This document shows positions 1 through 64,000 of a stretch of DNA of 64,000 nucleotides, piece by piece (the first letter of the stretch is position 1; every line of letters begins with the position of its first letter). Position numbers and translations under genes: made by a program. The notes below the pieces were generated by a model. The model was not told the origin of the DNA. It saw nothing but the letters and a program-made list of their open reading frames with translations, and made no database searches. The DNA is taken from assembly GCA_017303715.1 (NCBI GenBank), contig JAFLBZ010000002.1, forward strand, positions 124,001 through 188,000, written 5' to 3'. The DNA is from Rhodothermia bacterium. GTDB taxonomy: Bacteria > Bacteroidota > Rhodothermia > Rhodothermales > UBA2364.

Positions 1-720
1 GGTTTTTGGGCTACCATGTCCATAAGCATCTCGGACATTACCCGTTTCGCCAAAAGCCAAAAAGACCAAGTTTTAGGGCAATTTATCGGTCTGCCCGGAA
101 CCATGATTTTTTACTCCTTTGTGGGCATTTTTGTAACCGCCGCCGCACTCATTGCTTTTGAGGAGGTCCTTGTGAGCGAAGATGCGCCTTGGGATCCTGT
201 CTCGCTGGTAGCCAAGTTCCAAAATCCGGTTGTGGTGGTTTTCGCGCAAGTGGCCATGTTGATCGCCACCCTAAGTACCAATATCGCCGCCAATGTTATT
301 GCACCAGCAAATGCCATTTCTAACCTCTTCCCGCAAAAAATCAGTTTTCGTATGGGTGGTGTTTTGGCCGGATTACTGGGTGTAGCCTTGTGCCCATGGT
401 GGTTGATGGATCAAATCAGCTCCATTTTGGTGTTCGTGAGTGGGCTTTTGGGACCAGTTCTCGGCATTTTGCTCTGCGACTATTTTGTGATTCGAAAAAA
501 ACAACTCGCACTTGCAGACCTTTACCGCGTGGACGGACAGTATGCCTACGGTGGCTCCGGTATTAACTCGGCAGCAATTATTGCACTTTTGGCCGGTATT
601 TTAGTAGCGCTTTCAGGGTATTGGATTCCGGCATTGGACTTCCTCTATACACTTTCGTGGTTCTCTGGATTTATAGTGGCCTTTGGCGTGTATTATGCCA
701 TGATGAGAAACCGGAGCTAA
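1..720 (+). CDS. NCS1-family nucleobase:cation symporter, 3' part
   Basis: Inner-membrane permease that probably imports a pyrimidine (uracil, thymine or a hydantoin) with a cation. The reading frame is open from base 1, so the 5' end lies outside the window; the first ATG at 16 is internal. The visible 239 residues hold the conserved NCS1 segment ending in DITRFAKSQK, followed by IGLPGTMIFYSFVG and several hydrophobic helices, including one rich in small residues around LSTNIAANVIAPANAISN. This matches the C-terminal half of the roughly 480-residue family. It lies 30 bases upstream of a dihydropyrimidinase and leads the pyrimidine-degradation operon, which supports a pyrimidine substrate. 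The exact substrate is inferred from context. Confidence 0.88.
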   Translation, partial: GFWATMSISISDITRFAKSQKDQVLGQFIGLPGTMIFYSFVGIFVTAAALIAFEEVLVSEDAPWDPVSLVAKFQNPVVVVFAQVAMLIATLSTNIAANVIAPANAISNLFPQKISFRMGGVLAGLLGVALCPWWLMDQISSILVFVSGLLGPVLGILLCDYFVIRKKQLALADLYRVDGQYAYGGSGINSAAIIALLAGILVALSGYWIPALDFLYTLSWFSGFIVAFGVYYAMMRNRS

Positions 721-750
721 GCATTTTTTTCCATTTTAACTTATTGAACC

Positions 751-2133
751 ATGTCTATCCTTATTCAAAACGGTACTATCGTAACAACCGATGCGGTTTA
801 TCATGCCGATATTTTGGTGGAAGGTGAGACGATCTCGGCGATTGGCCATCATTTAAAAGCATCGCCAGATCGTGTTCTGGACGCGACCGGACTATTGGTC
901 ATGCCCGGCGGAATTGACCCACACGTACATTTGGACATGCCTTTTATGGGTACTTTCTCCAGCGACGACTACACAACCGGAACCACGGCTGCACTGCATG
1001 GCGGAACCACAATGGTGATTGATTTTGTGCTTCAGACGCAAGGCAAGCCACTCCGCCACGCCCTTGAAGCATGGCAAGGACGCGCCGCCGGAAAAGCATG
1101 TTGCGACTATAGCTTCCATATGGCCGTCACCGATTTTAACGACGAGACCCGCAAGGAAATTCGGGAAATGGTGGAAGACGAGGGTGTTACCTCTTTCAAA
1201 ACGTTTATGGCCTACAAAGGCGCCTTGATGATAGACGATCGGCAGATGGTGGGCTTGATGAATGAGGTGAAAGCACAAGGCGGAATGGTAACAGTCCATG
1301 CCACCAATGGCGATTTGATAGACTTCTTAGTCGCAAAATTCCGTGCAGAGGGCAAACGAGCGCCATTATACCACTATTTGTCTCAGCCCGAAATCACGGA
1401 GGCGGAGGCTTCGGGACGTTTTGCAGACTTGGCAGATTATACGGGCGTTCCAGCCTATATTGTTCACATGACCTGCGAGGGCGCACTGAATCAGGTACGG
1501 CGGGCTGCACATCGAAACCAAAAGGTTTATGCCGAAACCTGCATCCAGTATTTGGTATTAGACGCTTCATTGTATGAGCAAGATTTTGACGGCGCAAAAT
1601 GGGTGATGAGTCCGCCGCTCCGCGAGAAAAAAGACCAAGCAGCACTTTGGGCGGGCATCAATCAAGGAACCGTACAAGTTGTTGCTACCGATCATTGCCC
1701 GTTTAGTTGGGCGCAAAAACAAATGGGCCTCGAAGACTTCTCCAAAATCCCCAATGGTCATCCTGCCATCGAACATCGGATGGAATTGCTGTTCTCGGAA
1801 GGTGTAAACAAAGGCCGGATTTCTCTCCATAAATTTGTGGAGGTAACTTCTACGAATGCGGCCAAAATCTTCGGCATGTTCCCCAAAAAAGGAAATATTG
1901 CCATTGGTACAGATGCCGACCTCCTGCTGTTTGACCCGAACGAAGTCCATACCCTTTCTGCACAAACTCACCACATGAACACCGATTATTCGGCTTACGA
2001 AGGTATGGAGGTGAAAGGAAAAACCAAAACGGTACTTATGCGGGGCGAGGTCGCCATCGAGAATGGGGAGCGTAAGGTCGCTCCCGGATACGGTCAATTT
2101 GTAAAACGAAATAAAGTAAGTGGTATTATCTAA
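751..2133 (+). CDS. hydA: Dihydropyrimidinase (D-hydantoinase)
   Basis: Cytosolic amidohydrolase that opens the ring of dihydrouracil or dihydrothymine to the N-carbamoyl-beta-amino acid, the second step of reductive pyrimidine degradation. The 460-residue length is normal. The two-zinc site can be read directly: H58 and H60 in the HVH motif, K150 in TSFK (the lysine carbamylated in this family), H183 in TVHATNG, H239 in YIVHMT and D314 in VATDHCPF. It lies between the permease and the beta-ureidopropionase gene in a same-strand operon with short gaps. The surrounding genes make pyrimidine dihydropyrimidinase more likely than phenylhydantoinase or allantoinase. Confidence 0.95.
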   Translation: MSILIQNGTIVTTDAVYHADILVEGETISAIGHHLKASPDRVLDATGLLVMPGGIDPHVHLDMPFMGTFSSDDYTTGTTAALHGGTTMVIDFVLQTQGKPLRHALEAWQGRAAGKACCDYSFHMAVTDFNDETRKEIREMVEDEGVTSFKTFMAYKGALMIDDRQMVGLMNEVKAQGGMVTVHATNGDLIDFLVAKFRAEGKRAPLYHYLSQPEITEAEASGRFADLADYTGVPAYIVHMTCEGALNQVRRAAHRNQKVYAETCIQYLVLDASLYEQDFDGAKWVMSPPLREKKDQAALWAGINQGTVQVVATDHCPFSWAQKQMGLEDFSKIPNGHPAIEHRMELLFSEGVNKGRISLHKFVEVTSTNAAKIFGMFPKKGNIAIGTDADLLLFDPNEVHTLSAQTHHMNTDYSAYEGMEVKGKTKTVLMRGEVAIENGERKVAPGYGQFVKRNKVSGII

Positions 2134-2172
2134 CCGCCTATCACCTTTTCTAACCTATAAAAAAACAAGAAC

Positions 2173-3039
2173 ATGCCAAGAAAAATAAAATCCGGCCTCA
2201 TACAAATGAGTTTGCCCATGACGGAGGGTGAAGGCTCCATTTCCGAAATTATGGAAGCGATGGTGTCCAAACATATCCCATACATCGAGAAGGCTGGCGA
2301 GCAAGGCGTTCAGATTTTATGCCTTCAGGAGATTTTTAACACGCCCTATTTTTGTCCGGGCCAAGATAGTAAATGGTATGCCTCGGCGGAGTCTGTTCCC
2401 GGCCCGACGGTAGAGCGGATGCAGGAATATGCCCGAAAATACCAAATGGTGATCATCGTCCCGATTTATGAGCGGGAACAAGCTGGTTTTCTCTACAATA
2501 CGGCAGCGGTTATTGATGCCGATGGTAGCTACTTGGGCAAATACCGCAAAAACCACATTCCGCATACCTCCGGTTTTTGGGAAAAATACTTCTTCCGTCC
2601 GGGCAATTTGGGATATCCGGTTTTTCAGACCGCCTATTGCAAAGTAGGTGTATATATCTGCTACGACCGCCACTTCCCGGAGGGCGCACGCGCACTTGGA
2701 CTAAACGGCGCCGAGATTGTTTATAATCCTTCGGCAACGGTGGCGGGGCTTTCGCAATATCTCTGGAAACTGGAGCAACCCGCTCATGCTGCGGCAAATG
2801 GCTATTTTATGGGCTGTATCAACCGTGTTGGCGAGGAAAAACCTTGGAGCATTGGCAAATTTTATGGCTCTTCATACTTTGTGGATCCGCGTGGGCAGAT
2901 TTTTGCCATTGCCTCCGAAGACCAAGACGAATTGTTGGTGGCAGAATTTGATCTGGATATGATTGAGGAAGTCCGGTCCACATGGCAGTTCTTCCGCGAT
3001 CGTCGCCCCGACTCCTACGGCCCCTTAGTCGCACCCTGA
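2173..3039 (+). CDS. Beta-ureidopropionase / N-carbamoyl amidohydrolase (nitrilase superfamily)
   Basis: Carbon-nitrogen hydrolase expected to split N-carbamoyl-beta-alanine into beta-alanine, CO2 and ammonia, the third step of the pathway. The 288 residues contain the Glu-Lys-Cys triad of nitrilases: E53 in LCLQEIF, K126 in KYRKNHIP and C163 in VYICYDRHFPEGAR. The C-terminal segment with RDRRPDSYG is typical of the beta-ureidopropionase/N-carbamoylputrescine branch. It begins 39 bases after dihydropyrimidinase and precedes preT. N-carbamoylputrescine amidase is the alternative reading on sequence alone, but the operon favours the pyrimidine role. Confidence 0.93.
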   Translation: MPRKIKSGLIQMSLPMTEGEGSISEIMEAMVSKHIPYIEKAGEQGVQILCLQEIFNTPYFCPGQDSKWYASAESVPGPTVERMQEYARKYQMVIIVPIYEREQAGFLYNTAAVIDADGSYLGKYRKNHIPHTSGFWEKYFFRPGNLGYPVFQTAYCKVGVYICYDRHFPEGARALGLNGAEIVYNPSATVAGLSQYLWKLEQPAHAAANGYFMGCINRVGEEKPWSIGKFYGSSYFVDPRGQIFAIASEDQDELLVAEFDLDMIEEVRSTWQFFRDRRPDSYGPLVAP

Positions 3040-3122
3040 TTTTTTTGTATTGACTTTTTACCCACCGCCGGAGGCTCCAAGGGGTTCCGGCGGCGTTTTC
3101 CATCTCCTGAACCCCTGATAAG

Positions 3123-4457
3123 ATGGCCCTTTATCATCCCCCCGCTTCGGAATCTGATTTTGATCGCAATTTTTCACAGCTAAAACCGCTGATGAACGAA
3201 ACAGAGGCGTATTACGAGAGTGCCCGATGTTTGTTTTGCTATGATGCGCCCTGCGTAAATGCTTGTCCTACGGGCATAGATATTCCACTCTTCATACGGC
3301 AAATCAATGCCGGAAACGTAAATGGTGCTGCAAAAACCATCTATGAGTCCAACCCGTTTGGCTATGCGTGCGGAAAAGTTTGCCCCACCGAGGTACTTTG
3401 CGAAGGCTCCTGCGTGTATAACCTGCAACAAGTCAAACCCATTGAAATTGGCCGCCTCCAAAGCTATGCAACCGGAGCCACTATCCATCAAGAAAAACAA
3501 CTATTTGTTTTGCCGCCCTCGAATGGTAAAAAGGTGGCCATTATTGGCGCGGGGCCGGCTGGGCTTTCGTGTGCCTGCGAGCTACGAATGCGCGGTTTTG
3601 AAGTGACGGTGTATGAGGCAAAAGAAAAACCTTCCGGCCTAACCGTCTATGGCGTTGCGCCCTACAAGATCACCAACGAAGAGGTGCTGAACGAGATGGC
3701 ATACCTCGAAAAACAATTTGGTTTTCGGGTACAATACAACCACCGGATCGAAACTCGCGAGCAATTGGCTGATCTGGAGTCTAATTTTGATGCCATTTTT
3801 CTGGGAATTGGGCTTGGCGAAACGGCTGAACTGAACATTCCGGGTGAGGATTTGGAGAACTACTTTGGTGCGGTCGAGTTTGTCGCACGCTTGCGCATGA
3901 ACCACCACAACATTCGTGTTCCGGCGCGGATTGTTGTACTCGGTGGCGGAAATACGGCAATGGATGCCGCCTCGGAGTGTGCCCGAATGGGGGCAGAGGT
4001 CGTTACATTGGTATATCGTAGGTCTCCGGAAGAGATGGGGGCCTATCATTTTGAATACGATTTGGTGAAAGGCGCTGGCGTACAAAGTCTTTTTAATGCC
4101 ACACCCGTAGCAATTTTAGGCGAAAATGGTAGGGTAAATGGCGTGAAATTCCAGAAAACGGAAACGGTGAATGGCAAACGTGAACTTGTACCGGAAAGCG
4201 ATTTTGTGATAGCAGCGGACTGGGTAATTCGTGCAACAGGCCAAGCACGGCAAACGGGTTTGCTATCTTTAATTCCCGGACTTACAACCGATGCAAAGGG
4301 CCGGATTGTGGCAGATAGAACCACCGGACAAACCGGAAACCCAAAATATTTTGCGGGTGGCGATGCCGCAAATGGCGGTAAAGAAGTGGTAAATGCCGCC
4401 GCCGAGGGCCGAGACGCCGCCCGAAGCCTTGCCCAATGGCTCTTGTCTTCCTCCTGA
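3123..4457 (+). CDS. preT: NAD-dependent dihydropyrimidine dehydrogenase, flavin/Fe-S subunit PreT
   Basis: Electron-input subunit of the PreTA complex, which reduces uracil or thymine to the dihydro form with NAD(P)H. An N-terminal GltD/DPD-type Fe-S domain has C36, C39, C44, C48 and C83, C87, C93, C97. An FAD-binding GAGPAG motif follows at about 142-147, and a second dinucleotide fold VVLGGGNTAMDAA at about 271-283 is for the nicotinamide cofactor. The 444-residue length is normal for a stand-alone PreT. The partner preA begins 27 bases downstream. It corresponds to the N-terminal portion of eukaryotic dihydropyrimidine dehydrogenase, split into its own gene as usual in bacteria. Confidence 0.95.
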   Translation: MALYHPPASESDFDRNFSQLKPLMNETEAYYESARCLFCYDAPCVNACPTGIDIPLFIRQINAGNVNGAAKTIYESNPFGYACGKVCPTEVLCEGSCVYNLQQVKPIEIGRLQSYATGATIHQEKQLFVLPPSNGKKVAIIGAGPAGLSCACELRMRGFEVTVYEAKEKPSGLTVYGVAPYKITNEEVLNEMAYLEKQFGFRVQYNHRIETREQLADLESNFDAIFLGIGLGETAELNIPGEDLENYFGAVEFVARLRMNHHNIRVPARIVVLGGGNTAMDAASECARMGAEVVTLVYRRSPEEMGAYHFEYDLVKGAGVQSLFNATPVAILGENGRVNGVKFQKTETVNGKRELVPESDFVIAADWVIRATGQARQTGLLSLIPGLTTDAKGRIVADRTTGQTGNPKYFAGGDAANGGKEVVNAAAEGRDAARSLAQWLLSSS

Positions 4458-4484
4458 TTTTTCCAACCGCAAAACAACAATAAC

Positions 4485-5831
4485 ATGGCAGATTTATCGG
4501 TAAACTTTGCAGGCATCCAGTCACCAAATCCTTTTTGGCTGGCTTCTGCACCGCCCACAAATAGTGGGTATCAGATTATGAAGGCATTCGATGCCGGTTG
4601 GGGCGGCGCGGTATGGAAAACACTTGGCATCCCAGTGGTGAATGTTTCCAGTCGCTATGGTTCGGTAAACTACCGTAATAGCCGGATGGTAGGGTTTAAT
4701 AACATCGAATTGATATCGGATCGTCCGCTTTCGGACAACCTTCGCGAGATCGAAGAGGTTAAAAAACGGTTTCCGCACCATGCCGTCATTGCCTCGTTGA
4801 TGGTGGGGCCGCGTGAAGAGTGGCACCAAATTGTACGAGATGTGGAAAATGCTGGCGCGGATGGCATAGAACTGAACTTCGGTTGTCCGCATGGGATGTG
4901 TGAACGGGGCATGGGTTCGGCGGTAGGACAAGAACCAAAGGTTTTGAAAACCATCGTGGAATGGGTAAAAGAGGTCTCCACTATTCCGGTTATCACCAAA
5001 TTAACCCCCAACATTACCGACATCACCCAACCAGCCCGTGCAGCAGTAGCCGGCGGAACCGATGCCATTTCACTCATCAACACCATCCAAAGTCTTGTGG
5101 GTGTGGATATTGACCGCTTTGTGCCATATCCCATTGTGGACGGTAAAAGTACAAATGGTGGCTATTGCGGCCCCGCCGTCAAGCCCATTGCACTGAACAT
5201 GACCAAAAATTGCGCCCAAGATGCTGGAGTAGATGTTCCCATTTCTGGCATTGGCGGTATTGAAAACTGGCGAGATGCAGTAGAATTTATTTTGCTTGGC
5301 GCCGGAACCGTACAGGTTTGCACCGCCGTTATGCACTTCGGTTTTGGGATCATTCGCGAGATGGTGGCGGGGTTGGCAGGATATATGGACGAGAAAGGAT
5401 TTGCGACCATCGAGGACTTCCGTGGTAGGGCGTTAGACAATGTACTGAATTGGGAAAACCTGAACATGAAGTACAAAGTGGTCGCCGAGATCAACGAAGA
5501 GAAATGCGTGGGCTGCCAATTGTGCTATACCGCTTGCGAGGATGGCGCACACCAAGCCATTAAGCTCGATGCTGGTAGCCGTATTCCGCATATTGTAGAA
5601 GAAAACTGCGTCGGGTGTAACCTCTGCTCCTTGGTTTGCCCGGTAGAGTCTTGTATCACGATGGTACGCCGCGACGATGGGACGGAGGAAGTTACATGGG
5701 CAGAACGCACCATGGCCGGAGATGTCCCCATTTCGTTCGACGACCCCTTGGCCGGCGGGCTTCATCACTCGGTTCCCGCACCGTCGGAAGCCCTGAACAC
5801 GCCCGTTCCACGACACTACGGACTTCGATGA
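4485..5831 (+). CDS. preA: NAD-dependent dihydropyrimidine dehydrogenase, catalytic subunit PreA
   Basis: FMN TIM-barrel subunit that carries out pyrimidine reduction, first step of the reductive pathway. The barrel includes GIELNFGCPHGMCERGMG at about 127-144 and the phosphate-binding ISGIGGIENWRDA region near 253-265, as in class 1 dihydroorotate-dehydrogenase-like enzymes. The C-terminus carries a two-cluster ferredoxin domain with C341, C344, C347, C351 and C375, C378, C381, C385. The 448 residues match the larger PreA type. It is the last gene of the operon; a hairpin at 6087-6114 lies downstream. Confidence 0.95.
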   Translation: MADLSVNFAGIQSPNPFWLASAPPTNSGYQIMKAFDAGWGGAVWKTLGIPVVNVSSRYGSVNYRNSRMVGFNNIELISDRPLSDNLREIEEVKKRFPHHAVIASLMVGPREEWHQIVRDVENAGADGIELNFGCPHGMCERGMGSAVGQEPKVLKTIVEWVKEVSTIPVITKLTPNITDITQPARAAVAGGTDAISLINTIQSLVGVDIDRFVPYPIVDGKSTNGGYCGPAVKPIALNMTKNCAQDAGVDVPISGIGGIENWRDAVEFILLGAGTVQVCTAVMHFGFGIIREMVAGLAGYMDEKGFATIEDFRGRALDNVLNWENLNMKYKVVAEINEEKCVGCQLCYTACEDGAHQAIKLDAGSRIPHIVEENCVGCNLCSLVCPVESCITMVRRDDGTEEVTWAERTMAGDVPISFDDPLAGGLHHSVPAPSEALNTPVPRHYGLR

Positions 5832-6161
5832 TTATACCAGCAACAAGATGAATCAAGGGCTTTACGTTATATGCAAGAGCAACAAAGGGCACTATAATCT
5901 CAAAAAGACCCGCCCAATACCCACACAAGCCAACGAACCAATATTGCATTTATGACAAAGTGAGCAGAAGGGATAAATTAAAAGCCTATGATTTCAAATG
6001 GCTTTAGTACGTGTGGAAACAATAACGCAAGTAAACTTATCCTTAGCCAAGCGCCAAACCGTTATCCCATCCGAATTAGCTTGACCCAGCCGGAACATTC
6101 ATTTGCTCCGGCTGTTGCAGTTTCGAGCCAACTTTCCTTACACACCTAACCCACAAACGGT
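5832..6161. other. Intergenic stretch between preA and uvrB
   Basis: I see no coding region here. The only clear structure is the inverted repeat at 6087-6114. The stretch probably holds the end of the pyrimidine operon transcript and the uvrB promoter, but I cannot place promoter boxes with confidence. Confidence 0.5.
6087..6114. terminator. Hairpin between preA and uvrB (possible terminator)
   Basis: A perfect 8-bp inverted repeat, CAGCCGGA at 6087-6094 and TCCGGCTG at 6107-6114, encloses a 12-base loop. It is GC-rich but no clear T tract follows, so it is either a weak or factor-assisted terminator of the pyrimidine operon or a hairpin in the uvrB leader. Confidence 0.4.
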
Positions 6162-8207
6162 ATGCCTACCTTTGAATTAACCTCCGAGTATAGACCCATG
6201 GGGGATCAGCCAACCGCCATCAAGGAACTTACCGAGGGGATTTTAAGAGGAGACAAACATCAGGTTTTACTGGGCGCTACAGGTACGGGAAAAACGTTTA
6301 CCGCCTCTAATGTGATTGCGCAGGTCGAGCGGCCAACCTTGGTGATGAGCCACAACAAAACCCTTGCAGCACAGCTTTATGCGGAGTTTAAGTCTTTTTT
6401 TCCGAACAATGCCGTAGAATTTTTTATTTCGTACTACGATTATTACCAGCCGGAAGCCTACATCCCTTCATCGGATACATACATTGAAAAGGACTTTGCC
6501 ATTAATGATGAGATAGACCGCCTCCGATTACGCGCCACCAGTTCGTTGGTATCCGGAAGGCGGGATGTGATTGTTGTTGCAAGCGTATCCGCTATTTACG
6601 GGCTTGGCGAGCCGGAAACCTTTGCCGAGATGGTTGCAACCATTAAACGCGGACAACCATTGGAACGGAACGATTTGCTCAAGAAAATGGTCTCGATGCA
6701 GTATAACCGGAATGATATTGAATTTAAACGGGGGACGTTTCGGGTGCGGGGAGATGTCGTAGAGGTAATGCCAGCCTATTATGATGACCAAGCATACCGT
6801 ATCGAATTTTGGGGGAACGAAGTGGAACGGCTGATGCGATTCGATCCATTATCGGGGAAAGCCATCAGCGAAGAGCAGGAATTAACCCTCTATGCAGCCA
6901 GTCTTTATGTAACATCTCCGGACTTGTTAGAGAAAGCAATGCAAAGCATCCAAGAGGAATTGACGTGGCGGTTATCTGTGATGCGCAACGAAGGTAAACT
7001 CTTGGAAGCCCAACGTTTAGAGCAACGCACTATTTATGACTTGGAAATGCTTCGCGAAGTGGGCTTCTGTAATGGAATAGAAAACTATTCCCGACACCTC
7101 ACGGGAAGAAATCCGGGCGATCGCCCTTACACCTTGTTAGATTATTTCCCCAAAGACTATCTGCTCATTATAGATGAAAGCCATGTCACCATCCCGCAAA
7201 TTCGCGGCATGTACAATGGAGACCGTAGCCGAAAACTGAATCTGGTTGAGCATGGTTTCCGATTGCCCTCGGCTTTGGACAACCGCCCGATGAAGTTTGA
7301 GGAATTTACGGAGTTGACGAATCAGGTGATGTATGTCTCGGCAACACCTGCGGATTACGAATTAGACCAAGCTGGCGGCGTTTTTGTAGAACAAGTCATT
7401 CGACCAACGGGCATTGTGGATCCCCGGATTGAGATTCGACCTATAGAGAACCAAATAGACGATTTGTTAGACGAAATCCATACCCGTGCACAAAAAAATG
7501 AACGGGTTTTGGTAACGACCCTCACCAAGCGCATGGCCGAAGACCTCACGGATTACCTAAAATCCTTTGATGTACGGGTGCGGTACATGCACGCCGATAT
7601 TGACGCCTTGGAGCGCGTGGATATTTTGCGGGATTTACGGCTGGGGGTTTTTGATGTTTTAATCGGTATAAATCTCTTGCGGGAAGGATTAGACCTGCCA
7701 GAGGTCTCTTTAGTGGCTATTTTGGATGCAGACAAAGAAGGCTTTTTGCGCTCAGATCGTTCTCTAATCCAAACAGCGGGGCGGGCTGCAAGGAATGCTG
7801 ATGGCTTGGTAATTCTTTATGCAGACCGTGTAACAGGCTCTATGGCACGAATGATGGAGGAAACCGAGCGCCGGAGAAAGGTGCAAATGACCTATAACGA
7901 AGAACACGGTATCACTCCAAGAACCGTCGTTAAATCCTTAGACGATATCCGAAAAGGAACCATCATCGCCGATCATAAACCAGAACAGTCCACAAATGTG
8001 TATTCACTTCACCATTATGGCGGGCCAGAGCAACTCCGCATGGTGGCTGATCCCGTCACGCAATACCTGACACCCACCCAGAAACGCGACTTGATGGTAC
8101 AATTAACCAAAGAAATGCACCAAGCTGCCGAGGACTTGGCCTTTGAACGTGCCGCTGAACTCCGCGATAGTATTGTACAGTTAGAAAAAGAGTTAGAAGA
8201 AGCATGA
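6162..8207 (+). CDS. uvrB: Excinuclease ABC subunit B
   Basis: DNA-damage-verifying helicase-like subunit of nucleotide excision repair; works with UvrA and UvrC. The 681 residues show Walker [11 protein letters not shown] near residue 38, the beta-hairpin region [16 protein letters not shown], the Walker B/DEAD-like DESH, the helicase motif [11 protein letters not shown], motif [11 protein letters not shown] and a C-terminal UVR helix pair ([22 protein letters not shown], split across the last 40 residues) that contacts UvrC. It is a single gene flanked by long gaps, so probably has its own promoter in 6115-6161. Nothing unusual is visible. Confidence 0.98.
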
Positions 8208-8263
8208 GGCTTGTTTTTTATAGCTCTACAAATGATTGAAAACCCATATCGTACAAGCGTGAA

Positions 8264-8608
8264 CTAAGCCTTGATCTCGGCTTCCGCCATTAATTCGAGG
8301 CCATAGTCCCGAATCAATGTAATCACCTCGATTGCACGTTTACCTTTGGGGGTAAGCCGATATTCTACACGGGGCGGAACTTCGGGAAAAACCTCGCGCT
8401 GGAGAAATCCATCTTCCTCCAATTCCCGCAACTGTGTTGTTAGCATTTTTTGGCTAATGTGCGGGATGTCTTTATGCAATTCACTGTATCGCATCACCCT
8501 GTTTTGGAGCCGCCACAAGATGGGCATTTTCCAAGTTCCACCAATTTGATCTAAGGCAAATTCTACTGGATTGTAAAAGGTTTTGCCCCGATAGATAAAG
8601 TCACCCAT
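8264..8608 (-). CDS. HxlR-family winged-helix transcriptional regulator
   Basis: Small DNA-binding regulator (114 residues) of the MarR-like HxlR family. Family marks include NPVEFALDQIGGTWKMPILWRL near the N-terminus, the helix-turn-helix region RYSELHKDIPHISQKMLTTQLRELEEDGFL, and the wing PPRVEYRLTPKG. It is transcribed away from the DJ-1/PfpI gene, with a 176-base divergent region that contains two perfect inverted repeats. It is therefore likely to repress itself and the downstream six-gene run; HxlR proteins commonly respond to aldehydes, quinones or oxidants. The inducer cannot be read from the sequence. Confidence 0.93.
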   Translation of the reverse strand: MGDFIYRGKTFYNPVEFALDQIGGTWKMPILWRLQNRVMRYSELHKDIPHISQKMLTTQLRELEEDGFLQREVFPEVPPRVEYRLTPKGKRAIEVITLIRDYGLELMAEAEIKA

Positions 8609-8697
8609 CCACCTAAATCCTTATTTTTTAATAATCCTACTAAAAAGTGCGCTTCACACAAAGGCGTACATACTTCTTTTCGGTCTTCATTTTTAGC

Positions 8698-8752
8698 AGT
8701 TTGCGATTGATAACATTTAGCAAACTTTCACCTTTACAAAACAAAAGGTGAA
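8698..8752. promoter_or_regulatory. Paired inverted repeats in the hxlR/DJ-1 divergent region
   Basis: Two perfect palindromes lie next to each other: AGTTTGC (8698-8704) with GCAAACT (8720-8726), and TTCACCTTT (8727-8735) with AAAGGTGAA (8744-8752). They sit 33 bases before the DJ-1/PfpI start codon. Dyad symmetry in the divergent region next to a dimeric winged-helix regulator gene is the usual layout of an operator, so one or both are candidate HxlR sites. Binding is inferred. Confidence 0.55.
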
Positions 8753-8784
8753 GAGGTTCCACTCATTTTATTAAAGGTATTGTT

Positions 8785-9549
8785 ATGCAGACGATTCAAG
8801 AAGTACAAAGCTACGTACATTTCCATGGTGCGCCTTCCAAAGGGAAAATTTTAATGGTGGCGAGTTCCCCTAGTGTTTCTAAACAAACGGGTTGGCCTAT
8901 TGGTTTCTGGGTTGCCGAACTCACGCATCCTTTGCGGGTGTTCCAAGAAGCAGGCTACGAAGTCGAGTTGGTTTCGACCGAAGGCGGCAAACTCGAAATG
9001 GACGGCTATTCCAACCCCACCGATGCGAGCGGATACTCGGCGCATGATGTAATTTCGTTGGGCTATATGCAACAAGCGTGGTTCAATGAGATGCTCGCCA
9101 ATACCAAAAAAATGACCGATGTAAACCCCGCCGATTATGATGCCATTTTCTTGGTGGGCGGACAAGGACCGATGTACACGTTTAGAGGCAACAAAGATTT
9201 GGAAAAGTTGTTTGTTGCTTTTTACGAAAGCGGAAAACCCTCGACGGCAGTTTGCCATTCTACAACGTTGCTTTTAGAAGCGCGCAAATCCGACGGCACA
9301 TTATTGGTACAAGGAAAAACATGGACAGGCTTTGCCGATGCCGAAGAAGAATTTGCAGACCAAGCCGTTGGCATGAAAATTCAGCCCTACCGCATCGAAA
9401 CGGAAGCGAAGAAGATCGTGGGAACAACGTTTAAAGTGGCGGCACCGTTTAGCGCATATGCCATCCAAGACGGAAACTTGATCACGGGTCAGCAGCAAAA
9501 TAGCGGCGCAGCGGCGGCTGAGTTATTGGTCAAGTCGCTCGATCGGTGA
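8785..9549 (+). CDS. DJ-1/PfpI superfamily protein (Hsp31-like glyoxalase/chaperone type)
   Basis: Class I glutamine-amidotransferase-like fold of 254 residues. The nucleophile elbow is AVCHST with C157 followed by H158, and a conserved acidic residue E45 lies in GFWVAELTHP, both as in Hsp31/glyoxalase III-like proteins. The glycine-rich turn is VGGQGPMYTF, where many relatives have GGHG. Such proteins detoxify methylglyoxal, deglycate proteins or act as chaperones; the exact activity is unknown here. It is the first gene of the run opposite hxlR, and its stop codon overlaps the next start by one base, pointing to co-transcription. Confidence 0.88.
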   Translation: MQTIQEVQSYVHFHGAPSKGKILMVASSPSVSKQTGWPIGFWVAELTHPLRVFQEAGYEVELVSTEGGKLEMDGYSNPTDASGYSAHDVISLGYMQQAWFNEMLANTKKMTDVNPADYDAIFLVGGQGPMYTFRGNKDLEKLFVAFYESGKPSTAVCHSTTLLLEARKSDGTLLVQGKTWTGFADAEEEFADQAVGMKIQPYRIETEAKKIVGTTFKVAAPFSAYAIQDGNLITGQQQNSGAAAAELLVKSLDR

Positions 9550-10178
9550 TGAAACACATTTTATCTCTGTGCATGGCAGCGCTTCTTTTCGGAGGCGTTG
9601 CTCATGCGCAATCGGTTGAAGGTTATGCAGGAACGAAACGGAAAGGCTTTGACCTGATGTGGTTTAAAAACTTCAAAAACAGCGATGAGGAACGAACGCC
9701 ATTTCTGTTTTTCAGCCGTAATCGCGCCAGTATAGATGCTACCAATAACGCCACTGCCTTCGGCTCGACCCAAGCCATTTCTTACAACTTCAAAAATGGT
9801 TTGGGGCTTGTTGCGGTTGCCTCTTTTTTGAACGCAGGTCTTACGCCCAAAGCAGGCATTCAATACTACCAAGCCAAAGGCGATTTTATGTTTTTTGGGT
9901 GGCTCGTTGCCGATGTGAAAGACAACGGCGGCATAGACGCATTCGGGCTTTTCCGTTATCAGCCCAGAATCAATAAGCATTGGAAAGGCTTTGGACAAGT
10001 AGAGCTATTTCCCGTTTATACGCCTAATACGGAGGCTTGGAATATCACGCAACGACTCCGAATTGGGGCAAAGTACCATGCTTGGGCAGTTGGTTTGATG
10101 GCAGATTTCAATCAAATCAGAAACGTTTCTCTGGCAAAATCGCATAATCTCGGTGCATTTTTAAGACATGAATTTTGA
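9549..10178 (+). CDS. Small secreted/outer-membrane-like protein of unknown function
   Basis: I do not recognise a specific family. The 209 residues begin with a clear signal peptide (MKHILSLCMAALLFGGVAHAQ). The mature part alternates polar and hydrophobic residues with many aromatic ends and finishes with FLRHEF, a C-terminal Phe typical of outer-membrane beta-barrels. I chose the ATG at 9549, which overlaps the preceding TGA by one base, rather than the GTG at 9546. It lies in the HxlR-linked run between the DJ-1 gene and the GDSL-like lipoprotein. A small barrel or porin-like role is inferred only from pattern and length. Confidence 0.72.
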   Translation: MKHILSLCMAALLFGGVAHAQSVEGYAGTKRKGFDLMWFKNFKNSDEERTPFLFFSRNRASIDATNNATAFGSTQAISYNFKNGLGLVAVASFLNAGLTPKAGIQYYQAKGDFMFFGWLVADVKDNGGIDAFGLFRYQPRINKHWKGFGQVELFPVYTPNTEAWNITQRLRIGAKYHAWAVGLMADFNQIRNVSLAKSHNLGAFLRHEF

Positions 10179-10216
10179 TTTTTTGCGGCAAGTAAACAAG
10201 ATCGAAGTTTAACATT

Positions 10217-11182
10217 ATGAAGCATACCTTTTTCATTTTATTGATGACCATCACAACAATCGGATGTTCAGTAAATAGCAAAATAAATAAATCAATGAAT
10301 CATCCTTCAATTTCTTCTATCGTCGTTTTTGGTGACGGACTGAATGACATGGGGCAGTGGGGGCATTTGACCAACTTCCAATATCCACCTGCGCACATTG
10401 GCTTTTTGGAAAGTCGTTGGACCAATGGCAAGGTATGGGTCGAACATTTTGCTGAAGGTTTGGGACTGCCAATCTCTTTACGGAATAACGTTGCAATGGG
10501 TGGCGCTACAACAGGCACTTACAACATCAATGAACCTTTGCGGCAGGCTTTAAAACTGGCACCGGAGGTAAAACTTCGTGGGATGCTGGCACAGGTGCAA
10601 GATTATGTCGCTGAAAATCCCACCTTATCCTCTTCTGCGCTTTATGTGCTTTGGGCTGGTGGACATGATATTGGAAACTATCTTGAATATGGACAACCGG
10701 ATTTAACACAGTATCCGCCAGCAGGTAATTACGAGTATGCAATTAACCTCTTGGTTAAAGCAGGAGCAAAAAACATTTTGGTAGGCACGATGCCAGATAT
10801 GGGTTTTAGCCCGGGGTATTTCGGAACACCCAAACAAGCACAGGCTTCACAATTATGTCAAGATTTGAATGATGGCTTACGCCGTATCGCAACCCAATAT
10901 AATGCGTCAGACATAAAGTTTATGATTTTTGATGGTGCGGATGTTTTTACAAAAGTAGGCATGAACCCTACTGCCTATGGTATTCAGTATGTGGAGGCGT
11001 ATTTGCCCATGGATATCATTGACTTCACCAATCCGCTCCAGCCTGCAAAAGTGGCTATACCCAATCAAGAAAAAGGACAGAATCCCGATATGTTCATGAA
11101 TTGGTGGGCAGTTTCTGCAAGTGCTAAAGTGCATAAAATATTAGGTGAGGAAGCATTGCGATTTTATAAAACACAAAAATAG
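10217..11182 (+). CDS. GDSL/SGNH-like lipoprotein with altered catalytic positions
   Basis: Related to thermolabile-haemolysin-type SGNH esterases. The 321 residues start with a lipoprotein signal (cysteine C17 in TTIGC). The usual blocks are recognisable but changed: block I reads VFGDGLND, with Gly41 where the nucleophilic Ser is expected; block II MGGATTG keeps its glycine (95-96); block III reads WAGGHD, with His150 where Asn is expected; block V reads NWWAVSASAKVH (295-306), where the D..HP of the family seems replaced by Trp297 and Ser300. If this alignment is right the protein is not a standard esterase. Downstream ATG for bestrophin follows 14 bases after the stop. Confidence 0.8.
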   Translation: MKHTFFILLMTITTIGCSVNSKINKSMNHPSISSIVVFGDGLNDMGQWGHLTNFQYPPAHIGFLESRWTNGKVWVEHFAEGLGLPISLRNNVAMGGATTGTYNINEPLRQALKLAPEVKLRGMLAQVQDYVAENPTLSSSALYVLWAGGHDIGNYLEYGQPDLTQYPPAGNYEYAINLLVKAGAKNILVGTMPDMGFSPGYFGTPKQAQASQLCQDLNDGLRRIATQYNASDIKFMIFDGADVFTKVGMNPTAYGIQYVEAYLPMDIIDFTNPLQPAKVAIPNQEKGQNPDMFMNWWAVSASAKVHKILGEEALRFYKTQK

Positions 11183-11196
11183 CAAACCTAAATACC

Positions 11197-12144
11197 ATGA
11201 TTGTAAAACGCAATTTTAGCCCGCTTAAAGTTTGGGGCTATATCCAAAACCCAACGCTTTTCGCTCTGGCTTGGTCTTCCGCTATTTGGGTCATTTTTAA
11301 TGCCACCAAAGCCAAAGAAATGGGGCTAAGCTTTACCATTATAGGCGTTTTGGGTTCAGCATTAGCCATCTTTGTTGCCTTTCGTAACCAAAGTGCCTAC
11401 GCAAGATGGTGGGAAGCCCGCACCTTGTGGAGCAGTATTTTGGGCGCAAGTCGGGTTTTAGGTCGCCTCATCATCACTTTTGCCGATAGTCATGCCCATC
11501 AGCCGCAATACAATGCCGCCCGTAGCGAGGCATTTAAGCGTCGTTTGGTGTATGCGTGTATTGCATTTGTCCATAGTTTGCGTCTGCAACTTCGTCAGCA
11601 AAACGATTGGGAGCAGTTGGCGGTATTCTTCCAAGCATCGGATTTTGAAGCCTTCCAAACTGCACATAACAAACCTTTATTTTTGCAAACTTGGATCGGA
11701 AAACGAATTTATGAAGCGATGGCAGACGGAACACTCGGCGGCTTCGATAGTTTTCAAATGGAAGGGCAACTTTTAGCATTGGCAAATGCCCAAGCAGGTT
11801 GCGAGCGCATCAAAAGCACGCCTTTGCCTCGTCAATACGACTTCTTTACAAGGGTTTTTGTGTTGTTGTTTGCCTTACTCTTGCCGTTTGGCTTATTGGG
11901 CTTCTTCACGTCCGATGCACTACAAGCCGCTTCTTGGTTAATCGTTCCACTTTCGACGCTTTTATCGGCGGTTTTTATCATTATGGAACGCACTGGCGTA
12001 GCAAATGAAGACCCTTTCGAGAACAAAATTACCGATGTCCCCTTGACATATATCTGCAATACCATCGAACGGGACTTACGCGAAATGTTGGGCGAAACCA
12101 ATCTGCCTGCTAAAGTAAAACCCGAAAACGGTTACCTATTCTAA
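11197..12144 (+). CDS. Bestrophin-family anion channel (UPF0187)
   Basis: Integral membrane protein of 315 residues of the bacterial bestrophin family, which form pentameric anion-selective (or in some bacteria cation-selective) channels. Support comes from the N-terminal block NPTLFALAWSSAIWVIF, the signature FRNQSAYARWWEARTLWS near residue 67, a second pair of hydrophobic helices about 220-265, and the late conserved DPFENKITDVPL segment near 270. It is the fourth gene of the HxlR-linked run, immediately before a TMEM175-like channel gene, so two predicted ion channels lie in tandem. Ion and gating are not evident from the sequence. Confidence 0.9.
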   Translation: MIVKRNFSPLKVWGYIQNPTLFALAWSSAIWVIFNATKAKEMGLSFTIIGVLGSALAIFVAFRNQSAYARWWEARTLWSSILGASRVLGRLIITFADSHAHQPQYNAARSEAFKRRLVYACIAFVHSLRLQLRQQNDWEQLAVFFQASDFEAFQTAHNKPLFLQTWIGKRIYEAMADGTLGGFDSFQMEGQLLALANAQAGCERIKSTPLPRQYDFFTRVFVLLFALLLPFGLLGFFTSDALQAASWLIVPLSTLLSAVFIIMERTGVANEDPFENKITDVPLTYICNTIERDLREMLGETNLPAKVKPENGYLF

Positions 12145-12161
12145 AAAAGAAGTATATTACA

Positions 12162-12746
12162 ATGAATAAAAACCGTATCGAGGCTTTTTCGGATGGTGTC
12201 ATTGCCATTATCATCACTGTAATGGTATTCGACCTGAAAATTCCAGAACTCGTTACACCTTTTACCGATGCTGATGTTTGGAAGGCATTACAAGCCCTTG
12301 TACCCAAAATAGGAGCATATGCACTAAGTTATATCGTCTTAGCCATCATGTGGTTAAACCATCATGCCTTGTTTGACCGTTTGCCTCATACCACTTCCAA
12401 ATTGGTTTGGTACAATGCGTTTTTATTGTTTGCCATGTCCCTTATTCCTGCCCCAACCGCCTTTTTAGCTGCGCATCCTTTACTGGCTCAAGCTGTTATG
12501 TTTTATGGATTTATCATGTTTCTGAATGGGCTTGGTTTTTATTTACTTAGGTGGTATGTAGAGGCAAAAGCCAAACTATTGCCTTATAACCCCTTTATTC
12601 AGCGTAGCAATTTAATCACAACGGGTTTATACCTTGCCTCGGTTCCCTTGGCAGCAGCCTCGGTCTATCTATCCTTTATCATCTTTCTGGGTATTCCAAT
12701 CTGGTATTTTCTGCCAGATAAATTTCATGCAAAGCAACCCTCTTAA
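12162..12746 (+). CDS. TMEM175-like potassium channel family protein (DUF1211)
   Basis: Bacterial homologue of the TMEM175 channel family: 194 residues and about six hydrophobic helices. The hallmark RIEAFSDGVIAIIITVMV with the FSDG motif lies at the N-terminus (residues 4-22), followed by LKIPEL. Prokaryotic members form tetrameric, weakly K+-selective channels. It begins 17 bases after the bestrophin gene and ends 11 bases before the next start, so the unit is clearly co-transcribed. Function in this host is inferred from the family. Confidence 0.9.
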   Translation: MNKNRIEAFSDGVIAIIITVMVFDLKIPELVTPFTDADVWKALQALVPKIGAYALSYIVLAIMWLNHHALFDRLPHTTSKLVWYNAFLLFAMSLIPAPTAFLAAHPLLAQAVMFYGFIMFLNGLGFYLLRWYVEAKAKLLPYNPFIQRSNLITTGLYLASVPLAAASVYLSFIIFLGIPIWYFLPDKFHAKQPS

Positions 12747-12757
12747 ATTCTAAAGTT

Positions 12758-13375
12758 ATGAAAATTGCCATTATCGGTACTGGGAATGTAGGCGGCGCAT
12801 TAGCCACAAAATGGGCGAATAAAGGACATCGCATCCTGCTGGGCGTGCGCGATACGCAGAATTTCAAAGGGAAAAACCTGCTGAACAACCCCAATACCAG
12901 CGTACATCCCATTCAAGAAGCGGTCGCAGAAGCAGAAGTGATTTTGGTATCTACACCTGCTGCTTTGGCGGTTACGGTCGCACAGTCCTTGGGCGACACA
13001 ACGGGCAAAGTCATTATAGATGCGATGAATATCGTGATGGGGCGCGGGCCAGCGGGTTATACAAATACTGCCGATGCCCTTTTAGCCCATACCCAAACCC
13101 GCGATGTGGTCAAATGTTTTAATACAACGGGCTATAACAATATGCAAAACCCCGTTTATGGCGATATGGCGCTGGACTTATTTGTGGCTGGAGATAGCAC
13201 GCAAGGGAAAGCCATCGCCAGTCAATTAGCCCAAGATGCGGGTTTTTCAGCGTGCTACGACATTGGAGGGAACGATAAGTTTGAACTCATGGAGCAGTTT
13301 GCTTGGTTCTGGATCAATCTGGCTATGTTCAAAGGACAAGGCCGCGAGATCGGATTTAAGCTTTTGAAACGATAA
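12758..13375 (+). CDS. NADPH-dependent F420-reductase-like / NAD(P)-binding oxidoreductase
   Basis: Rossmann-fold protein of 205 residues with MKIAIIGTGNVGGALA at the very N-terminus and a following GVRD that suggests NADP(H) preference. It resembles the F420-reductase-like (NADP oxidoreductase coenzyme F420-dependent) family widely found in bacteria without F420. Conserved VVKCFNTTGYNNM is visible in the middle. It is the last gene of the HxlR-linked run and is followed by a strong hairpin. The last 70 codons plus 9 bases after the stop are duplicated at 14412-14633, on the far side of xisHI. Substrate unknown. Confidence 0.88.
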   Translation: MKIAIIGTGNVGGALATKWANKGHRILLGVRDTQNFKGKNLLNNPNTSVHPIQEAVAEAEVILVSTPAALAVTVAQSLGDTTGKVIIDAMNIVMGRGPAGYTNTADALLAHTQTRDVVKCFNTTGYNNMQNPVYGDMALDLFVAGDSTQGKAIASQLAQDAGFSACYDIGGNDKFELMEQFAWFWINLAMFKGQGREIGFKLLKR

Positions 13376-13384
13376 GAAAATAAA
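13163..13384. repeat. 222-bp direct repeat, copy 1
   Basis: Covers the 3' end of the NAD(P)-binding reductase gene and 9 bases beyond its stop. It matches 14412-14633 with four differences, all transitions; three are silent in the reading frame and one changes Ala to Thr. The 1,027 bases between copies carry a hairpin, xisH, xisI and a short coding fragment. Confidence 0.95.
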
Positions 13385-13390
13385 TACAGA

Positions 13391-13425
13391 TAAACTGGCA
13401 ACTACCTCTCTTGGTTGCCAGTTTA
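13391..13425 (+). terminator. Strong hairpin ending the HxlR-linked operon
   Basis: A perfect 12-bp stem (TAAACTGGCAAC at 13391-13402 with its complement at 13414-13425) and an 11-base loop, 15 bases after the reductase stop codon. The downstream tract is only moderately T-rich. It is absent after the second copy of the repeat, where an IS1-like end takes its place. Confidence 0.75.
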
Positions 13426-13592
13426 CGTTTTCGTGCGCGATGAACCTTGCCAAGGCATCTAAATTCTCAAAGGCAGAAACACCGCGTTTTTGTCTCTTTT
13501 CGTATCGTCGCATCAAGAAACCACCGCATCACCCGAACCAAAGTGGCGTTCTGGTGTTGAAGAAGCAAAGAAGGAACAAGTACACGAACGAT

Positions 13593-14012
13593 ATGCCTGC
13601 CAAAGACAAGCACCATGAAGCCGTAAAGAACGCCCTTGTCAAAGAAGGTTGGACGATTACACACGATCCGTACATGATTCCCATGCAGGATCGCGGCGTG
13701 ATGTACGTGGATATTGGTGCAGAACGGCTCTTGGCTGCGGTGCGAGAAGCAGAAAAAATTGCGGTTGAGGTCAAAACGTTTGGAATGCCTTCTGTTTTAA
13801 GCGAATTTCATCGGGCAGTTGGGCAATATCTGAGTTACAAAGTGATGATGCGAAAACGTGAACCCGACCGACTTTTGTTTTTAGCCATTCCAGATGACCT
13901 TAAAGATTGGTTCATGTACCAAGAAATTGCCATCGAAGTTGTTGCTGATCTGTCTATTCATTTGTTATTTTATGACCCTGCACAAGAAGAAATTACCCAA
14001 TGGATACTTTAA
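13593..14012 (+). CDS. xisH: XisH-family protein (fdxN element excision controlling factor)
   Basis: XisH and XisI are needed, with the recombinase XisF, for excision of the fdxN element in heterocystous cyanobacteria, and occur in pairs in other bacteria. The 139-residue product begins MPAKDKHHEAVKNALVKEGW, the family's typical start, so I prefer the ATG at 13593 over longer in-frame starts at 13440. A PD-(D/E)XK-like pattern is visible: YVDIGAE followed by IAVEVKTF (Asp, then Glu-x-Lys), consistent with the endonuclease-like fold ascribed to XisH. It overlaps xisI by 13 bases. No xisF-like recombinase is seen in the window. Confidence 0.93.
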   Translation: MPAKDKHHEAVKNALVKEGWTITHDPYMIPMQDRGVMYVDIGAERLLAAVREAEKIAVEVKTFGMPSVLSEFHRAVGQYLSYKVMMRKREPDRLLFLAIPDDLKDWFMYQEIAIEVVADLSIHLLFYDPAQEEITQWIL

Positions 14013-14332
14013 ACATACTGAGAAATGCTGTTCAACACATTTTGATAGAATGTGCTGAATACGGAAAACCGCCCGAAGGAATGAAGTTTGAAACCGTTTT
14101 TGATACAGAAAACGATCATTACCTTTGGTTGATCTTGGGTTGGGACGGAAATCGGCGCATTTATAATTGCCTCATTCATCTTGATATTATTGACGAACAG
14201 ATTTGGGTACAACAAAACAATACGGAATTTACCCTCATAGAAGATTTTGAGCGATTCGGCATTTCAAAATACAACATCGTAAATGGCATGATTCACGCAA
14301 ATCGTCGTAGAATGTTGGAAAATGTTGTGTGA
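14000..14332 (+). CDS. xisI: XisI-family protein (partner of XisH)
   Basis: 110 residues, the normal XisI length, with family blocks KFETVFDTENDHYLWLILGWDG and RIYNCLIHLDIIDEQIWVQQNNTE. Known only as a partner of XisH in developmentally regulated excision; its biochemical role is unclear. The start overlaps the end of xisH by 13 bases, so the two are translationally coupled. Both lie within a 1,027-bp segment between direct repeats, next to a decayed IS1-family element, which marks them as accessory genes. Confidence 0.92.
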   Translation: MDTLNILRNAVQHILIECAEYGKPPEGMKFETVFDTENDHYLWLILGWDGNRRIYNCLIHLDIIDEQIWVQQNNTEFTLIEDFERFGISKYNIVNGMIHANRRRMLENVV

Positions 14333-14624
14333 ACGGAATCTCGAAGCAACGTTCCTGCAAGACTTGCGCGACCTCGAAGCGGCGGGCATCACGCATCGCG
14401 ATGTGGCCGAAGATATGGCGCTGGACTTATTTGTAGCTGGAGATAGCACGCAAGGGAAAGCCATCGCCAGTCAATTAGCCCAAGATACGGGTTTTTCAGC
14501 GTGTTATGACATTGGAGGGAACGATAAGTTTGAACTCATGGAGCAGTTTGCTTGGTTCTGGATCAATCTGGCTATGTTCAAAGGACAAGGCCGCGAGATC
14601 GGATTTAAGCTTTTGAAACGATAA
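14322..14624 (+). pseudogene. Chimeric fragment: unknown 5' piece joined to duplicated reductase C-terminus
   Basis: The 100-codon frame has two parts. The first 30 codons (14322-14411), including ATFLQDLRDLEAAGITHRDV, match nothing I recognise and look like the remnant of another gene. From 14412 the sequence is the duplicated C-terminus of the reductase at 12758-13375 (70 codons, one amino-acid change). The Rossmann N-terminus is missing, so this cannot be a working reductase. It probably arose by recombination, and the repeat portion ends exactly where the IS1-like left end begins. Confidence 0.8.
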
Positions 14625-14633
14625 GAAAATAAA
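14412..14633. repeat. 222-bp direct repeat, copy 2
   Basis: Second copy of the 13163-13384 sequence, in the same orientation, 1,249 bp downstream, 218 of 222 positions identical. Its right edge (14633) is directly followed by the GGTAATG left end of the IS1-family element. Homologous recombination between the copies would remove xisH and xisI. Confidence 0.95.
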
Positions 14634-15425
14634 GGTAATGTAATTTAGTGGGTAGTTTGCTTAATTTTGTTCAAAGAAAGACTTGTCATGGTAATTAAAA
14701 AAAAATGTTGTCATAAATGTGGTTCGGAACATATCGTGAAAAATGGTTCGAATAGTTCTGGAAACCCCAAGTACAAGTGCAAAGCGTGTGGTTTTGGGGG
14801 TGTTTTTCAAAGTGTGCGCAAAAGTTAGGCGTTCAAAGAAATGGTTGTGCAGGCGGCCCAAGAACGCACTTCTTCCCGTGGTTTGGGCAGAGTGTTCGGC
14901 ATCAGCCACCAAACAGCCCTCCGTTGGATAAAAAAAAAGCACAATCCCTCCCGGGAATCGTAAGCACGTTGGTTCCAGCCGAAAAAAATGATGTACTCGA
15001 ATTGGACGAGTTGTGGTCATTTGTGTGTAAAAAAGTACAAAAACGATGGGTTTGGATAGCACTTTGCAGACGGACGCGGCAGGTCGTTTCTTTTCACATC
15101 GGGGACAGGTCAGAAAAAACTTGTCGGGCTTTTTGGAATTTGATCCCTGAAAATTACCGAAAATGCAGGTCGTTTAGCGACTTTTGGGAAGCGTATTCAA
15201 CGGTCATAGATACTGGCAAGCATCAAATGGTCGGCAAGGAATCTGGCGAAACCGCCCATGTCGAGCGATGGAATAACACCCTCGTTGGGATAACACGCTT
15301 CGCCAGCGAATTTGCCGCTTCGTCCGAAAAACCCTCTCGTTTTCTAAGAGCGACGAAATGCACAAACTTTATCTGCACTTGTTTATCTACAATTACAATA
15401 CATCACTCGTTAAGTAACATTACTG
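14634..15425 (+). mobile_element. Decayed IS1-family insertion sequence
   Basis: About 792 bp, close to the usual IS1 size. The left end begins GGTAATGTAATTTAG and the right end, ...TTAAGTAACATTACT, is its imperfect inverted complement (about 11 of 15 positions). Inside is an InsA-InsB' type transposase with an in-frame stop and a 17-base duplication. I find no clear target-site duplication; the left flank is the end of the 222-bp repeat. Confidence 0.8.
14688..15417 (+). pseudogene. IS1-family transposase (InsA-InsB' type), inactivated
   Basis: The InsA part starts at 14688 with a zinc ribbon (CCHKCG ... KYKCKACG) and is interrupted by TAG at 14826; the same frame then continues with the helix-turn-helix GLGRVFGISHQTALRWIKK. 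Nine A residues at 14930-14938 followed by G give the slippery heptamer A AAA AAG (14933-14939), after which the catalytic InsB part runs in the -1 frame, as in active IS1. The DDE residues survive: ELDELW, FSDFWEAY and AHVERWNN. Just after the Glu, a 17-base near-duplication (about 15270-15303) shifts the frame; the true C-terminus, [17 protein letters not shown], resumes in another frame up to the stop at 15417. Non-functional as it stands. Confidence 0.88.
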
Positions 15426-15694
15426 AAGAGAGAAATAAGTTGCGCTGGTACAGCTAAATATCCCCTAACCACCTCGGCAGCCGTTCAACATATGGTCGAG
15501 AACGTTCGATTTGCCCAGAACGCACACTGCTACGTAAAGCCGAAGCCAATCACTACGCCTATGGCGCAGGTCGTACCGTCTCGTTCTTCAACGAGCGTAC
15601 TTTGGGGTGCCACCCAACAAGACATGAGCCAAAAAAAAGCCCGAAGTATTAAGGGTAACCTCCGGGCTTTCGTTATCGCATACAGCGACATGGC
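15426..15694. other. Gene-poor scar between the IS1 remnant and the SQR-like gene
   Basis: No complete gene is visible. One plus-strand frame stays open for about 58 codons around 15479-15650 (including RTVSFFNERTLGCHPTR) without a convincing start and looks like a fragment of a lost gene. The right edge is the minus-strand terminator at 15630-15672. Confidence 0.4.
15630..15672 (-). terminator. Rho-independent terminator of the SQR-like flavoprotein gene
   Basis: Read on the minus strand: a stem with AAAGCCCG and CGGGCTTT arms (plus a mismatched extension), a loop of about 13 bases, then eight T residues (15631-15638 complement). It lies 23 bases after the stop codon of the minus-strand flavoprotein gene. 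Confidence 0.85.
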
Positions 15695-16888
15695 TTAGAC
15701 ATGACCATGACGGCGGGAGTACAAGAAGTATTTTTCGAAAGCGATTTTTGCCCAATGCGCTTCAGGGCCAGGGATAATAAATTGATGTTCACGTGGCGAG
15801 AGCATATGATCGCCTACGATCATCATACCCATATTACCGGTATCCATTATGCAGTATGCAGCCATATCACCAAAGGATTGGTGGATTTTGGGTAGGCCCT
15901 TTATGTCTGCAACAATGTTTTTGACGGCAGTTTTGGCCATTTGCTCGGATGGCCATCCTGTTTTGGGCACCGCACAAGGGATTTCGGTTGGTGCCGGTGG
16001 CTTTACATCTACCGCAACACCAGCAGCATACACATTTGGATATTTCGGATGTGCGTAACTATCGTCCACCTCGATAAAGCCATTTGCATTGGCCAAGTTA
16101 GGAGTATTGCGTACTGCATCTACGCCCAAGAAGCGTGGCATAATCATCGTGAACTTAGACGGCAACACATCGCCATTGTCCAAAACCACCCCGTCAGGCC
16201 GCACCTCGGTAATGGCCGTGTTGAGGTGTGCATTAATGTGGTACATGTTAAACATCCATTCACACATTTTTTGGGCATTACCAAAGCCATTGATGCCAAA
16301 GTGTGCAAGGAAAGGCTCCGCAGTAACGTAGGTGAGCGGTGCTTGTTTTTTCAGATGGTGCTTGGCAATTTGATAACGAACATTAAAAAGAAACTCATAA
16401 GCTGCGCCAAAACATCCTGCACCCGGAGCCGATCCAATAACCACAGGGCCGGGATCCGCCAAGAACTTGTTCCAACCCTCACGGGTGCGCATGGCTGGCG
16501 GAAGCCCTACGATGGAATAGGAGTTTTCTTTTAAACCCGGAATGTACTCGGTGTCCACTTTGGGGCCAGTCGCAATGATTACGTAATCGTAACCAATGGT
16601 TTGACCATCCTTGGTGAAAATCTGGTTTTTATCGAGGTCGAAGTGGGTAACTTGCGCCTCAATAAAATTGATATGATGTCGTGTATAAATGGGTCGAACA
16701 TCAAAGGTTATGTCTTTTTCGTCGCGAAGCCCGAAAGGGAACCAGATGAGGGAAGGAAAAAATAGAAATTGATGGGTATTGGCAACAACGGTTACACGGT
16801 GATTGTCGCCCACCAATTCTTTTAACTCAATGGCTGCGGTATAACCCGCAAAGTTGGTTCCAACAATGACAATGTGTTTCTTTTCCAT
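15695..16888 (-). CDS. Sulfide:quinone-oxidoreductase-like FAD/NAD(P) oxidoreductase
   Basis: Flavoprotein of the SQR/type II NADH dehydrogenase-like superfamily, likely membrane-associated. From the ATG at 16888 it has 397 residues, with the FAD-binding start MEKKHIVIVGTNFAGYTAA, the YDYVIIATGPK segment and a C-terminal VYAAGVAVDV motif typical of SQR-like proteins. Longer in-frame starts exist (16942, 17026) but add a stretch unlike the family. One catalytic-type Cys is present in APGAGCFGAAYEF; the full pattern of sulfide-oxidising cysteines is not obvious, so sulfide as substrate is uncertain. Single gene with its own terminator at 15630-15672. Confidence 0.82.
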   Translation of the reverse strand: MEKKHIVIVGTNFAGYTAAIELKELVGDNHRVTVVANTHQFLFFPSLIWFPFGLRDEKDITFDVRPIYTRHHINFIEAQVTHFDLDKNQIFTKDGQTIGYDYVIIATGPKVDTEYIPGLKENSYSIVGLPPAMRTREGWNKFLADPGPVVIGSAPGAGCFGAAYEFLFNVRYQIAKHHLKKQAPLTYVTAEPFLAHFGINGFGNAQKMCEWMFNMYHINAHLNTAITEVRPDGVVLDNGDVLPSKFTMIMPRFLGVDAVRNTPNLANANGFIEVDDSYAHPKYPNVYAAGVAVDVKPPAPTEIPCAVPKTGWPSEQMAKTAVKNIVADIKGLPKIHQSFGDMAAYCIMDTGNMGMMIVGDHMLSPREHQFIIPGPEAHWAKIAFEKYFLYSRRHGHV

Positions 16889-17080
16889 TTTAGGAAGGGT
16901 TGAGTGAACATCAGAATTGATGGTAAAATCGTTTTTATCCATGTTTTTTAAAAGGCGATATTTAGGGGAGTGCATGTACGAACACCACCTTAATGGTGTG
17001 TAGGGCACTTCATTACAAACAGGCATTGGAAATCAGGCTATTTTAGAATATCTTTTTCCTGTCTTTTAACCCCGAAATGA

Positions 17081-18178
17081 ATGAAAAACTTCTTGTTGGC
17101 CTTGTTTTGCTTACCCGTGTTGGTACAGGCGCAGTATCCTTGGAAGGAAGTTCCGTTTTCTCGCTTTCAGACGCCGCCCCAAACCTATGTGGCGGCGAAG
17201 GTAAAGTGGCCCCTTACGGTTGATGGGCAGTTGGATGAGGCCGCTTGGAAAGACGCCCCGTGGACGGTGGCCTTTGCCGATATTGAAGGCGGTGACAAGC
17301 CAAGTCCGCGATTTAAGACCCGTGCAAAAATGCTCTGGGACGAAGACTTCCTCTACATTGCCGCCGAGATGGAGGAGCCGCACCTTTGGGCAACCTACGA
17401 CCAGCACGATATGATTACCTTCCACGAAAACGATTTTGAGGTATTCATAGACCACGACGGAGATACTCATGCGTATTTCGAGGTAGAGGTCAATGCGCGT
17501 AAACAAATCTTTGACCTCTTCTTGGCGCGCCCCTACCGAGACGGTGGCCCGTCACTGATCAGTTGGGATGTACGAGATCTGAAGGTTGGTGTGGCTTTAG
17601 ACGGAACCCTGAACGACGGCTCCGATACGGACAAAGGCTGGACGTTAGAAATGGCCATCCCCTTCAAATCTTTGCGGTTTGGGGTCGAAGCCCTACGACC
17701 CAAAACGGGCGATGTGTGGCGCATGAACTTCTCGCGGGTGGAGTGGCACACCACATGGAATGGTACCGCCTATGAAAAGGTGAAGGGAACCGACGGAAAA
17801 CCATTGCATGAAGACAACTGGGTATGGTCGCCACAAGGGCTTGTGAATATGCACTTTCCGGAGCGGTGGGCCTATGTCCAATTCTCCGAAACCGCCGATA
17901 CCGCCTTTGTATTGCCACCTGACGAACCCTTCCGGAAAGCCTTACGCGAAGTATATTACCGTCAACACGTTAAAATGACCAAAACGGGCAAATTTGCCTC
18001 TACAATCTCGGCTCTGGGTGTTCCCACAACCTTGCGTCACCATGGCAAAACCTATCGCCTTGTACTCCAAACCACCGCAAACACCTTCGAAGCCCTTTTC
18101 TCTAACCCCTCCGATAAAGTCCGCTATCGTATGAACCACGAGGGGCGTTACGAGGTTTTGAAGCCCGAAGAGAAATAA
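17081..18178 (+). CDS. Secreted CBM9-like (carbohydrate-binding family 9-like) protein
   Basis: 365 residues starting with a signal peptide (MKNFLLALFCLPVLVQAQ). The body has the CBM9-like beta-sandwich pattern: LTVDGQLDEAAWKDAPWT near residue 46, then MLWDEDFLYIAAEMEEPHLWAT, ENDFEVFIDHDGDTHAYFE and the late GWTLEMAIPFKSL and WRMNFSRVEW blocks. In Bacteroidota such domains occur in periplasmic or surface proteins that bind sugars; here it stands alone with no fused catalytic domain. A small C-terminal part of about 60 residues is unassigned. Transcribed divergently from the SQR-like gene; function beyond binding is unknown. Confidence 0.85.
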   Translation: MKNFLLALFCLPVLVQAQYPWKEVPFSRFQTPPQTYVAAKVKWPLTVDGQLDEAAWKDAPWTVAFADIEGGDKPSPRFKTRAKMLWDEDFLYIAAEMEEPHLWATYDQHDMITFHENDFEVFIDHDGDTHAYFEVEVNARKQIFDLFLARPYRDGGPSLISWDVRDLKVGVALDGTLNDGSDTDKGWTLEMAIPFKSLRFGVEALRPKTGDVWRMNFSRVEWHTTWNGTAYEKVKGTDGKPLHEDNWVWSPQGLVNMHFPERWAYVQFSETADTAFVLPPDEPFRKALREVYYRQHVKMTKTGKFASTISALGVPTTLRHHGKTYRLVLQTTANTFEALFSNPSDKVRYRMNHEGRYEVLKPEEK

Positions 18179-18256
18179 GCCTTCGCAAGGAAGTTCACAG
18201 CCAACCCCGTTGCCTTGCCGTATCTTGCCTCCCTTTTGGATTAATGTTATTTGTTT

Positions 18257-18820
18257 ATGCGCATCATTGCCGGAAAATTTAAAGGCCGTTCCCTAAAATC
18301 GCCCAAAGGGGAAATCACACGCCCCACCACCGATCGCGTGCGGACATCGGTCTTTAATCTGTTGTATTCTCGGATGGAAATACGTGGGGCACGGGTATTA
18401 GACATGTTCGCGGGCACGGGCGCATTGGGCATTGAGGCTATGAGTCGCGGAGCCGAAAGCGCCACCTTTATTGAACTAAACCGCATGGTTTTGGAACTTG
18501 CCAAACAAAATGCCACCTTATTCGGGATCTCAAAGCAGTGCTGGTTTCAGTTGGGCGACGCACCGAGTTTCATACAAAAATATCGAGGGCCACAATTTGA
18601 TGTTGTTTTTGCGGATCCTCCCTATGAATTAGAGACCATCCCCAAACTTCCTGAATGGGTTTTTCCACACCTTAAACCCAACGGCCTATTCGTCTTAGAA
18701 CACGATGCCCGACACAGTTTTGATGATCATCCGGCTTTAGAAACAAGCCGTGCCTATGGCCGCACAATTGTCTCGGTGTTTCAGCCAAGCTTGATGGCCG
18801 AATCAGCAGAAGAAGCCTAA
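18257..18820 (+). CDS. rsmD: 16S rRNA (guanine(966)-N(2))-methyltransferase RsmD
   Basis: S-adenosylmethionine-dependent methyltransferase that methylates G966 of 16S rRNA in the assembled small subunit. The 187-residue product starts MRIIAGKFKGR, the common family start; I prefer it to the ATG two codons upstream at 18251. It has motif I LDMFAGTGALG at 48-58 and the amino-methyltransferase motif FADPPY at 118-123. It faces the epimerase-like gene convergently across about 97 bases. Nothing unusual. Confidence 0.95.
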   Translation: MRIIAGKFKGRSLKSPKGEITRPTTDRVRTSVFNLLYSRMEIRGARVLDMFAGTGALGIEAMSRGAESATFIELNRMVLELAKQNATLFGISKQCWFQLGDAPSFIQKYRGPQFDVVFADPPYELETIPKLPEWVFPHLKPNGLFVLEHDARHSFDDHPALETSRAYGRTIVSVFQPSLMAESAEEA

Positions 18821-18917
18821 ACCCATGCGGAGCCAAAGACCCTTAGAAAAATTCGCTGGCGTAAGGAGAAGCCCCATAGAGCGATAACGCAAACTGCTTT
18901 GCCGAAGAGTGTGTTTA

Positions 18918-19559
18918 TCACCCACCTTGCAGGGTCTCCGACTCGTGGATCAATACCCCTTTTTGATTGCCTTGCGCCAACCGAACCATTGCAAGCGCCA
19001 CATGCTGGGCTTGGATTGCCTTATAACGTCGCAAAGGCCCCACCATCATCCAGCCGGTCCAATTGGCAATAATCGTTGCAAAAGATTCTCCCAAACGGTG
19101 TACCTCCCGACGTCCCAAGAGGAGCGAAGGGCGTAAAAGATGGAGCGTAGGGATCCCAATCTCAGCCAATTTTTGCTCTACCTCGCCTTTCATCCGGTTG
19201 TAAAAAATACGTGCTTTGGGGTCTGCACCTGTCGAGGTGACGATTAGGAATTGGAGTGCGCCTAATGCCCGTGCTTGTCTGGCAATTTCAACCGGATAAT
19301 CCACTTCTACACGGTATTGTGCTGCTTGGGATCCAGCAGCCTTTATCGTGGTTCCGATACAACAAAACACCTCCTCTACGGGATCTTTTAGTGTCAGACG
19401 GTCAAAGTTAACCACCTGCTCCGACAGTTTGGGATGTGCCATACCAGAGGCTTTTCTCACCAATAAAACCACCTTTTCATATCGGTGGTCTGCCAGCAAG
19501 ACCTCCACCAAGTGGCGGCCCACAAGTCCCGTTCCGCCCATCACCATAGCTGTTTTCAT
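18918..19559 (-). CDS. NAD(P)-binding short epimerase/TIP30-like oxidoreductase
   Basis: Rossmann protein of 213 residues from the ATG at 19559 (a TTG lies one codon upstream). The N-terminus MKTAMVMGGTGLVGRHLV and later VEEVFCCIGTTIKAAG are typical of the NAD(P)H-binding family related to eukaryotic HTATIP2/TIP30. A conserved LIVTSTGAD and a later YNRMKGEVE give the SDR-like Ser...Tyr...Lys pattern. Its substrate is unknown. It may share a transcript with tsaE upstream, although the 133-base gap leaves room for a separate promoter. Confidence 0.85.
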   Translation of the reverse strand: MKTAMVMGGTGLVGRHLVEVLLADHRYEKVVLLVRKASGMAHPKLSEQVVNFDRLTLKDPVEEVFCCIGTTIKAAGSQAAQYRVEVDYPVEIARQARALGALQFLIVTSTGADPKARIFYNRMKGEVEQKLAEIGIPTLHLLRPSLLLGRREVHRLGESFATIIANWTGWMMVGPLRRYKAIQAQHVALAMVRLAQGNQKGVLIHESETLQGG

Positions 19560-19692
19560 CAAAAAATGTGTTTAAAAGGAACAACTCTGCTACATTACCT
19601 TCCTTGGTGTAATAGGATGCGGCGTTTTCCATTTTCACGTCGAACTTCGGGGTGTATAAACATGCTCGTTTGAACTAAACGTTGTAGTGTAC

Positions 19693-20133
19693 CTATCCAT
19701 GAAGTGCAATAAGACGTTTACCCTCGTCCACATGCGTCAGGTGCAGGCGAACTACAGCATTGGGCAACCACTCCGCAACACGCTCCGGCCATTCAATGAC
19801 ACAAATTCCCGACCCGTAAAAATATTCCTCAAAACCCAATTCCAAAAATGCTGCGGGATGCTCAATTCGGTACGTATCGAAGTGGTAAATGGGGAAGTAT
19901 TGCCCCGCATATTCATTTATAACCGTAAAGGTAGGGCTATGTACGCTTTCTGGATCAATACCCCATCCCATGCAAAGCCCCTTGGCCAAGTGCGTTTTTC
20001 CGGCTCCCATTTCACCATAGAGCGCCAAAATATCGCCGGATGTAAAGCAAGCAGACAGTTTCTGACCTAAAGAAAAGGTCTCCTCAATAGAAGTAGAAGT
20101 ATAAGGAAGTAGTTCTGAGAGTCCCGCAATCAT
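19693..20133 (-). CDS. tsaE: tRNA threonylcarbamoyladenosine biosynthesis ATPase TsaE
   Basis: P-loop ATPase that works with TsaB and TsaD to make the t6A37 modification of ANN-decoding tRNAs. The 146 residues contain Walker A YGEMGAGKTHLAKG (39-52), a following VHSPTFTVINEY segment and the Walker-B-like FPIYHFDTYR plus CVIEWPERV, all standard for TsaE. Essential in most bacteria. It lies just downstream (in transcription) of the small 59-residue gene and its terminator. Confidence 0.94.
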   Translation of the reverse strand: MIAGLSELLPYTSTSIEETFSLGQKLSACFTSGDILALYGEMGAGKTHLAKGLCMGWGIDPESVHSPTFTVINEYAGQYFPIYHFDTYRIEHPAAFLELGFEEYFYGSGICVIEWPERVAEWLPNAVVRLHLTHVDEGKRLIALHG

Positions 20134-20204
20134 GGCTGTTTTTTTGATTAAAAGACTTCAAAAAATGGCATAAGGTTCCCCACATCAATAAGGCTCCAGA
20201 TAAT

Positions 20205-20232
20205 AAAAGAAGCCCCATTAGGGGCTTCTTTT
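20205..20232 (-). terminator. Terminator after the 59-residue gene
   Basis: A perfect 12-bp stem (AAAAGAAGCCCC at 20205-20216 and its complement at 20221-20232) with a 4-base loop and T-rich ends on either strand. It overlaps the stop codon of the small minus-strand gene by two bases. The next gene on the same strand (tsaE) begins 72 bases on, so it should separate the two transcripts. Confidence 0.85.
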
Positions 20233-20410
20233 AGCGTTTGAACTTTTTATACACGGAAGTCATCCGGTCGCGGGAAATAAGCTGCATATAATCTGCCAAT
20301 TCACGCTTTTGCTTCTCGGTGAGCCGATCATCCCCCAAAATCTGATACATGATCTTGGTTTTGTCCTTGCTACTGGAGAGCTTGGCTTTGTAAGAGGTTA
20401 CTAATAACAT
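20231..20410 (-). CDS. Small hypothetical basic protein, 59 residues
   Basis: I do not recognise a family. The frame encodes 59 residues, MLLVTSYKAKLSSSKDKTKI onward, then LTEKQKRELADYMQLISRD and a basic end YKKFKR. It is lysine/arginine-rich and looks helical, with a segment LTEKQKRELADYM typical of small bacterial helical proteins. The case that it is real rests on the start codon, a protein-like composition and a perfect rho-independent terminator that overlaps its stop codon. It is shorter than the usual gene-finder threshold, so it could be missed. Confidence 0.65.
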   Translation of the reverse strand: MLLVTSYKAKLSSSKDKTKIMYQILGDDRLTEKQKRELADYMQLISRDRMTSVYKKFKR

Positions 20411-20778
20411 AGGAGTGGTGGTGATGTATATGGTTAGAGGTTTGATCCTGAATGAACAACGAGGTCTGTTATCTTTCTAAAAACAGCCCGTATATGATGC
20501 TGAACAAGACAAGGACGTTTAAACATGTTACGCCTTGCATATGTTTTTATACAATAGAAAAAAAAGCGGATTGTGGCTTATACGTTAGCCACTAAGGAAT
20601 TGAACGCAGATAAGATATTTACATGAGTGATGTAAATCATAATTGAAAATACAACAAGTAAATGGTAAAAACGATCGAAAACAAACGATTGAAGTGTTTT
20701 TTTTACATTAGAAACTATTTTTCTCTCCAACAAGTCAAAAAAGCATCTATTTTACCTAATCTTACAAAACCACTGAAC
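20411..20778. other. AT-rich intergenic stretch before the M28 peptidase gene
   Basis: Between the divergent 59-residue gene and the peptidase gene. The stretch is AT-rich, and part of it (20662-20778) could be read as an N-terminal extension of the peptidase, but this lacks a signal peptide and has an unusual composition. It most likely holds the two divergent promoters; I see no further structure. Confidence 0.5.
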
Positions 20779-21708
20779 ATGAAAAAGCTTTATTTTCTGT
20801 TAATCTGTTTCCCAGTTGTACTTCCAGCACAGGCTTTACCTGACTCCACCCAATTGTTACAAGACTTACGCTGGTTGTCATCGGATATTTTAGCTGGACG
20901 CAGGCCAGACACGCCGGGTGGTCGTGCGGCAGCGCAGTATATCTCTGCTTTTTTTGCTTCATATGGCCTAAAGTCTTTTAAGGACGACTATTTTCACCCT
21001 TTTACCGTTACACGTGGAGGCGCTACCATAACCGGAAAAAACGTATTGGGATACCTTGAAGGGAGCGAGCAACCACAGATATGGATGGTGATCTCGGCAC
21101 ATTATGACCATGTTGGGGTCATGAACAACCAAGTATATAATGGCGCAGATGACAACGCAAGTGGTACGGCGGGGCTGATGCAGACGGCCGCTTACTTTAG
21201 CAAAAACAAGCCCAAACACTCTATTTTATTCGCCGCTTGGGATGCGGAGGAAATGGGTCTATTGGGAGCGAATGCCTTTATAAAGGAACCAAGCGTCCCA
21301 ACCGAACAAATCGCTCTCAACTTAAATATGGACATGATTTCGCGTAACGATCAAAGTGAATTGTATATTACTGGAACGTATCCCTATCCCTTCTTAAAGC
21401 CATTGGCCGAAGCAGGCACGCTCAATAGCAAAATCAAAATCCGATATGGGCATGATAGACCGGAGGACAGCGGCGCACAAAATTGGATATCGGCATCGGA
21501 TCACGGCGTTTTTCATCGCGCAGGGATTCCTTTTTTGTACTTTGGCGTGGAAGACCACCCGGATTACCACAAACCCACCGACGACTTCGAGCGCATTATA
21601 CCCTCTTTTTACTTCCAAGCGGTACAAACCATTTTACAGATCGCTCTCTCGATGGATCAAAATCTTGAAACCGTGATGATTCACCGTAAAGAAGCGGTTG
21701 CAAAGTAA
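20779..21708 (+). CDS. Secreted M28-family zinc aminopeptidase
   Basis: From the ATG at 20779 the product has 309 residues and a signal peptide (MKKLYFLLICFPVVLPAQA); an in-frame start at 20662 would bury it. The two-zinc site is readable: H108 in AHYDHVG, D124 in NGADDNASG, E157/E158 in AAWDAEEMG, D185 in NMDMI and a final His in HPDYHKPTD near 260-268. This is the pattern of M28 peptidases of the bacterial leucyl-aminopeptidase type. It likely digests peptides in the periplasm or outside the cell. Single gene flanked by long gaps. Confidence 0.93.
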   Translation: MKKLYFLLICFPVVLPAQALPDSTQLLQDLRWLSSDILAGRRPDTPGGRAAAQYISAFFASYGLKSFKDDYFHPFTVTRGGATITGKNVLGYLEGSEQPQIWMVISAHYDHVGVMNNQVYNGADDNASGTAGLMQTAAYFSKNKPKHSILFAAWDAEEMGLLGANAFIKEPSVPTEQIALNLNMDMISRNDQSELYITGTYPYPFLKPLAEAGTLNSKIKIRYGHDRPEDSGAQNWISASDHGVFHRAGIPFLYFGVEDHPDYHKPTDDFERIIPSFYFQAVQTILQIALSMDQNLETVMIHRKEAVAK

Positions 21709-21908
21709 TTAAAACCTGAATTGCGGGCCTTAAACTTTGGTTATTAAAGGAATTAGGCTTTTTTATTGGTCTTATTTCTTCCAGCTACACAATTCCAAAA
21801 TATCCTCTGTACGACCGAAGACAGGAAGATACCGCTCCGATGAGGTTAAATCCCGATTGTAAATTCGAACGTCATGGCTAAAGCCGAGTGTAGGGTCAGT
21901 TGCAGACA

Positions 21909-21930
21909 ACCCCAAGCTAAAGCAAGGGGT
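21909..21930. repeat. GCTAAAGC-type imperfect palindrome
   Basis: ACCCC and GGGGT arms enclose a GCTAAAGC core whose ends also pair. The same core appears at 21876-21885 as the perfect palindrome-flanked GGCTAAAGCC, and in the 59-nt element at 22020-22078. It looks like a short REP-type interspersed element. Confidence 0.6.
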
Positions 21931-22019
21931 TAATTTTGAATCCTCAAAAATATCAAGCCAACATAATGACGCTCGTCGGGCAGGAGGTGTAAAGTAAATA
22001 AAAACAATACTTAATGTCG

Positions 22020-22078
22020 CATTAACTCCATCCTTCAGAGCGGAGACGTAAGCACACAAAAACAAAAAGGCTTTAGCC
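22020..22078 (-). repeat. 59-nt dispersed element, copy A
   Basis: Read on the minus strand it begins GGCTAAAGCC, continues with a variable 22-base middle and ends with TCTCCGCTCTGAAGGATGG..TTAATG. The same two conserved ends at the same spacing occur on the plus strand at 49629-49687. The second end can fold as a small hairpin with a TGAA loop. Confidence 0.7.
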
Positions 22079-22190
22079 CTGAACTATTGGAAACACTGCC
22101 CCGATGGGGCTAAATGTCGTCTAAGAATCTTGGCAGCAGTGCAGGATTTGTAGTCCATCATCAACGCACAACGCATGTTAAAAAACAAAG

Positions 22191-22228
22191 ACGGCCTCTT
22201 CCAAAAAGAGAAGCCGTCTTTAGATTTA
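22191..22228 (-). terminator. Terminator of the 131-residue hypothetical gene
   Basis: A 9-bp stem (AAAGACGGC / GCCGTCTTT) with further pairing inside. Read on the minus strand it is followed by a TTTGTTTTTT tract, 19 bases after the stop codon of the gene at 22247-22642. Confidence 0.85.
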
Positions 22229-22246
22229 CATGCCTCATAGGGCAAG

Positions 22247-22642
22247 TCACATGACAAACTCAACCAAACTGCTCAAGGCGAGGATAGCGTTATAATGTGA
22301 TCGGGAAGATCTTTTGGGAGGGCGGTATTCCCCTACATCCGGATTACTAGAGGGAGTATCAGCATTGTCAGTATCAAAATTCTCGTATGCTTTACGTTCC
22401 CCAGTGGTGTAAACGGTGGCGGTACGGTTCTCGTAGCACTTTAATTGAAGGACGCCCCAAAAAAGAAATGTCTTTTTCTGGGCATTAAGCGAGCCAAATC
22501 CGGGGACAAGGGCAAGGCGGCGCCACTTGATGGGTCTTGTGGCGTTTACTTCTATGGTTATCCGACGAGGAAGGAAGCCAAAGTTTTTGGCAACGGTCTT
22601 CCACTTTCCCGATCGGAGCTGGAATCCACGTACACTACTCAT
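22247..22642 (-). CDS. Hypothetical protein, 131 residues
   Basis: I do not recognise a family. The product starts MSSVRGFQLRSGKWKTVAKN, has a basic first half (FLPRRITIEV, RPIKWRRLALVPGF) and an Asp/Asn/Pro-rich middle (NFDTDNADTPSSNPDVGEY), then ends LALSSLVEFVM. There is no signal peptide or membrane helix. A good rho-independent terminator 19 bases downstream on the same strand supports it being expressed. The gene lies between lat and the repeat-rich stretch, and may be lineage-specific. Confidence 0.6.
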   Translation of the reverse strand: MSSVRGFQLRSGKWKTVAKNFGFLPRRITIEVNATRPIKWRRLALVPGFGSLNAQKKTFLFWGVLQLKCYENRTATVYTTGERKAYENFDTDNADTPSSNPDVGEYRPPKRSSRSHYNAILALSSLVEFVM

Positions 22643-22724
22643 TTTAAAACAACTAATGGGGGAATACTTATTAATAATTAATTATTGTATTACACGGACA
22701 ATAATATAATTCATTAAAACGAAA

Positions 22725-22761
22725 AACCCAACCCTAACAAGCTCATTATTGGGGTTGGATT
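22725..22761 (-). terminator. Terminator of the lysine 6-transaminase gene
   Basis: Arms CCAACCC and GGGTTGG plus flanking A/T pairs around a loop of about 16 bases; read on the minus strand it runs into five T residues. It lies 49 bases after the lat stop codon. Confidence 0.8.
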
Positions 22762-22810
22762 TACGTAACTTTTATTAAAATAAAGAGTGGTTGCCAGCTT
22801 ATTTCACCTT

Positions 22811-24148
22811 TTAGAGCAATGCAGACAGGGCTTGCTTAATTACGTCCATGCCTTCAGAAACACCATTTTCATCCATGTTCAAGGCTGGTCTGAAGCGGAT
22901 GGTGCGCGTACCGCAACCCAAGATAATGAGTCCATTATCATAACACATATGTCTGAATTTTTCTCTAAGATCGGTCGAAGGCAAATCAAAAGCGCACATC
23001 AGTCCGAGTCCACGGGGGTTTTCAACTTCCGGAAAGGCCTTTGCCAAACTGTGAATTTCGTTGAGGAGTGAGCCACCGATATTCCGGACATTTTCCAACA
23101 AGTTTTTTTGCTCAATGATTGCCAAAGCTTTCTCGGAGCGTACCATGTCCACCAAACTACCACCCCAAGTGGAATTAATGCGGCTGTGTTTTTCGAAGAC
23201 ATTTTCCTGTACTTCTCGCACGCGATCCCCAACCAAAATGCCACAAACCTGCATTTTCTTTCCGAATGCCACAATATCGGGTTTAACGCCTGTTTGCTCG
23301 TGCATCCAGAACGTACCCGTAAGCCCAACACCTGTCTGCACTTCGTCGAAGATGAGCAAGGCTTCATTTTCGTCGGCCAGATCACGTAGCGCCTGTAAAA
23401 ATTCAGGACGAAAATGATTGTCGCCGCCTTCTGCTTGAATAGGCTCGATAATAATGGCGGCAATGTCGTCCGGATTATCCCTGAAATGGCGTTTGATCTG
23501 CGCAATGGCCAGTGCCTCACGCTCCTTCACCTCCTGTAGATTTCCCTTCGTTGGCAACTCGTTTGCATGAGGGGAAACCACCTTACACCACTCGAACTTT
23601 GGGAACAGCGCCACTTTGTTCGGGTCGGTATTGGTAAGTGACATGGTATAACCGCTCCTTCCGTGGAAGGCTTGTTCAAAGTAAATCACCTTATGCCCAC
23701 GTTCGTAGCGATAACCTTTCGCAAAATTTTTACGGACTTTCCAGTCAAAAGCCGTTTTCAGGGCATTTTCTACTGCCAAAGCACCACCAGAGATCATAAA
23801 GAGATTCGGAAGATAATCTGGTATGCCCACCCGCGAGAAGGTATCCACGAAGCGGGCCATATGCTCGGTGTAGAGATCGGAGTTCGAGACTTTATTGAGG
23901 GCAGCATCCATGAGACGATCCAAAAAGTCTTGATCTTCCCGAAACTCCGGCGGGTTCAACCCCAAAGGAACGGAAGCAAAAAACGTAAAATAGTCTATAT
24001 ATCGTTTATGGGTGAGTTTATCATAGATATACAAGCCCTGACTTCGCTTCATGTCTAAGACCATTGGCATACCATCTGCCAACATATGACGGTGAAGGGT
24101 GCTGTGTACGTCTTCTGTGGGAAAAACAGAGGGTATAGATTGAACCAT
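22811..24148 (-). CDS. lat: L-lysine 6-transaminase
   Basis: Class III PLP aminotransferase that moves the epsilon-amino group of lysine to 2-oxoglutarate, giving allysine/piperideine-6-carboxylate. The 445 residues match the lysine 6-transaminase family rather than ornithine or GABA aminotransferases: VHSTLHRHMLADG at the N-terminus, YIDYFTFFASVPLG, FHGRSGYTMSLTNTD, LIFDEVQTGVGLTG with Asp268, and the PLP-lysine region AFGKKMQVCG (K297 or K298). It is a single gene with its own terminator, so probably serves lysine catabolism or compatible solute/2-aminoadipate formation; no second enzyme of a pathway is next to it. Confidence 0.93.
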   Translation of the reverse strand: MVQSIPSVFPTEDVHSTLHRHMLADGMPMVLDMKRSQGLYIYDKLTHKRYIDYFTFFASVPLGLNPPEFREDQDFLDRLMDAALNKVSNSDLYTEHMARFVDTFSRVGIPDYLPNLFMISGGALAVENALKTAFDWKVRKNFAKGYRYERGHKVIYFEQAFHGRSGYTMSLTNTDPNKVALFPKFEWCKVVSPHANELPTKGNLQEVKEREALAIAQIKRHFRDNPDDIAAIIIEPIQAEGGDNHFRPEFLQALRDLADENEALLIFDEVQTGVGLTGTFWMHEQTGVKPDIVAFGKKMQVCGILVGDRVREVQENVFEKHSRINSTWGGSLVDMVRSEKALAIIEQKNLLENVRNIGGSLLNEIHSLAKAFPEVENPRGLGLMCAFDLPSTDLREKFRHMCYDNGLIILGCGTRTIRFRPALNMDENGVSEGMDVIKQALSALL

Positions 24149-24509
24149 ATGATTGCTCCGGTTTAAAAAAGGTGAAAAGGGGATGAGGGACTACCCAAAA
24201 GTAGCCCGGACACAACCAGCCGGAATCCAACGTTAAAGGGGACGTTTTGAAAATAAGGTTTGCGGCATGATTGCGCCCGTGGCGATCATGGAAGCGGGAA
24301 AGACTACGTCGTCATTGGGTAAACACCCAAAATGCTTCGCAAACCATTAGAGAATACAAGATTGGAAAAAAGATCGCAATTAAGATACGAACTTCCTGCA
24401 TGAATAAACACCCCTCAAGGATCATTTCTTATATTGATCGTAAAAGAGGATTGTTTTTAAACCAAAAGCAGTTTCCAAAACCGCTTGAACGTGTAATACA
24501 TGCAATAAA
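24149..24509. other. Intergenic stretch between lat and lipA
   Basis: 361 bases in which I see no gene. The stretch should hold the divergent promoters of lat and lipA. An 8-bp inverted repeat, GGTTTGCG (24257-24264) and CGCAAACC (24338-24345), brackets smaller hairpins such as TGGGT/ACCCA near 24316-24329; no known riboswitch is recognised. Confidence 0.45.
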
Positions 24510-25451
24510 ATGCCAAAGACCTTTCCCCAAGCCCCACCTCCATCTATCGGAGACGGCTTAGATATGATCGAACTGCCCGTGATCCAGAAGCCCGTAGCAG
24601 AAAATGTGTATGGCAGACGCCCGGACTGGTTACGGGTGAGGTTGCCTTATGGTCAAACCTTTAACAACGTCAACCAGATTATCGAAGACCACCGCTTACA
24701 CACGGTTTGTAAAAGCGCCCGCTGTCCGAACATGGGCGAGTGTTGGAGTGCCGGAACAGCAACCTTCATGATTTTGGGCGACATTTGCACCCGAAGTTGC
24801 GGTTTCTGTGCGGTCAAAACAGGCCGAGCTTTGCAATACGAATTAGACTATGACGAACCACGACGGGTGGCCGAGGCGGTTAAATTGATGGGCATACGCC
24901 ATGCCGTTGTGACGAGCATCAACCGAGACGACCGCAAAGACGGTGGTGCACCAATATTTGCAGAAACCATCCGTCTTATTCGCGAATACCAACCCGGTTG
25001 TACGGTAGAGGTACTCATTCCAGATTTTAGAGGCTTATGGGATGCGCTGCAATTGGTGATTGATGCACGTCCAGAACTGATGAACCACAATATGGAGACC
25101 GTACCGCGTTTATACCGTCGTGTTCGCCCACAAGCCAATTATCAGCGGTCTTTAGACGTTTTACGTTTGTCTAAAGAGGCTGGCCTACGGACAAAAAGCG
25201 GAATTATGGTGGGTCTTGGCGAGACAGACGAAGAAGTGGTGGCCCTGATGAAAGACTTGGTAGGGGTTGGTTTAGACGTGATGACCATCGGGCAGTACCT
25301 ACAACCGACCAAGATGCACCTTCCGGTAGAAGCCTTTGTGCATCCAGATAAATTCCGGTGGTATAAAGAGGTTGGAGAGGCAATGGGCTTGGGTCATGTG
25401 GAAAGTGGCCCCTTGGTACGGTCGTCGTATCATGCAGAGCGGCATGTTTAA
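24510..25451 (+). CDS. lipA: Lipoyl synthase
   Basis: Radical-SAM enzyme that inserts two sulfur atoms into octanoyl groups on lipoyl-dependent enzymes. The 313 residues carry the auxiliary cluster cysteines C67, C72, C78 ([12 protein letters not shown]), the radical-SAM cysteines C93, C97, C100 (CTRSCGFC), and the C-terminal RSSYHAE that provides the serine ligand. Its last eight bases overlap the start of the TlpA-like gene, so the two are translationally coupled; lipB is not in the window. Confidence 0.97.
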
Positions 25452-25941
25452 GCGGTTTGGGCACTATTGGTGGGGTGTCTTGTTTTTCAGTGTCACCTCT
25501 TGTGCTTTACCCGCCAACGAACTTACATACGTCCGTCTTACCACTGCTGATGGTGTATCTTTGCCGCCGGATACCCTCCGAGGAAAAGTGGTGGTCTTAG
25601 ACTTTTGGGCCTCATGGTGTAGCCCTTGTGTTCGCATTATGCCACAACTCCAACGTTTCTTCGAACGCTATCAAGGCCATCCGAAAGTGGTTTTTATGGC
25701 CATAAACAATTCGGAAATACCAGAAGAAGCATTGGCTTTCTTACAAAAGTTGAACATTCGCTATCCCACCTATTTCGACAATGAACGCCACACCTCGGCG
25801 CATTTCCGGGTGGTGGGTCTCCCAACCACGGTTATTTTATCCACCAAGGGCGAAATTGCGTTTATCCATCGCGGTTTTAATCCGAATGACGATGTTGTGG
25901 CATTGCTTACACGCGAGGTGGAGGCGCTCCTGGCGCCTTAA
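25444..25941 (+). CDS. TlpA-like thiol:disulfide oxidoreductase lipoprotein
   Basis: Thioredoxin-fold protein of 165 residues from the ATG at 25444, which overlaps the lipA stop. The N-terminus [20 protein letters not shown] gives a hydrophobic stretch ending in a Cys consistent with a lipoprotein. The active site is WASWCSPC with C59 and C62, and the cis-proline loop is VVGLPTT. TlpA/ResA proteins reduce disulfides in the periplasm, for example during cytochrome c maturation. A longer in-frame start at 25336 lies inside lipA and lacks the signal. Confidence 0.88.
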
Positions 25942-25968
25942 CGTTTTTAAACAACCCATACCCTTAGC

Positions 25969-27198
25969 ATGAATCCTACTTTCGATTGTATTATTGTTGG
26001 CGCAGGGCCGGGAGGCAGTACGGCGGCCACTTTTGCTGCCCGTGCCGGACTTCGGGTTTTGCTTATTGACAAAGACACATTCCCCCGCGATAAAATTTGT
26101 GGCGATGCCATTTCCGGTAAGAGCATGTCCGTGATTAAACGACTCGGCATGACCGAGGCACTGCAACAAAGTACCAGTTTGCCTTCTTGGGGCGTAACGT
26201 TTAGTGGGCCTTATGGCGACCAAGTGGCCATCCCATTTACCAAAGAACTCAACAAACCCGTTGCACCGGGATACATTTGCCGACGCGAGTTTTTTGATGC
26301 CTTGGTGTTTGAGCAAGCACGAACCTCCGGCGCTACCATCTGGCTACAAACCGCGTTTACTGGATTCCTATACGAAAATGGGAAAATAAAGGGCATCAAG
26401 GCCAAAACAACCGATGGTACTGAAAAAATGGCCGTTGCGCCCTTGGTTATTGGTGCAGATGGTGCGTACTCTATCGTCGCAAAGTCCTTAGGAATAGACC
26501 AACTGAACGAGGCGCACTACTGTGGTGGACTTCGGGTGTACTACAAAGGTGTAACGGGTTTTCATCCGCAAAACCACGTAGAATTGCACTTTGTGGACGA
26601 AGCAGTACCCGGCTATTTTTGGATTTTCCCTATGCCCAATGGCGAGGCCAATGTGGGTGTGGGGATGCTCAGTTCCGAAATCAAAAACCGAAAAGTCAAA
26701 CTCAAAGCCTTGTTAGACCTCTTGATCGCACATCCGCGTTTCAAAGAGCGGTTTGCAAATGCAGAGGCCATTAGCCCGGTGAAAGGCTGGGGACTTCCTC
26801 TTGGATCGCAACCAAGAACCATGGCCGGCGAAGGTTGGATGCTTCTCGGCGATGCGGCCAGTCTTATAGACCCTTTTACCGGAGAAGGCATTGGTAATGC
26901 AATGGTAAGCGGCGAGCAGGCAGCACTTTGGGCAAAAAAGGCCACCGATGCTAGCAGATACGATGCCAACTTTTTGGCTGGTTACGAGAATGAGGTACTC
27001 CGTATTCTTACGGATGAACTACGCTTGAGCCATTGGATGCAACGATTAACCAATTGGAAATGGCTTCTCAATACGGTGATCGCCAAGGCGTCGCGGGATC
27101 CCAAAATTGCCGATACCATTTCCTGCATGTTTGATGACCACGATCAACGGAAACAACTCATTTCACCGATGTTTTACCTCCGATTGCTCATGGCGTAG
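25969..27198 (+). CDS. Geranylgeranyl-reductase-family FAD-dependent oxidoreductase
   Basis: Flavoprotein of 409 residues with the FAD-binding N-terminus DCIIVGAGPGGSTAA and the second motif LIDKDTFPRDKICGD typical of geranylgeranyl reductase and related isoprenoid or p-hydroxybenzoate-hydroxylase-like proteins. The later GWMLLGDAASLIDPFTGEGIGNAM block is the second FAD contact (GD motif). Members saturate prenyl chains of quinones or lipids, but many are unassigned. It starts 27 bases after the TlpA-like gene. Substrate unknown. Confidence 0.87.
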   Translation: MNPTFDCIIVGAGPGGSTAATFAARAGLRVLLIDKDTFPRDKICGDAISGKSMSVIKRLGMTEALQQSTSLPSWGVTFSGPYGDQVAIPFTKELNKPVAPGYICRREFFDALVFEQARTSGATIWLQTAFTGFLYENGKIKGIKAKTTDGTEKMAVAPLVIGADGAYSIVAKSLGIDQLNEAHYCGGLRVYYKGVTGFHPQNHVELHFVDEAVPGYFWIFPMPNGEANVGVGMLSSEIKNRKVKLKALLDLLIAHPRFKERFANAEAISPVKGWGLPLGSQPRTMAGEGWMLLGDAASLIDPFTGEGIGNAMVSGEQAALWAKKATDASRYDANFLAGYENEVLRILTDELRLSHWMQRLTNWKWLLNTVIAKASRDPKIADTISCMFDDHDQRKQLISPMFYLRLLMA

Positions 27199-27347
27199 GC
27201 TGGACTTTCGGCTCATTTTCAAAATGCCCTCACCGAAACAGGTTAAAACAAACCGTAACTTCATTGCATCCCACGAACCGATCTGGTTTGGAGGGCGTTT
27301 AAGCGTTGTTTTTGCAAAACTTTTTACACTAACACCCCAAATACATT

Positions 27348-27626
27348 ATGGATCCGAACAACCCATTCATGTCGTTCCTACCGCTGGTTTTAATCATGCT
27401 GGTCTTCTATTTCTTAATCTTGCGCCCTCAACAAAAAAAGGAAAAAGAGCGGAAAGAACAGATCGGTGCCCTGCAAAAGGGCGATGAAGTCCTCACCGTA
27501 GGCGGTATCTTCGGTAAAGTAACCGAGGTAGGCGAAAACCATTTCCTGCTCCAAATTGATACCAATGTGAAGGTGCGGATCGCCAAAAACGCCGTTCAGG
27601 ACGTTACAAGCAAAGCCAAAAGTTGA
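27348..27626 (+). CDS. yajC: Preprotein translocase subunit YajC
   Basis: Small accessory membrane protein of the SecDF-YajC complex. The 92 residues have a single N-terminal membrane helix (FLPLVLIMLVFYFLILRP) followed by QQKKEKERKEQI and the conserved soluble part LQKGDEVLTVGGIFGKV, as is standard for YajC. It lies 149 bases after the flavoprotein gene and 57 bases before ribBA. secD and secF are not in the window. Confidence 0.95.
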   Translation: MDPNNPFMSFLPLVLIMLVFYFLILRPQQKKEKERKEQIGALQKGDEVLTVGGIFGKVTEVGENHFLLQIDTNVKVRIAKNAVQDVTSKAKS

Positions 27627-27683
27627 TTTCACCCCAAACAGGGCCGTCTTTCTAAGATAGCCCTGTTGCTTTTTGAAGAGAAC

Positions 27684-28952
27684 ATGCCCAGCAACCATCG
27701 GTTCCACACCATTCCAGAAGCCATCGAGGACATCCGCGCGGGAAGACTCATTATTGTCGTGGACGACGAAGACCGCGAAAACGAAGGCGACTTTCTGGGG
27801 GCTGCAGAAAAAATGACCCCCGAATTGATCAATTTTATGGCCATGCACGGACGTGGGCTTATCTGCGCACCGATTACCCGCAAAAGGGCTTCAGAGTTAG
27901 AACTCGACCTCATGGTGACCGACAATACGGCCATTCACGAAACACCTTTTACGGTTTCGATAGATTATAAATTGGCCGGAACCACCACAGGCATTTCTGC
28001 CTATGACCGTTATGCAACTGTAAAAGCGCTTACCGACCCTACCGCGAAACCTTCGGACTTTGGACGCCCCGGACACATTTTTCCGCTCCGTGCTATAGAA
28101 GGCGGTGTCCTTCGACGTGCTGGGCACACCGAGGCAGCGGTGGATCTTATGCGCCTTGCAGGGCTGTATCCAGCAGGTGTGATCGTGGAAATCTTGAACG
28201 AAGATGGCACGATGGCCAGAATCCCACAACTGATGAAACTCGCCGAGCAGTTTGGGATGAAAATCATCACCATAAAAGACCTGATTGCGTACCAAATGAA
28301 GCAAGAAAAATTGGTAAACCGCGTAATTGAAGTAGATATGCCTACCCGCTTCGGACACTTCAAGATGATTGCGTTCGAGGAACGGCTCTCTGGCGATAAC
28401 CATTTGGCCATCGTAAAAGGAACTTGGAACGAGGACGAACCTATTTTGGTGCGCGTACATTCCCAGTGCGTTACAGGCGACATTTTTGGCTCGATGCGCT
28501 GCGATTGCGGAGACCAACTTGAAAAAGCACTCTCCATGATTGAAACCGAGGGACGCGGCGTGGTTCTTTACATGAAACAAGAAGGACGCGGTATTGGACT
28601 GATTAATAAACTGCGGGCATACCAACTACAAGAGCAAGGAATGGATACCGTAGAGGCCAATTTGGCGCTGGGCTTTAAAATGGATCAACGCGACTATGGC
28701 ATCGGTTGCCAAATTTTGCGCAACTTGGGCGTGAGCAAACTTAGACTCATCACCAATAACCCAACAAAACGCATTGCTTTGGCTGGCTATGGCCTTGAAA
28801 TCGTGGAACGGGTTCCCATCGAAATTCCACCAAATGAAGTGAATGAACCCTATTTACGCACCAAACGTGACCGGATGGGGCACGAAATCTTGAACAAACC
28901 GGAGGGCAATAGCACCCACCACAACCATATTTTACAAGACTTGCTGGGATAA
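27684..28952 (+). CDS. ribBA: Bifunctional DHBP synthase / GTP cyclohydrolase II (riboflavin synthesis)
   Basis: Makes both riboflavin precursors: 3,4-dihydroxy-2-butanone 4-phosphate from ribulose 5-phosphate, and the diaminopyrimidine from GTP. The ATG at 27684 gives 422 residues; an in-frame ATG at 27666 adds six. The N-terminal RibB half has [12 protein letters not shown] and GRPGHIFPL; the C-terminal RibA half has [23 protein letters not shown] (zinc cysteines), [10 protein letters not shown] and [11 protein letters not shown]. No other rib gene is adjacent. Confidence 0.96.
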
Positions 28953-29080
28953 CATAGGTTTTAGGTTTTAATTTATTGTTATTTTACGAATTATATCCCT
29001 TAACCTATGCTATCCAAAAGCCAAACAATCTACACAATCAAACAAAATACACCCAATGCGATTATGGTAGGTGCAAGATA

Positions 29081-30259
29081 TTATTTTTGGAACACCATCT
29101 TGCCCCGCTGCACCCATGTTTGTTTTTCAGCTTGCGCTGTTAGGGTCACCAAATATAACCCAGACGCCCAATTACCAGCTTCAACCCGGACTTGAAGTCC
29201 TTTGCCAGCGGCCATCAGACGAGTATCACTGCCCCAGACTTTCCGACCTGTTAAATCGTGTACTTCAACGGTCACGTTGCTCGCTTGGTGCAAATCAAAC
29301 ACCACATTTGTCGTCGGGTTAAATGGGTTTGGATAGTTTCCCCTAAGCAAGAATTCGGTTGGGATCTCCTCTTCTTGTATCTTGGTCAAGATAGCAACAC
29401 CATTTTCATAAGAGACCGAAACCGGATCGCCATTTGTATCTGCAACTTCAGATGCCGCTTGGTTAATCGTAAAGTGCGTTGTTTGACCTGAATTAGAAGC
29501 ACCGCTTAAGGTAAACTCAATATCCAATAATTTGCCATTGGCGATATTAATAGGGTTGCTTCCTCCGGTAGCATCGAACCAGATGAGGGTCAAAACACCA
29601 TTTGCGGCATTGGCAGTAAACGTCACCCCTACAGGTGCATTGGAGACTTTGCTGAATGACATGAGGGAGGAATCGAATGCAATCTTGAGTGTAATGGCTC
29701 CAACTCCTGTAAATTCATTTACCACCACGGGCAACAAAATACCACCTGCGCCTTTTCCAACGTTGATGGTGGGCATGAGCGTGAGTGAACGGGCAACGGT
29801 GGTTTTCGATAAGACCGAGGAGGGATTATCCGTAGGCACAAATGACATGTTTACATCGCCTACCGCCAAACACTTTACATCTACTGTTTGATCGTTACTG
29901 GCAATCGTAAGTGATTTCTCTTCGCAAACCCAGTCCCCACGGGTAAAAGAAGAAATGGTTCCGGCAGCACGACGAGCAATTAAAAACGCATCTGTGCCAT
30001 TGACCGATCCCGAATTGTTTACGTCTGCGGCCAAGTTTTGTAGGGCGCTAAAGGTGCCAAGCCCTGCTGCTAATCGAGACGCTTGGAACGCATCCGTACC
30101 ATTGGCTGCACCATTCCAACCTCCAGTTTTGGTCGCTTTTAGGCTTGCGCCACCATCGGGCAGATTTTCAAAGCGGAACCCGCCATCGGTACCCGAAACG
30201 GCATTCAGCCAAGGTGCGAGCATAAAAAAAACCAAGAACAACAGTATTTTGGTCTTCAT
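29081..30259 (-). CDS. Secreted protein with dockerin-like repeats, cohesin-like domain and T9SS sorting domain
   Basis: 392 residues. After a signal peptide (MKTKILLFLVFFMLAPWLNA) comes a short piece, GFRFENLPDG, resembling the end of a carboxypeptidase-regulatory-like domain. Two dockerin type I-like calcium repeats follow (NGAANGTDAFQASRLAAG and VNNSGSVNGTDAFLIARRAAG), a cohesin-like beta-sandwich (about 165-290) and a C-terminal T9SS type A sorting domain starting GNYPNPFNPTTN. It would cross the outer membrane by the type IX system and be attached to the surface or released. The abrupt join of signal peptide to a partial domain suggests an internal deletion of a longer ancestor. No enzyme domain is visible. 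Confidence 0.82.
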   Translation of the reverse strand: MKTKILLFLVFFMLAPWLNAVSGTDGGFRFENLPDGGASLKATKTGGWNGAANGTDAFQASRLAAGLGTFSALQNLAADVNNSGSVNGTDAFLIARRAAGTISSFTRGDWVCEEKSLTIASNDQTVDVKCLAVGDVNMSFVPTDNPSSVLSKTTVARSLTLMPTINVGKGAGGILLPVVVNEFTGVGAITLKIAFDSSLMSFSKVSNAPVGVTFTANAANGVLTLIWFDATGGSNPINIANGKLLDIEFTLSGASNSGQTTHFTINQAASEVADTNGDPVSVSYENGVAILTKIQEEEIPTEFLLRGNYPNPFNPTTNVVFDLHQASNVTVEVHDLTGRKVWGSDTRLMAAGKGLQVRVEAGNWASGLYLVTLTAQAEKQTWVQRGKMVFQK

Positions 30260-30378
30260 CGTGTTTTTGGTTTGTTGCTAAGGACGACCAAAAGTACGGA
30301 TTTTCTCGAACAAGAAAAAACCACTTTTATCAGAGATCTGTTGTGCGTTAGCGCGGGGTTGGGACTTATGGGGATGTG

Positions 30379-30412
30379 CAGGCTCAAGCACCGTTTCGAC
30401 AGGCTCAAGCAC
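30379..30412. repeat. CAGGCTCAAGCAC direct repeat pair
   Basis: Two identical 13-bp units 21 bp apart; the second sits within TTTCGACAGGCTCAAGC. This matches the common bacterial interspersed sequence built around TTTCGACAGGCTCA. Confidence 0.6.
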
Positions 30413-30548
30413 TATGTCGTAGCCAGAAAATGCCGCCCCAATGGGCTACGTTTGCACCTCTTCGATGAACTTAAACGTCAGTTACCCATGCAAGACTTTA
30501 CCGCCCATCATAACGGCAATCTAATTAACCCGAAAGTTCCGCTTAATG

Positions 30549-30577
30549 AAAGGCGGCCCATTATCGGAACCGCCTTT
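30549..30577 (-). terminator. Hairpin downstream of the 1,318-residue gene
   Basis: Perfect 8-bp stem AAAGGCGG / CCGCCTTT with a 13-base loop, 45 bases after the stop codon on the minus strand. An alternative pairing (GTTCCG / CGGAAC, 30536-30541 and 30565-30570) competes with it. The T tract is short, so termination is plausible rather than certain. Confidence 0.5.
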
Positions 30578-30621
30578 AACCCACACGAGAGAAATGTATA
30601 AAAAGAGAAATGATTGTTTGG

Positions 30622-33600
30622 TTATTTGACGAGCATTACTTTTTGGGATCCGAGAAAGCCATCGCCAGTTGCACGGATGTGGTAAATACCACTCGTAAGC
30701 CCTTGTGCGTCTAATCGGAACATCTGTGCCTCATTGGCCACCAACTCGCCCTGATGCAGAATACGCACCCGCCGTCCGACGGTATCAAACACCTCTATCC
30801 GAACAGTTTGGGTCCGTGCAACCATTAGTGTAAAGGTGGTTTGCGGATTGAAGGGGTTTGGATAAGCCGATGAAAGGAAAAACGCTCCTTTTAGGTCTAT
30901 TACCAATTCGGTTTCGGGGCTAAAGTTTTTTTTGCCTCCCGTATCTTCTACACGAAGGCGGAACACATGGCGTCCGGGATTGAGGTTTTTGAGCGGGTAT
31001 TGGTAGGTTTGTGCTACAGTTGTATTCCCATTTGCCTCAACGGCCCCCACTTCTCGCCACACTTCCCCCAACTTATGTTCAATCACATACCGATCGGTGT
31101 TGATTTCTTGGGCGGTTTGCCACGTAAGTGTTGCCCCATCCATCACCACCTGTGCGCTAAAAGTAATCAACAGGATTGGTAGCGCTGCACCCATTGCCTC
31201 ATCCGCGCCCATATAAGGACTATTCCGTGTTTGATTGTCTATATCTTTCGCAATCGAGAAAGGCAAATTGGCTTCTCCCTTCAACGAACCATCGCCTATG
31301 GAAGCGCCCGTAAGATGGAGGTCGGATGCCGAAACAAAGTAAATAGGAGCCTGTACGCTGTTTATGTTGAGGGTTGGCACTGCTGTTTTCCATGAAGCCA
31401 AGGTATTGTGGTTGGTTCCTGCCCAAACTGCAATTGGGCCTGTGGGCGTCCAATACGCATTATAATTTAAGTGAGAGAAGGCTTCTATGCGGTCTGCTTT
31501 AAGGGCTGCCCCTGCACCCGCATGGTAAAAAATATTGTTCCGTATGTCGAGGTTATTGGTTGCAGTTCCTTCGGCTTTAACGGCTGCCGAGAGAGGATCG
31601 TTACTGGCCACTCGGATGGTGTTGTGGTACAGGCGATAATAGGGTGAATTGTTGAATCGTACCGCATCGGTAGAACCCTCGCCCGTTATTTTGATGAAAT
31701 TATTGGCAATCACCCCGATACTATCTGCTGTTGCACGACAATTATTGAGGTAAATGCCTTGCTCTTCCGCTGTAATTCGGTTGCCCATGAGCCGCATTCC
31801 CGCAGGCGCATCTGCAAAATGAACGCCTCCTCTGAAAAGCGTCACTTCGTTTTCGACAAATTCAATGCCACCACTACCTGCAAATTTGAGTTCGTAAGTA
31901 TCCGATGGGCAGTTTTTACACGTAAAGCGGGTTTTGGTAATTTTCATGGTCTTGCCCTGCTTACGAATAATAATAGGTTCCGGAATTTCAAATTCGCTTT
32001 CACTTATCTCAATACCATCGGTGATTTCATCGAGGTAAATCCCTTTCGGTGGTGTTCCCGTATTCGGAAGATTCACCACCTTAAAGCGGGTAAGTACCAA
32101 TTTTTTAATGGGATTGTTGACATATAATACATGGTGGGTGGGCTGCATATTACTGCCATCTACTTCCACATCCACAAATTCGGTAACAATATCGGGTTCG
32201 GTGATCTCAATCACCCTTTGTTCGGTTCCGGCAGGTTGAAGTTTGAAGCCTGATAAACGAAAATTTGTCTTACCACAGACACAAAGCAAGTAGTTTTGCC
32301 CCGATCCCCCACTTCCCGTAATGGTAGAGGTTCCACCGCCAGACAAGGTTACGGTATTGGTTGCGTTCTGATCTGCTGTCGGATGAACCACCAATGGCGT
32401 GGTAATATTGGTATTGCTCGGGACTTGTAAAACAATGTTCCCCGTTTGACCTTGTGTGGTTCGGGCATTTAGCGCATCTTGCACGGTTGTATAATCCCCA
32501 CCACTACCGATGTTATAGGTTCCAGAAAGTGGGGAAAGTCCATTCAAAAAGGCATCTGATCCAATGTCAGTAGGTGAAAGTGCGGTGCGGCTCTCACCAT
32601 CTATATCGTCCGCAATAGCTACGGACAAGGTTTCTATGCCTGTACCATTCAGTAGATTGGATTGGGCGTGCAGGTTTGTATTCGACGTAAAAATGGGATT
32701 TGCAGCAATACCATGATCTTCTGTGACTCCGGTTCCAGCATTTGCCTGAAACTCGGCCAAGTTGGGGAACGAAGTTCCCGCAACTTGCAAGATGTTTCCG
32801 ACTCCACTCCGGAAATAGGCATTATAATCCGCATCTAGACCATTTAGTGTTTGGAATTGGGCAACGGCAGTTCCAGATTGCAAGGCAAAAACATTGTTTT
32901 TGGCTTCCAGCCCCTCATAGGTTCCCGAAACAGAAAGTGCATAGCTCCCGCTGATGGTATTTAGGCTATTGTGATACAGCAACCAATGGCTACTGTTTTG
33001 GAAGTTCAGTGCCGCACCCGTGGTATTGACAATCATCCAGTTGTTGGCAAAGACCCCTGCCGCACCAATGGCTCCATTGCTTCCGGATACAAGTACGCCT
33101 TGTTGGTTGCCAATAAATTTGTTGCGGATCACTTCAATTGCCCCCCCATTTTGGTGGGCCAATGCAGTGGTATAGTTGTTTACCCAATTTTGAACAACAG
33201 TAATACCCGATATGCCTGTCAAATCCAAGCCAACACCCGATGCTGTTCCTGAACGTGAGATATTGTTTTCTTGAATGCGGGTTCCGCTCCACGCCGCGCC
33301 ACTCCCTATCCACTTAAAGGCATTCACGCCATTATATATCGTGTTGTTTTGAATGACAACCTGGCTCAGGGTTGCACCATCCGCATAAAACACTTCACCA
33401 TTGCCCGATAAACCATTAAAAACGCTGTTCTTAAACTGAACGTCTTGTATGGTTCCGGCAAACGCTATGATGCGCCCGTAATTGCTGCCTGTTTTGGTAA
33501 AGGTGATGTTTTCAAAACGTAAATATGCTGCATCATTTAATTTCAAAAGGTAATTGTCTGTAGAAGAAAGGGACACATACTTCCAAACAACTGCTGCACC

Positions 33601-34578
33601 CGAAGCCGCTTTGAAAGTGATGGTTTTGGTGACATCTGCGGTGCTAATTAGGCCCAGTGCATAGTTTACGTTATACGTTCCCGATGCACATTCAAAAACC
33701 ACAGCCGCACTCGTTTTACGGACAACCAAGTTATCTAAAGCTGCTTGCACCGAAGGGAAATTGGTCGCACTATTCGGGAGAGTGGCATTAATGGTATAAG
33801 TTCCCGCTAAAGGTGGTAGATCGCTCGCTAAAACCGTTACTTCCTTGCCCTGCACATGGCTCCACCCGCGTTCGCTTTTGGCACGGACATACAAGATATG
33901 GGTTCCAATGCTTAACCCTGCCACTTGTGCATCGAAGACCACGGTGACATCTCCGCCTGTATTTTCAGGCAAACCAATGGGCTGTGCCAACCCAATGCCT
34001 GGGTCTGTATCAAAAAAGTATTCTGCCGCAATAATCGGGGCAATTTCACCTACCCCCCCCAATGTTACTTGGGTTTTGACAAAGGGACGGGTCTGGAGGT
34101 GGCTCCATGCACCATTTTGGTTACGGGCACGGATGTAAAGCGTATGGAAGCCATCCGCAAGGCCAGAAAGGTCAATCGAATAATTAAATGTGCCACCTGA
34201 TGAACCCGACGGAATACTAAAAGATGTGCCTTGTCCCAAGCCCGGATCGGTATCGAAAAAATACTCCACTCGATTCAAGGGGACATCGGCTGTTCCGCTT
34301 ACCGAAATGAACGTCTTGACAAAGGGACGGGTCTGGAGGTGGCTCCATGCACCACTGGTGTTCTGAGCCCGTACATAAAGGGTGTGAAATCCATCCGCCA
34401 GCATGGAAATATCGGCATTAAATGCAACTGTACCATCTGTAAGGCTGGGTGGAAAGGCAACTGCGGTTCCTCGTCCCAAGCCCGGATCGGTATCGAAAAA
34501 GTACTCGACCCGTGCAACTTGGGCTTTTACGGATGACCAGCAGATAAATACACAAAAGAGGGTAAAAAACCGTTTCAT
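30622..34578 (-). CDS. Large T9SS-exported beta-helix protein with three N-terminal repeats
   Basis: 1,318 residues with signal peptide MKRFFTLFCVFICWSSVKAQ. Three N-terminal repeats of about 80 residues each open with a version of VEYFFDTDPGLG (near 21, 101 and 183) and the first two end with GAWSHLQTRPFVKT. Two right-handed beta-helix regions follow (roughly 260-660 and 685-1120), each led by a Thr/Gly-rich block with VQAALDNL or VQDALNAR, as in pectate-lyase/inverting-epimerase-like folds. The C-terminus holds a fibronectin-like segment and a T9SS sorting domain with AYPNPFNPQTTF. Its job is probably adhesion or polysaccharide binding/cleavage at the cell surface; no catalytic residues can be fixed by eye. 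Confidence 0.85.
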   Translation of the reverse strand: MKRFFTLFCVFICWSSVKAQVARVEYFFDTDPGLGRGTAVAFPPSLTDGTVAFNADISMLADGFHTLYVRAQNTSGAWSHLQTRPFVKTFISVSGTADVPLNRVEYFFDTDPGLGQGTSFSIPSGSSGGTFNYSIDLSGLADGFHTLYIRARNQNGAWSHLQTRPFVKTQVTLGGVGEIAPIIAAEYFFDTDPGIGLAQPIGLPENTGGDVTVVFDAQVAGLSIGTHILYVRAKSERGWSHVQGKEVTVLASDLPPLAGTYTINATLPNSATNFPSVQAALDNLVVRKTSAAVVFECASGTYNVNYALGLISTADVTKTITFKAASGAAVVWKYVSLSSTDNYLLKLNDAAYLRFENITFTKTGSNYGRIIAFAGTIQDVQFKNSVFNGLSGNGEVFYADGATLSQVVIQNNTIYNGVNAFKWIGSGAAWSGTRIQENNISRSGTASGVGLDLTGISGITVVQNWVNNYTTALAHQNGGAIEVIRNKFIGNQQGVLVSGSNGAIGAAGVFANNWMIVNTTGAALNFQNSSHWLLYHNSLNTISGSYALSVSGTYEGLEAKNNVFALQSGTAVAQFQTLNGLDADYNAYFRSGVGNILQVAGTSFPNLAEFQANAGTGVTEDHGIAANPIFTSNTNLHAQSNLLNGTGIETLSVAIADDIDGESRTALSPTDIGSDAFLNGLSPLSGTYNIGSGGDYTTVQDALNARTTQGQTGNIVLQVPSNTNITTPLVVHPTADQNATNTVTLSGGGTSTITGSGGSGQNYLLCVCGKTNFRLSGFKLQPAGTEQRVIEITEPDIVTEFVDVEVDGSNMQPTHHVLYVNNPIKKLVLTRFKVVNLPNTGTPPKGIYLDEITDGIEISESEFEIPEPIIIRKQGKTMKITKTRFTCKNCPSDTYELKFAGSGGIEFVENEVTLFRGGVHFADAPAGMRLMGNRITAEEQGIYLNNCRATADSIGVIANNFIKITGEGSTDAVRFNNSPYYRLYHNTIRVASNDPLSAAVKAEGTATNNLDIRNNIFYHAGAGAALKADRIEAFSHLNYNAYWTPTGPIAVWAGTNHNTLASWKTAVPTLNINSVQAPIYFVSASDLHLTGASIGDGSLKGEANLPFSIAKDIDNQTRNSPYMGADEAMGAALPILLITFSAQVVMDGATLTWQTAQEINTDRYVIEHKLGEVWREVGAVEANGNTTVAQTYQYPLKNLNPGRHVFRLRVEDTGGKKNFSPETELVIDLKGAFFLSSAYPNPFNPQTTFTLMVARTQTVRIEVFDTVGRRVRILHQGELVANEAQMFRLDAQGLTSGIYHIRATGDGFLGSQKVMLVK
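34076..34354. repeat. Intragenic 240-bp repeat with exact 39-bp cores
   Basis: Within the N-terminus of the 1,318-residue gene, 34076-34114 and 34316-34354 are identical over 39 bp and 240 bp apart; a second identical block lies at 34234-34260 and 34474-34500. The spacing equals 80 codons, the length of the protein repeat. Confidence 0.9.
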
Positions 34579-34586
34579 GAGGTGCT

Positions 34587-35168
34587 TTAGAAAGATGATT
34601 TCGGAGAGATAATTTTAAGTTCAACCGTGAGCGGTACGGTTGCCGTTCCAGTTGGAGCTGCAATCATGGCATAAACCATTGGAATAGGAATAAGACCAGA
34701 CGCCTGATACGGCGTATTTTCGCCATACACGCCAATGTCTGCCCCTGCCGAGCCAGCACCTAACCCAACAGAACCCGTTGCCAATTTGAAGTGGCTGTCT
34801 AAGGTGGGGCCACCAGCCGGGAACTGGAACACCCCACTGGTAAAGTTGAGATCGAAGTGGTTATTGGAAATGACATTGGAGGAACCTATACCCGATAAAG
34901 AAGCTTGCTCAAATAAATTATACTGGATCTGGCTATCTGTTGCCGAAGCCAGTCCATTGCTTCCACTGGGTAGTTTATAAAAAGCATTGTTGTATGCCAA
35001 TGTATAAGTCCCAATGGATGAAAACGATGTACATCCTGCTGCACTTGCCCTGTATCCTACGATATTATGCGCAAAGGTGGTCATCGCGCCAGGGGTTGCG
35101 GTGGGTAGAACGACTTGGCAGGCCATATGAGTATTGGCAAAAATGAATACACGCTTACTTAGAAACAA
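34587..35168 (-). pseudogene. Truncated tandem paralogue of the neighbouring beta-helix gene
   Basis: 193 codons whose last 130 match the C-terminus of the gene at 35155-36201: LDSHFKLATGSVGLGAGSAGADIGVYG aligns (in pieces) with LDSSFRLKTGSPALAAGTDGVDIGAFG, and LTVELKIIS with LPVEIRIVS. It lacks a signal peptide and the N-terminal beta-helix half, and its start lies inside the end of the upstream gene (14-base overlap). It is most likely the remnant of a tandem duplication; alternatively the two were one longer protein later split. Confidence 0.7.
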
Positions 35169-36201
35169 TTCTGATTTCTACAGGCAAACTCGTGGAGGCA
35201 TTAACAGCGGTACTAAAAAAGTAAATAAGTGGAACCGTAGGCGGGACACTCAGAGCATAGGCCCCCACCCCACCAAATGCGCCAATATCCACCCCATCTG
35301 TTCCGGCAGCAAGCGCGGGTGATCCTGTTTTGAGCCGGAAACTGCTGTCCAAGGCCGTATTCGTGCCCTCAAACACATTGGACATCACCGCACTAAAAAT
35401 GTTATTCTCTAAAACATTGCTGGCATCATTCCCTACGGCGACACTGCTCGGATGTGCAAAAATGTTGTTCCTAAAAACTGAACCAAACGCATTCACAACG
35501 CGATTGGTATTTGCCCCCCAAAAGATATTGTTCTCGATGACAGAATTCAAAATATAGGTATTGTAGGAGCTGCTGGTACATTGATTTGAATAACACACCA
35601 CATTATGGCTCACCAACGAACCAAGGGGTATGTGTAGGCCATAGGCAATCAGGTTGTGGTCTATGGTACCCATAATGTTGTACAAACCCCTATAGTTGCC
35701 TTGATAATCATACACCCAGTTTTGAGAAATCACCGCCTTCCGAGCAGTGGAAGAGGGTGACGGACAAGTAGAGGTACTACTGGCGGCAGCGATGTACGAA
35801 ACATAATTCCGCTTCACCGTCACGTCATCCACAGAAAGAAATAAGCCATATGAAGTACTACTCCCTATCCCTATTCTCATCCCAGAAATCAAAGACCCCT
35901 CGGAGCCAGTGGTAAAATTGATACAATCTATGCTTGCCGTAGAAATGGGCGAGAGGTAGTTCACCGCCCAGCCATGCCCCAACCCCAAGATCACCAGGCG
36001 CTTCGTTACGGCTACGGAGCCATAAGAAGTGGCACTCCCATAGAGGTACAAGGTGTCGCCAGCCGCAACGGTACTGGCAGAAATAGCCGCACTCAGCGAG
36101 GTAAACTGCGCAGCAGGGTTGCCACTATTGTCCACCCGCCAGTTTTTGGCACTAACCAATATGGGCAATAGCGAGATGCAGAGTAGAATTCCTTTTTTCA
36201 T
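35155..36201 (-). CDS. Secreted right-handed beta-helix protein
   Basis: From the ATG at 36201 the product has 348 residues and a signal peptide (MKKGILLCISLLPILVSAKN). Repeated short turns such as VTKRLVILGLGHG, ISGMRIGIGSS, VIENNIFWGAN, VFRNNIFAHPS and VLENNIFSAVM are the Asn-rich rungs of a parallel beta-helix. The end, FFSTAVNASTSLPVEIRIVSK, is not a clear T9SS tail. It neighbours its truncated paralogue downstream and a small lipoprotein upstream in a same-strand block of exported proteins. Function unknown; polysaccharide lyase-like or structural roles fit the fold. Confidence 0.78.
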   Translation of the reverse strand: MKKGILLCISLLPILVSAKNWRVDNSGNPAAQFTSLSAAISASTVAAGDTLYLYGSATSYGSVAVTKRLVILGLGHGWAVNYLSPISTASIDCINFTTGSEGSLISGMRIGIGSSTSYGLFLSVDDVTVKRNYVSYIAAASSTSTCPSPSSTARKAVISQNWVYDYQGNYRGLYNIMGTIDHNLIAYGLHIPLGSLVSHNVVCYSNQCTSSSYNTYILNSVIENNIFWGANTNRVVNAFGSVFRNNIFAHPSSVAVGNDASNVLENNIFSAVMSNVFEGTNTALDSSFRLKTGSPALAAGTDGVDIGAFGGVGAYALSVPPTVPLIYFFSTAVNASTSLPVEIRIVSK

Positions 36202-36227
36202 GGTATTTTGAGGCTTATGGTTAAATG

Positions 36228-36701
36228 TTAAGGTTTGATTCGTTTGTAAATGGGGGTTACGCAACGGATGTAAGGGGGGCAAGATTGAGCAATCAGAAGG
36301 CTATCTCCTTTAAAAGTGACCTGCCACGTCCAACTTTCGCCTGAGCTAAAAGATTTTGCGGGCGCTAAAGTGGTGGCTAAACCGTCCGTTCGGCTAAAAA
36401 TCATCGGATAACGGTCCGGCGTATGGGTTAGCGGCTTCTGCAACGTTACCGTTCCCCAATCCTCATACCAATGCTGCACCGTACCATCAGTGGGTAGGAA
36501 GGCGGTATAAATACGGTATTGATCAGGCTTGGAGAGCACGAGGTTGTATCTAAAAGCGCCATCCATATATGCCCAATTACCCGTCCATTCATCTTTCATG
36601 GGGATGGAGGTGGGAGTAATTTCCTCTGGTGAAGGGTTTCCGTTGTCACAGGCAGAGAGAAACAGAAACAAACACATAAAAATGCAGTAAAGATGCTTCA
36701 T
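36228..36701 (-). CDS. Hypothetical lipoprotein, 157 residues
   Basis: The N-terminus MKHLYCIFMCLFLFLSAC ends in a clear lipobox Cys, so it should be lipid-anchored. The mature 140 residues are rich in Trp, Tyr and Thr (DEWTGNWAYMDGAF, SSGESWTWQVTFKGDSLLIAQ) and resemble small beta-sandwich or lipocalin-like lipoproteins common in Bacteroidota, without matching a named family to my eye. It lies 26 bases before the beta-helix gene in the exported-protein block. Confidence 0.72.
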   Translation of the reverse strand: MKHLYCIFMCLFLFLSACDNGNPSPEEITPTSIPMKDEWTGNWAYMDGAFRYNLVLSKPDQYRIYTAFLPTDGTVQHWYEDWGTVTLQKPLTHTPDRYPMIFSRTDGLATTLAPAKSFSSGESWTWQVTFKGDSLLIAQSCPPYIRCVTPIYKRIKP

Positions 36702-36779
36702 ATTAATTTGTTAGTCATATAAGAACCACTCCGTCGAAAGAACTCGCAGGCTTGTTACGTTAATCAGGTTTCACCAACC

Positions 36780-38294
36780 TCAGCGCAGGATGACCACTTT
36801 TTGGGTTTCGCGTTTATTATTTTGGTCAACCTGAATCCAATACACGCCGGTGGGAAGGTTGTATTGTGTAACATTCAAGGTCATGAAAGTCTCGGAAGTT
36901 TGTTCTTGTACGATTTTCCGCCCTAAGACATCGTACAAGGCAATGGACGTTTTGGGTGTTGCCGTTCCGAGCGACAAGGTTAGGTGGTGCTGCACTGGAT
37001 TGGGGAAGACCTCAAAAAGTTGTACGCGACTTGGGGGCCTTTCGACATCGTTGGCAACCGAGGCCATACTGACCTCATCAAAGACCTGCTTAAGGCCTGC
37101 CATAGCCTCCTCGTCTATTCGGTAGTAGGGTCTTTCGTCGTTGAGGGCGTAAAAACTATACATCGTCACTCCCCAGTCACGAATTCCTTGCATCATCATA
37201 TTATAGACCTCCGTGCGGCTTGGTTTCCCACAGTGACACGACTCCGAAACCATGAGTTCAGACATATAAAGAGGTAATTTGGAGAGCGTTCTCGCCAATT
37301 TCGCATTGGTACGGAAATATGCAGGCATATTGGGCACATCATCCTTGGCAGGATAGTTGTCGGTTGCAAAAACTCCCTTAAAAAGGGTGTCTAATTTCCG
37401 GACAGAAGTTGCGGTATATCCCGCTCCTTGATCGCCCCACCAGCCGGAGTAGGTTGAACGTGGTGGGAAATAGTAACTAAACGTTTTGCTGGACAATGCC
37501 ACGCCATTTACACCTAATGCTTGGAGTTCATCCCCTGCCGCAGTTACCATGGCAGAAATGGCATTACTTAGCTCATTGGCTCGAAATGTAAAAACCTCGG
37601 TAGTAGGTGGAATACTACGGGGCAATATTGCAAAGGGATCGTTTTTGAATATTTTCCAAGCTGCTTCGGTCGCCGAGTCAAACGTACTCAATTTGCCGGT
37701 CACTGGATACATCACTTCGTTTCCGAGCAGGAGGTCTCCGATTGTACCATCCGAGAAATGGTTTACGCCCCGATCGTCTTGCATGGCACGGATAAATGCC
37801 CGAATCCATTCGGAAATTTCATTCGACCAAACCGCCGAACTGGGACTTACACGTAAAAAGGTATCGTATTCAGGCACAAGAGAGCCATCGGCATAGGTCA
37901 GTAAGTCTGCGACATACTTAGATTTGATGTATTCTGGCAGATAATGAGGACTCAGCAATACGCTCCAATACAACCCTTTTTCTTTGCATAACCTGGCAAA
38001 ATCTTGATAAAACCGAAAGTTGTATTGCTGTTTTTCTGGCTCGGTTGTCGCCCATGAGACTTCTAATTGCACCAATGCTCGCAGACTTCCTCCTTCCCAC
38101 GTCCGAACGGGTTTCCCTGATGCCATCTCCGCCACAATCCGATCCAATAAAGGAGCTAAATCGGTTGCTTGTCCTGCAACTTGCCGATGAAGGGTTACGC
38201 CAATTTTGTACGCAGCTTGACTTTGCACGGGTTCGGCACCACCCATGAGGAATACCAACAGAAAGATGTTTAATGAGACGATAGTTTTCTTCAC
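36780..38294 (-). CDS. Secreted glycoside-hydrolase-like protein with T9SS sorting domain
   Basis: 504 residues: signal peptide (MKKTIVSLNIFLLVFLMGGAEP), a TIM-barrel-like domain of about 380 residues, and a T9SS type A tail (VFPNPVQHHLTLSL ... VVILR). The barrel shows the pattern of GH14/GH42-like enzymes: VQLEVSWATTEPEKQQYNFR, the GLYWSVLLSPHYLPEY strand, LLLGNEVMYP with an Asn-Glu pair as a candidate acid/base, and YMSELMVSES as a candidate nucleophile region. I cannot fix the family or substrate. It would act outside the cell on a plant or algal polysaccharide or a related glycan. Confidence 0.72.
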   Translation of the reverse strand: MKKTIVSLNIFLLVFLMGGAEPVQSQAAYKIGVTLHRQVAGQATDLAPLLDRIVAEMASGKPVRTWEGGSLRALVQLEVSWATTEPEKQQYNFRFYQDFARLCKEKGLYWSVLLSPHYLPEYIKSKYVADLLTYADGSLVPEYDTFLRVSPSSAVWSNEISEWIRAFIRAMQDDRGVNHFSDGTIGDLLLGNEVMYPVTGKLSTFDSATEAAWKIFKNDPFAILPRSIPPTTEVFTFRANELSNAISAMVTAAGDELQALGVNGVALSSKTFSYYFPPRSTYSGWWGDQGAGYTATSVRKLDTLFKGVFATDNYPAKDDVPNMPAYFRTNAKLARTLSKLPLYMSELMVSESCHCGKPSRTEVYNMMMQGIRDWGVTMYSFYALNDERPYYRIDEEAMAGLKQVFDEVSMASVANDVERPPSRVQLFEVFPNPVQHHLTLSLGTATPKTSIALYDVLGRKIVQEQTSETFMTLNVTQYNLPTGVYWIQVDQNNKRETQKVVILR

Positions 38295-38440
38295 GATTTT
38301 CAGCTAAGGTTTGGATAAACGCTTACCGAATGTATGAAGACAACCAACGAATCCACAAGAAATGAAGACCCTCTTTGTTCACATGTTTCGGCACAAATGA
38401 GGGATTTTTCAAACAAATGAAGGAAAAGAAGGCGTGTTTT

Positions 38441-40174
38441 TCAGTTTGATACTTGGTTTTTATGCTTGACGGACACGCTCATCACATGCTTTTGGTTGCA
38501 GGTTTTATATAGTTCTTGGGAATTAGGGACTTTAAACAGCTCGTACAAAGCTTGTAAGTCTGTGTCAACATAAGAAGAAGCAACCCCCAGAAGCCGCGAT
38601 AATAACTTTTTGTCCGGCAGGGTTTCGCAGTAAACAAAGTACCGAAAAGTACAGCCATAAATAATCTGAACGACGAGGTTATTAAGTGCTGCAATGCCTT
38701 CGACACGCTTATCCTTTGTGTTCTTCAGGATGTTTTTCCATTGATCAATGGAACGCTTTGTGACCCCCACCCAGTGCTCCCGTTTTCGGGGCATCTGTCC
38801 GCGTTGTTCATGGTTAAGAATTTCTTTGAACTCCTGATCTACGTAATAGAAGAGGTAATCAATTGGCTGTGTATTTATATCTGGTACGAGAACAGGCGGT
38901 TCTTCGGCAAAAGGCACGAGTTTTATTTTGTCAAATACCCATTCTTCCCAACCCTCTGGCGTGAGCGGTGTTCCTTGTAAATTAAGAACCAGTCCCCGTA
39001 ACCGGAAGTTTTCTTCTCTAAGCCGACTAACCTCTATTTGTTGATCCTCACATTGTTTTTCTATCTGTTTTAAACTGGTTTTTAGGGCCGTTACTTCCTC
39101 CACTGCAGCGACTTTTTGTTTTTGGAGGTCCATTTCGTGCGTCATGTTCACTCGCTGTACTTCTTCATCGTGCGACCTCGCTTGGCCATTTAATTTGTAT
39201 TGATGGCTTTCTTCAATCCGGCGTTTCTTCCGGACATACCACCACCCACCGATACTCCCCATACCCAATATGCCAAAAAAGACGCCCCAGTAAAGGGCCT
39301 CTGGCTTCCACACCTCTGCAAAGGGTGGGACACCTTGACTTTCGTGGCGGTTTGCCAAGAACAAAACCTCCTCATTACTTATTGCTCGATTGTATAGCCG
39401 CACTTCATCAATCGCTCCTAAAAGAGACCAGTCCATTTTTTCACCGAAGGCTCCAATGGAGACGGGTAGGTTGTAATCCACGAAATTATTGGGACCTTCG
39501 GAGGTGAAAATATTGGGGATTTGTTCTCGTGGTAGGCCATTCACAAATACTTGGAAGTGAGTTTTCTTGTCTTCAACAGGTGCAACCCGAACCACATAAT
39601 GAAACGCGATGTTCGGTTTGAGATAAGGCATAAACAATTCAAAGCTGGACGTTGGTTCTACGTTTACCTTGGTATCATTCGAGGCAATAAACCGAAAGTC
39701 GCGCCCCAATCCATCCAATCGTGTCCAAAAACCACGTCCATGCTCAGCATGAGCATAAACCGCGTTGATGCCGCCTTTATTGGGAGTAAAAACGTCTTGT
39801 CGTTCAAAGTGGCTTAGTTGAACCCAAAAACTGAGGGTAAAGGGTGGCTTAAGAGCCAGTTTAGGGCTATAAGGAATGATTAGCCTGCCGGGATGTTTAT
39901 GGCCTCCTATCGCCAAAGCATCACCAAATAAGGTTCTTCTTGTAAGTTGGGCGGAGCCTTGCAGTGTGCCCGTAAGATTGGGATCATTATCCGAACGGAC
40001 TTGCACTCCTTCTCTGTTTTTTTCCGAGAAGGAAAAGTGCATCACCAAGCCTTTGGATAAACTTGGAGGTAAATTGGATTGAGATTTTAGGACAACAGGT
40101 GTAAAGACAAGCAATAGACCAATGTACCAACGTGTAAATATGTACCAGCGTGTAAATACCATTGTTTTTTCCAC
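38441..40174 (-). CDS. LamG-domain membrane protein with cytoplasmic coiled coil and novel C-terminal domain
   Basis: 577 residues. An N-terminal hydrophobic segment is followed by a LamG-like concanavalin-A fold (about 45-290; PFTLSFWVQLSHF, LLGAIDEVRLYNRAIS), a single membrane helix (WGVFFGILGMGSIGGWWYV, near 300-320), a long coiled coil (EEVTALKTSLKQIEKQCEDQ and neighbours) and a C-terminal domain of about 160 residues that I do not recognise (FDKIKLVPFAEEP ... LYELFKVPNSQELYK). No kinase, LytTR or LuxR-type domain is evident. The start MEKTMVFTRWYIFTRWYI is unusual because of an 18-bp tandem repeat. A surface-sensing role is inferred from the layout only. Confidence 0.75.
   Translation of the reverse strand: MEKTMVFTRWYIFTRWYIGLLLVFTPVVLKSQSNLPPSLSKGLVMHFSFSEKNREGVQVRSDNDPNLTGTLQGSAQLTRRTLFGDALAIGGHKHPGRLIIPYSPKLALKPPFTLSFWVQLSHFERQDVFTPNKGGINAVYAHAEHGRGFWTRLDGLGRDFRFIASNDTKVNVEPTSSFELFMPYLKPNIAFHYVVRVAPVEDKKTHFQVFVNGLPREQIPNIFTSEGPNNFVDYNLPVSIGAFGEKMDWSLLGAIDEVRLYNRAISNEEVLFLANRHESQGVPPFAEVWKPEALYWGVFFGILGMGSIGGWWYVRKKRRIEESHQYKLNGQARSHDEEVQRVNMTHEMDLQKQKVAAVEEVTALKTSLKQIEKQCEDQQIEVSRLREENFRLRGLVLNLQGTPLTPEGWEEWVFDKIKLVPFAEEPPVLVPDINTQPIDYLFYYVDQEFKEILNHEQRGQMPRKREHWVGVTKRSIDQWKNILKNTKDKRVEGIAALNNLVVQIIYGCTFRYFVYCETLPDKKLLSRLLGVASSYVDTDLQALYELFKVPNSQELYKTCNQKHVMSVSVKHKNQVSN
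40123..40158. repeat. 18-bp tandem repeat at the start of the LamG gene
   Basis: Two 18-bp units (40123-40140 and 40141-40158) differ at one base and encode the duplicated FTRWYI at the protein N-terminus. A short, in-frame unit like this could vary in copy number. Confidence 0.8.
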
Positions 40175-40267
40175 TTAAAATAAAACAAACTTTCGCCAAC
40201 ATCGCTTGGCAGGATATTTTGAGCAATAAATGGTCGGCTGCTCCCCAGTTTCGGTAAGTGGTGATGA

Positions 40268-40672
40268 TTACGCCTTCCGTTTGCGTGAAGAAGTCGGTTT
40301 TAGGTGTGCGTGAAACGTATTAACCTCAATGGCTTTTTGGAGCATTTCCATTATGGCTTCTTCGGGCAATGCCTCGGAAGGAGAGCAGAAAAAGCTCCAG
40401 ACTTGGGCGCGGCCTCGTTGTTCCAAATAGTGTTGCGCTTCCGAGATTTCCCGTGCCTGACAAAATCCCAACTCGGCTTCTCCTTTTTTAGAGACCGAGA
40501 GGTAGCACATCATGCGATGATGGTCATAGAAAGGCATACCCCAACGCATTTTCACGACAATCCCGCTGTGTGCTGCTAAAACAAGATCATGAAGGCGGTG
40601 TAAAACCGGCTGAAGACGTGCAGGTTGTGCTAAAATCCAAGACGTAGCCGAGTCATTAAGGTTTTCCCACAT
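40268..40672 (-). CDS. DUF1801 / YdhG-like family protein
   Basis: 134 residues of the DUF1801 family (YdhG/Fra-type folds). Family features are the opening with HRLHDLVLAAHSGIVVKMRWGMPFYDHHRMMCYL and the later LGFCQAREI. Some family members are proposed iron chaperones; most have no assigned job. Ends with a basic tail KPTSSRKRKA. It is an isolated single gene between the LamG gene and the cyclophilin lipoprotein gene. Confidence 0.82.
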   Translation of the reverse strand: MWENLNDSATSWILAQPARLQPVLHRLHDLVLAAHSGIVVKMRWGMPFYDHHRMMCYLSVSKKGEAELGFCQAREISEAQHYLEQRGRAQVWSFFCSPSEALPEEAIMEMLQKAIEVNTFHAHLKPTSSRKRKA

Positions 40673-40813
40673 CGTTTATGCCCTGTGCTTCGTTTGATGC
40701 CCTGTTTTTGTGCATTGGTCGCGTTATTTTCCGAGTTCAATATACAGAAATTATGAATAACACAACAAAGTCTCGTATTTTATTAGACCATAAGGATGCT
40801 TAAAATTTACAGT

Positions 40814-41686
40814 ATGTTGGACGATAAATGGATTTGCCGTTTTAGAACAATTTTATGGCCAAGTACAGCCATTTTCTTGCTTGGTTTTTTGGGGATGGCT
40901 TGTGGCGAGGGGCAAAGGTCGTTACCAGAAACCCCACAGCATACGGGGGAACCACAAGGGGTAGAAAAAGCCCTGCCCGATACCACCGAAGTAGATCCAT
41001 ATCGGTATGCGGAGATCGGTACACCACTTGGCAATATCGTAATTCGGCTGTATAACGAAACCGTAAAACACCGTGATAACTTTATCAAACTAACCGAATC
41101 GGGTTTTTACGATGGACTATACTTCCACCGTGTGATGCGTGGGTTGATGATTCAAGGCGGGGATCCCAACACCAAAAACGTAAATCCTGCCGATGATGGG
41201 CTTGGAGGGCCGGGTTACGTGATAGACTCCGAAATTTTACCGTATTCCTATCACAAGCGTGGCGAGGTCTGTGCTATCCAGTCGGTAGAAGTGCCCGGCA
41301 AGTCATCCGGAAGCCAGTTTTATATTGTACAAGGTGGAGATGCCATCCCGGAAATCATCTTAAACGACCAAGAACAACAAGTTCGGGAGCAAACGGGCAT
41401 AAAGACCTTCCATTATTCCCAAGAAGCCCGCCAGCATTACCTACGTGAAGGCGGTGCGCCATGGTTAGACCTACAATATACTTGTTTTGGCGAAGTGGTT
41501 TCTGGTCTTGATGCTCTGGATCGCTTGGCACACTTAGAGACCCCCCGAACCACAAACGAAATACTCAACGAACCAAGCCTTTTAGATCGCCCAAAGCAAA
41601 TCCAAAAGGCCAAAATGACCATAAAAATGCTGGAACAACCACCCAAATTACCCCAAAGAACAAACAAAAAAGCCCGACCAAATTGA
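40814..41686 (+). CDS. Cyclophilin-type peptidyl-prolyl isomerase, lipoprotein
   Basis: Cis-trans proline isomerase that helps fold exported proteins. From the ATG at 40814 it has 290 residues, with a hydrophobic signal ending LLGFLGMAC, a lipoprotein cleavage site. The cyclophilin domain starts GTPLGNIVIRLYNETVKHRDNF and contains LYFHRVMRGLMIQGGDP with the catalytic Arg and the later SSGSQFYIV, as in bacterial PpiA/PpiB-like enzymes. An insert of about 50 residues near EQQVREQTGIKTFHYS is longer than in PpiA and resembles Bacteroidota homologues. The gene's stop lies inside the tRNA-Pro terminator hairpin on the opposite strand. Confidence 0.92.
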   Translation: MLDDKWICRFRTILWPSTAIFLLGFLGMACGEGQRSLPETPQHTGEPQGVEKALPDTTEVDPYRYAEIGTPLGNIVIRLYNETVKHRDNFIKLTESGFYDGLYFHRVMRGLMIQGGDPNTKNVNPADDGLGGPGYVIDSEILPYSYHKRGEVCAIQSVEVPGKSSGSQFYIVQGGDAIPEIILNDQEQQVREQTGIKTFHYSQEARQHYLREGGAPWLDLQYTCFGEVVSGLDALDRLAHLETPRTTNEILNEPSLLDRPKQIQKAKMTIKMLEQPPKLPQRTNKKARPN

Positions 41687-41693
41687 TCAGGCT
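41664..41693 (-). terminator. Terminator of tRNA-Pro
   Basis: Read on the minus strand: a 9-bp stem (41685-41693 with 41671-41679) including two G-U pairs, a 5-base loop, then six T residues. It starts just beyond the tRNA 3' end and overlaps the stop codon of the plus-strand cyclophilin gene, so the two convergent transcripts share the structure. Confidence 0.85.
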
Positions 41694-41696
41694 GGG

Positions 41697-41770
<74 letters not shown>

Positions 41771-42178
41771 TTTTAAATGGGTCAATAAAATAATCATTGG
41801 AAAAGCCTCTTGCAATTCCATTCTCCTCTTGGAAGCCGCTCTTTACCCAATTTTCGGTTTTTTATACCCAATAATTGCAACATCCCTTTGTGAAGTTCTT
41901 GCAATTATCGCTATTTCGACTTACATTCTTAACCATAAGGTAAAACGTATTTTGTACAACGTTCAAATAAACGCATGACTTCCTGATTATCCCAATATCC
42001 GAATAAAAGCACTGCCCCAAAACCAAGCAGTAGTCTTTTTCTTAAGACGGACTTTCCTCATTCTTCCGGATCAACGTTCCGGATTGTTTTATGCTATCAG
42101 GCACGCGCGGACGCAGCCTCGCGATACGAATTACCTTATCTAAGTGCCAGATTATTAATAGCATAAATAAATAAAACA
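41771..42178. other. Intergenic stretch between tRNA-Pro and recJ
   Basis: 408 bases with no convincing gene. It must contain the tRNA promoter near 41771-41820 and the recJ promoter. The striking feature is a perfect 10-bp inverted repeat with a third half-site, described separately. Confidence 0.5.
41871..41908. promoter_or_regulatory. 10-bp inverted repeat ATAATTGCAA/TTGCAATTAT
   Basis: ATAATTGCAA (41871-41880) and its exact complement TTGCAATTAT (41899-41908) are separated by 18 bases; a third TTGCAATT lies at 41810-41817. The arrangement resembles spaced binding sites for a dimeric protein, or a hairpin of an untranslated transcript. No protein can be named. Confidence 0.4.
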
Positions 42179-43921
42179 ATGAAGTACCGCTGGTTGTTAC
42201 CCCAACCGGAGCATTCTCATCTGGTTCAGGCATTGTGCGACCAACTAAATGGCCTGCCGCCTGCACTAGGAAGGGTGCTTTCGTTACGGGGAATTGAGAC
42301 CTATGATGAGGCAAAGCGCTTTTTTCGCCCATCCTTAGATGACCTGCACGACCCGTTCCTAATGAAAGACATGGATGTGGCTGCAGAACGTCTCCAAAAG
42401 GCCATATTACAGGGAGAAAAGGTGGTGGTATATGGCGACTACGACGTTGACGGGACAACCGCAACCGCACTGATGGTCAGTTTTCTTCGTCAACATGGCT
42501 TGGATACCGAGTTTTTTATTCCAGATCGCTATGCCGATGGATATGGACTTTGTTTTAGAGGCATTGACTTTGCCGCTTTCAGAGGGGCAACCTTGCTGAT
42601 TTCGTTGGATTGTGGCATTACAGGACATGCGGCGGCGGATTATTGCCGCGAAAAAGGAATTGATTTGGTGATTTGTGACCATCACAATGCCGAAGAAGCC
42701 ATTCCTGATGCCTTAGCTGTATTGGATCCTAAACGTCCAGATTGCAACTACCCGTTCAAAGAACTTACCGGATGTGGCGTTGGGTTTAAGCTCATTCAGG
42801 CGACACTCAGTAAGTTGGGAAGCCCACGAGACGAAGCTTGGGAGTATTTAGATTTGGTGGCCTTGGCTATTGCATCGGACATTGTGCCCATTCTGGGCGA
42901 GAACCGTTTGTTGATGTACGAAGGCTTGCGGCGTATCCAGACCAACCCACGCATTGGACTACGCATGTTGGCTTTGCAAGGTGGGCAAGACCTAACGGCA
43001 TGTTCTACCTCCCAAATCGTTTTTGGAATCGGGCCACGCATCAATGCTGCCGGAAGAATGGGGGACGCTGCCGAGGCCGTAGAACTCATGATTGCAACAA
43101 ACCACGACCGCGCCTTGAAACAAGCACAGCGCCTTGAGAAACTGAATGGCGAACGTAGGCTCATGGATACCAAGACCTTTGAAGAAGCGGTTCAGTTAAT
43201 GGAAAGCCGTGCTTCTACTTGCACACAACATGCCATCGTCCTCCACCATTCAGGCTGGCACTTGGGCGTTATTGGCATTGTGGCAAGCCGGCTTGTAGAA
43301 CGCTTTTACCGGCCTACCGTTTTGCTCACAACGGCAAATGGCATGGCAAAGGGGTCTGCAAGAAGTGTGCAAGGATACAGTATTTATGACGCAATACGGT
43401 CTTGTGACCATCTTCTCTCTAAGTTTGGAGGCCATGCGTTTGCAGCCGGTCTTACCCTACCCGAATCCAACCTACAAGCCTTTACCGAGGCGCTTAACGA
43501 GGTTGTCAGCAAGACTATCCAACCGAACCAATTGAAAGCCGAAATTGTGGTGGATGCACCGCTTTATTTAAAGGACATCACCCCTCGGTTTAAGCGGATT
43601 CTGGAACAATTTGGACCATTTGGGCCACAAAACCGCCAACCTGTGTTTATCGGACAAAGCGTTCACGTAAAATCTCAACCCACGTTGGTAGGACGTGACG
43701 GCCACCTCAAGTTTCAGGTACAACAGGGGAAAAATGGGGAAACGTCTCCCACGTTTGATGTGATCGGCTTTGGGCTACATGCGCTTTATCCCACCGTTCG
43801 CGAGAGCCTACAACACGGGAAGCCCTTGGACATGCTGTTTACGATTGATGAAAATACGTTTATGGGGCAGACGTCTTTCCAACTCCGTGCAAAAGACCTG
43901 AAGTTAGCCGACACCGTATAG
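42179..43921 (+). CDS. recJ: Single-stranded-DNA-specific exonuclease RecJ
   Basis: 5'-3' exonuclease for ssDNA in recombination, mismatch and base-excision repair. The 580 residues match typical RecJ. DHH-family motifs are visible: VVVYGDYDVDGTTATAL (Asp-rich, residues 82-97), SLDCGITG, CDHHNAEE (D167-H168-H169) and the DHHA1 part with SGWHLGVIGIVASRLVE and KFGGHAFAAG. It is a single gene whose start follows a 408-base gap. Confidence 0.96.
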   Translation: MKYRWLLPQPEHSHLVQALCDQLNGLPPALGRVLSLRGIETYDEAKRFFRPSLDDLHDPFLMKDMDVAAERLQKAILQGEKVVVYGDYDVDGTTATALMVSFLRQHGLDTEFFIPDRYADGYGLCFRGIDFAAFRGATLLISLDCGITGHAAADYCREKGIDLVICDHHNAEEAIPDALAVLDPKRPDCNYPFKELTGCGVGFKLIQATLSKLGSPRDEAWEYLDLVALAIASDIVPILGENRLLMYEGLRRIQTNPRIGLRMLALQGGQDLTACSTSQIVFGIGPRINAAGRMGDAAEAVELMIATNHDRALKQAQRLEKLNGERRLMDTKTFEEAVQLMESRASTCTQHAIVLHHSGWHLGVIGIVASRLVERFYRPTVLLTTANGMAKGSARSVQGYSIYDAIRSCDHLLSKFGGHAFAAGLTLPESNLQAFTEALNEVVSKTIQPNQLKAEIVVDAPLYLKDITPRFKRILEQFGPFGPQNRQPVFIGQSVHVKSQPTLVGRDGHLKFQVQQGKNGETSPTFDVIGFGLHALYPTVRESLQHGKPLDMLFTIDENTFMGQTSFQLRAKDLKLADTV

Positions 43922-44262
43922 GGATCGCCCAAAGTTCCCAGACAAGTGCGTTTACATGGTTAATTTGCGTGAACCTATTGTCAATCTTTTATCTAAAAGG
44001 TCTTTTAAAGCAAGGATCAAAGACAAAGCAATAGGCGCTGGCGGAGGATTACTGTTTAACGTAAAGTGGCGTTCTGTGTGAATTTGCAACTTGGATGCCT
44101 GTTAAAAGGGCTAAGCGTATAAATTTTAAAGGATTTTGATCCAGAAAGCGCTTCATTAACAGTGTCAATATTTGATTCTATCACCACTTCGTCTTAATTT
44201 TACTGTTCTAAATAATCCTTTTGATTCTTGTAAACAAACCTCAACAAACGGAGTTATTCGCT
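43922..44262. other. Intergenic stretch between recJ and acpP
   Basis: 341 bases, AT-rich towards the acpP side, with no gene or strong hairpin that I can support. The last 45 bases could be read as an extension of acpP but give an atypical N-terminus. It probably holds the acpP promoter and leader. Confidence 0.5.
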
Positions 44263-44502
44263 ATGTCAACCATCAGAAATCAAGTTTTGTCCATCATCAT
44301 TGACAAATTGGGTGTGGACGATGCCGATGTCACCGATGACGCATCTTTCACCAATGACTTGGGTGCAGATTCTTTGGACACCGTAGAATTGATCATGGAA
44401 CTTGAAAAAGCTTTCAACATCTCTATTCCCGATGGGGATGCAGAACAAATCGCAACGGTCGGAGATGCGGTAAGCTATATTGAAGGCCGCGTTAATGCCT
44501 AA
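44263..44502 (+). CDS. acpP: Acyl carrier protein
   Basis: Carrier of growing acyl chains in fatty-acid synthesis. The 79-residue product from the ATG at 44263 starts [20 protein letters not shown] and has the phosphopantetheine site [16 protein letters not shown], with Ser the attachment residue, then the acidic helix III typical of AcpP. An upstream in-frame TTG-type extension at 44221 is not supported. Here it stands alone, without fabF or fabD next to it, and has its own strong terminator. Confidence 0.96.
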
Positions 44503-44523
44503 GCAAGCGGTTCTTTAGCTTTT

Positions 44524-44559
44524 TACCCGATGGCACTTGGTTCTATCGGGTATTTTTTT
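44524..44559 (+). terminator. Rho-independent terminator of acpP
   Basis: 8-bp stem TACCCGAT (44524-44531) / ATCGGGTA (44545-44552) with a 13-base loop and a run of seven to eight T residues, 21 bases after the acpP stop codon. Confidence 0.9.
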
Positions 44560-44677
44560 GCGCAAAATGTGTGTTAGCCAAAACGCATAAACGCTACGAA
44601 AACAAGTTTTTAGGCCAAGACTATTCATCAAGCAGCATCAATTGATTATCTTCTTGTTCCATTAGCGCCATTCCAGC

Positions 44678-46213
44678 ATGAATAAAATACGCACCACCCT
44701 GTTTTTGGGGTTGATCTGGCTGATCCCTTGTATGAGCCAGCCCAACTGCCCGGTTGACGCGCCCATCAAGAACGACGAATCCGTTTTTTACCAAATAGTC
44801 CCCGGTCCACACCAAGTCCGATTGGTGGATGACGGCGCTTTGGCCATGCAATTGCGTTTAGACATGATTGAGCGGGCACACTGTTTCATCCTCTTGGAAT
44901 ACATTATTTACTATACCGACGAAGCGGGAAGAATGGTGGCGCAGGCATTGATCGAAAAAAAGCGAAAGCATCCCCACGTCCGAATCCGGCTCTTATTGGA
45001 TGCTCCACCACCCGTTTGGGTGATGTTGGACGATTATCACGTCTCCCAACTAATTAAAAACGGGATTGAGGTGCGGTACTACAATCCCGGTTGGAACCTC
45101 CGCACGGTGACGCACCGCAACCATCGTAAGCTGTTTATGACCGAGCAAGAAGCCATCACGGGTGGCCGGAATATTGGCAATCACTACTTTGATTTAAGCG
45201 ATGCCTTCAATTTTGACGACCGTGAGATTTGGCTAAAAGGCCCCGGACTTCGGGCCTTGGCCGAGGTTTTTGAGGTGTATTGGCACGCAAGGCCGGTAAA
45301 GACACCCAAGTGGCCGCTCCCGCCCGATCCTCACGCCATGAGCAGAGAGCCGCTTTTTATAGACGAGACGCAGGAGACAGGGCTATTTTGGCCGCCAACG
45401 GATGGTGGAATAGTGGATAAAACCCGTTTTTTAGAACTTCAGGCCGCTTACACGGAGAAAAAAAATCGAGCTTTAGATTTTATTACCCCAAACGACCGAG
45501 ACCGCTTTTTAAAAACCCGTATTTATGAGATTGCATCTTTACAGAGTCCGAACGAACCTACTTTTCTGGTAGATACCTTGTCGTTCATCTCGGATCATCC
45601 TGATTTTCATCATCCCAATGCAAATGTTACCGGGCTTGCAGCCTATCCGTTTATGCGCACTGCCAGAGACAGTGTTTGGTTGGAAAATGGGTATTTTATC
45701 CCTCAAAAAGCCGAAAAACGCATGATTCGGGAATTATTGGCCAACAACGTGCAAGTTCGGCTCCTCACAAATAGCAGGGCCTCTACCAACGAATTTGCAC
45801 CCAATACCCTCACCCAATGGCGGGCAAAAGAATTGGGACGAAGTGGTTTAAAAACATGGCTTTACTTTGGCAAAATCCCAACCATTTTTTTGCCAGACAC
45901 TACATTTTCGAAAAACGCTGTGTGGACAACCCATGCGAAGACGATTTTGGTGGACAACCGCGATACTTGGATTGGAACCATGAACTTTGATCCTCGATCC
46001 ATACGCCGACTGAATGCAGAAATGAGCATTATTGTACACAACAATCCCGTTTTTGCCCAGCATGTAAGTTCGCATATTTACGAACGTTTGGCGCAGGCAC
46101 GTCCGATGAACCTATATGGCCCAGATGCCCGCGAGCGCCTAAAATCGGCCAAACAATGGTTTAAAGTGCTGTTTTTGCATTTTGGTGTCGCCGTCGCAGA
46201 AAGCCAGTTCTAA
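44678..46213 (+). CDS. Phospholipase-D-superfamily (cardiolipin-synthase-like) exported protein
   Basis: 511 residues with a hydrophobic N-terminus (MNKIRTTLFLGLIWLIPC) that could be a lipoprotein or signal-peptide start. Two HKD motifs are present: H149-R-K151 in THRNHRKLFM with TGGRNIG following, and H419-A-K421 with D426 in TTHAKTILVDNRD, followed by GTMNFDPRS. This is the two-motif layout of cardiolipin synthase ClsC-like and related transphosphatidylases. The spacing between motifs (about 270 residues) is longer than in ClsA. It could act in cardiolipin synthesis or lipid remodelling; its stop lies five bases from the convergent acetoacetyl-CoA synthetase gene. Confidence 0.85.
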   Translation: MNKIRTTLFLGLIWLIPCMSQPNCPVDAPIKNDESVFYQIVPGPHQVRLVDDGALAMQLRLDMIERAHCFILLEYIIYYTDEAGRMVAQALIEKKRKHPHVRIRLLLDAPPPVWVMLDDYHVSQLIKNGIEVRYYNPGWNLRTVTHRNHRKLFMTEQEAITGGRNIGNHYFDLSDAFNFDDREIWLKGPGLRALAEVFEVYWHARPVKTPKWPLPPDPHAMSREPLFIDETQETGLFWPPTDGGIVDKTRFLELQAAYTEKKNRALDFITPNDRDRFLKTRIYEIASLQSPNEPTFLVDTLSFISDHPDFHHPNANVTGLAAYPFMRTARDSVWLENGYFIPQKAEKRMIRELLANNVQVRLLTNSRASTNEFAPNTLTQWRAKELGRSGLKTWLYFGKIPTIFLPDTTFSKNAVWTTHAKTILVDNRDTWIGTMNFDPRSIRRLNAEMSIIVHNNPVFAQHVSSHIYERLAQARPMNLYGPDARERLKSAKQWFKVLFLHFGVAVAESQF

Positions 46214-46218
46214 AGCTG

Positions 46219-48204
46219 CTAACGTGGTTTTTCGGAATTTGAAGCGTATTGATCCACCCATTCAGCAAAAAAAGCAAGGGACGCGGGATTGCGCATGGCT
46301 CCTTTGTGTGCGGCTTTTTCGGCTGGTATGCCCATTAACATTTTTTTTATGGGCGTTTCCATTTTTTTCCCGCTTATGGTATAAGGGATTTCTGGAACCG
46401 CAAAAATGGCATCTGGGATATGGCGGGGCGAATACGTTTTTCGCAAAACCTGGCAAATCTGTGCCTGAAGGCTCTCGTCTAAGTTGGCTCCTTCCGCGAG
46501 TACCACAAAGAGCGGCATAAACGAAGGACTTGTAGCCGTTGCCTCCTTAAAAACCACCAAAGCATCCTTCACCTCCGGCACTTGCTCCAATGCCCGATAG
46601 ACCTCGGCAGTTCCAATCCGAACCCCGTCTCGGTTCAGCGTCGCATCCGAGCGGCCTAAGATCACAACCGTATTCCGCGACGTCAGTTTTACCCAATCGC
46701 CATGCCGCCATACCCCCTCGAAGACCTCGAAATAACTTTCCCGATACCTTTTTTTGTCAGGGTCGTTCCAAAAAAATACGGGCATAGAGGGCATCGGGCG
46801 GATAATGACCATTTCGCCTACGGCCTCGCTAACGGTCAATCCTGCTTCATCAAACGCATAAAGGGCACAACCCAAAGCCCGCCGTTGGATCTCGCCCAAA
46901 TATACAGGTTTAAGCGGGACGCCACCCACAAAAGCCGAGCAGACGTCGGTCCCCCCACTCATCGAAATAGGCCAAACATCAGGCTTCAGATGCTCGGAAA
47001 GCCATGCGAAACCCTCCGGCGGCAGCGGCGAACCCGTAGAACTGACCGAGCGCAAACCGCTGAGATTGTACCTTTCTCGTGGTGAGAGACCATCTTTCCT
47101 GCAAGCCATAATAAAAGGTGCACTTGTCCCAAAATGATTAATCCTTAGCGATGCCGCCATTTTCCAAAGGCTGTTCAAGTCTGGAAAGGCGGGGCTTCCA
47201 TCATACAAAACGGCTGTTGCACCCGCCAACAAGGACGCTTGCACAAAGTTCCACATCATCCATCCTGTGGTGGTGTACCAAAAAAAGCGTTCGCCGGGCT
47301 TAACGTCATTGTGGAACGTCAGGTATTTGAGGTGTTCCAACAACGTCCCACCATGCGAATGGGCAATCGCCTTTGGAGGCCCTGTCGTACCCGATGAATA
47401 CAAAACCCAGATGGGGTGCGAAAATGGGACAGGACGGAAATTCAATTCTTTTATCGGACGCACCATAACGGCCCGCCAAGTGGTGGAGGGCGTAGGCCAA
47501 TTGGCCTTGTTTTCCGACAACAATAGCACATTTTTGACAGATGGAAGCGCGTTGATTAACCCCTGAACAACTTCGGTTTTGTCAAAGATTTTTCCGCCAT
47601 ATTGCGCCTTTGTGGTCGCCAAAAGCACTTTTGGGGCAATTTGCTGGAACCGCTCCACCACACTTTCGGCCCCAAAATCCGGTGAACAGCTGCTCCATAC
47701 TGCACCAATCGAAGATGCCGCCAAAAAGCCGATGGTTGCCTCCGGAACCGTAGGCAAATAGGCCGCCACACAGTCTCCAATACCAATCCCTTGCTCCACC
47801 AACCAATCCGCCAACCGAGAAACGGCCTGCGCCAACTCCTCCCAAGAAACCTCGTAGCCTTCCCCGCTTTCGTTCCTAAAAACAAGGGCCGGATGCGCCG
47901 CTGTTCGTTGTCGGAAAACATGCTCGGCATAGTTCAAGGTACTGCCTTCAAACCAAGTTGTATCTGGCATCTCATGCTCGGAGCATACCTGTTGATAAGG
48001 TTGATGAAACCGGACATTAAAATATTCTGCCAAAAATGCCCAAAATGTGGGAATTTCCGCCACCGACCATGCCCAGAGTGCGTCATAATCGTCGAATAAC
48101 AAACCTTTGTGGATCGCAAGCCAACGGATATACTGAGTGATATTGGCCTGTTCGATGGTTTTGGCATTTGGTTGCCACAAAACCGGAGGGGTATCAGAAA
48201 CCAT
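46219..48204 (-). CDS. Acetoacetyl-CoA synthetase
   Basis: Adenylate-forming ligase that activates acetoacetate with CoA, allowing use of ketone bodies, PHB degradation products or leucine breakdown products. The 661 residues match the family length. The AMP-binding motif is VLYSSGTTGPPKAI (about 267-280); the N-terminal W(Q/A)P...LWAWSV block, SMSGGTDVC and the C-terminal RSDATLNRDGVRIGTAE and ISGKKMETPIKK (with the catalytic Lys) fit acetoacetate-CoA ligases rather than acetyl-CoA synthetases. Convergent with the PLD-like gene, with only five bases between stops. Confidence 0.93.
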   Translation of the reverse strand: MVSDTPPVLWQPNAKTIEQANITQYIRWLAIHKGLLFDDYDALWAWSVAEIPTFWAFLAEYFNVRFHQPYQQVCSEHEMPDTTWFEGSTLNYAEHVFRQRTAAHPALVFRNESGEGYEVSWEELAQAVSRLADWLVEQGIGIGDCVAAYLPTVPEATIGFLAASSIGAVWSSCSPDFGAESVVERFQQIAPKVLLATTKAQYGGKIFDKTEVVQGLINALPSVKNVLLLSENKANWPTPSTTWRAVMVRPIKELNFRPVPFSHPIWVLYSSGTTGPPKAIAHSHGGTLLEHLKYLTFHNDVKPGERFFWYTTTGWMMWNFVQASLLAGATAVLYDGSPAFPDLNSLWKMAASLRINHFGTSAPFIMACRKDGLSPRERYNLSGLRSVSSTGSPLPPEGFAWLSEHLKPDVWPISMSGGTDVCSAFVGGVPLKPVYLGEIQRRALGCALYAFDEAGLTVSEAVGEMVIIRPMPSMPVFFWNDPDKKRYRESYFEVFEGVWRHGDWVKLTSRNTVVILGRSDATLNRDGVRIGTAEVYRALEQVPEVKDALVVFKEATATSPSFMPLFVVLAEGANLDESLQAQICQVLRKTYSPRHIPDAIFAVPEIPYTISGKKMETPIKKMLMGIPAEKAAHKGAMRNPASLAFFAEWVDQYASNSEKPR

Positions 48205-48448
48205 AGTCGTATCTGTTTTACGGTCATAATCAATTAACGTGTCTTATGAAGCTATCGCCGCCCGAAGAGAAATTACGATTGTTTAAAGCGGATCCAATCC
48301 CAAAAGTTAAACGTCAAAATCTAAATAGATCGCTTTAGAAACCATAAAAAGTTATGCGACAACCCGTTTTTGTCCCGACAATGTGTAAATTCCAAAACAA
48401 CCACTAGTGGATTTTACCCATTTGCGCACGCACAAGCCCATACAAACC

Positions 48449-49399
48449 ATGACGCAGCATCGCCAAGCACTTGCAAATGCCCTCAAACAGGAAGCGCTCC
48501 GGCTTGGATTCTCGGCGTGCGGAATTTCTGAGGCCGCTTGTTTAGATGAAGAAGCCCGTAGGTTGGAGGCATGGCTAAAGGCCGGACACCATGCAAGTAT
48601 GCGTTGGATGGAGGGGCATTTTGATAAACGTACCGATCCCCGGAAATTGGTTGAAGGCGCAAAAACGGTCATCTCTGTCGTACATACCTACTACCAACCC
48701 ATAGAAAGACCAAAGGATATCGAGATCGGAAAAATCAGCCGTTATGCTTGGGGGGACGATTACCACGAGGTGCTTAAGGACAAACTTCTACACTTATACC
48801 ACTGGCTGGAAGAGCAAGCAGGTGAAGTAAACGGACGGGCATTTGTAGATTCTGCTCCTGTGATGGACAAAGTCTGGGCAGCCCGTAGCGGTCTGGGCTG
48901 GATTGGTAAGAATACAAACCTCATTTCTCGGAAACTCGGCTCTTTTTTCTTTATTGGGGAGTTGATTGTGGATGTGGCACTGCCGCCAGATAGCCCCTTG
49001 CCAGACTATTGCGGCTCTTGTACCCGTTGCATAGACGCTTGCCCCACCGATGCCATCCACCCGCAAGGGTTTGTACAGTCCGAAAAGTGCATTTCTTATT
49101 GGACAATTGAACATCGAGGAGAGGGCACAACAAATACGCTCTCGCAGCAATTCGACGGTTGGATTTTTGGATGCGATGTCTGCCAAGAGATATGCCCTTG
49201 GAATAAGTTCAAAAAATACAATACCGAGCCAAGGTTTGATGCACGTGAGGGCATGGCAGATAGCACCGTTCGGGAGTGGATGGAGTTGGACTTGGAGGCG
49301 TTTCGGAGGCGCTTTAAAGGCAATCCCATCAAACGCGCCAAATACGAAGGCTTCCGCCGGAACCTACTCTGGGCCTTAAAAGATAGAGATACCTTTTGA
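48449..49399 (+). CDS. queG: Epoxyqueuosine reductase
   Basis: Cobalamin- and Fe-S-dependent enzyme for the last step of queuosine synthesis on tRNA. From the ATG at 48449 it has 316 residues (an upstream in-frame ATG at 48407 adds 14). Two 4Fe-4S motifs are visible: C188, C191, C194, C198 (CGSCTRCIDACPTDAI) and C214, C242, C245, C249 (GCDVCQEICPWNK). ALRLGFSACGIS-like N-terminal and the RSGLGWIGKNT block are standard. No other que gene is adjacent. Confidence 0.95.
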   Translation: MTQHRQALANALKQEALRLGFSACGISEAACLDEEARRLEAWLKAGHHASMRWMEGHFDKRTDPRKLVEGAKTVISVVHTYYQPIERPKDIEIGKISRYAWGDDYHEVLKDKLLHLYHWLEEQAGEVNGRAFVDSAPVMDKVWAARSGLGWIGKNTNLISRKLGSFFFIGELIVDVALPPDSPLPDYCGSCTRCIDACPTDAIHPQGFVQSEKCISYWTIEHRGEGTTNTLSQQFDGWIFGCDVCQEICPWNKFKKYNTEPRFDAREGMADSTVREWMELDLEAFRRRFKGNPIKRAKYEGFRRNLLWALKDRDTF

Positions 49400-49688
49400 A
49401 AATAATTGATTTCCTTAGCCCTGCTTCAAAAACTTATGTGCGTTATGGGGTTACCCATGCAAAGAGAGACCAAAAACAAAAACCGTTCTCGTTGGGCTTC
49501 ATCGTAAATTTTGATTGTATTTTGAATGTCAATTCCTGAATAAAGACAAAGCACCATCGGGGTTACATACCTGAAGTACTTTATTAACAACAGTTTAGAA
49601 TCAAAAACTTACGATGTTTGTCATTCAAAGCTAAAGCCGCCTGTCATTTGGTATTCACTATCTCCGCCCTGAAGGACGGCATTAATGT
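49400..49688. other. Intergenic stretch between queG and the rhodanese gene
   Basis: 289 bases between convergent genes without a coding region. It contains the second copy of the 59-nt element (49629-49687), and just before that a CCATCGGGGTT-like motif (near 49555-49565) similar to one next to the first copy. Confidence 0.55.
49629..49687 (+). repeat. 59-nt dispersed element, copy B
   Basis: AGCTAAAGCC, then a 22-base variable middle, then TCTCCGCCCTGAAGGACGG..TTAATG. Same length and conserved ends as the minus-strand copy at 22020-22078. The right end can fold as a hairpin with a TGAA loop. Confidence 0.7.
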
Positions 49689-50216
49689 TCAATTTCTCGG
49701 CTTATAGGCTCGAAAAGGCCGCCTAAGCAATACACCCCATGCTTGATCGTAAGGATGCACCTCTTGAACTTCTTGCCCGTTTCGATACACCGGATGCCCC
49801 TCGTTTTTCCACTTAAAGATAGACCCTTCTAAGTTCTGCACATTAGAAAAGCCCGCTTTTTGCATTCGGCTAACCACTTTTGCAGACCGATACCCCACCG
49901 AGCAATACACCACAATAGGCGTATCTTTTGCGAGATGCAAAGTGGAAAAGTCCACCAACTCCGGATTGATATGAATTGCTGTTTGAAGATGACTTACGCC
50001 AAATTCATCTTGATTTCGAGCGTCTAAAAGAACAGGTTGACTTTCTTTGGGATTCGCCAACCAAGCAGCCAACTGGGACGTGGACAACTGTTTGGCCTCT
50101 GGGAAAGTGGAACGCACCAATTGCGTGATCATGCGCCAAGAAATTTCTTGTCCGCAACAAAATGGAACCGCTGCTAAGATCAGGGCGACTCCGAAAATCA
50201 GACGTTTCATTCTCAT
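49689..50216 (-). CDS. Secreted rhodanese-domain protein
   Basis: 175 residues with a signal peptide (MKRLIFGVALILAAVPFCCGQ) and one rhodanese domain (LLDARNQDEFGVSHLQTAIHINPE) with the catalytic-type loop VYCSVGYRSAKVV, where the Cys would carry persulfide. The last 45 residues, including EVHPYDQAWGVLL, extend beyond the domain. It probably acts in the periplasm on sulfur transfer or thiol redox. The following small membrane gene on the same strand is 87 bases upstream. Confidence 0.87.
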   Translation of the reverse strand: MRMKRLIFGVALILAAVPFCCGQEISWRMITQLVRSTFPEAKQLSTSQLAAWLANPKESQPVLLDARNQDEFGVSHLQTAIHINPELVDFSTLHLAKDTPIVVYCSVGYRSAKVVSRMQKAGFSNVQNLEGSIFKWKNEGHPVYRNGQEVQEVHPYDQAWGVLLRRPFRAYKPRN

Positions 50217-50303
50217 ACGTTGTTTTTAGGAAGTAAGCCTTCTTTCAACAAAAACGGGAACCAGATGGCTCCCGCTTTATTCAAAATTAATGACCATTAT
50301 GCC

Positions 50304-50603
50304 TTAGGCATGTGACACAAAATAGATGCCTAACCCTATGGTATAAAGTACCGAAATCCCCAAATACGACCAGAACAACACATGGCACCAGCGGCTTTTC
50401 TCATGCGAGAGGTGTAGATAGAAAGCACACAAAATACCCACCATCATCATGACAACATGGCCGCGTGGCTCACCTACAAACAACTTGGTGAGCATTACAA
50501 CCGAGATTACCCATAGAAGAATACTGAAAACAGGCAATAAGAAAGGATACATCTTATCGAGTTCATCCATAAAGGTGCGAATAGGACGGGTAATTGTTTT
50601 CAT
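50304..50603 (-). CDS. Small membrane protein, 99 residues
   Basis: No named family recognised. Three hydrophobic helices can be seen (FLLPVFSILLWVISVVML, HVVMMMVGILCAFYLHLS, WCHVLFWSYLGISVLYTIGLGIYFV) after a basic start. Its rhodanese neighbour on the same strand could share its transcript. It might be a partner of an electron-transfer or transport system, but the sequence alone does not say. Confidence 0.65.
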   Translation of the reverse strand: MKTITRPIRTFMDELDKMYPFLLPVFSILLWVISVVMLTKLFVGEPRGHVVMMMVGILCAFYLHLSHEKSRWCHVLFWSYLGISVLYTIGLGIYFVSHA

Positions 50604-50920
50604 GGCAGTCAGTGGTTAAGAGGTTAGGAGTAGGATTGAGGGAATAAACGGTATCTTTTAAACATTAAAACGTTTTGCATTATCAAATTGTTACCTCAAT
50701 GTTACCAAATTATAAACAACTTTATAAAAAAGCAAGTCCTGAAGCGCTTTTGACGAACAAAAAAAGGAATTTTCTTGCGGTGAGGCCATTTATCGGGCAT
50801 CATTTCCGGTCTTTGACTAAATTAAAGTTTGCTATAAATGTGGGCCACAAGAACGTACCACCTGCCTTATGCCGCCAATTTGGTTGGCCTCACCACAAAC
50901 TATCCTCTTTTTAACGCGCC
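50604..50920. other. AT-rich intergenic stretch before wecB
   Basis: 317 bases with no gene I can support; AT-rich, with direct copies of TGTTACC(T/A) near 50690 and 50702. It should hold the divergent promoters of the membrane protein gene and the wecB pair. Confidence 0.5.
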
Positions 50921-51985
50921 ATGTCTCGTCATATTTATACGGTATTAGGCACACGTCCTCAGTTTGTCAAGGCCACGATGGTGAGTATGGCCTTAGCCCG
51001 TGCGGGTATTAAGGAATCCATCATCCATACAGGCCAACACTATGATACCGCCTTAGACCGAACATTTTTCGAGGAAATCCAAATGCCACCTCCAGTCGTA
51101 AACCTTGGCGTGGGGAGCGGGTCTCATGCGTGGCAAGTGGGTACGATGATGATCCGGTTGGAGGCATGGCTTCTGGAGCAAAAAAAACGGCCTGATGCGG
51201 TTTTGGTGTATGGCGATACAAACAGCACCTTGGCCGGAGCATTGGTGGCCGCCAAACTGAACCTTCCGGTGGCTCATATTGAGGCAGGTCTTAGGAGTTT
51301 CAACCGCAACATGCCCGAAGAAACCAACCGTATTCTTACAGATGCTGTGGCCCGATGGTGTTTTTGCCCCACCGAGACCGCCGTAGCGCACCTCCGCAGC
51401 GAAGGTAAAGGAAGTGGCGTCTTTTTGTGTGGCGATGTCATGCACGATGCCACTCGGTATTTTGGTGAGCAAGCTGCGGGACAAATGCCCACTTTTGGGC
51501 CTCGACCCTATGCCGTTGTGACGATTCACCGTGCGGAAAACACCGACGACCCAGCACGATTTCATGCGCTTTGGGATGCCTTATCTCGCATCAATCTACC
51601 TTTGCTATGGCCCCTTCACCCTCGTACCCGCCACCTTATAGCCGCACGCACTTTGCCACCAAGTCTGCAAATTCTGCCCCCTTTGGGCTATAAAGACATG
51701 CTCCGGCTTGTCCGAAATGCGCAAGTAGTGATTACGGATTCTGGCGGCTTACAAAAAGAAGCCTATTGGCTGGGTGTTCCGTGCATTACCCTACGCAACG
51801 AAACCGAGTGGCCGGAAACCCTACACAACGATTGGAACCGGCTGGCGGGGAATCATTTGGCCGCATTGCCGGAAATGATCACCCAACGGCCTACCGTTAG
51901 CCGTACATCTTTTGGGACGGTAGATGGGGAATGGGCAAGTACCCGCATCGCACGCATTCTTTTAGACGAATTGCGCCATGTCTAA
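50921..51985 (+). CDS. wecB: UDP-N-acetylglucosamine 2-epimerase (non-hydrolysing)
   Basis: Makes UDP-ManNAc from UDP-GlcNAc for surface polysaccharides. The 354 residues show VLGTRPQFVKATMVS at the start, HTGQHYDTALD, HIEAGLRSFN, PEETNRILTDAV, VTIHRAEN and the late SGGLQKEAYWLGVPCITLRNETEWPE, all typical of WecB. It is coupled by an eight-base overlap to a polysaccharide flippase gene, so the two likely belong to a capsule, O-antigen or cell-surface glycan pathway. Confidence 0.95.
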   Translation: MSRHIYTVLGTRPQFVKATMVSMALARAGIKESIIHTGQHYDTALDRTFFEEIQMPPPVVNLGVGSGSHAWQVGTMMIRLEAWLLEQKKRPDAVLVYGDTNSTLAGALVAAKLNLPVAHIEAGLRSFNRNMPEETNRILTDAVARWCFCPTETAVAHLRSEGKGSGVFLCGDVMHDATRYFGEQAAGQMPTFGPRPYAVVTIHRAENTDDPARFHALWDALSRINLPLLWPLHPRTRHLIAARTLPPSLQILPPLGYKDMLRLVRNAQVVITDSGGLQKEAYWLGVPCITLRNETEWPETLHNDWNRLAGNHLAALPEMITQRPTVSRTSFGTVDGEWASTRIARILLDELRHV

Positions 51986-53459
51986 AAATCCCCCAAAAGA
52001 TGCACAAAGGCGCATTCTCGGCATCTTCAAAACAAGCGGTATTCACAGTATTGGGACGTTTCTGAACAAGTTATTGCTTTTGTCCTTGGTTCCCCTGTAT
52101 TCATACTTGCTGCCCACCCAAGATACGGGCCTCATTGGATTAATGGATACCGCCGAACAGTTTTTGATTGCCTTGCTCATTCTGGGTCAGGGGCAAGCAT
52201 TTGTATGGCAATATAAACAAGAGCCGGATCGTAAGACCCTCACGCGCTTGGTCTCTACCAGTGTTTGGTTTATGCTGCTCGTTAGCATCTTGGGGATTGG
52301 TGGACTGGTGCTATTTGCCTCGAAAACCACTCCTCTGATCCTCAACACGGCCCATCCGCTACAAGGTTTGGCCTTTGGTTGGTTGATGGTTGGCTTGTTT
52401 TTTCGGAACTTACAGAGCCTTGCAGTCAACTATTTGCGGGCAGACCGGAAAGCAATTTCCTTGGAAACGGCCAACCTTGTGGGCACGGCACTCTTTGTTG
52501 GGCTGAATTTTGTCTTGCTTGCTTGGTTTAAGGTGGGCGTCTCGGCTCTTTTTGTAACACGGCTTTTACTGCTTCTACCTGTTTTGGTGGTTGCCGGATG
52601 GTTTATCCGTCCCTACCTACGGTTCGTGTGGGATGCTACGCTATTGAAGAAAATGCTCCGGTATGGCTTACCCATTACCATTACAGCGATGGCGTATCCC
52701 ATTCTCAACTTTGCAGATCGGTACATGATTGCCACCTTGATTGATCCCTCCGGCCATCTAAACGGCATCTACGAGATTTCGTATAAATTTGGAATGATCC
52801 CCAGTATGCTCTTGGTGGGGCCTTTTTTGCAGGCTTGGCAACCAGCACTCTACGACAAAACCGATGAACAGAGCCGGAACGTGGTATATCGGCGCTTGTT
52901 GTTGTATGTCACCTTTGCGGCGGCTGTTCTTTGGCTGGGGCTTTCCGTTATGCAAACCGAGCTTTTACACATTTTTTCCAAGCCGGCCTATTATAGTGGT
53001 AGCGCCATTATTCCTTGGGTAGCGGCCTCGAATGTATTTTACGGCTTGGGATGGATTGTCGTAGCGGGATTGGCGGTACAGGCCAAGACGGTTTTTATGG
53101 GAGTTTGGACAGCCCTTGCCGCATTACTCAACATCCTGCTCAACTTTTGGTGGCTACCGATTTTTGGCATGATGGGTGCAGCTTATGCCACAACGGCTGC
53201 CTTTATCTTTATTTTTATTGGATTTGCGGGATATTCCAAACTCAAACTAAAGATCACTTTTCCTTATGTACGCTGGCTGGGGCTATGTGTTATGGCTGTT
53301 GCGGGATATGGCATCGTTATCACCTTAGTCAACCTCACCAATGTCTGGCTTTCGGTAGTGGTCAAGGGTCTGCTCTGCCTGCCCGTTATCCTTGGCATGG
53401 CATTTTGGGTGGGTCTCCGGAACCCCAAAGACCTCTTCAACTTACTAAAACAAAAATAG
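51978..53459 (+). CDS. Polysaccharide flippase (MATE/Wzx-type)
   Basis: 493 residues with about 14 hydrophobic helices; the start overlaps the wecB stop by eight bases. The pattern IHSIGTFLNKLLLLSLVPLYSYLLP at the N-terminus, the central FADRYMIATLID and YEISYKFGMIPSMLL, and the general length match the oligosaccharide flippase/MVF family. It likely moves lipid-linked glycan units across the inner membrane for the wecB-linked pathway. Glycosyltransferases and polymerase are not in the window, so the cluster is minimal here. Confidence 0.87.
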   Translation: MSKNPPKDAQRRILGIFKTSGIHSIGTFLNKLLLLSLVPLYSYLLPTQDTGLIGLMDTAEQFLIALLILGQGQAFVWQYKQEPDRKTLTRLVSTSVWFMLLVSILGIGGLVLFASKTTPLILNTAHPLQGLAFGWLMVGLFFRNLQSLAVNYLRADRKAISLETANLVGTALFVGLNFVLLAWFKVGVSALFVTRLLLLLPVLVVAGWFIRPYLRFVWDATLLKKMLRYGLPITITAMAYPILNFADRYMIATLIDPSGHLNGIYEISYKFGMIPSMLLVGPFLQAWQPALYDKTDEQSRNVVYRRLLLYVTFAAAVLWLGLSVMQTELLHIFSKPAYYSGSAIIPWVAASNVFYGLGWIVVAGLAVQAKTVFMGVWTALAALLNILLNFWWLPIFGMMGAAYATTAAFIFIFIGFAGYSKLKLKITFPYVRWLGLCVMAVAGYGIVITLVNLTNVWLSVVVKGLLCLPVILGMAFWVGLRNPKDLFNLLKQK

Positions 53460-53606
53460 GCTACCCATTATCAATTCAACGCCATTTCGCAATTTCGACT
53501 TGGTTCTTCATGGATTCCATTACTATCTTATGGGTCTAAATGAGTTTTTGAGTTTTCCTTTATCCCTATCCAAATATTTGTTTGGTGCAGAAAAAGGATC
53601 CGGGTA

Positions 53607-53703
<97 letters not shown>

Positions 53704-53829
53704 TTTTTTTATGGCCATACATTCACCGCGTACCCCTTTTTGTTGCTTTTAGATCTTCGTTTATACGCCATGAACCACACCTTATGCGCGTATCCAAGCG
53801 AAAAGTAGCCTATTTATCCTTTACACTCC

Positions 53830-54918
53830 ATGACAGTTTATACCTTTTTGTTTTTAATCGGCGGCTTGGTGTTGTTGGTTTATGGTGCGGATGCCTTGGT
53901 GAAAGGTGCATCGAGATTGGCGCTCGCCTTGGGTATTTCGCCCATTATTATTGGCCTTACGGTAGTTTCTTTCGGAACCAGTGCGCCAGAGTTGGCAGTG
54001 AGTACGCAGGCCGCTTGGGCTGGTCAGGCGGATCTGGGCGTTGGAAATGTGGTGGGGAGCAATATCTTTAATGTCTTGTTTATTTTAGGTTTATCCGCAC
54101 TCATTGTACCATTAGTGGTACATACACAACTCATCCGGATAGACGTTCCTGTGATGATTGGCACGGCTTTGTTGTTTTTTGTTTTTGCCTTGGATGGGCA
54201 GTTGGCCAAGTGGGAAGCGGCTATTTTAACCCTTGGTGCAGTTGCCTATACGTGGTTCCAGATCTACCTGAGTCGGAAAGAGAAACAAAGTGCTTTAGAA
54301 CAAGAATTTGAGGCGGAACTATCGCAAGAACCCCGAACCGGAACACTTGTAAACATCGGTTGGATTGTTTTGGGTTTGGTAATGTTGGTCTTGGGTTCTA
54401 ATTGGTTGGTGGATGCTGCGATCACCATCGCACGGGTTTTGGGTATCTCGGAGTTGATTATTGGATTAACCATTGTTGCTATTGGGACTTCTTTGCCAGA
54501 AGTTGCGACCTCGATTGCTGCTGCACTAAAAGGAGAACGGGATATTGCTGTAGGAAATGTGGTGGGGAGCAATATTTTTAATATCCTTACTGTATTGGGA
54601 ATTTCCGGCTTGCTGTCTCCAAAAGCTATCAATATCTCGGATGCTGCTGTGGCCTTCGACATTCCGGTTATGATTGCCATCTCGGTGGCCTGTTTCCCCA
54701 TTTTCTTTAAAGGCTTAGAAATTACCCGCTTCCGTGGGGCCTTGTTTTTCTTTTACTATATTGTTTATACGCTCTACCTTATTCTGGCACATACCAAACA
54801 CGATGCGCTTTCTACGTTTAGTACGGCCATGTGGTATTTTGTCCTGCCTCTTACCGCGCTTACGTTGGGATGGTACTTGATTGGCGGGATCAAAGAGAGG
54901 CGCTCGGAAATTTCTTAA
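53830..54918 (+). CDS. Calcium/sodium antiporter (YrbG/CaCA family)
   Basis: 362 residues in two homologous halves, each with an alpha-repeat: GISPIIIGLTVVSFGTSAPELAVS near 38-61 and GISELIIGLTIVAIGTSLPEVATS near 208-231. About ten membrane helices. The two nearly identical GNVVGSNIFN stretches are even alike in DNA (around 54043 and 54549), as expected from internal duplication. It exchanges Ca2+ or K+ for Na+ or H+; the exact ions are unknown. Single gene. Confidence 0.94.
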   Translation: MTVYTFLFLIGGLVLLVYGADALVKGASRLALALGISPIIIGLTVVSFGTSAPELAVSTQAAWAGQADLGVGNVVGSNIFNVLFILGLSALIVPLVVHTQLIRIDVPVMIGTALLFFVFALDGQLAKWEAAILTLGAVAYTWFQIYLSRKEKQSALEQEFEAELSQEPRTGTLVNIGWIVLGLVMLVLGSNWLVDAAITIARVLGISELIIGLTIVAIGTSLPEVATSIAAALKGERDIAVGNVVGSNIFNILTVLGISGLLSPKAINISDAAVAFDIPVMIAISVACFPIFFKGLEITRFRGALFFFYYIVYTLYLILAHTKHDALSTFSTAMWYFVLPLTALTLGWYLIGGIKERRSEIS

Positions 54919-54993
54919 GGCACCGTTTATTTTAAAACCCAAAGGCGTACCTTACGCTGTAAAACGGGCTTTTGTTGAAATAAATTGGTTTTT

Positions 54994-55992
54994 ATGTCAA
55001 ACCACATGAAAAATCCTGTATTAACTTCCGGTATTCAGCCGAGTGGTATTTTACACATCGGAAATTATTTTGGCGCTCTCCGGCAAAACATCGCATTGGG
55101 CAACCAATATGGCGGATATTTTTTTATCGTCAACTACCATGCCCTCACCTCGGTAAACAACCGCGAGGAGTTGTCCCAGTATAGCTTTGACGTGGCCTTA
55201 GATTACTTGGCCTTGGGGCTTGATCCTACAAAAGCAAACCTATTTTTGCAGTCCGATGTACCACAATTGGGTGAATTAACTTGGATTTTTCTGTGTTTAA
55301 CGCCCATCTCGCTCCTCGAAAAAGGTGTGGCGTATAAAGACAAGATTGCCAATGGCCTAAGCCCAAATGCAGGCTTGTTTACGTACCCTATTCTCCAAGC
55401 CGCAGATATTTTGGTCTATGGCGGCACGTTGGTTCCGGTCGGGCAAGACCAAAAGCAGAATATCGAAATTTGTCGCGATACCGCCGAGCGCTTTAACCGG
55501 ATTTTTGCACCAGATGACCCGATTTTCCCGATGCCGGAGCCTTACATTCTGGAGGATGTGGCGGTTGTTCCGGGGCTGGATGGTCGTAAGATGTCTAAGA
55601 GCTACGGAAATACGATTGGGATTTTTGATGAGGGTCAAGTGCTTAAAAAGAAAGTGATGAGCATTGTCACTGATTCTACGCCGCTAGAAGAACCCAAAGA
55701 CCCCGAGAAGGACAATGTTTTTGCGATGATACGGCTCTTTGCCTCCGCAGAGAAACAGGCAGAAATTGCAGAGGCTTATCGGGCAGGCGGTTTTGGTTAT
55801 GGTCATGCCAAGAAAGAACTACTCTCGCTGATCAACGCTTATTTTGGCGAGGCGCGGGAGAAACGGCACACATTGGCACTGCAACCCGATTTTGTACGGG
55901 ATGTCTTGCGGGAAGGCGCAAAAAAAGCAACCGCAACCGCAGAAGCCTACATGATGCGGGTTCGGGAGGCAGTAGGGCTGATGCGCGTATAA
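54994..55992 (+). CDS. trpS: Tryptophanyl-tRNA synthetase
   Basis: Class I aminoacyl-tRNA synthetase for tryptophan. From the ATG at 54994 it has 332 residues (in-frame ATGs at 54985 and 55006 are alternatives). The HIGH-like motif is SGIQPSGILHIGNYFGAL and the KMSKS motif is DGRKMSKSYGN; DQKQNIEI is also typical. The gene faces miaB convergently with 11 bases between stops. Nothing unusual. Confidence 0.96.
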   Translation: MSNHMKNPVLTSGIQPSGILHIGNYFGALRQNIALGNQYGGYFFIVNYHALTSVNNREELSQYSFDVALDYLALGLDPTKANLFLQSDVPQLGELTWIFLCLTPISLLEKGVAYKDKIANGLSPNAGLFTYPILQAADILVYGGTLVPVGQDQKQNIEICRDTAERFNRIFAPDDPIFPMPEPYILEDVAVVPGLDGRKMSKSYGNTIGIFDEGQVLKKKVMSIVTDSTPLEEPKDPEKDNVFAMIRLFASAEKQAEIAEAYRAGGFGYGHAKKELLSLINAYFGEAREKRHTLALQPDFVRDVLREGAKKATATAEAYMMRVREAVGLMRV

Positions 55993-56003
55993 AAACCTTG
56001 TAC

Positions 56004-57437
56004 TTACAATACAGATGCTGCAAGAGTTGTTGCCCCCAAAGGCTCACCCATTAAGGTAGCAGATGTGCTTCCGGTAATTCGAACGTTGATGTATTGTCCG
56101 GGTTGGAAGTCGTGCGCATCAAAAATAACGACTTTATTGGCGTCCGTTCGTCCAAAAAGCTGATCAGCACGTCTTTTGGAAGTGCCCTCCACCAAAATGG
56201 TTTGTAAACTGCCTACATCGGCACGGTTTTTCTCGGCAGCAATGCGCGTTTGGAGGTCAATAATTTCGGAAAGACGTCGCTTCTTCAGGTCTTCGGGAAT
56301 GTCATCTTGATACTTACGGGCGGCATAGGTTCCAGGACGCTCCGAATACATAAACATATAGGCATGGTCGTAACGCACATGTTCCAACAACGAGAGTGTC
56401 TCGCGGTGTTCTTCCTCGGTCTCGCCACAAAAACCAGCAATGATATCGGTAGAAAGGGAGAGGTTGGGAACAATACGATAGGCTTTTTCCACCAATTCCA
56501 AATATTGTTCGCGGGAGTACGTCCGGCGCATCCGACGAAGCATTTCTGTATTGCCGTGCTGAACCGGTAAATGTATGTAATTACAGATGTTAGACCGCTC
56601 GGCATGAACGTGTAACAACTCTTCTGAACAATCCTTGGGATGGCTGGTGGAGTAGCGAATCCGCAATTCTGGAGAAAGTAAACTAATGCGGTAGAGCAAC
56701 TCGGCGAATGAAACGGCTGTTCCATCTTGCTCGAAACGATAAGAGTTTACGTTTTGCCCCAGAACCGTTACCTCTTTATACCCGCGCTCCAATAAATCGG
56801 CACATTCTGCCAAGATACTTGTCACCGGACGGCTTCGCTCGCGCCCACGTGTAAACGGAACCACACAAAACGAACACATGTTGTTACAGCCCCGCATAAT
56901 GGAAACAAAGGCCGAAATGCCATTCGAGTCGTAGCGGACAGGCGCAATATCGGCATAGGTTTCTTCTTTGGAGAGTTGGACATTCACCGCCGCTTGCCCC
57001 CTCAAATCGCGCTCTCCGATTAGTCGTGGCAGGTCTCGGTAGGCATCTGGCCCCACAACCAAGTCCACCAATTTCTCTTCTTCCAAAAGTTTGTGTCGTA
57101 ACCGCTCGGCCATGCATCCCAACACCCCAATCAATAAATCCGGATTTTCTTTGCGTTTTTTTGCACGAAAAACCCCCAGTCGCTGACGAACTTTTTGCTC
57201 GGCATTTTCGCGGATGGCACAAGTATTCAGCAAAACCACATCCGCCTGCATTGGGTCGCTCGTCAGGCCATACCCACCCTCTTGCAGCACGGCGGCCACC
57301 ACCTCGGAGTCTGCCACGTTCATTTGGCAACCATAGGTTTCTAAATAGAGTTTGCGACCATTGGTTCCAGCCGTCTCGGACACCACTTTGGGCGCATCAA
57401 GGTTGTCCAGTACGTCGAGGTCTTGGATTAAATTCAT
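56004..57437 (-). CDS. miaB: tRNA-2-methylthio-N6-dimethylallyladenosine synthase MiaB
   Basis: Radical-SAM methylthiotransferase that modifies A37 of tRNAs. The 477 residues hold the N-terminal cluster cysteines in [22 protein letters not shown] and LGCMAER, the radical-SAM [21 protein letters not shown] and a C-terminal TRAM domain ([23 protein letters not shown]...). Length and motifs separate it from RimO and MtaB. It forms a convergent pair with trpS, with only 11 bases between stops. Confidence 0.96.
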
Positions 57438-57611
57438 GGGTGAACGGGGTAAGTTTATATAAGGACGTAAAAGCTACCATCATATTTTGAGGTTCGCAAG
57501 GTGTAGGAGGCCATAAATGCACGAATCAGGCTAAAATTCGTAACGAAAGGGCTTGTATTATCTTGAGGAACGCTGTAAAATACCACTGAACCAAAGCCCA
57601 ATCACCACATC

Positions 57612-59663
57612 ATGTCACGTATTTTTTCTCTTTACATTGTCCTGACGTTATTCTTGACCTTCGGCATCGGGTGCAATCGCACGCATGTTGTACCGGGCGG
57701 GATAGACCTTTCTGAGCCTCGGCTGATGACCTCATGGGGCCATGCAGAGGCTGTACTCTCTCTTGCAGTATCATCTGACGGAGAACACCTTTTAACTGGT
57801 AGCGCAGATTATACGGCTCGATTTTGGGACGTGAGTAGCCGAAAAGAACTTTGGCGATTTGTGGGCCACGAAGGGGCCGTCATTGCAACAGCCCTTTCGC
57901 CAGATGGAAAGACCGCTTTGACGGGCGGAGAAGACCGCAAAATCTGTATGTGGAACTTGGAATCGGGTGTGCAAGAAAAGTGCTTCGAGGCACATGGTGC
58001 GGGTGTGCTTGATCTGGAGTATGCACCGGATGGAAGCCGCTTTGCATCTGCCAGCGAAGACGGGAGCGCCCGCATTTGGGAGGCTACCGGTGCTTTACAA
58101 CAAACGCTAAAAAACCATACCGATTTTGTTGAATCGGTGTCGTTTTCTCAAGACGGCAAACAGGTGGTTACAGCCAGTTTGGATGGAACGGCGGTGGTTT
58201 GGGAGGCCACAACCGGACAAAAAGTCCAAACCTTCAGAAACCACAAATCTGAAGTTTGGGATGCAGTATTTAGTCCGGCGGATAACCTGATCGCCTCGGC
58301 AAGTGCAGACCGTACCATTCTGCGTTGGCGCGTTCGTGGGGATACGGTACAGACCTTAGCGCCCATTTCGGTAAATTGGACGGGGTGGGAGTCCTTGGCT
58401 TTTGCAAAAGATGGGCAACATTTCGTAGCCGCCAATAGCGATAAAACAGCAAGGGTTTTCCGTACCTCTGATGGGGTCGAAATCCGAAAGTTGGAAGGAC
58501 ACACAGGACGTATTTGGTCGGTGGTATTCGATCCTAAAGGCCGTTATATTGCAACGGCCAGTGGTGACCGTACAGTTCGGTTGTGGTCGGTGGATACCGG
58601 AAAGGAAACGGGGCAATTGGGACAGCCGAATACACTTGTGACGGGTGTGGCGTTTAGCCCAGACCAAAAGAAGGCATTCGTTTTCCGCCTCGACCACACG
58701 CTCTACACTTGGCAGACCGATCAAGGGGCTAAACCTTTTCAATTAGGAAGCGGGGATACAGGCGTTTCTCACTTTTCTACAGACGGCAATACCGTTTTGG
58801 TTTCTGGCCCAAATGATACTGCTATTCTTTGGGATACCCGTAGTGGCCGGAAAATACAATCGTTTGTGCAGGTCAATAAGTTTAAACTTGCTGCGGGTGC
58901 TGTTTCTCCAGATGGGAAATGGGTGGCCTTTGGTGAGACGGACGGAACCGTGTCGCTCTATCAATCGGCTTCGGGAGCCCTCCGTAAACGCTTGGGCAAA
59001 AAAGCAAGTCCGGCAAACCATGTCGCTTTTTCTGGAAAAGGAGATGCCCTTGCCGCAAGTTTATCGGAACGCGATGCCGTAATCTTGGACATAAACACCG
59101 GAGCCGTTCGTCATAAACTGAAGGGACATAAAGCCAATATTTTAGACATTGATTTTTCGGAAGATGGGACAAAAGTGGTGACGGGTAGCCGTGATGGAAC
59201 AGCCATCGTATGGGATGCCCAAACGGGTGCAGAAATCGCACAAATTAAGGCCACACAAGCTATTACCATCGTCCGTTTCTCGCCCGATGGCGGTTCTTTT
59301 TTGACCGTGGATACCTACGGCAATACTCAAATTTGGGGCACCTCCGGTAGTACAGCAGCAAAACTTTCCATGCCCGGAACCACCATGGCAACCTTCTCGC
59401 CGGATGGAAACTTTCTATTGTCTGGAACCATGGACGGTGCAGCACGCATCTGGGACGTGGATTCCGGCAATATTGCATTAGAACTGACAACGCTGAACGA
59501 AACTCACTGGATTGCTTCTACTGCCGATGGAAAGATCATCCACAACGATCGGATAGATGCTACACCACTCTATTGGATGGTGAACGGCAAGGTCGAACCT
59601 TTTGCGGCTCGCCAAAAAGACCAACTCAAAACCGATTTACTGCAAACGGTTTTGAAACCATAA
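57612..59663 (+). CDS. WD40-repeat lipoprotein
   Basis: 683 residues. A signal peptide ends in the lipobox FGIGC, so the protein is probably lipid-anchored. The rest is made of WD40 repeats with typical ends such as FWDVSSRKELW, MWNLESG, IWEATGAL, LWSVDTGKE and IWDVDSGNIA; about 13 repeats can be counted, consistent with two seven-bladed propellers. Some blades are degenerate. It should be a periplasmic or surface scaffold. Genes around it (miaB, atpC) are unrelated. Function unknown. Confidence 0.88.
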   Translation: MSRIFSLYIVLTLFLTFGIGCNRTHVVPGGIDLSEPRLMTSWGHAEAVLSLAVSSDGEHLLTGSADYTARFWDVSSRKELWRFVGHEGAVIATALSPDGKTALTGGEDRKICMWNLESGVQEKCFEAHGAGVLDLEYAPDGSRFASASEDGSARIWEATGALQQTLKNHTDFVESVSFSQDGKQVVTASLDGTAVVWEATTGQKVQTFRNHKSEVWDAVFSPADNLIASASADRTILRWRVRGDTVQTLAPISVNWTGWESLAFAKDGQHFVAANSDKTARVFRTSDGVEIRKLEGHTGRIWSVVFDPKGRYIATASGDRTVRLWSVDTGKETGQLGQPNTLVTGVAFSPDQKKAFVFRLDHTLYTWQTDQGAKPFQLGSGDTGVSHFSTDGNTVLVSGPNDTAILWDTRSGRKIQSFVQVNKFKLAAGAVSPDGKWVAFGETDGTVSLYQSASGALRKRLGKKASPANHVAFSGKGDALAASLSERDAVILDINTGAVRHKLKGHKANILDIDFSEDGTKVVTGSRDGTAIVWDAQTGAEIAQIKATQAITIVRFSPDGGSFLTVDTYGNTQIWGTSGSTAAKLSMPGTTMATFSPDGNFLLSGTMDGAARIWDVDSGNIALELTTLNETHWIASTADGKIIHNDRIDATPLYWMVNGKVEPFAARQKDQLKTDLLQTVLKP

Positions 59664-59834
59664 TTCCAATTTGGGAAAATGCTGGTGATTTAGAACGTGT
59701 TTGTCCATGTTTTTAAATATTTGTTTACAATTTGAAACCCACAATCTGTGCCTGTACGCTTGAAGATCAGTAAATTGCCCATGCGATGGCCCAGCATAGC
59801 GACGTCTTGATACCCATCTAACCCACTAAAACAA

Positions 59835-59865
59835 AACTGCCCCGACAAAGGATGTCGAGGCGGTT
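59835..59865 (-). terminator. Terminator of the atpDC operon
   Basis: A 13-bp stem with one mismatch and one G-U pair (59835-59847 / 59853-59865) and a 5-base loop; read on the minus strand it runs into TTTTGTTTT. It lies 23 bases beyond the atpC stop codon. Confidence 0.85.
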
Positions 59866-59888
59866 AGAATGGAATGTTGAGCGCTTAC

Positions 59889-60299
59889 TCAGACCTTACC
59901 CATCGAGGCACGGAGACGGTTACGGGCGCGATCTAATGCCAAGCGAGCTTTTTCTTTTTGAGCAGGGTCCTCGGCTTGTGCAAGTTGTGCCAGCGCTTTG
60001 TCTATAGAACTTTTGGCACGCTCGGCGTCAATCTCACTAACAGCCTCGGCAGATTCGGCCAAGACCATCACCTTATTGTGATGCACTTGTACAAATCCTC
60101 CACCAGTGGTGTAATCAATTTTTTCGCCGTCTGGTGTTTTAATGGAAATCAGCCCAACCCCCATAGCGGCCAGCATTGGCGCGTGGTTGGCCAGGATCTG
60201 GAAGCCACCATCCATACCGGGAGCGGAAATACTGACCACATCGCCCTTAAAAACGCTGCCGTTCAGTTCAACGATTTCTGCAAAAAATGTATTGGCCAT
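59889..60299 (-). CDS. atpC: ATP synthase F1 subunit epsilon
   Basis: Rotor subunit that couples F1 catalysis to proton flow. The 136 residues show the N-terminal beta-sandwich FFAEIVELNGSVFKGDVVSI and PGMDGGFQILANHAPMLAAMGVG, with a C-terminal helical pair ending RARNRLRASMGKV. It follows atpD after 67 bases and shares the terminator at 59835-59865. Confidence 0.95.
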   Translation of the reverse strand: MANTFFAEIVELNGSVFKGDVVSISAPGMDGGFQILANHAPMLAAMGVGLISIKTPDGEKIDYTTGGGFVQVHHNKVMVLAESAEAVSEIDAERAKSSIDKALAQLAQAEDPAQKEKARLALDRARNRLRASMGKV

Positions 60300-60366
60300 A
60301 TTCGTAAAGCCTAATAGAAAGCCGATAACGGGCTTCGTGGTTGATGAACAAAGATATTCGCCTATG

Positions 60367-62229
<1,863 letters not shown>

Positions 62230-62580
62230 ATGTCTGTCTCGGTTCCTACGGTAGAATGGATTCCATTAAACACCCAAGAAAACAAACATCCTATCTCGCC
62301 TCCAGAAAAGGGCGTTCCTGAAGAAGTTTACCGCAAGGGGCTTACCAATCGTCTTTCGCGAATCGAGGGGCACGTCCGATCTGTGAAAGACATGGTTGCA
62401 ACGGATCGGCCTGTACGGGATATTGTACTTCAGGTACAAGCAATAAAGGCTGCACTTAACCAATTTGCCCTTACTCTGATTGAGCACGAACTCAAACAAG
62501 GGGTGCAACTTCCCGAAGAATCTAAACAACGGGTAGATGACCTTATGCACACCTTAAAAATGTTGCTAAAACAGGCCTGA
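62230..62580 (+). CDS. CsoR/FrmR-family (DUF156) regulator lacking the usual metal ligands
   Basis: Small helical DNA-binding repressor family that senses copper, nickel, formaldehyde or sulfane sulfur. The ATG at 62230 gives 116 residues with an N-terminal tail of about 35. The core is RLSRIEGHVRSVKDMVATDR and VQAIKAALNQFALTLIE. In CsoR the ligands are Cys, His, Cys: here they align with Val62 (ATDRPVRD), Glu87 and Gly91 (IEHELKQGVQ), and the protein has no Cys. Sensing by the standard metal or thiol route is therefore unlikely. It lies upstream of a long repeat-bearing gene on the same strand, a possible target. Confidence 0.82.
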   Translation: MSVSVPTVEWIPLNTQENKHPISPPEKGVPEEVYRKGLTNRLSRIEGHVRSVKDMVATDRPVRDIVLQVQAIKAALNQFALTLIEHELKQGVQLPEESKQRVDDLMHTLKMLLKQA

Positions 62581-62713
62581 TGCCTCAAATTTCTATTGGT
62601 AAATCCGCGATATAAACTTGTGTGGCGGCCTTTATGGTCTTACCTTCCCTTTCCGATGTCGGAAGAGGAATTTCCGGCTATTCTTTTCCGCCCTCCCTCC
62701 GAGCCGAGGAGTG

Positions 62714-64000
62714 ATGATCTGGCCACCGATCGCCGATTTTGCTATGTTACAAGAAACCTCTCACAACCTGTATCACCAGCTTTTAGCAGCATTTCCGGCT
62801 GTTAAAGCCTATCGCCCTATAGATTTTTCGACGCCTGAAATGCCTCCTGATATAGGTCATTTTTTACAAAAGGCGTTAGTCCATCGGGCCTCTTTTGAAT
62901 TGGAGCATTTTACCAGTCCTTGGTTTCGGATGGATGCTTCCGGTATAGCGGAAACGTTTGCCTTGCTCAGGAAGCAACTTGGGGAGTTTGCTCAATTTCC
63001 TGCGGAAGACTGGGCCGCAGCCTTGGAAAATGCAACAGGAATTGTCCTAAGTTATCTTGTTAGACCCAGCCATACCTTGGTAGGCTTCGTGTTTGGCCGC
63101 CAGAACGATGCTTTAGCGCCAGAAGTGGTGCTGCGGCGTATGCAATACTTTGCCGCTTATCCCTATTTTACCGAAATCCTATCCGCTTTTTTAGAGCGCA
63201 AACAAGGTGAGGTTCTCGCGAAAGAAAGGTGTTTAGACCTCTTTTCACAGATAGACCGGAAAATGGTCGAGGGCTACGATGTTCCACATTGGTTAACCTT
63301 GCTCAAACCTTTGTTTGAGGTCTTCCGGTTTATCAACCCAGATGGGTCTAATGCCGTTCCTACCACCTTATTGGCCGTTTTTTTTCAAGACAAAGGGGAA
63401 GACGGTTTGTATCGCCGTTTGTTGTTCGAGGGGCAAATACGGCAAAAAGGCGTTTTAAAACCTGACGAACTCCGTACTTTTTTAGAAAATGACCCCAAAG
63501 TTGAAGAAGGACGTTCTGTTTCCTTCCGCTCTCAAAGCGAAACCGGAGAAGATGAAGTAGTGCCACTCGCCGAGTTGGGTTCGGAACGAGATGAAGTAGT
63601 GCCAGCCACCGAGTTGGGTTCGGAACGAGATGAAGTAGTGCCAGTCGCCGAGTTGGGTTCGGAACGAGATGAAGTAGTGCCAGCCACCGAGTTGGGTTCG
63701 GAACGAGATGAAGTAATAACGCCTTTTGGAGAGATTTCAGATATGATGCCAAAAGAGGCTTCTCAAGAGGCTTCTTCAGACTCCGATGATTTTGCCGCAG
63801 CACTTGCGCTGTCTGACCAGCTTGCCAAGACGTTTAAACCCTCCGCTATGTCCATACCCTTGCCCATAGCACCAGAGGTCGTTTCTACATCGGACGAGGC
63901 TCTCCCGCGAAGTGTTGAAGAGGAGGCGCAGCCATCCGCAACAACCGAAACGGACAAGGTTACGGATGAGCACTCAGCAGAACTTGAAGACATTCCAACG
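62714..64000 (+). CDS. Unrecognised acidic protein with 13-residue repeats, partial
   Basis: Frame open to the window end (429 codons seen), so the stop lies beyond it. I do not recognise a family. The first part (about residues 1-265) is helical with blocks such as YLVRPSHTLVGFVFGRQ and VVLRRMQYFAAYPYF. Then four tandem copies of a 13-residue unit DEVVP(x)(x)ELGSER follow (63551-63706), after which a Ser/Glu/Asp-rich, low-complexity tail begins. No signal peptide is clear. A start at 62714 is preceded by GAGGAG only two bases upstream; the ATG at 62744 is an alternative. Unusual composition relative to its neighbours. Confidence 0.7.
   Translation, partial: MIWPPIADFAMLQETSHNLYHQLLAAFPAVKAYRPIDFSTPEMPPDIGHFLQKALVHRASFELEHFTSPWFRMDASGIAETFALLRKQLGEFAQFPAEDWAAALENATGIVLSYLVRPSHTLVGFVFGRQNDALAPEVVLRRMQYFAAYPYFTEILSAFLERKQGEVLAKERCLDLFSQIDRKMVEGYDVPHWLTLLKPLFEVFRFINPDGSNAVPTTLLAVFFQDKGEDGLYRRLLFEGQIRQKGVLKPDELRTFLENDPKVEEGRSVSFRSQSETGEDEVVPLAELGSERDEVVPATELGSERDEVVPVAELGSERDEVVPATELGSERDEVITPFGEISDMMPKEASQEASSDSDDFAAALALSDQLAKTFKPSAMSIPLPIAPEVVSTSDEALPRSVEEEAQPSATTETDKVTDEHSAELEDIPT
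63551..63706. repeat. 39-bp coding minisatellite, four copies
   Basis: Four perfectly phased 39-bp units at 63551, 63590, 63629 and 63668, followed by the first bases of a fifth. Copies 2 and 4 are identical in their variable positions, so a 78-bp higher-order unit is likely. The unit length is a multiple of three and keeps the frame. Confidence 0.95.

Follow-up and report, generated by a model that had tools for sequence, protein, structure and literature searches.

Excision of the fdxN element of Anabaena requires xisH and xisI along with XisF (PMC4874684), and it is because of this one developmental system that XisH and XisI are annotated throughout bacteria as excision-controlling factors. 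Outside the heterocyst-formers, xisHI occurs without xisF (PMC4853749). Another described process, insertion with long target duplication, is known for restriction-modification genes (Nobusato et al. 2000, as cited in PMC3874152 and PMC1643837). Our literature search returned no report that xisHI moves by target duplication or that XisHI is toxic. Here we describe an xisHI pair from a Rhodothermia bacterium, in a window of 64,000 nucleotides (the whole stretch of DNA that was analysed), where the pair lies between two copies of the end of a reductase gene (Table 1). We consider this layout likely to be the scar of a horizontally gained, toxin-antitoxin-like xisHI pair that inserted with a long target duplication.

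Table 1. Features of the xisHI locus, in window coordinates
Feature	Position	Strand	Evidence or remark
NADPH-dependent F420-reductase-like gene (target), intact	12758..13375	+	F420_oxidored PF03807 4e-15; npdG 9e-14
Repeat copy 1	13163..13384	+	last 213 bp of the reductase including stop, plus 9 bp
Hairpin behind the reductase	13391..13425	+	-20.3 kcal/mol, z -3.9; probable terminator
xisH, predicted PD-(D/E)XK nuclease	13593..14012	+	PF08814 1e-45; D40-E59-x-K61-Q78 intact
xisI, partner gene	14000..14332	+	PF08869 4e-29; 3D7Q, 2NLV, 2NVM, 2NWV
79-bp piece between xisI and copy 2	14333..14411	+	GC 61% vs 41% for xisHI
Repeat copy 2	14412..14633	+	orphan reductase 3' end, read as insertion scar
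IS1-family element, transposase frame broken, cuts copy 2	14634..15426	+	DDE_Tnp_IS1 1e-12

The direct repeats are 222 nt long and 98.2% identical, which cannot be chance. An earlier note on this DNA had counted 218 of 222 identical positions with four transitions, and recomputation gave the same result; the differences fall at 13186, 13238, 13255 and 13258, and the one at 13238, Ala to Thr in copy 2, is the only one to change the protein. Because the copies show these four fixed differences, an assembly echo is argued against. The polarity of the differences is mixed and does not indicate which copy is native. The note's account of the 1,027 bases between the copies also stands, with xisH and xisI matched by their Pfam families and the short additional piece corresponding to the 79 bp listed in Table 1. 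This piece, behind xisI, is foreign in composition and had no other match when searched against its own genome, while 208 bp of the insert lie ahead of xisH. The reductase gene is complete with the insert in place. Elsewhere in the window (63550-63715), an 88-bp repeat occurs as two overlapping tandem copies (98.9% identical, period about 78 bp).

The borders of the repeats carry further information about the original event. Copy 2 does stop exactly at an IS1-like end, as the earlier note had claimed: five other IS1 copies in the genome begin at the identical element base, and from this common left end it follows that copy 2 is bounded on its right by IS1 and not by a repeat end of its own. 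A third partial copy, matching 13308-13452 at 99%, lies inverted in the same genome about 18 kb away (L009:8233-8377, 5.6 kb left of the window) and includes the hairpin. Because the hairpin travels with this copy, it is probably the reductase's own terminator, and because the copy extends into the hairpin, more than 222 bases may have been duplicated originally. The third copy also adjoins a fragment resembling the end of an IS5-type transposase.

XisH occurs in 1 of the 89 genera of the class, that of the window. Within this genus, congener G002 lacks xisI and all its xisH copies are broken, and congener G001 has neither gene. Each of the two carries a reductase orthologue (71-74%) whose 3' end is single and not followed by xisHI, but the sequence downstream differs from that in the window; gene order upstream is largely kept in G002. 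On sequence comparison, the patchiness of XisH and the single reductase end of the congeners show xisHI to be an apparently recent, horizontal arrival at the reductase site. The very same gene cluster of G002 contains a 69-bp gene-end duplication without xisHI, in which the 3' end of a GDSL-like gene is repeated (L036:5393-5461 and 6052-6120, 98.6%) on either side of an inserted ORF that closely precedes the reductase orthologue.

Flanking repeats recur around xisHI in another order of the phylum. We sampled 40 xisHI loci from that order and five further loci, together yielding 43 complete pairs, and scored a pair as flanked when a direct repeat reaching 40 bits or more lay no further than 300 bases from it on each side, using ORF modules from the same loci as controls. 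Such repeats flank 10 of 43 xisHI pairs versus 2 of 136 control modules (p ~1e-5, or 4e-5 when two cysS loci of the same genus, L049 and L189, are counted as one event); for the gene-end cases alone, p is 0.003. Three of the ten (L177, L192 and L195) have the appearance of intergenic repeats, not gene ends, and in L171 and L166 the repeat type is less clear than in the other cases. At the clear sites, the duplicated segment is the end of cysS (L049 and L189, 83-84 bp), the end of an RND transporter gene (L181, 138 bp, 98%), the 5' end of a radical-SAM gene (L205, the first 64 bases) or the end of a 900-residue gene (L196, 3193-4872). The last is present in three copies of 67-78 bp, in the cassette-array-like order gene, VapBC, copy, xisHI, copy. 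Copies at the clear sites are 93-98% identical and 64-138 bp long, compared with 222 bp in the window, and the target gene is whole in every clear gene-end case. In L049, L189, L181 and L196, the repeat ends 0-1 base from the gene's stop codon.

The cysS loci delimit the inserted unit most closely. In L049 the stop codon of cysS and the start codon of xisH share bases (TAATG), and xisI stops right at the boundary with the second repeat copy. The inserted unit therefore consists of the two xisHI ORFs alone, and inspection of its sequence found neither a transposase nor terminal repeats. The unit in the window is not such a bare pair, because of its extra 208 bp and 79 bp. Comparison of the insertion sites revealed no common end motif. 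Placement of xisHI behind cysS is identical in three congeners, while two others (G584 and G676) have one cysS 3' end followed by another gene and no xisHI. Copy 2 decays, with an in-frame stop in L189 and loss in G785 and G730. Loss of the second repeat, with xisHI or a remnant of it kept, is what relatives of two examples other than the window show.

The footprint is neither universal for xisHI nor exclusive to it. As a general mark of xisHI it was rejected, since in a mostly cyanobacterial set repeats at the 50-bit level flank 6 of 89 pairs and 24 of 575 ORF modules, with no enrichment, and a wider flanking span gave only p 0.02. Perhaps the cyanobacterial insertions are old. The idea of a footprint restricted to xisHI is weakened by VapC-type pairs from the order of the xisHI survey: with a wider span that leaves room for the antitoxin, and leaving out the contig-end artefacts L238 and L243, repeats flank 8 of 68 loci versus 3 of 121 ORFs, and L289 has a clear gene-end duplication around a VapBC pair. 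Several kinds of mobile gene pair therefore share the footprint, which is at most more pronounced for xisHI.

The proteins themselves are assigned with confidence to their families (155.7 bits for XisH and 101.8 bits for XisI, against a cut-off of 25), and their genes overlap by 13 bases. XisH is a predicted PD-(D/E)XK nuclease. It matches 2INB and 2OKF by both sequence and fold (TM 0.86 for a model with pLDDT 85), the model has a weak likeness to the nickase Nt.BspD6I and the type IIS enzyme PaqCI, and D40, E59, K61 and Q78 are conserved in 118-120 of 120 relatives. An intact xisH without xisI is found in 1 of 36 cases, whereas an intact xisI without an intact xisH is found in 18 of 53 (p 4e-4). 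On plasmids, xisHI pairs neighbour VapC, HigBA and MazE-like genes and also occur within a DISARM operon and a type I restriction operon (L053 and L327), the latter with the order hsdM-xisHI-Uma2-hsdS-hsdR. This genomic pattern is like that of a toxin-antitoxin pair, with XisH as the putative toxin by analogy. PADLOC matched neither protein to a known defence family, and no dedicated accompanying gene recurs among 148 xisHI neighbours in related genomes. In 30 of 41 cases the gene before xisHI has the same orientation, and in ten of these it lies within 20 bases, so that xisHI probably borrows its transcription.

Because the footprint turns up again at unrelated genes, and also around VapBC pairs, we read the layout in the window as an insertion scar. 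Under this explanation, xisHI would have entered horizontally and inserted behind the reductase by long target duplication, the duplication being produced at the time of insertion; copy 1 would keep the reductase whole and copy 2 would be left beyond xisHI as an orphan 3' end. An IS1 element would afterwards have landed in or beside copy 2, with loss of the sequence beyond. The pair itself is most readily seen as a selfish, toxin-antitoxin-like unit in which the predicted nuclease XisH would be kept harmless by XisI. As for the route, illegitimate joining at a gene end, driven by the host and assisted by homology, seems most likely, and a break made by XisH may have contributed. A stronger version, in which XisHI would move autonomously and without a transposase, its nuclease breaking DNA at or near a gene end and repair of the break bringing in a copy of the pair together with a long duplication of that end, we regard as quite unlikely; if true, a toxin-antitoxin-like pair would be spreading through gene ends while leaving the genes unharmed.

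Other histories could produce similar borders. The exact abutment of IS1 on copy 2, together with the lack of any visible target duplication in the sequence around the element at 14634, might suggest that an IS1-driven rearrangement created the duplication and carried in xisHI, but this is extremely improbable given that L049, L181, L189 and L205 have xisHI only, with no IS, between their repeats, and that the window has IS1 at one side only. It is also rather unlikely that the repeat was borne by a donor, whereby DNA of a close relative that already had reductase-xisHI recombined in, homologously on the left and illegitimately on the right, or as a circle by one crossover, and two copies of the gene end were left. 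On this view the 1.8% difference between the copies would reflect donor-recipient divergence, not age. The presence of several cassettes at one gene end in L196, the range of copy identity at the clear sites and the shared position of cysS-xisHI in three congeners are all consistent with such a transfer. Yet it requires that this gene had already received an insertion in the donor, a donor for the window was not found, and the mixed polarity of the four differences speaks against it.

The earlier note had viewed the repeats in terms of excision, with a possible role for XisHI. Homologous recombination can act on long direct repeats and delete what lies between them, and on this general ground we accept that the locus could lose the insert. 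A fuller excision model would have the repeats bound a unit that is removed in some cells by XisHI or homologous recombination, much as in the fdxN element, and it can point to the direct repeats and to the requirement for both genes, with XisF, in that system. As an explanation of the layout we find it very unlikely, and the note's suggestion of an excision role for XisHI is not supported: the reductase is whole without any excision, and at other sites copy 2 decays or vanishes while xisHI or a remnant persists. No recombinase family, XisF-like or other, recurs among the 148 xisHI neighbours in related genomes, a Pfam scan of the genes around xisHI in the window found no xisF, and the repeats vary in length and are unrelated in sequence from site to site. 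Insertion with target duplication largely replaces the excision model.

Our findings suggest that outside the Anabaena system xisHI travels as a compact two-gene unit that duplicates gene ends, in a manner likened to that of restriction-modification genes and some VapBC pairs. The scars described here can be used to study transposase-free insertion of such pairs, and the work opens a direct and cheap way of testing XisHI for toxin-antitoxin behaviour.

The comparison with known systems is instructive in this regard. With the fdxN element of Anabaena, the locus shares an overlapping xisH-xisI pair of the same protein families and folds; it differs in that no xisF was seen here, the target gene is uninterrupted, and the repeats are long gene ends instead of short recombinase sites. 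Type II toxin-antitoxin systems of the VapBC kind resemble xisHI in their two small overlapping genes, their patchy spread, their tolerance of an orphan partner and rarity of an orphan nuclease, and, in L289, an identical insertion footprint, whereas in xisHI the nuclease gene precedes its partner and toxicity is putative. Insertion with long target duplication is matched by the 222-bp, 98.2% identical copies in the window and by the L049 unit, which has no transposase or inverted repeats. As in the restriction-modification insertions, a small nuclease-bearing unit lies between target copies on the order of 100 bp, of variable length and without a linked transposase; the difference is that here the unit is xisHI, and at some loci VapBC, in another phylum.
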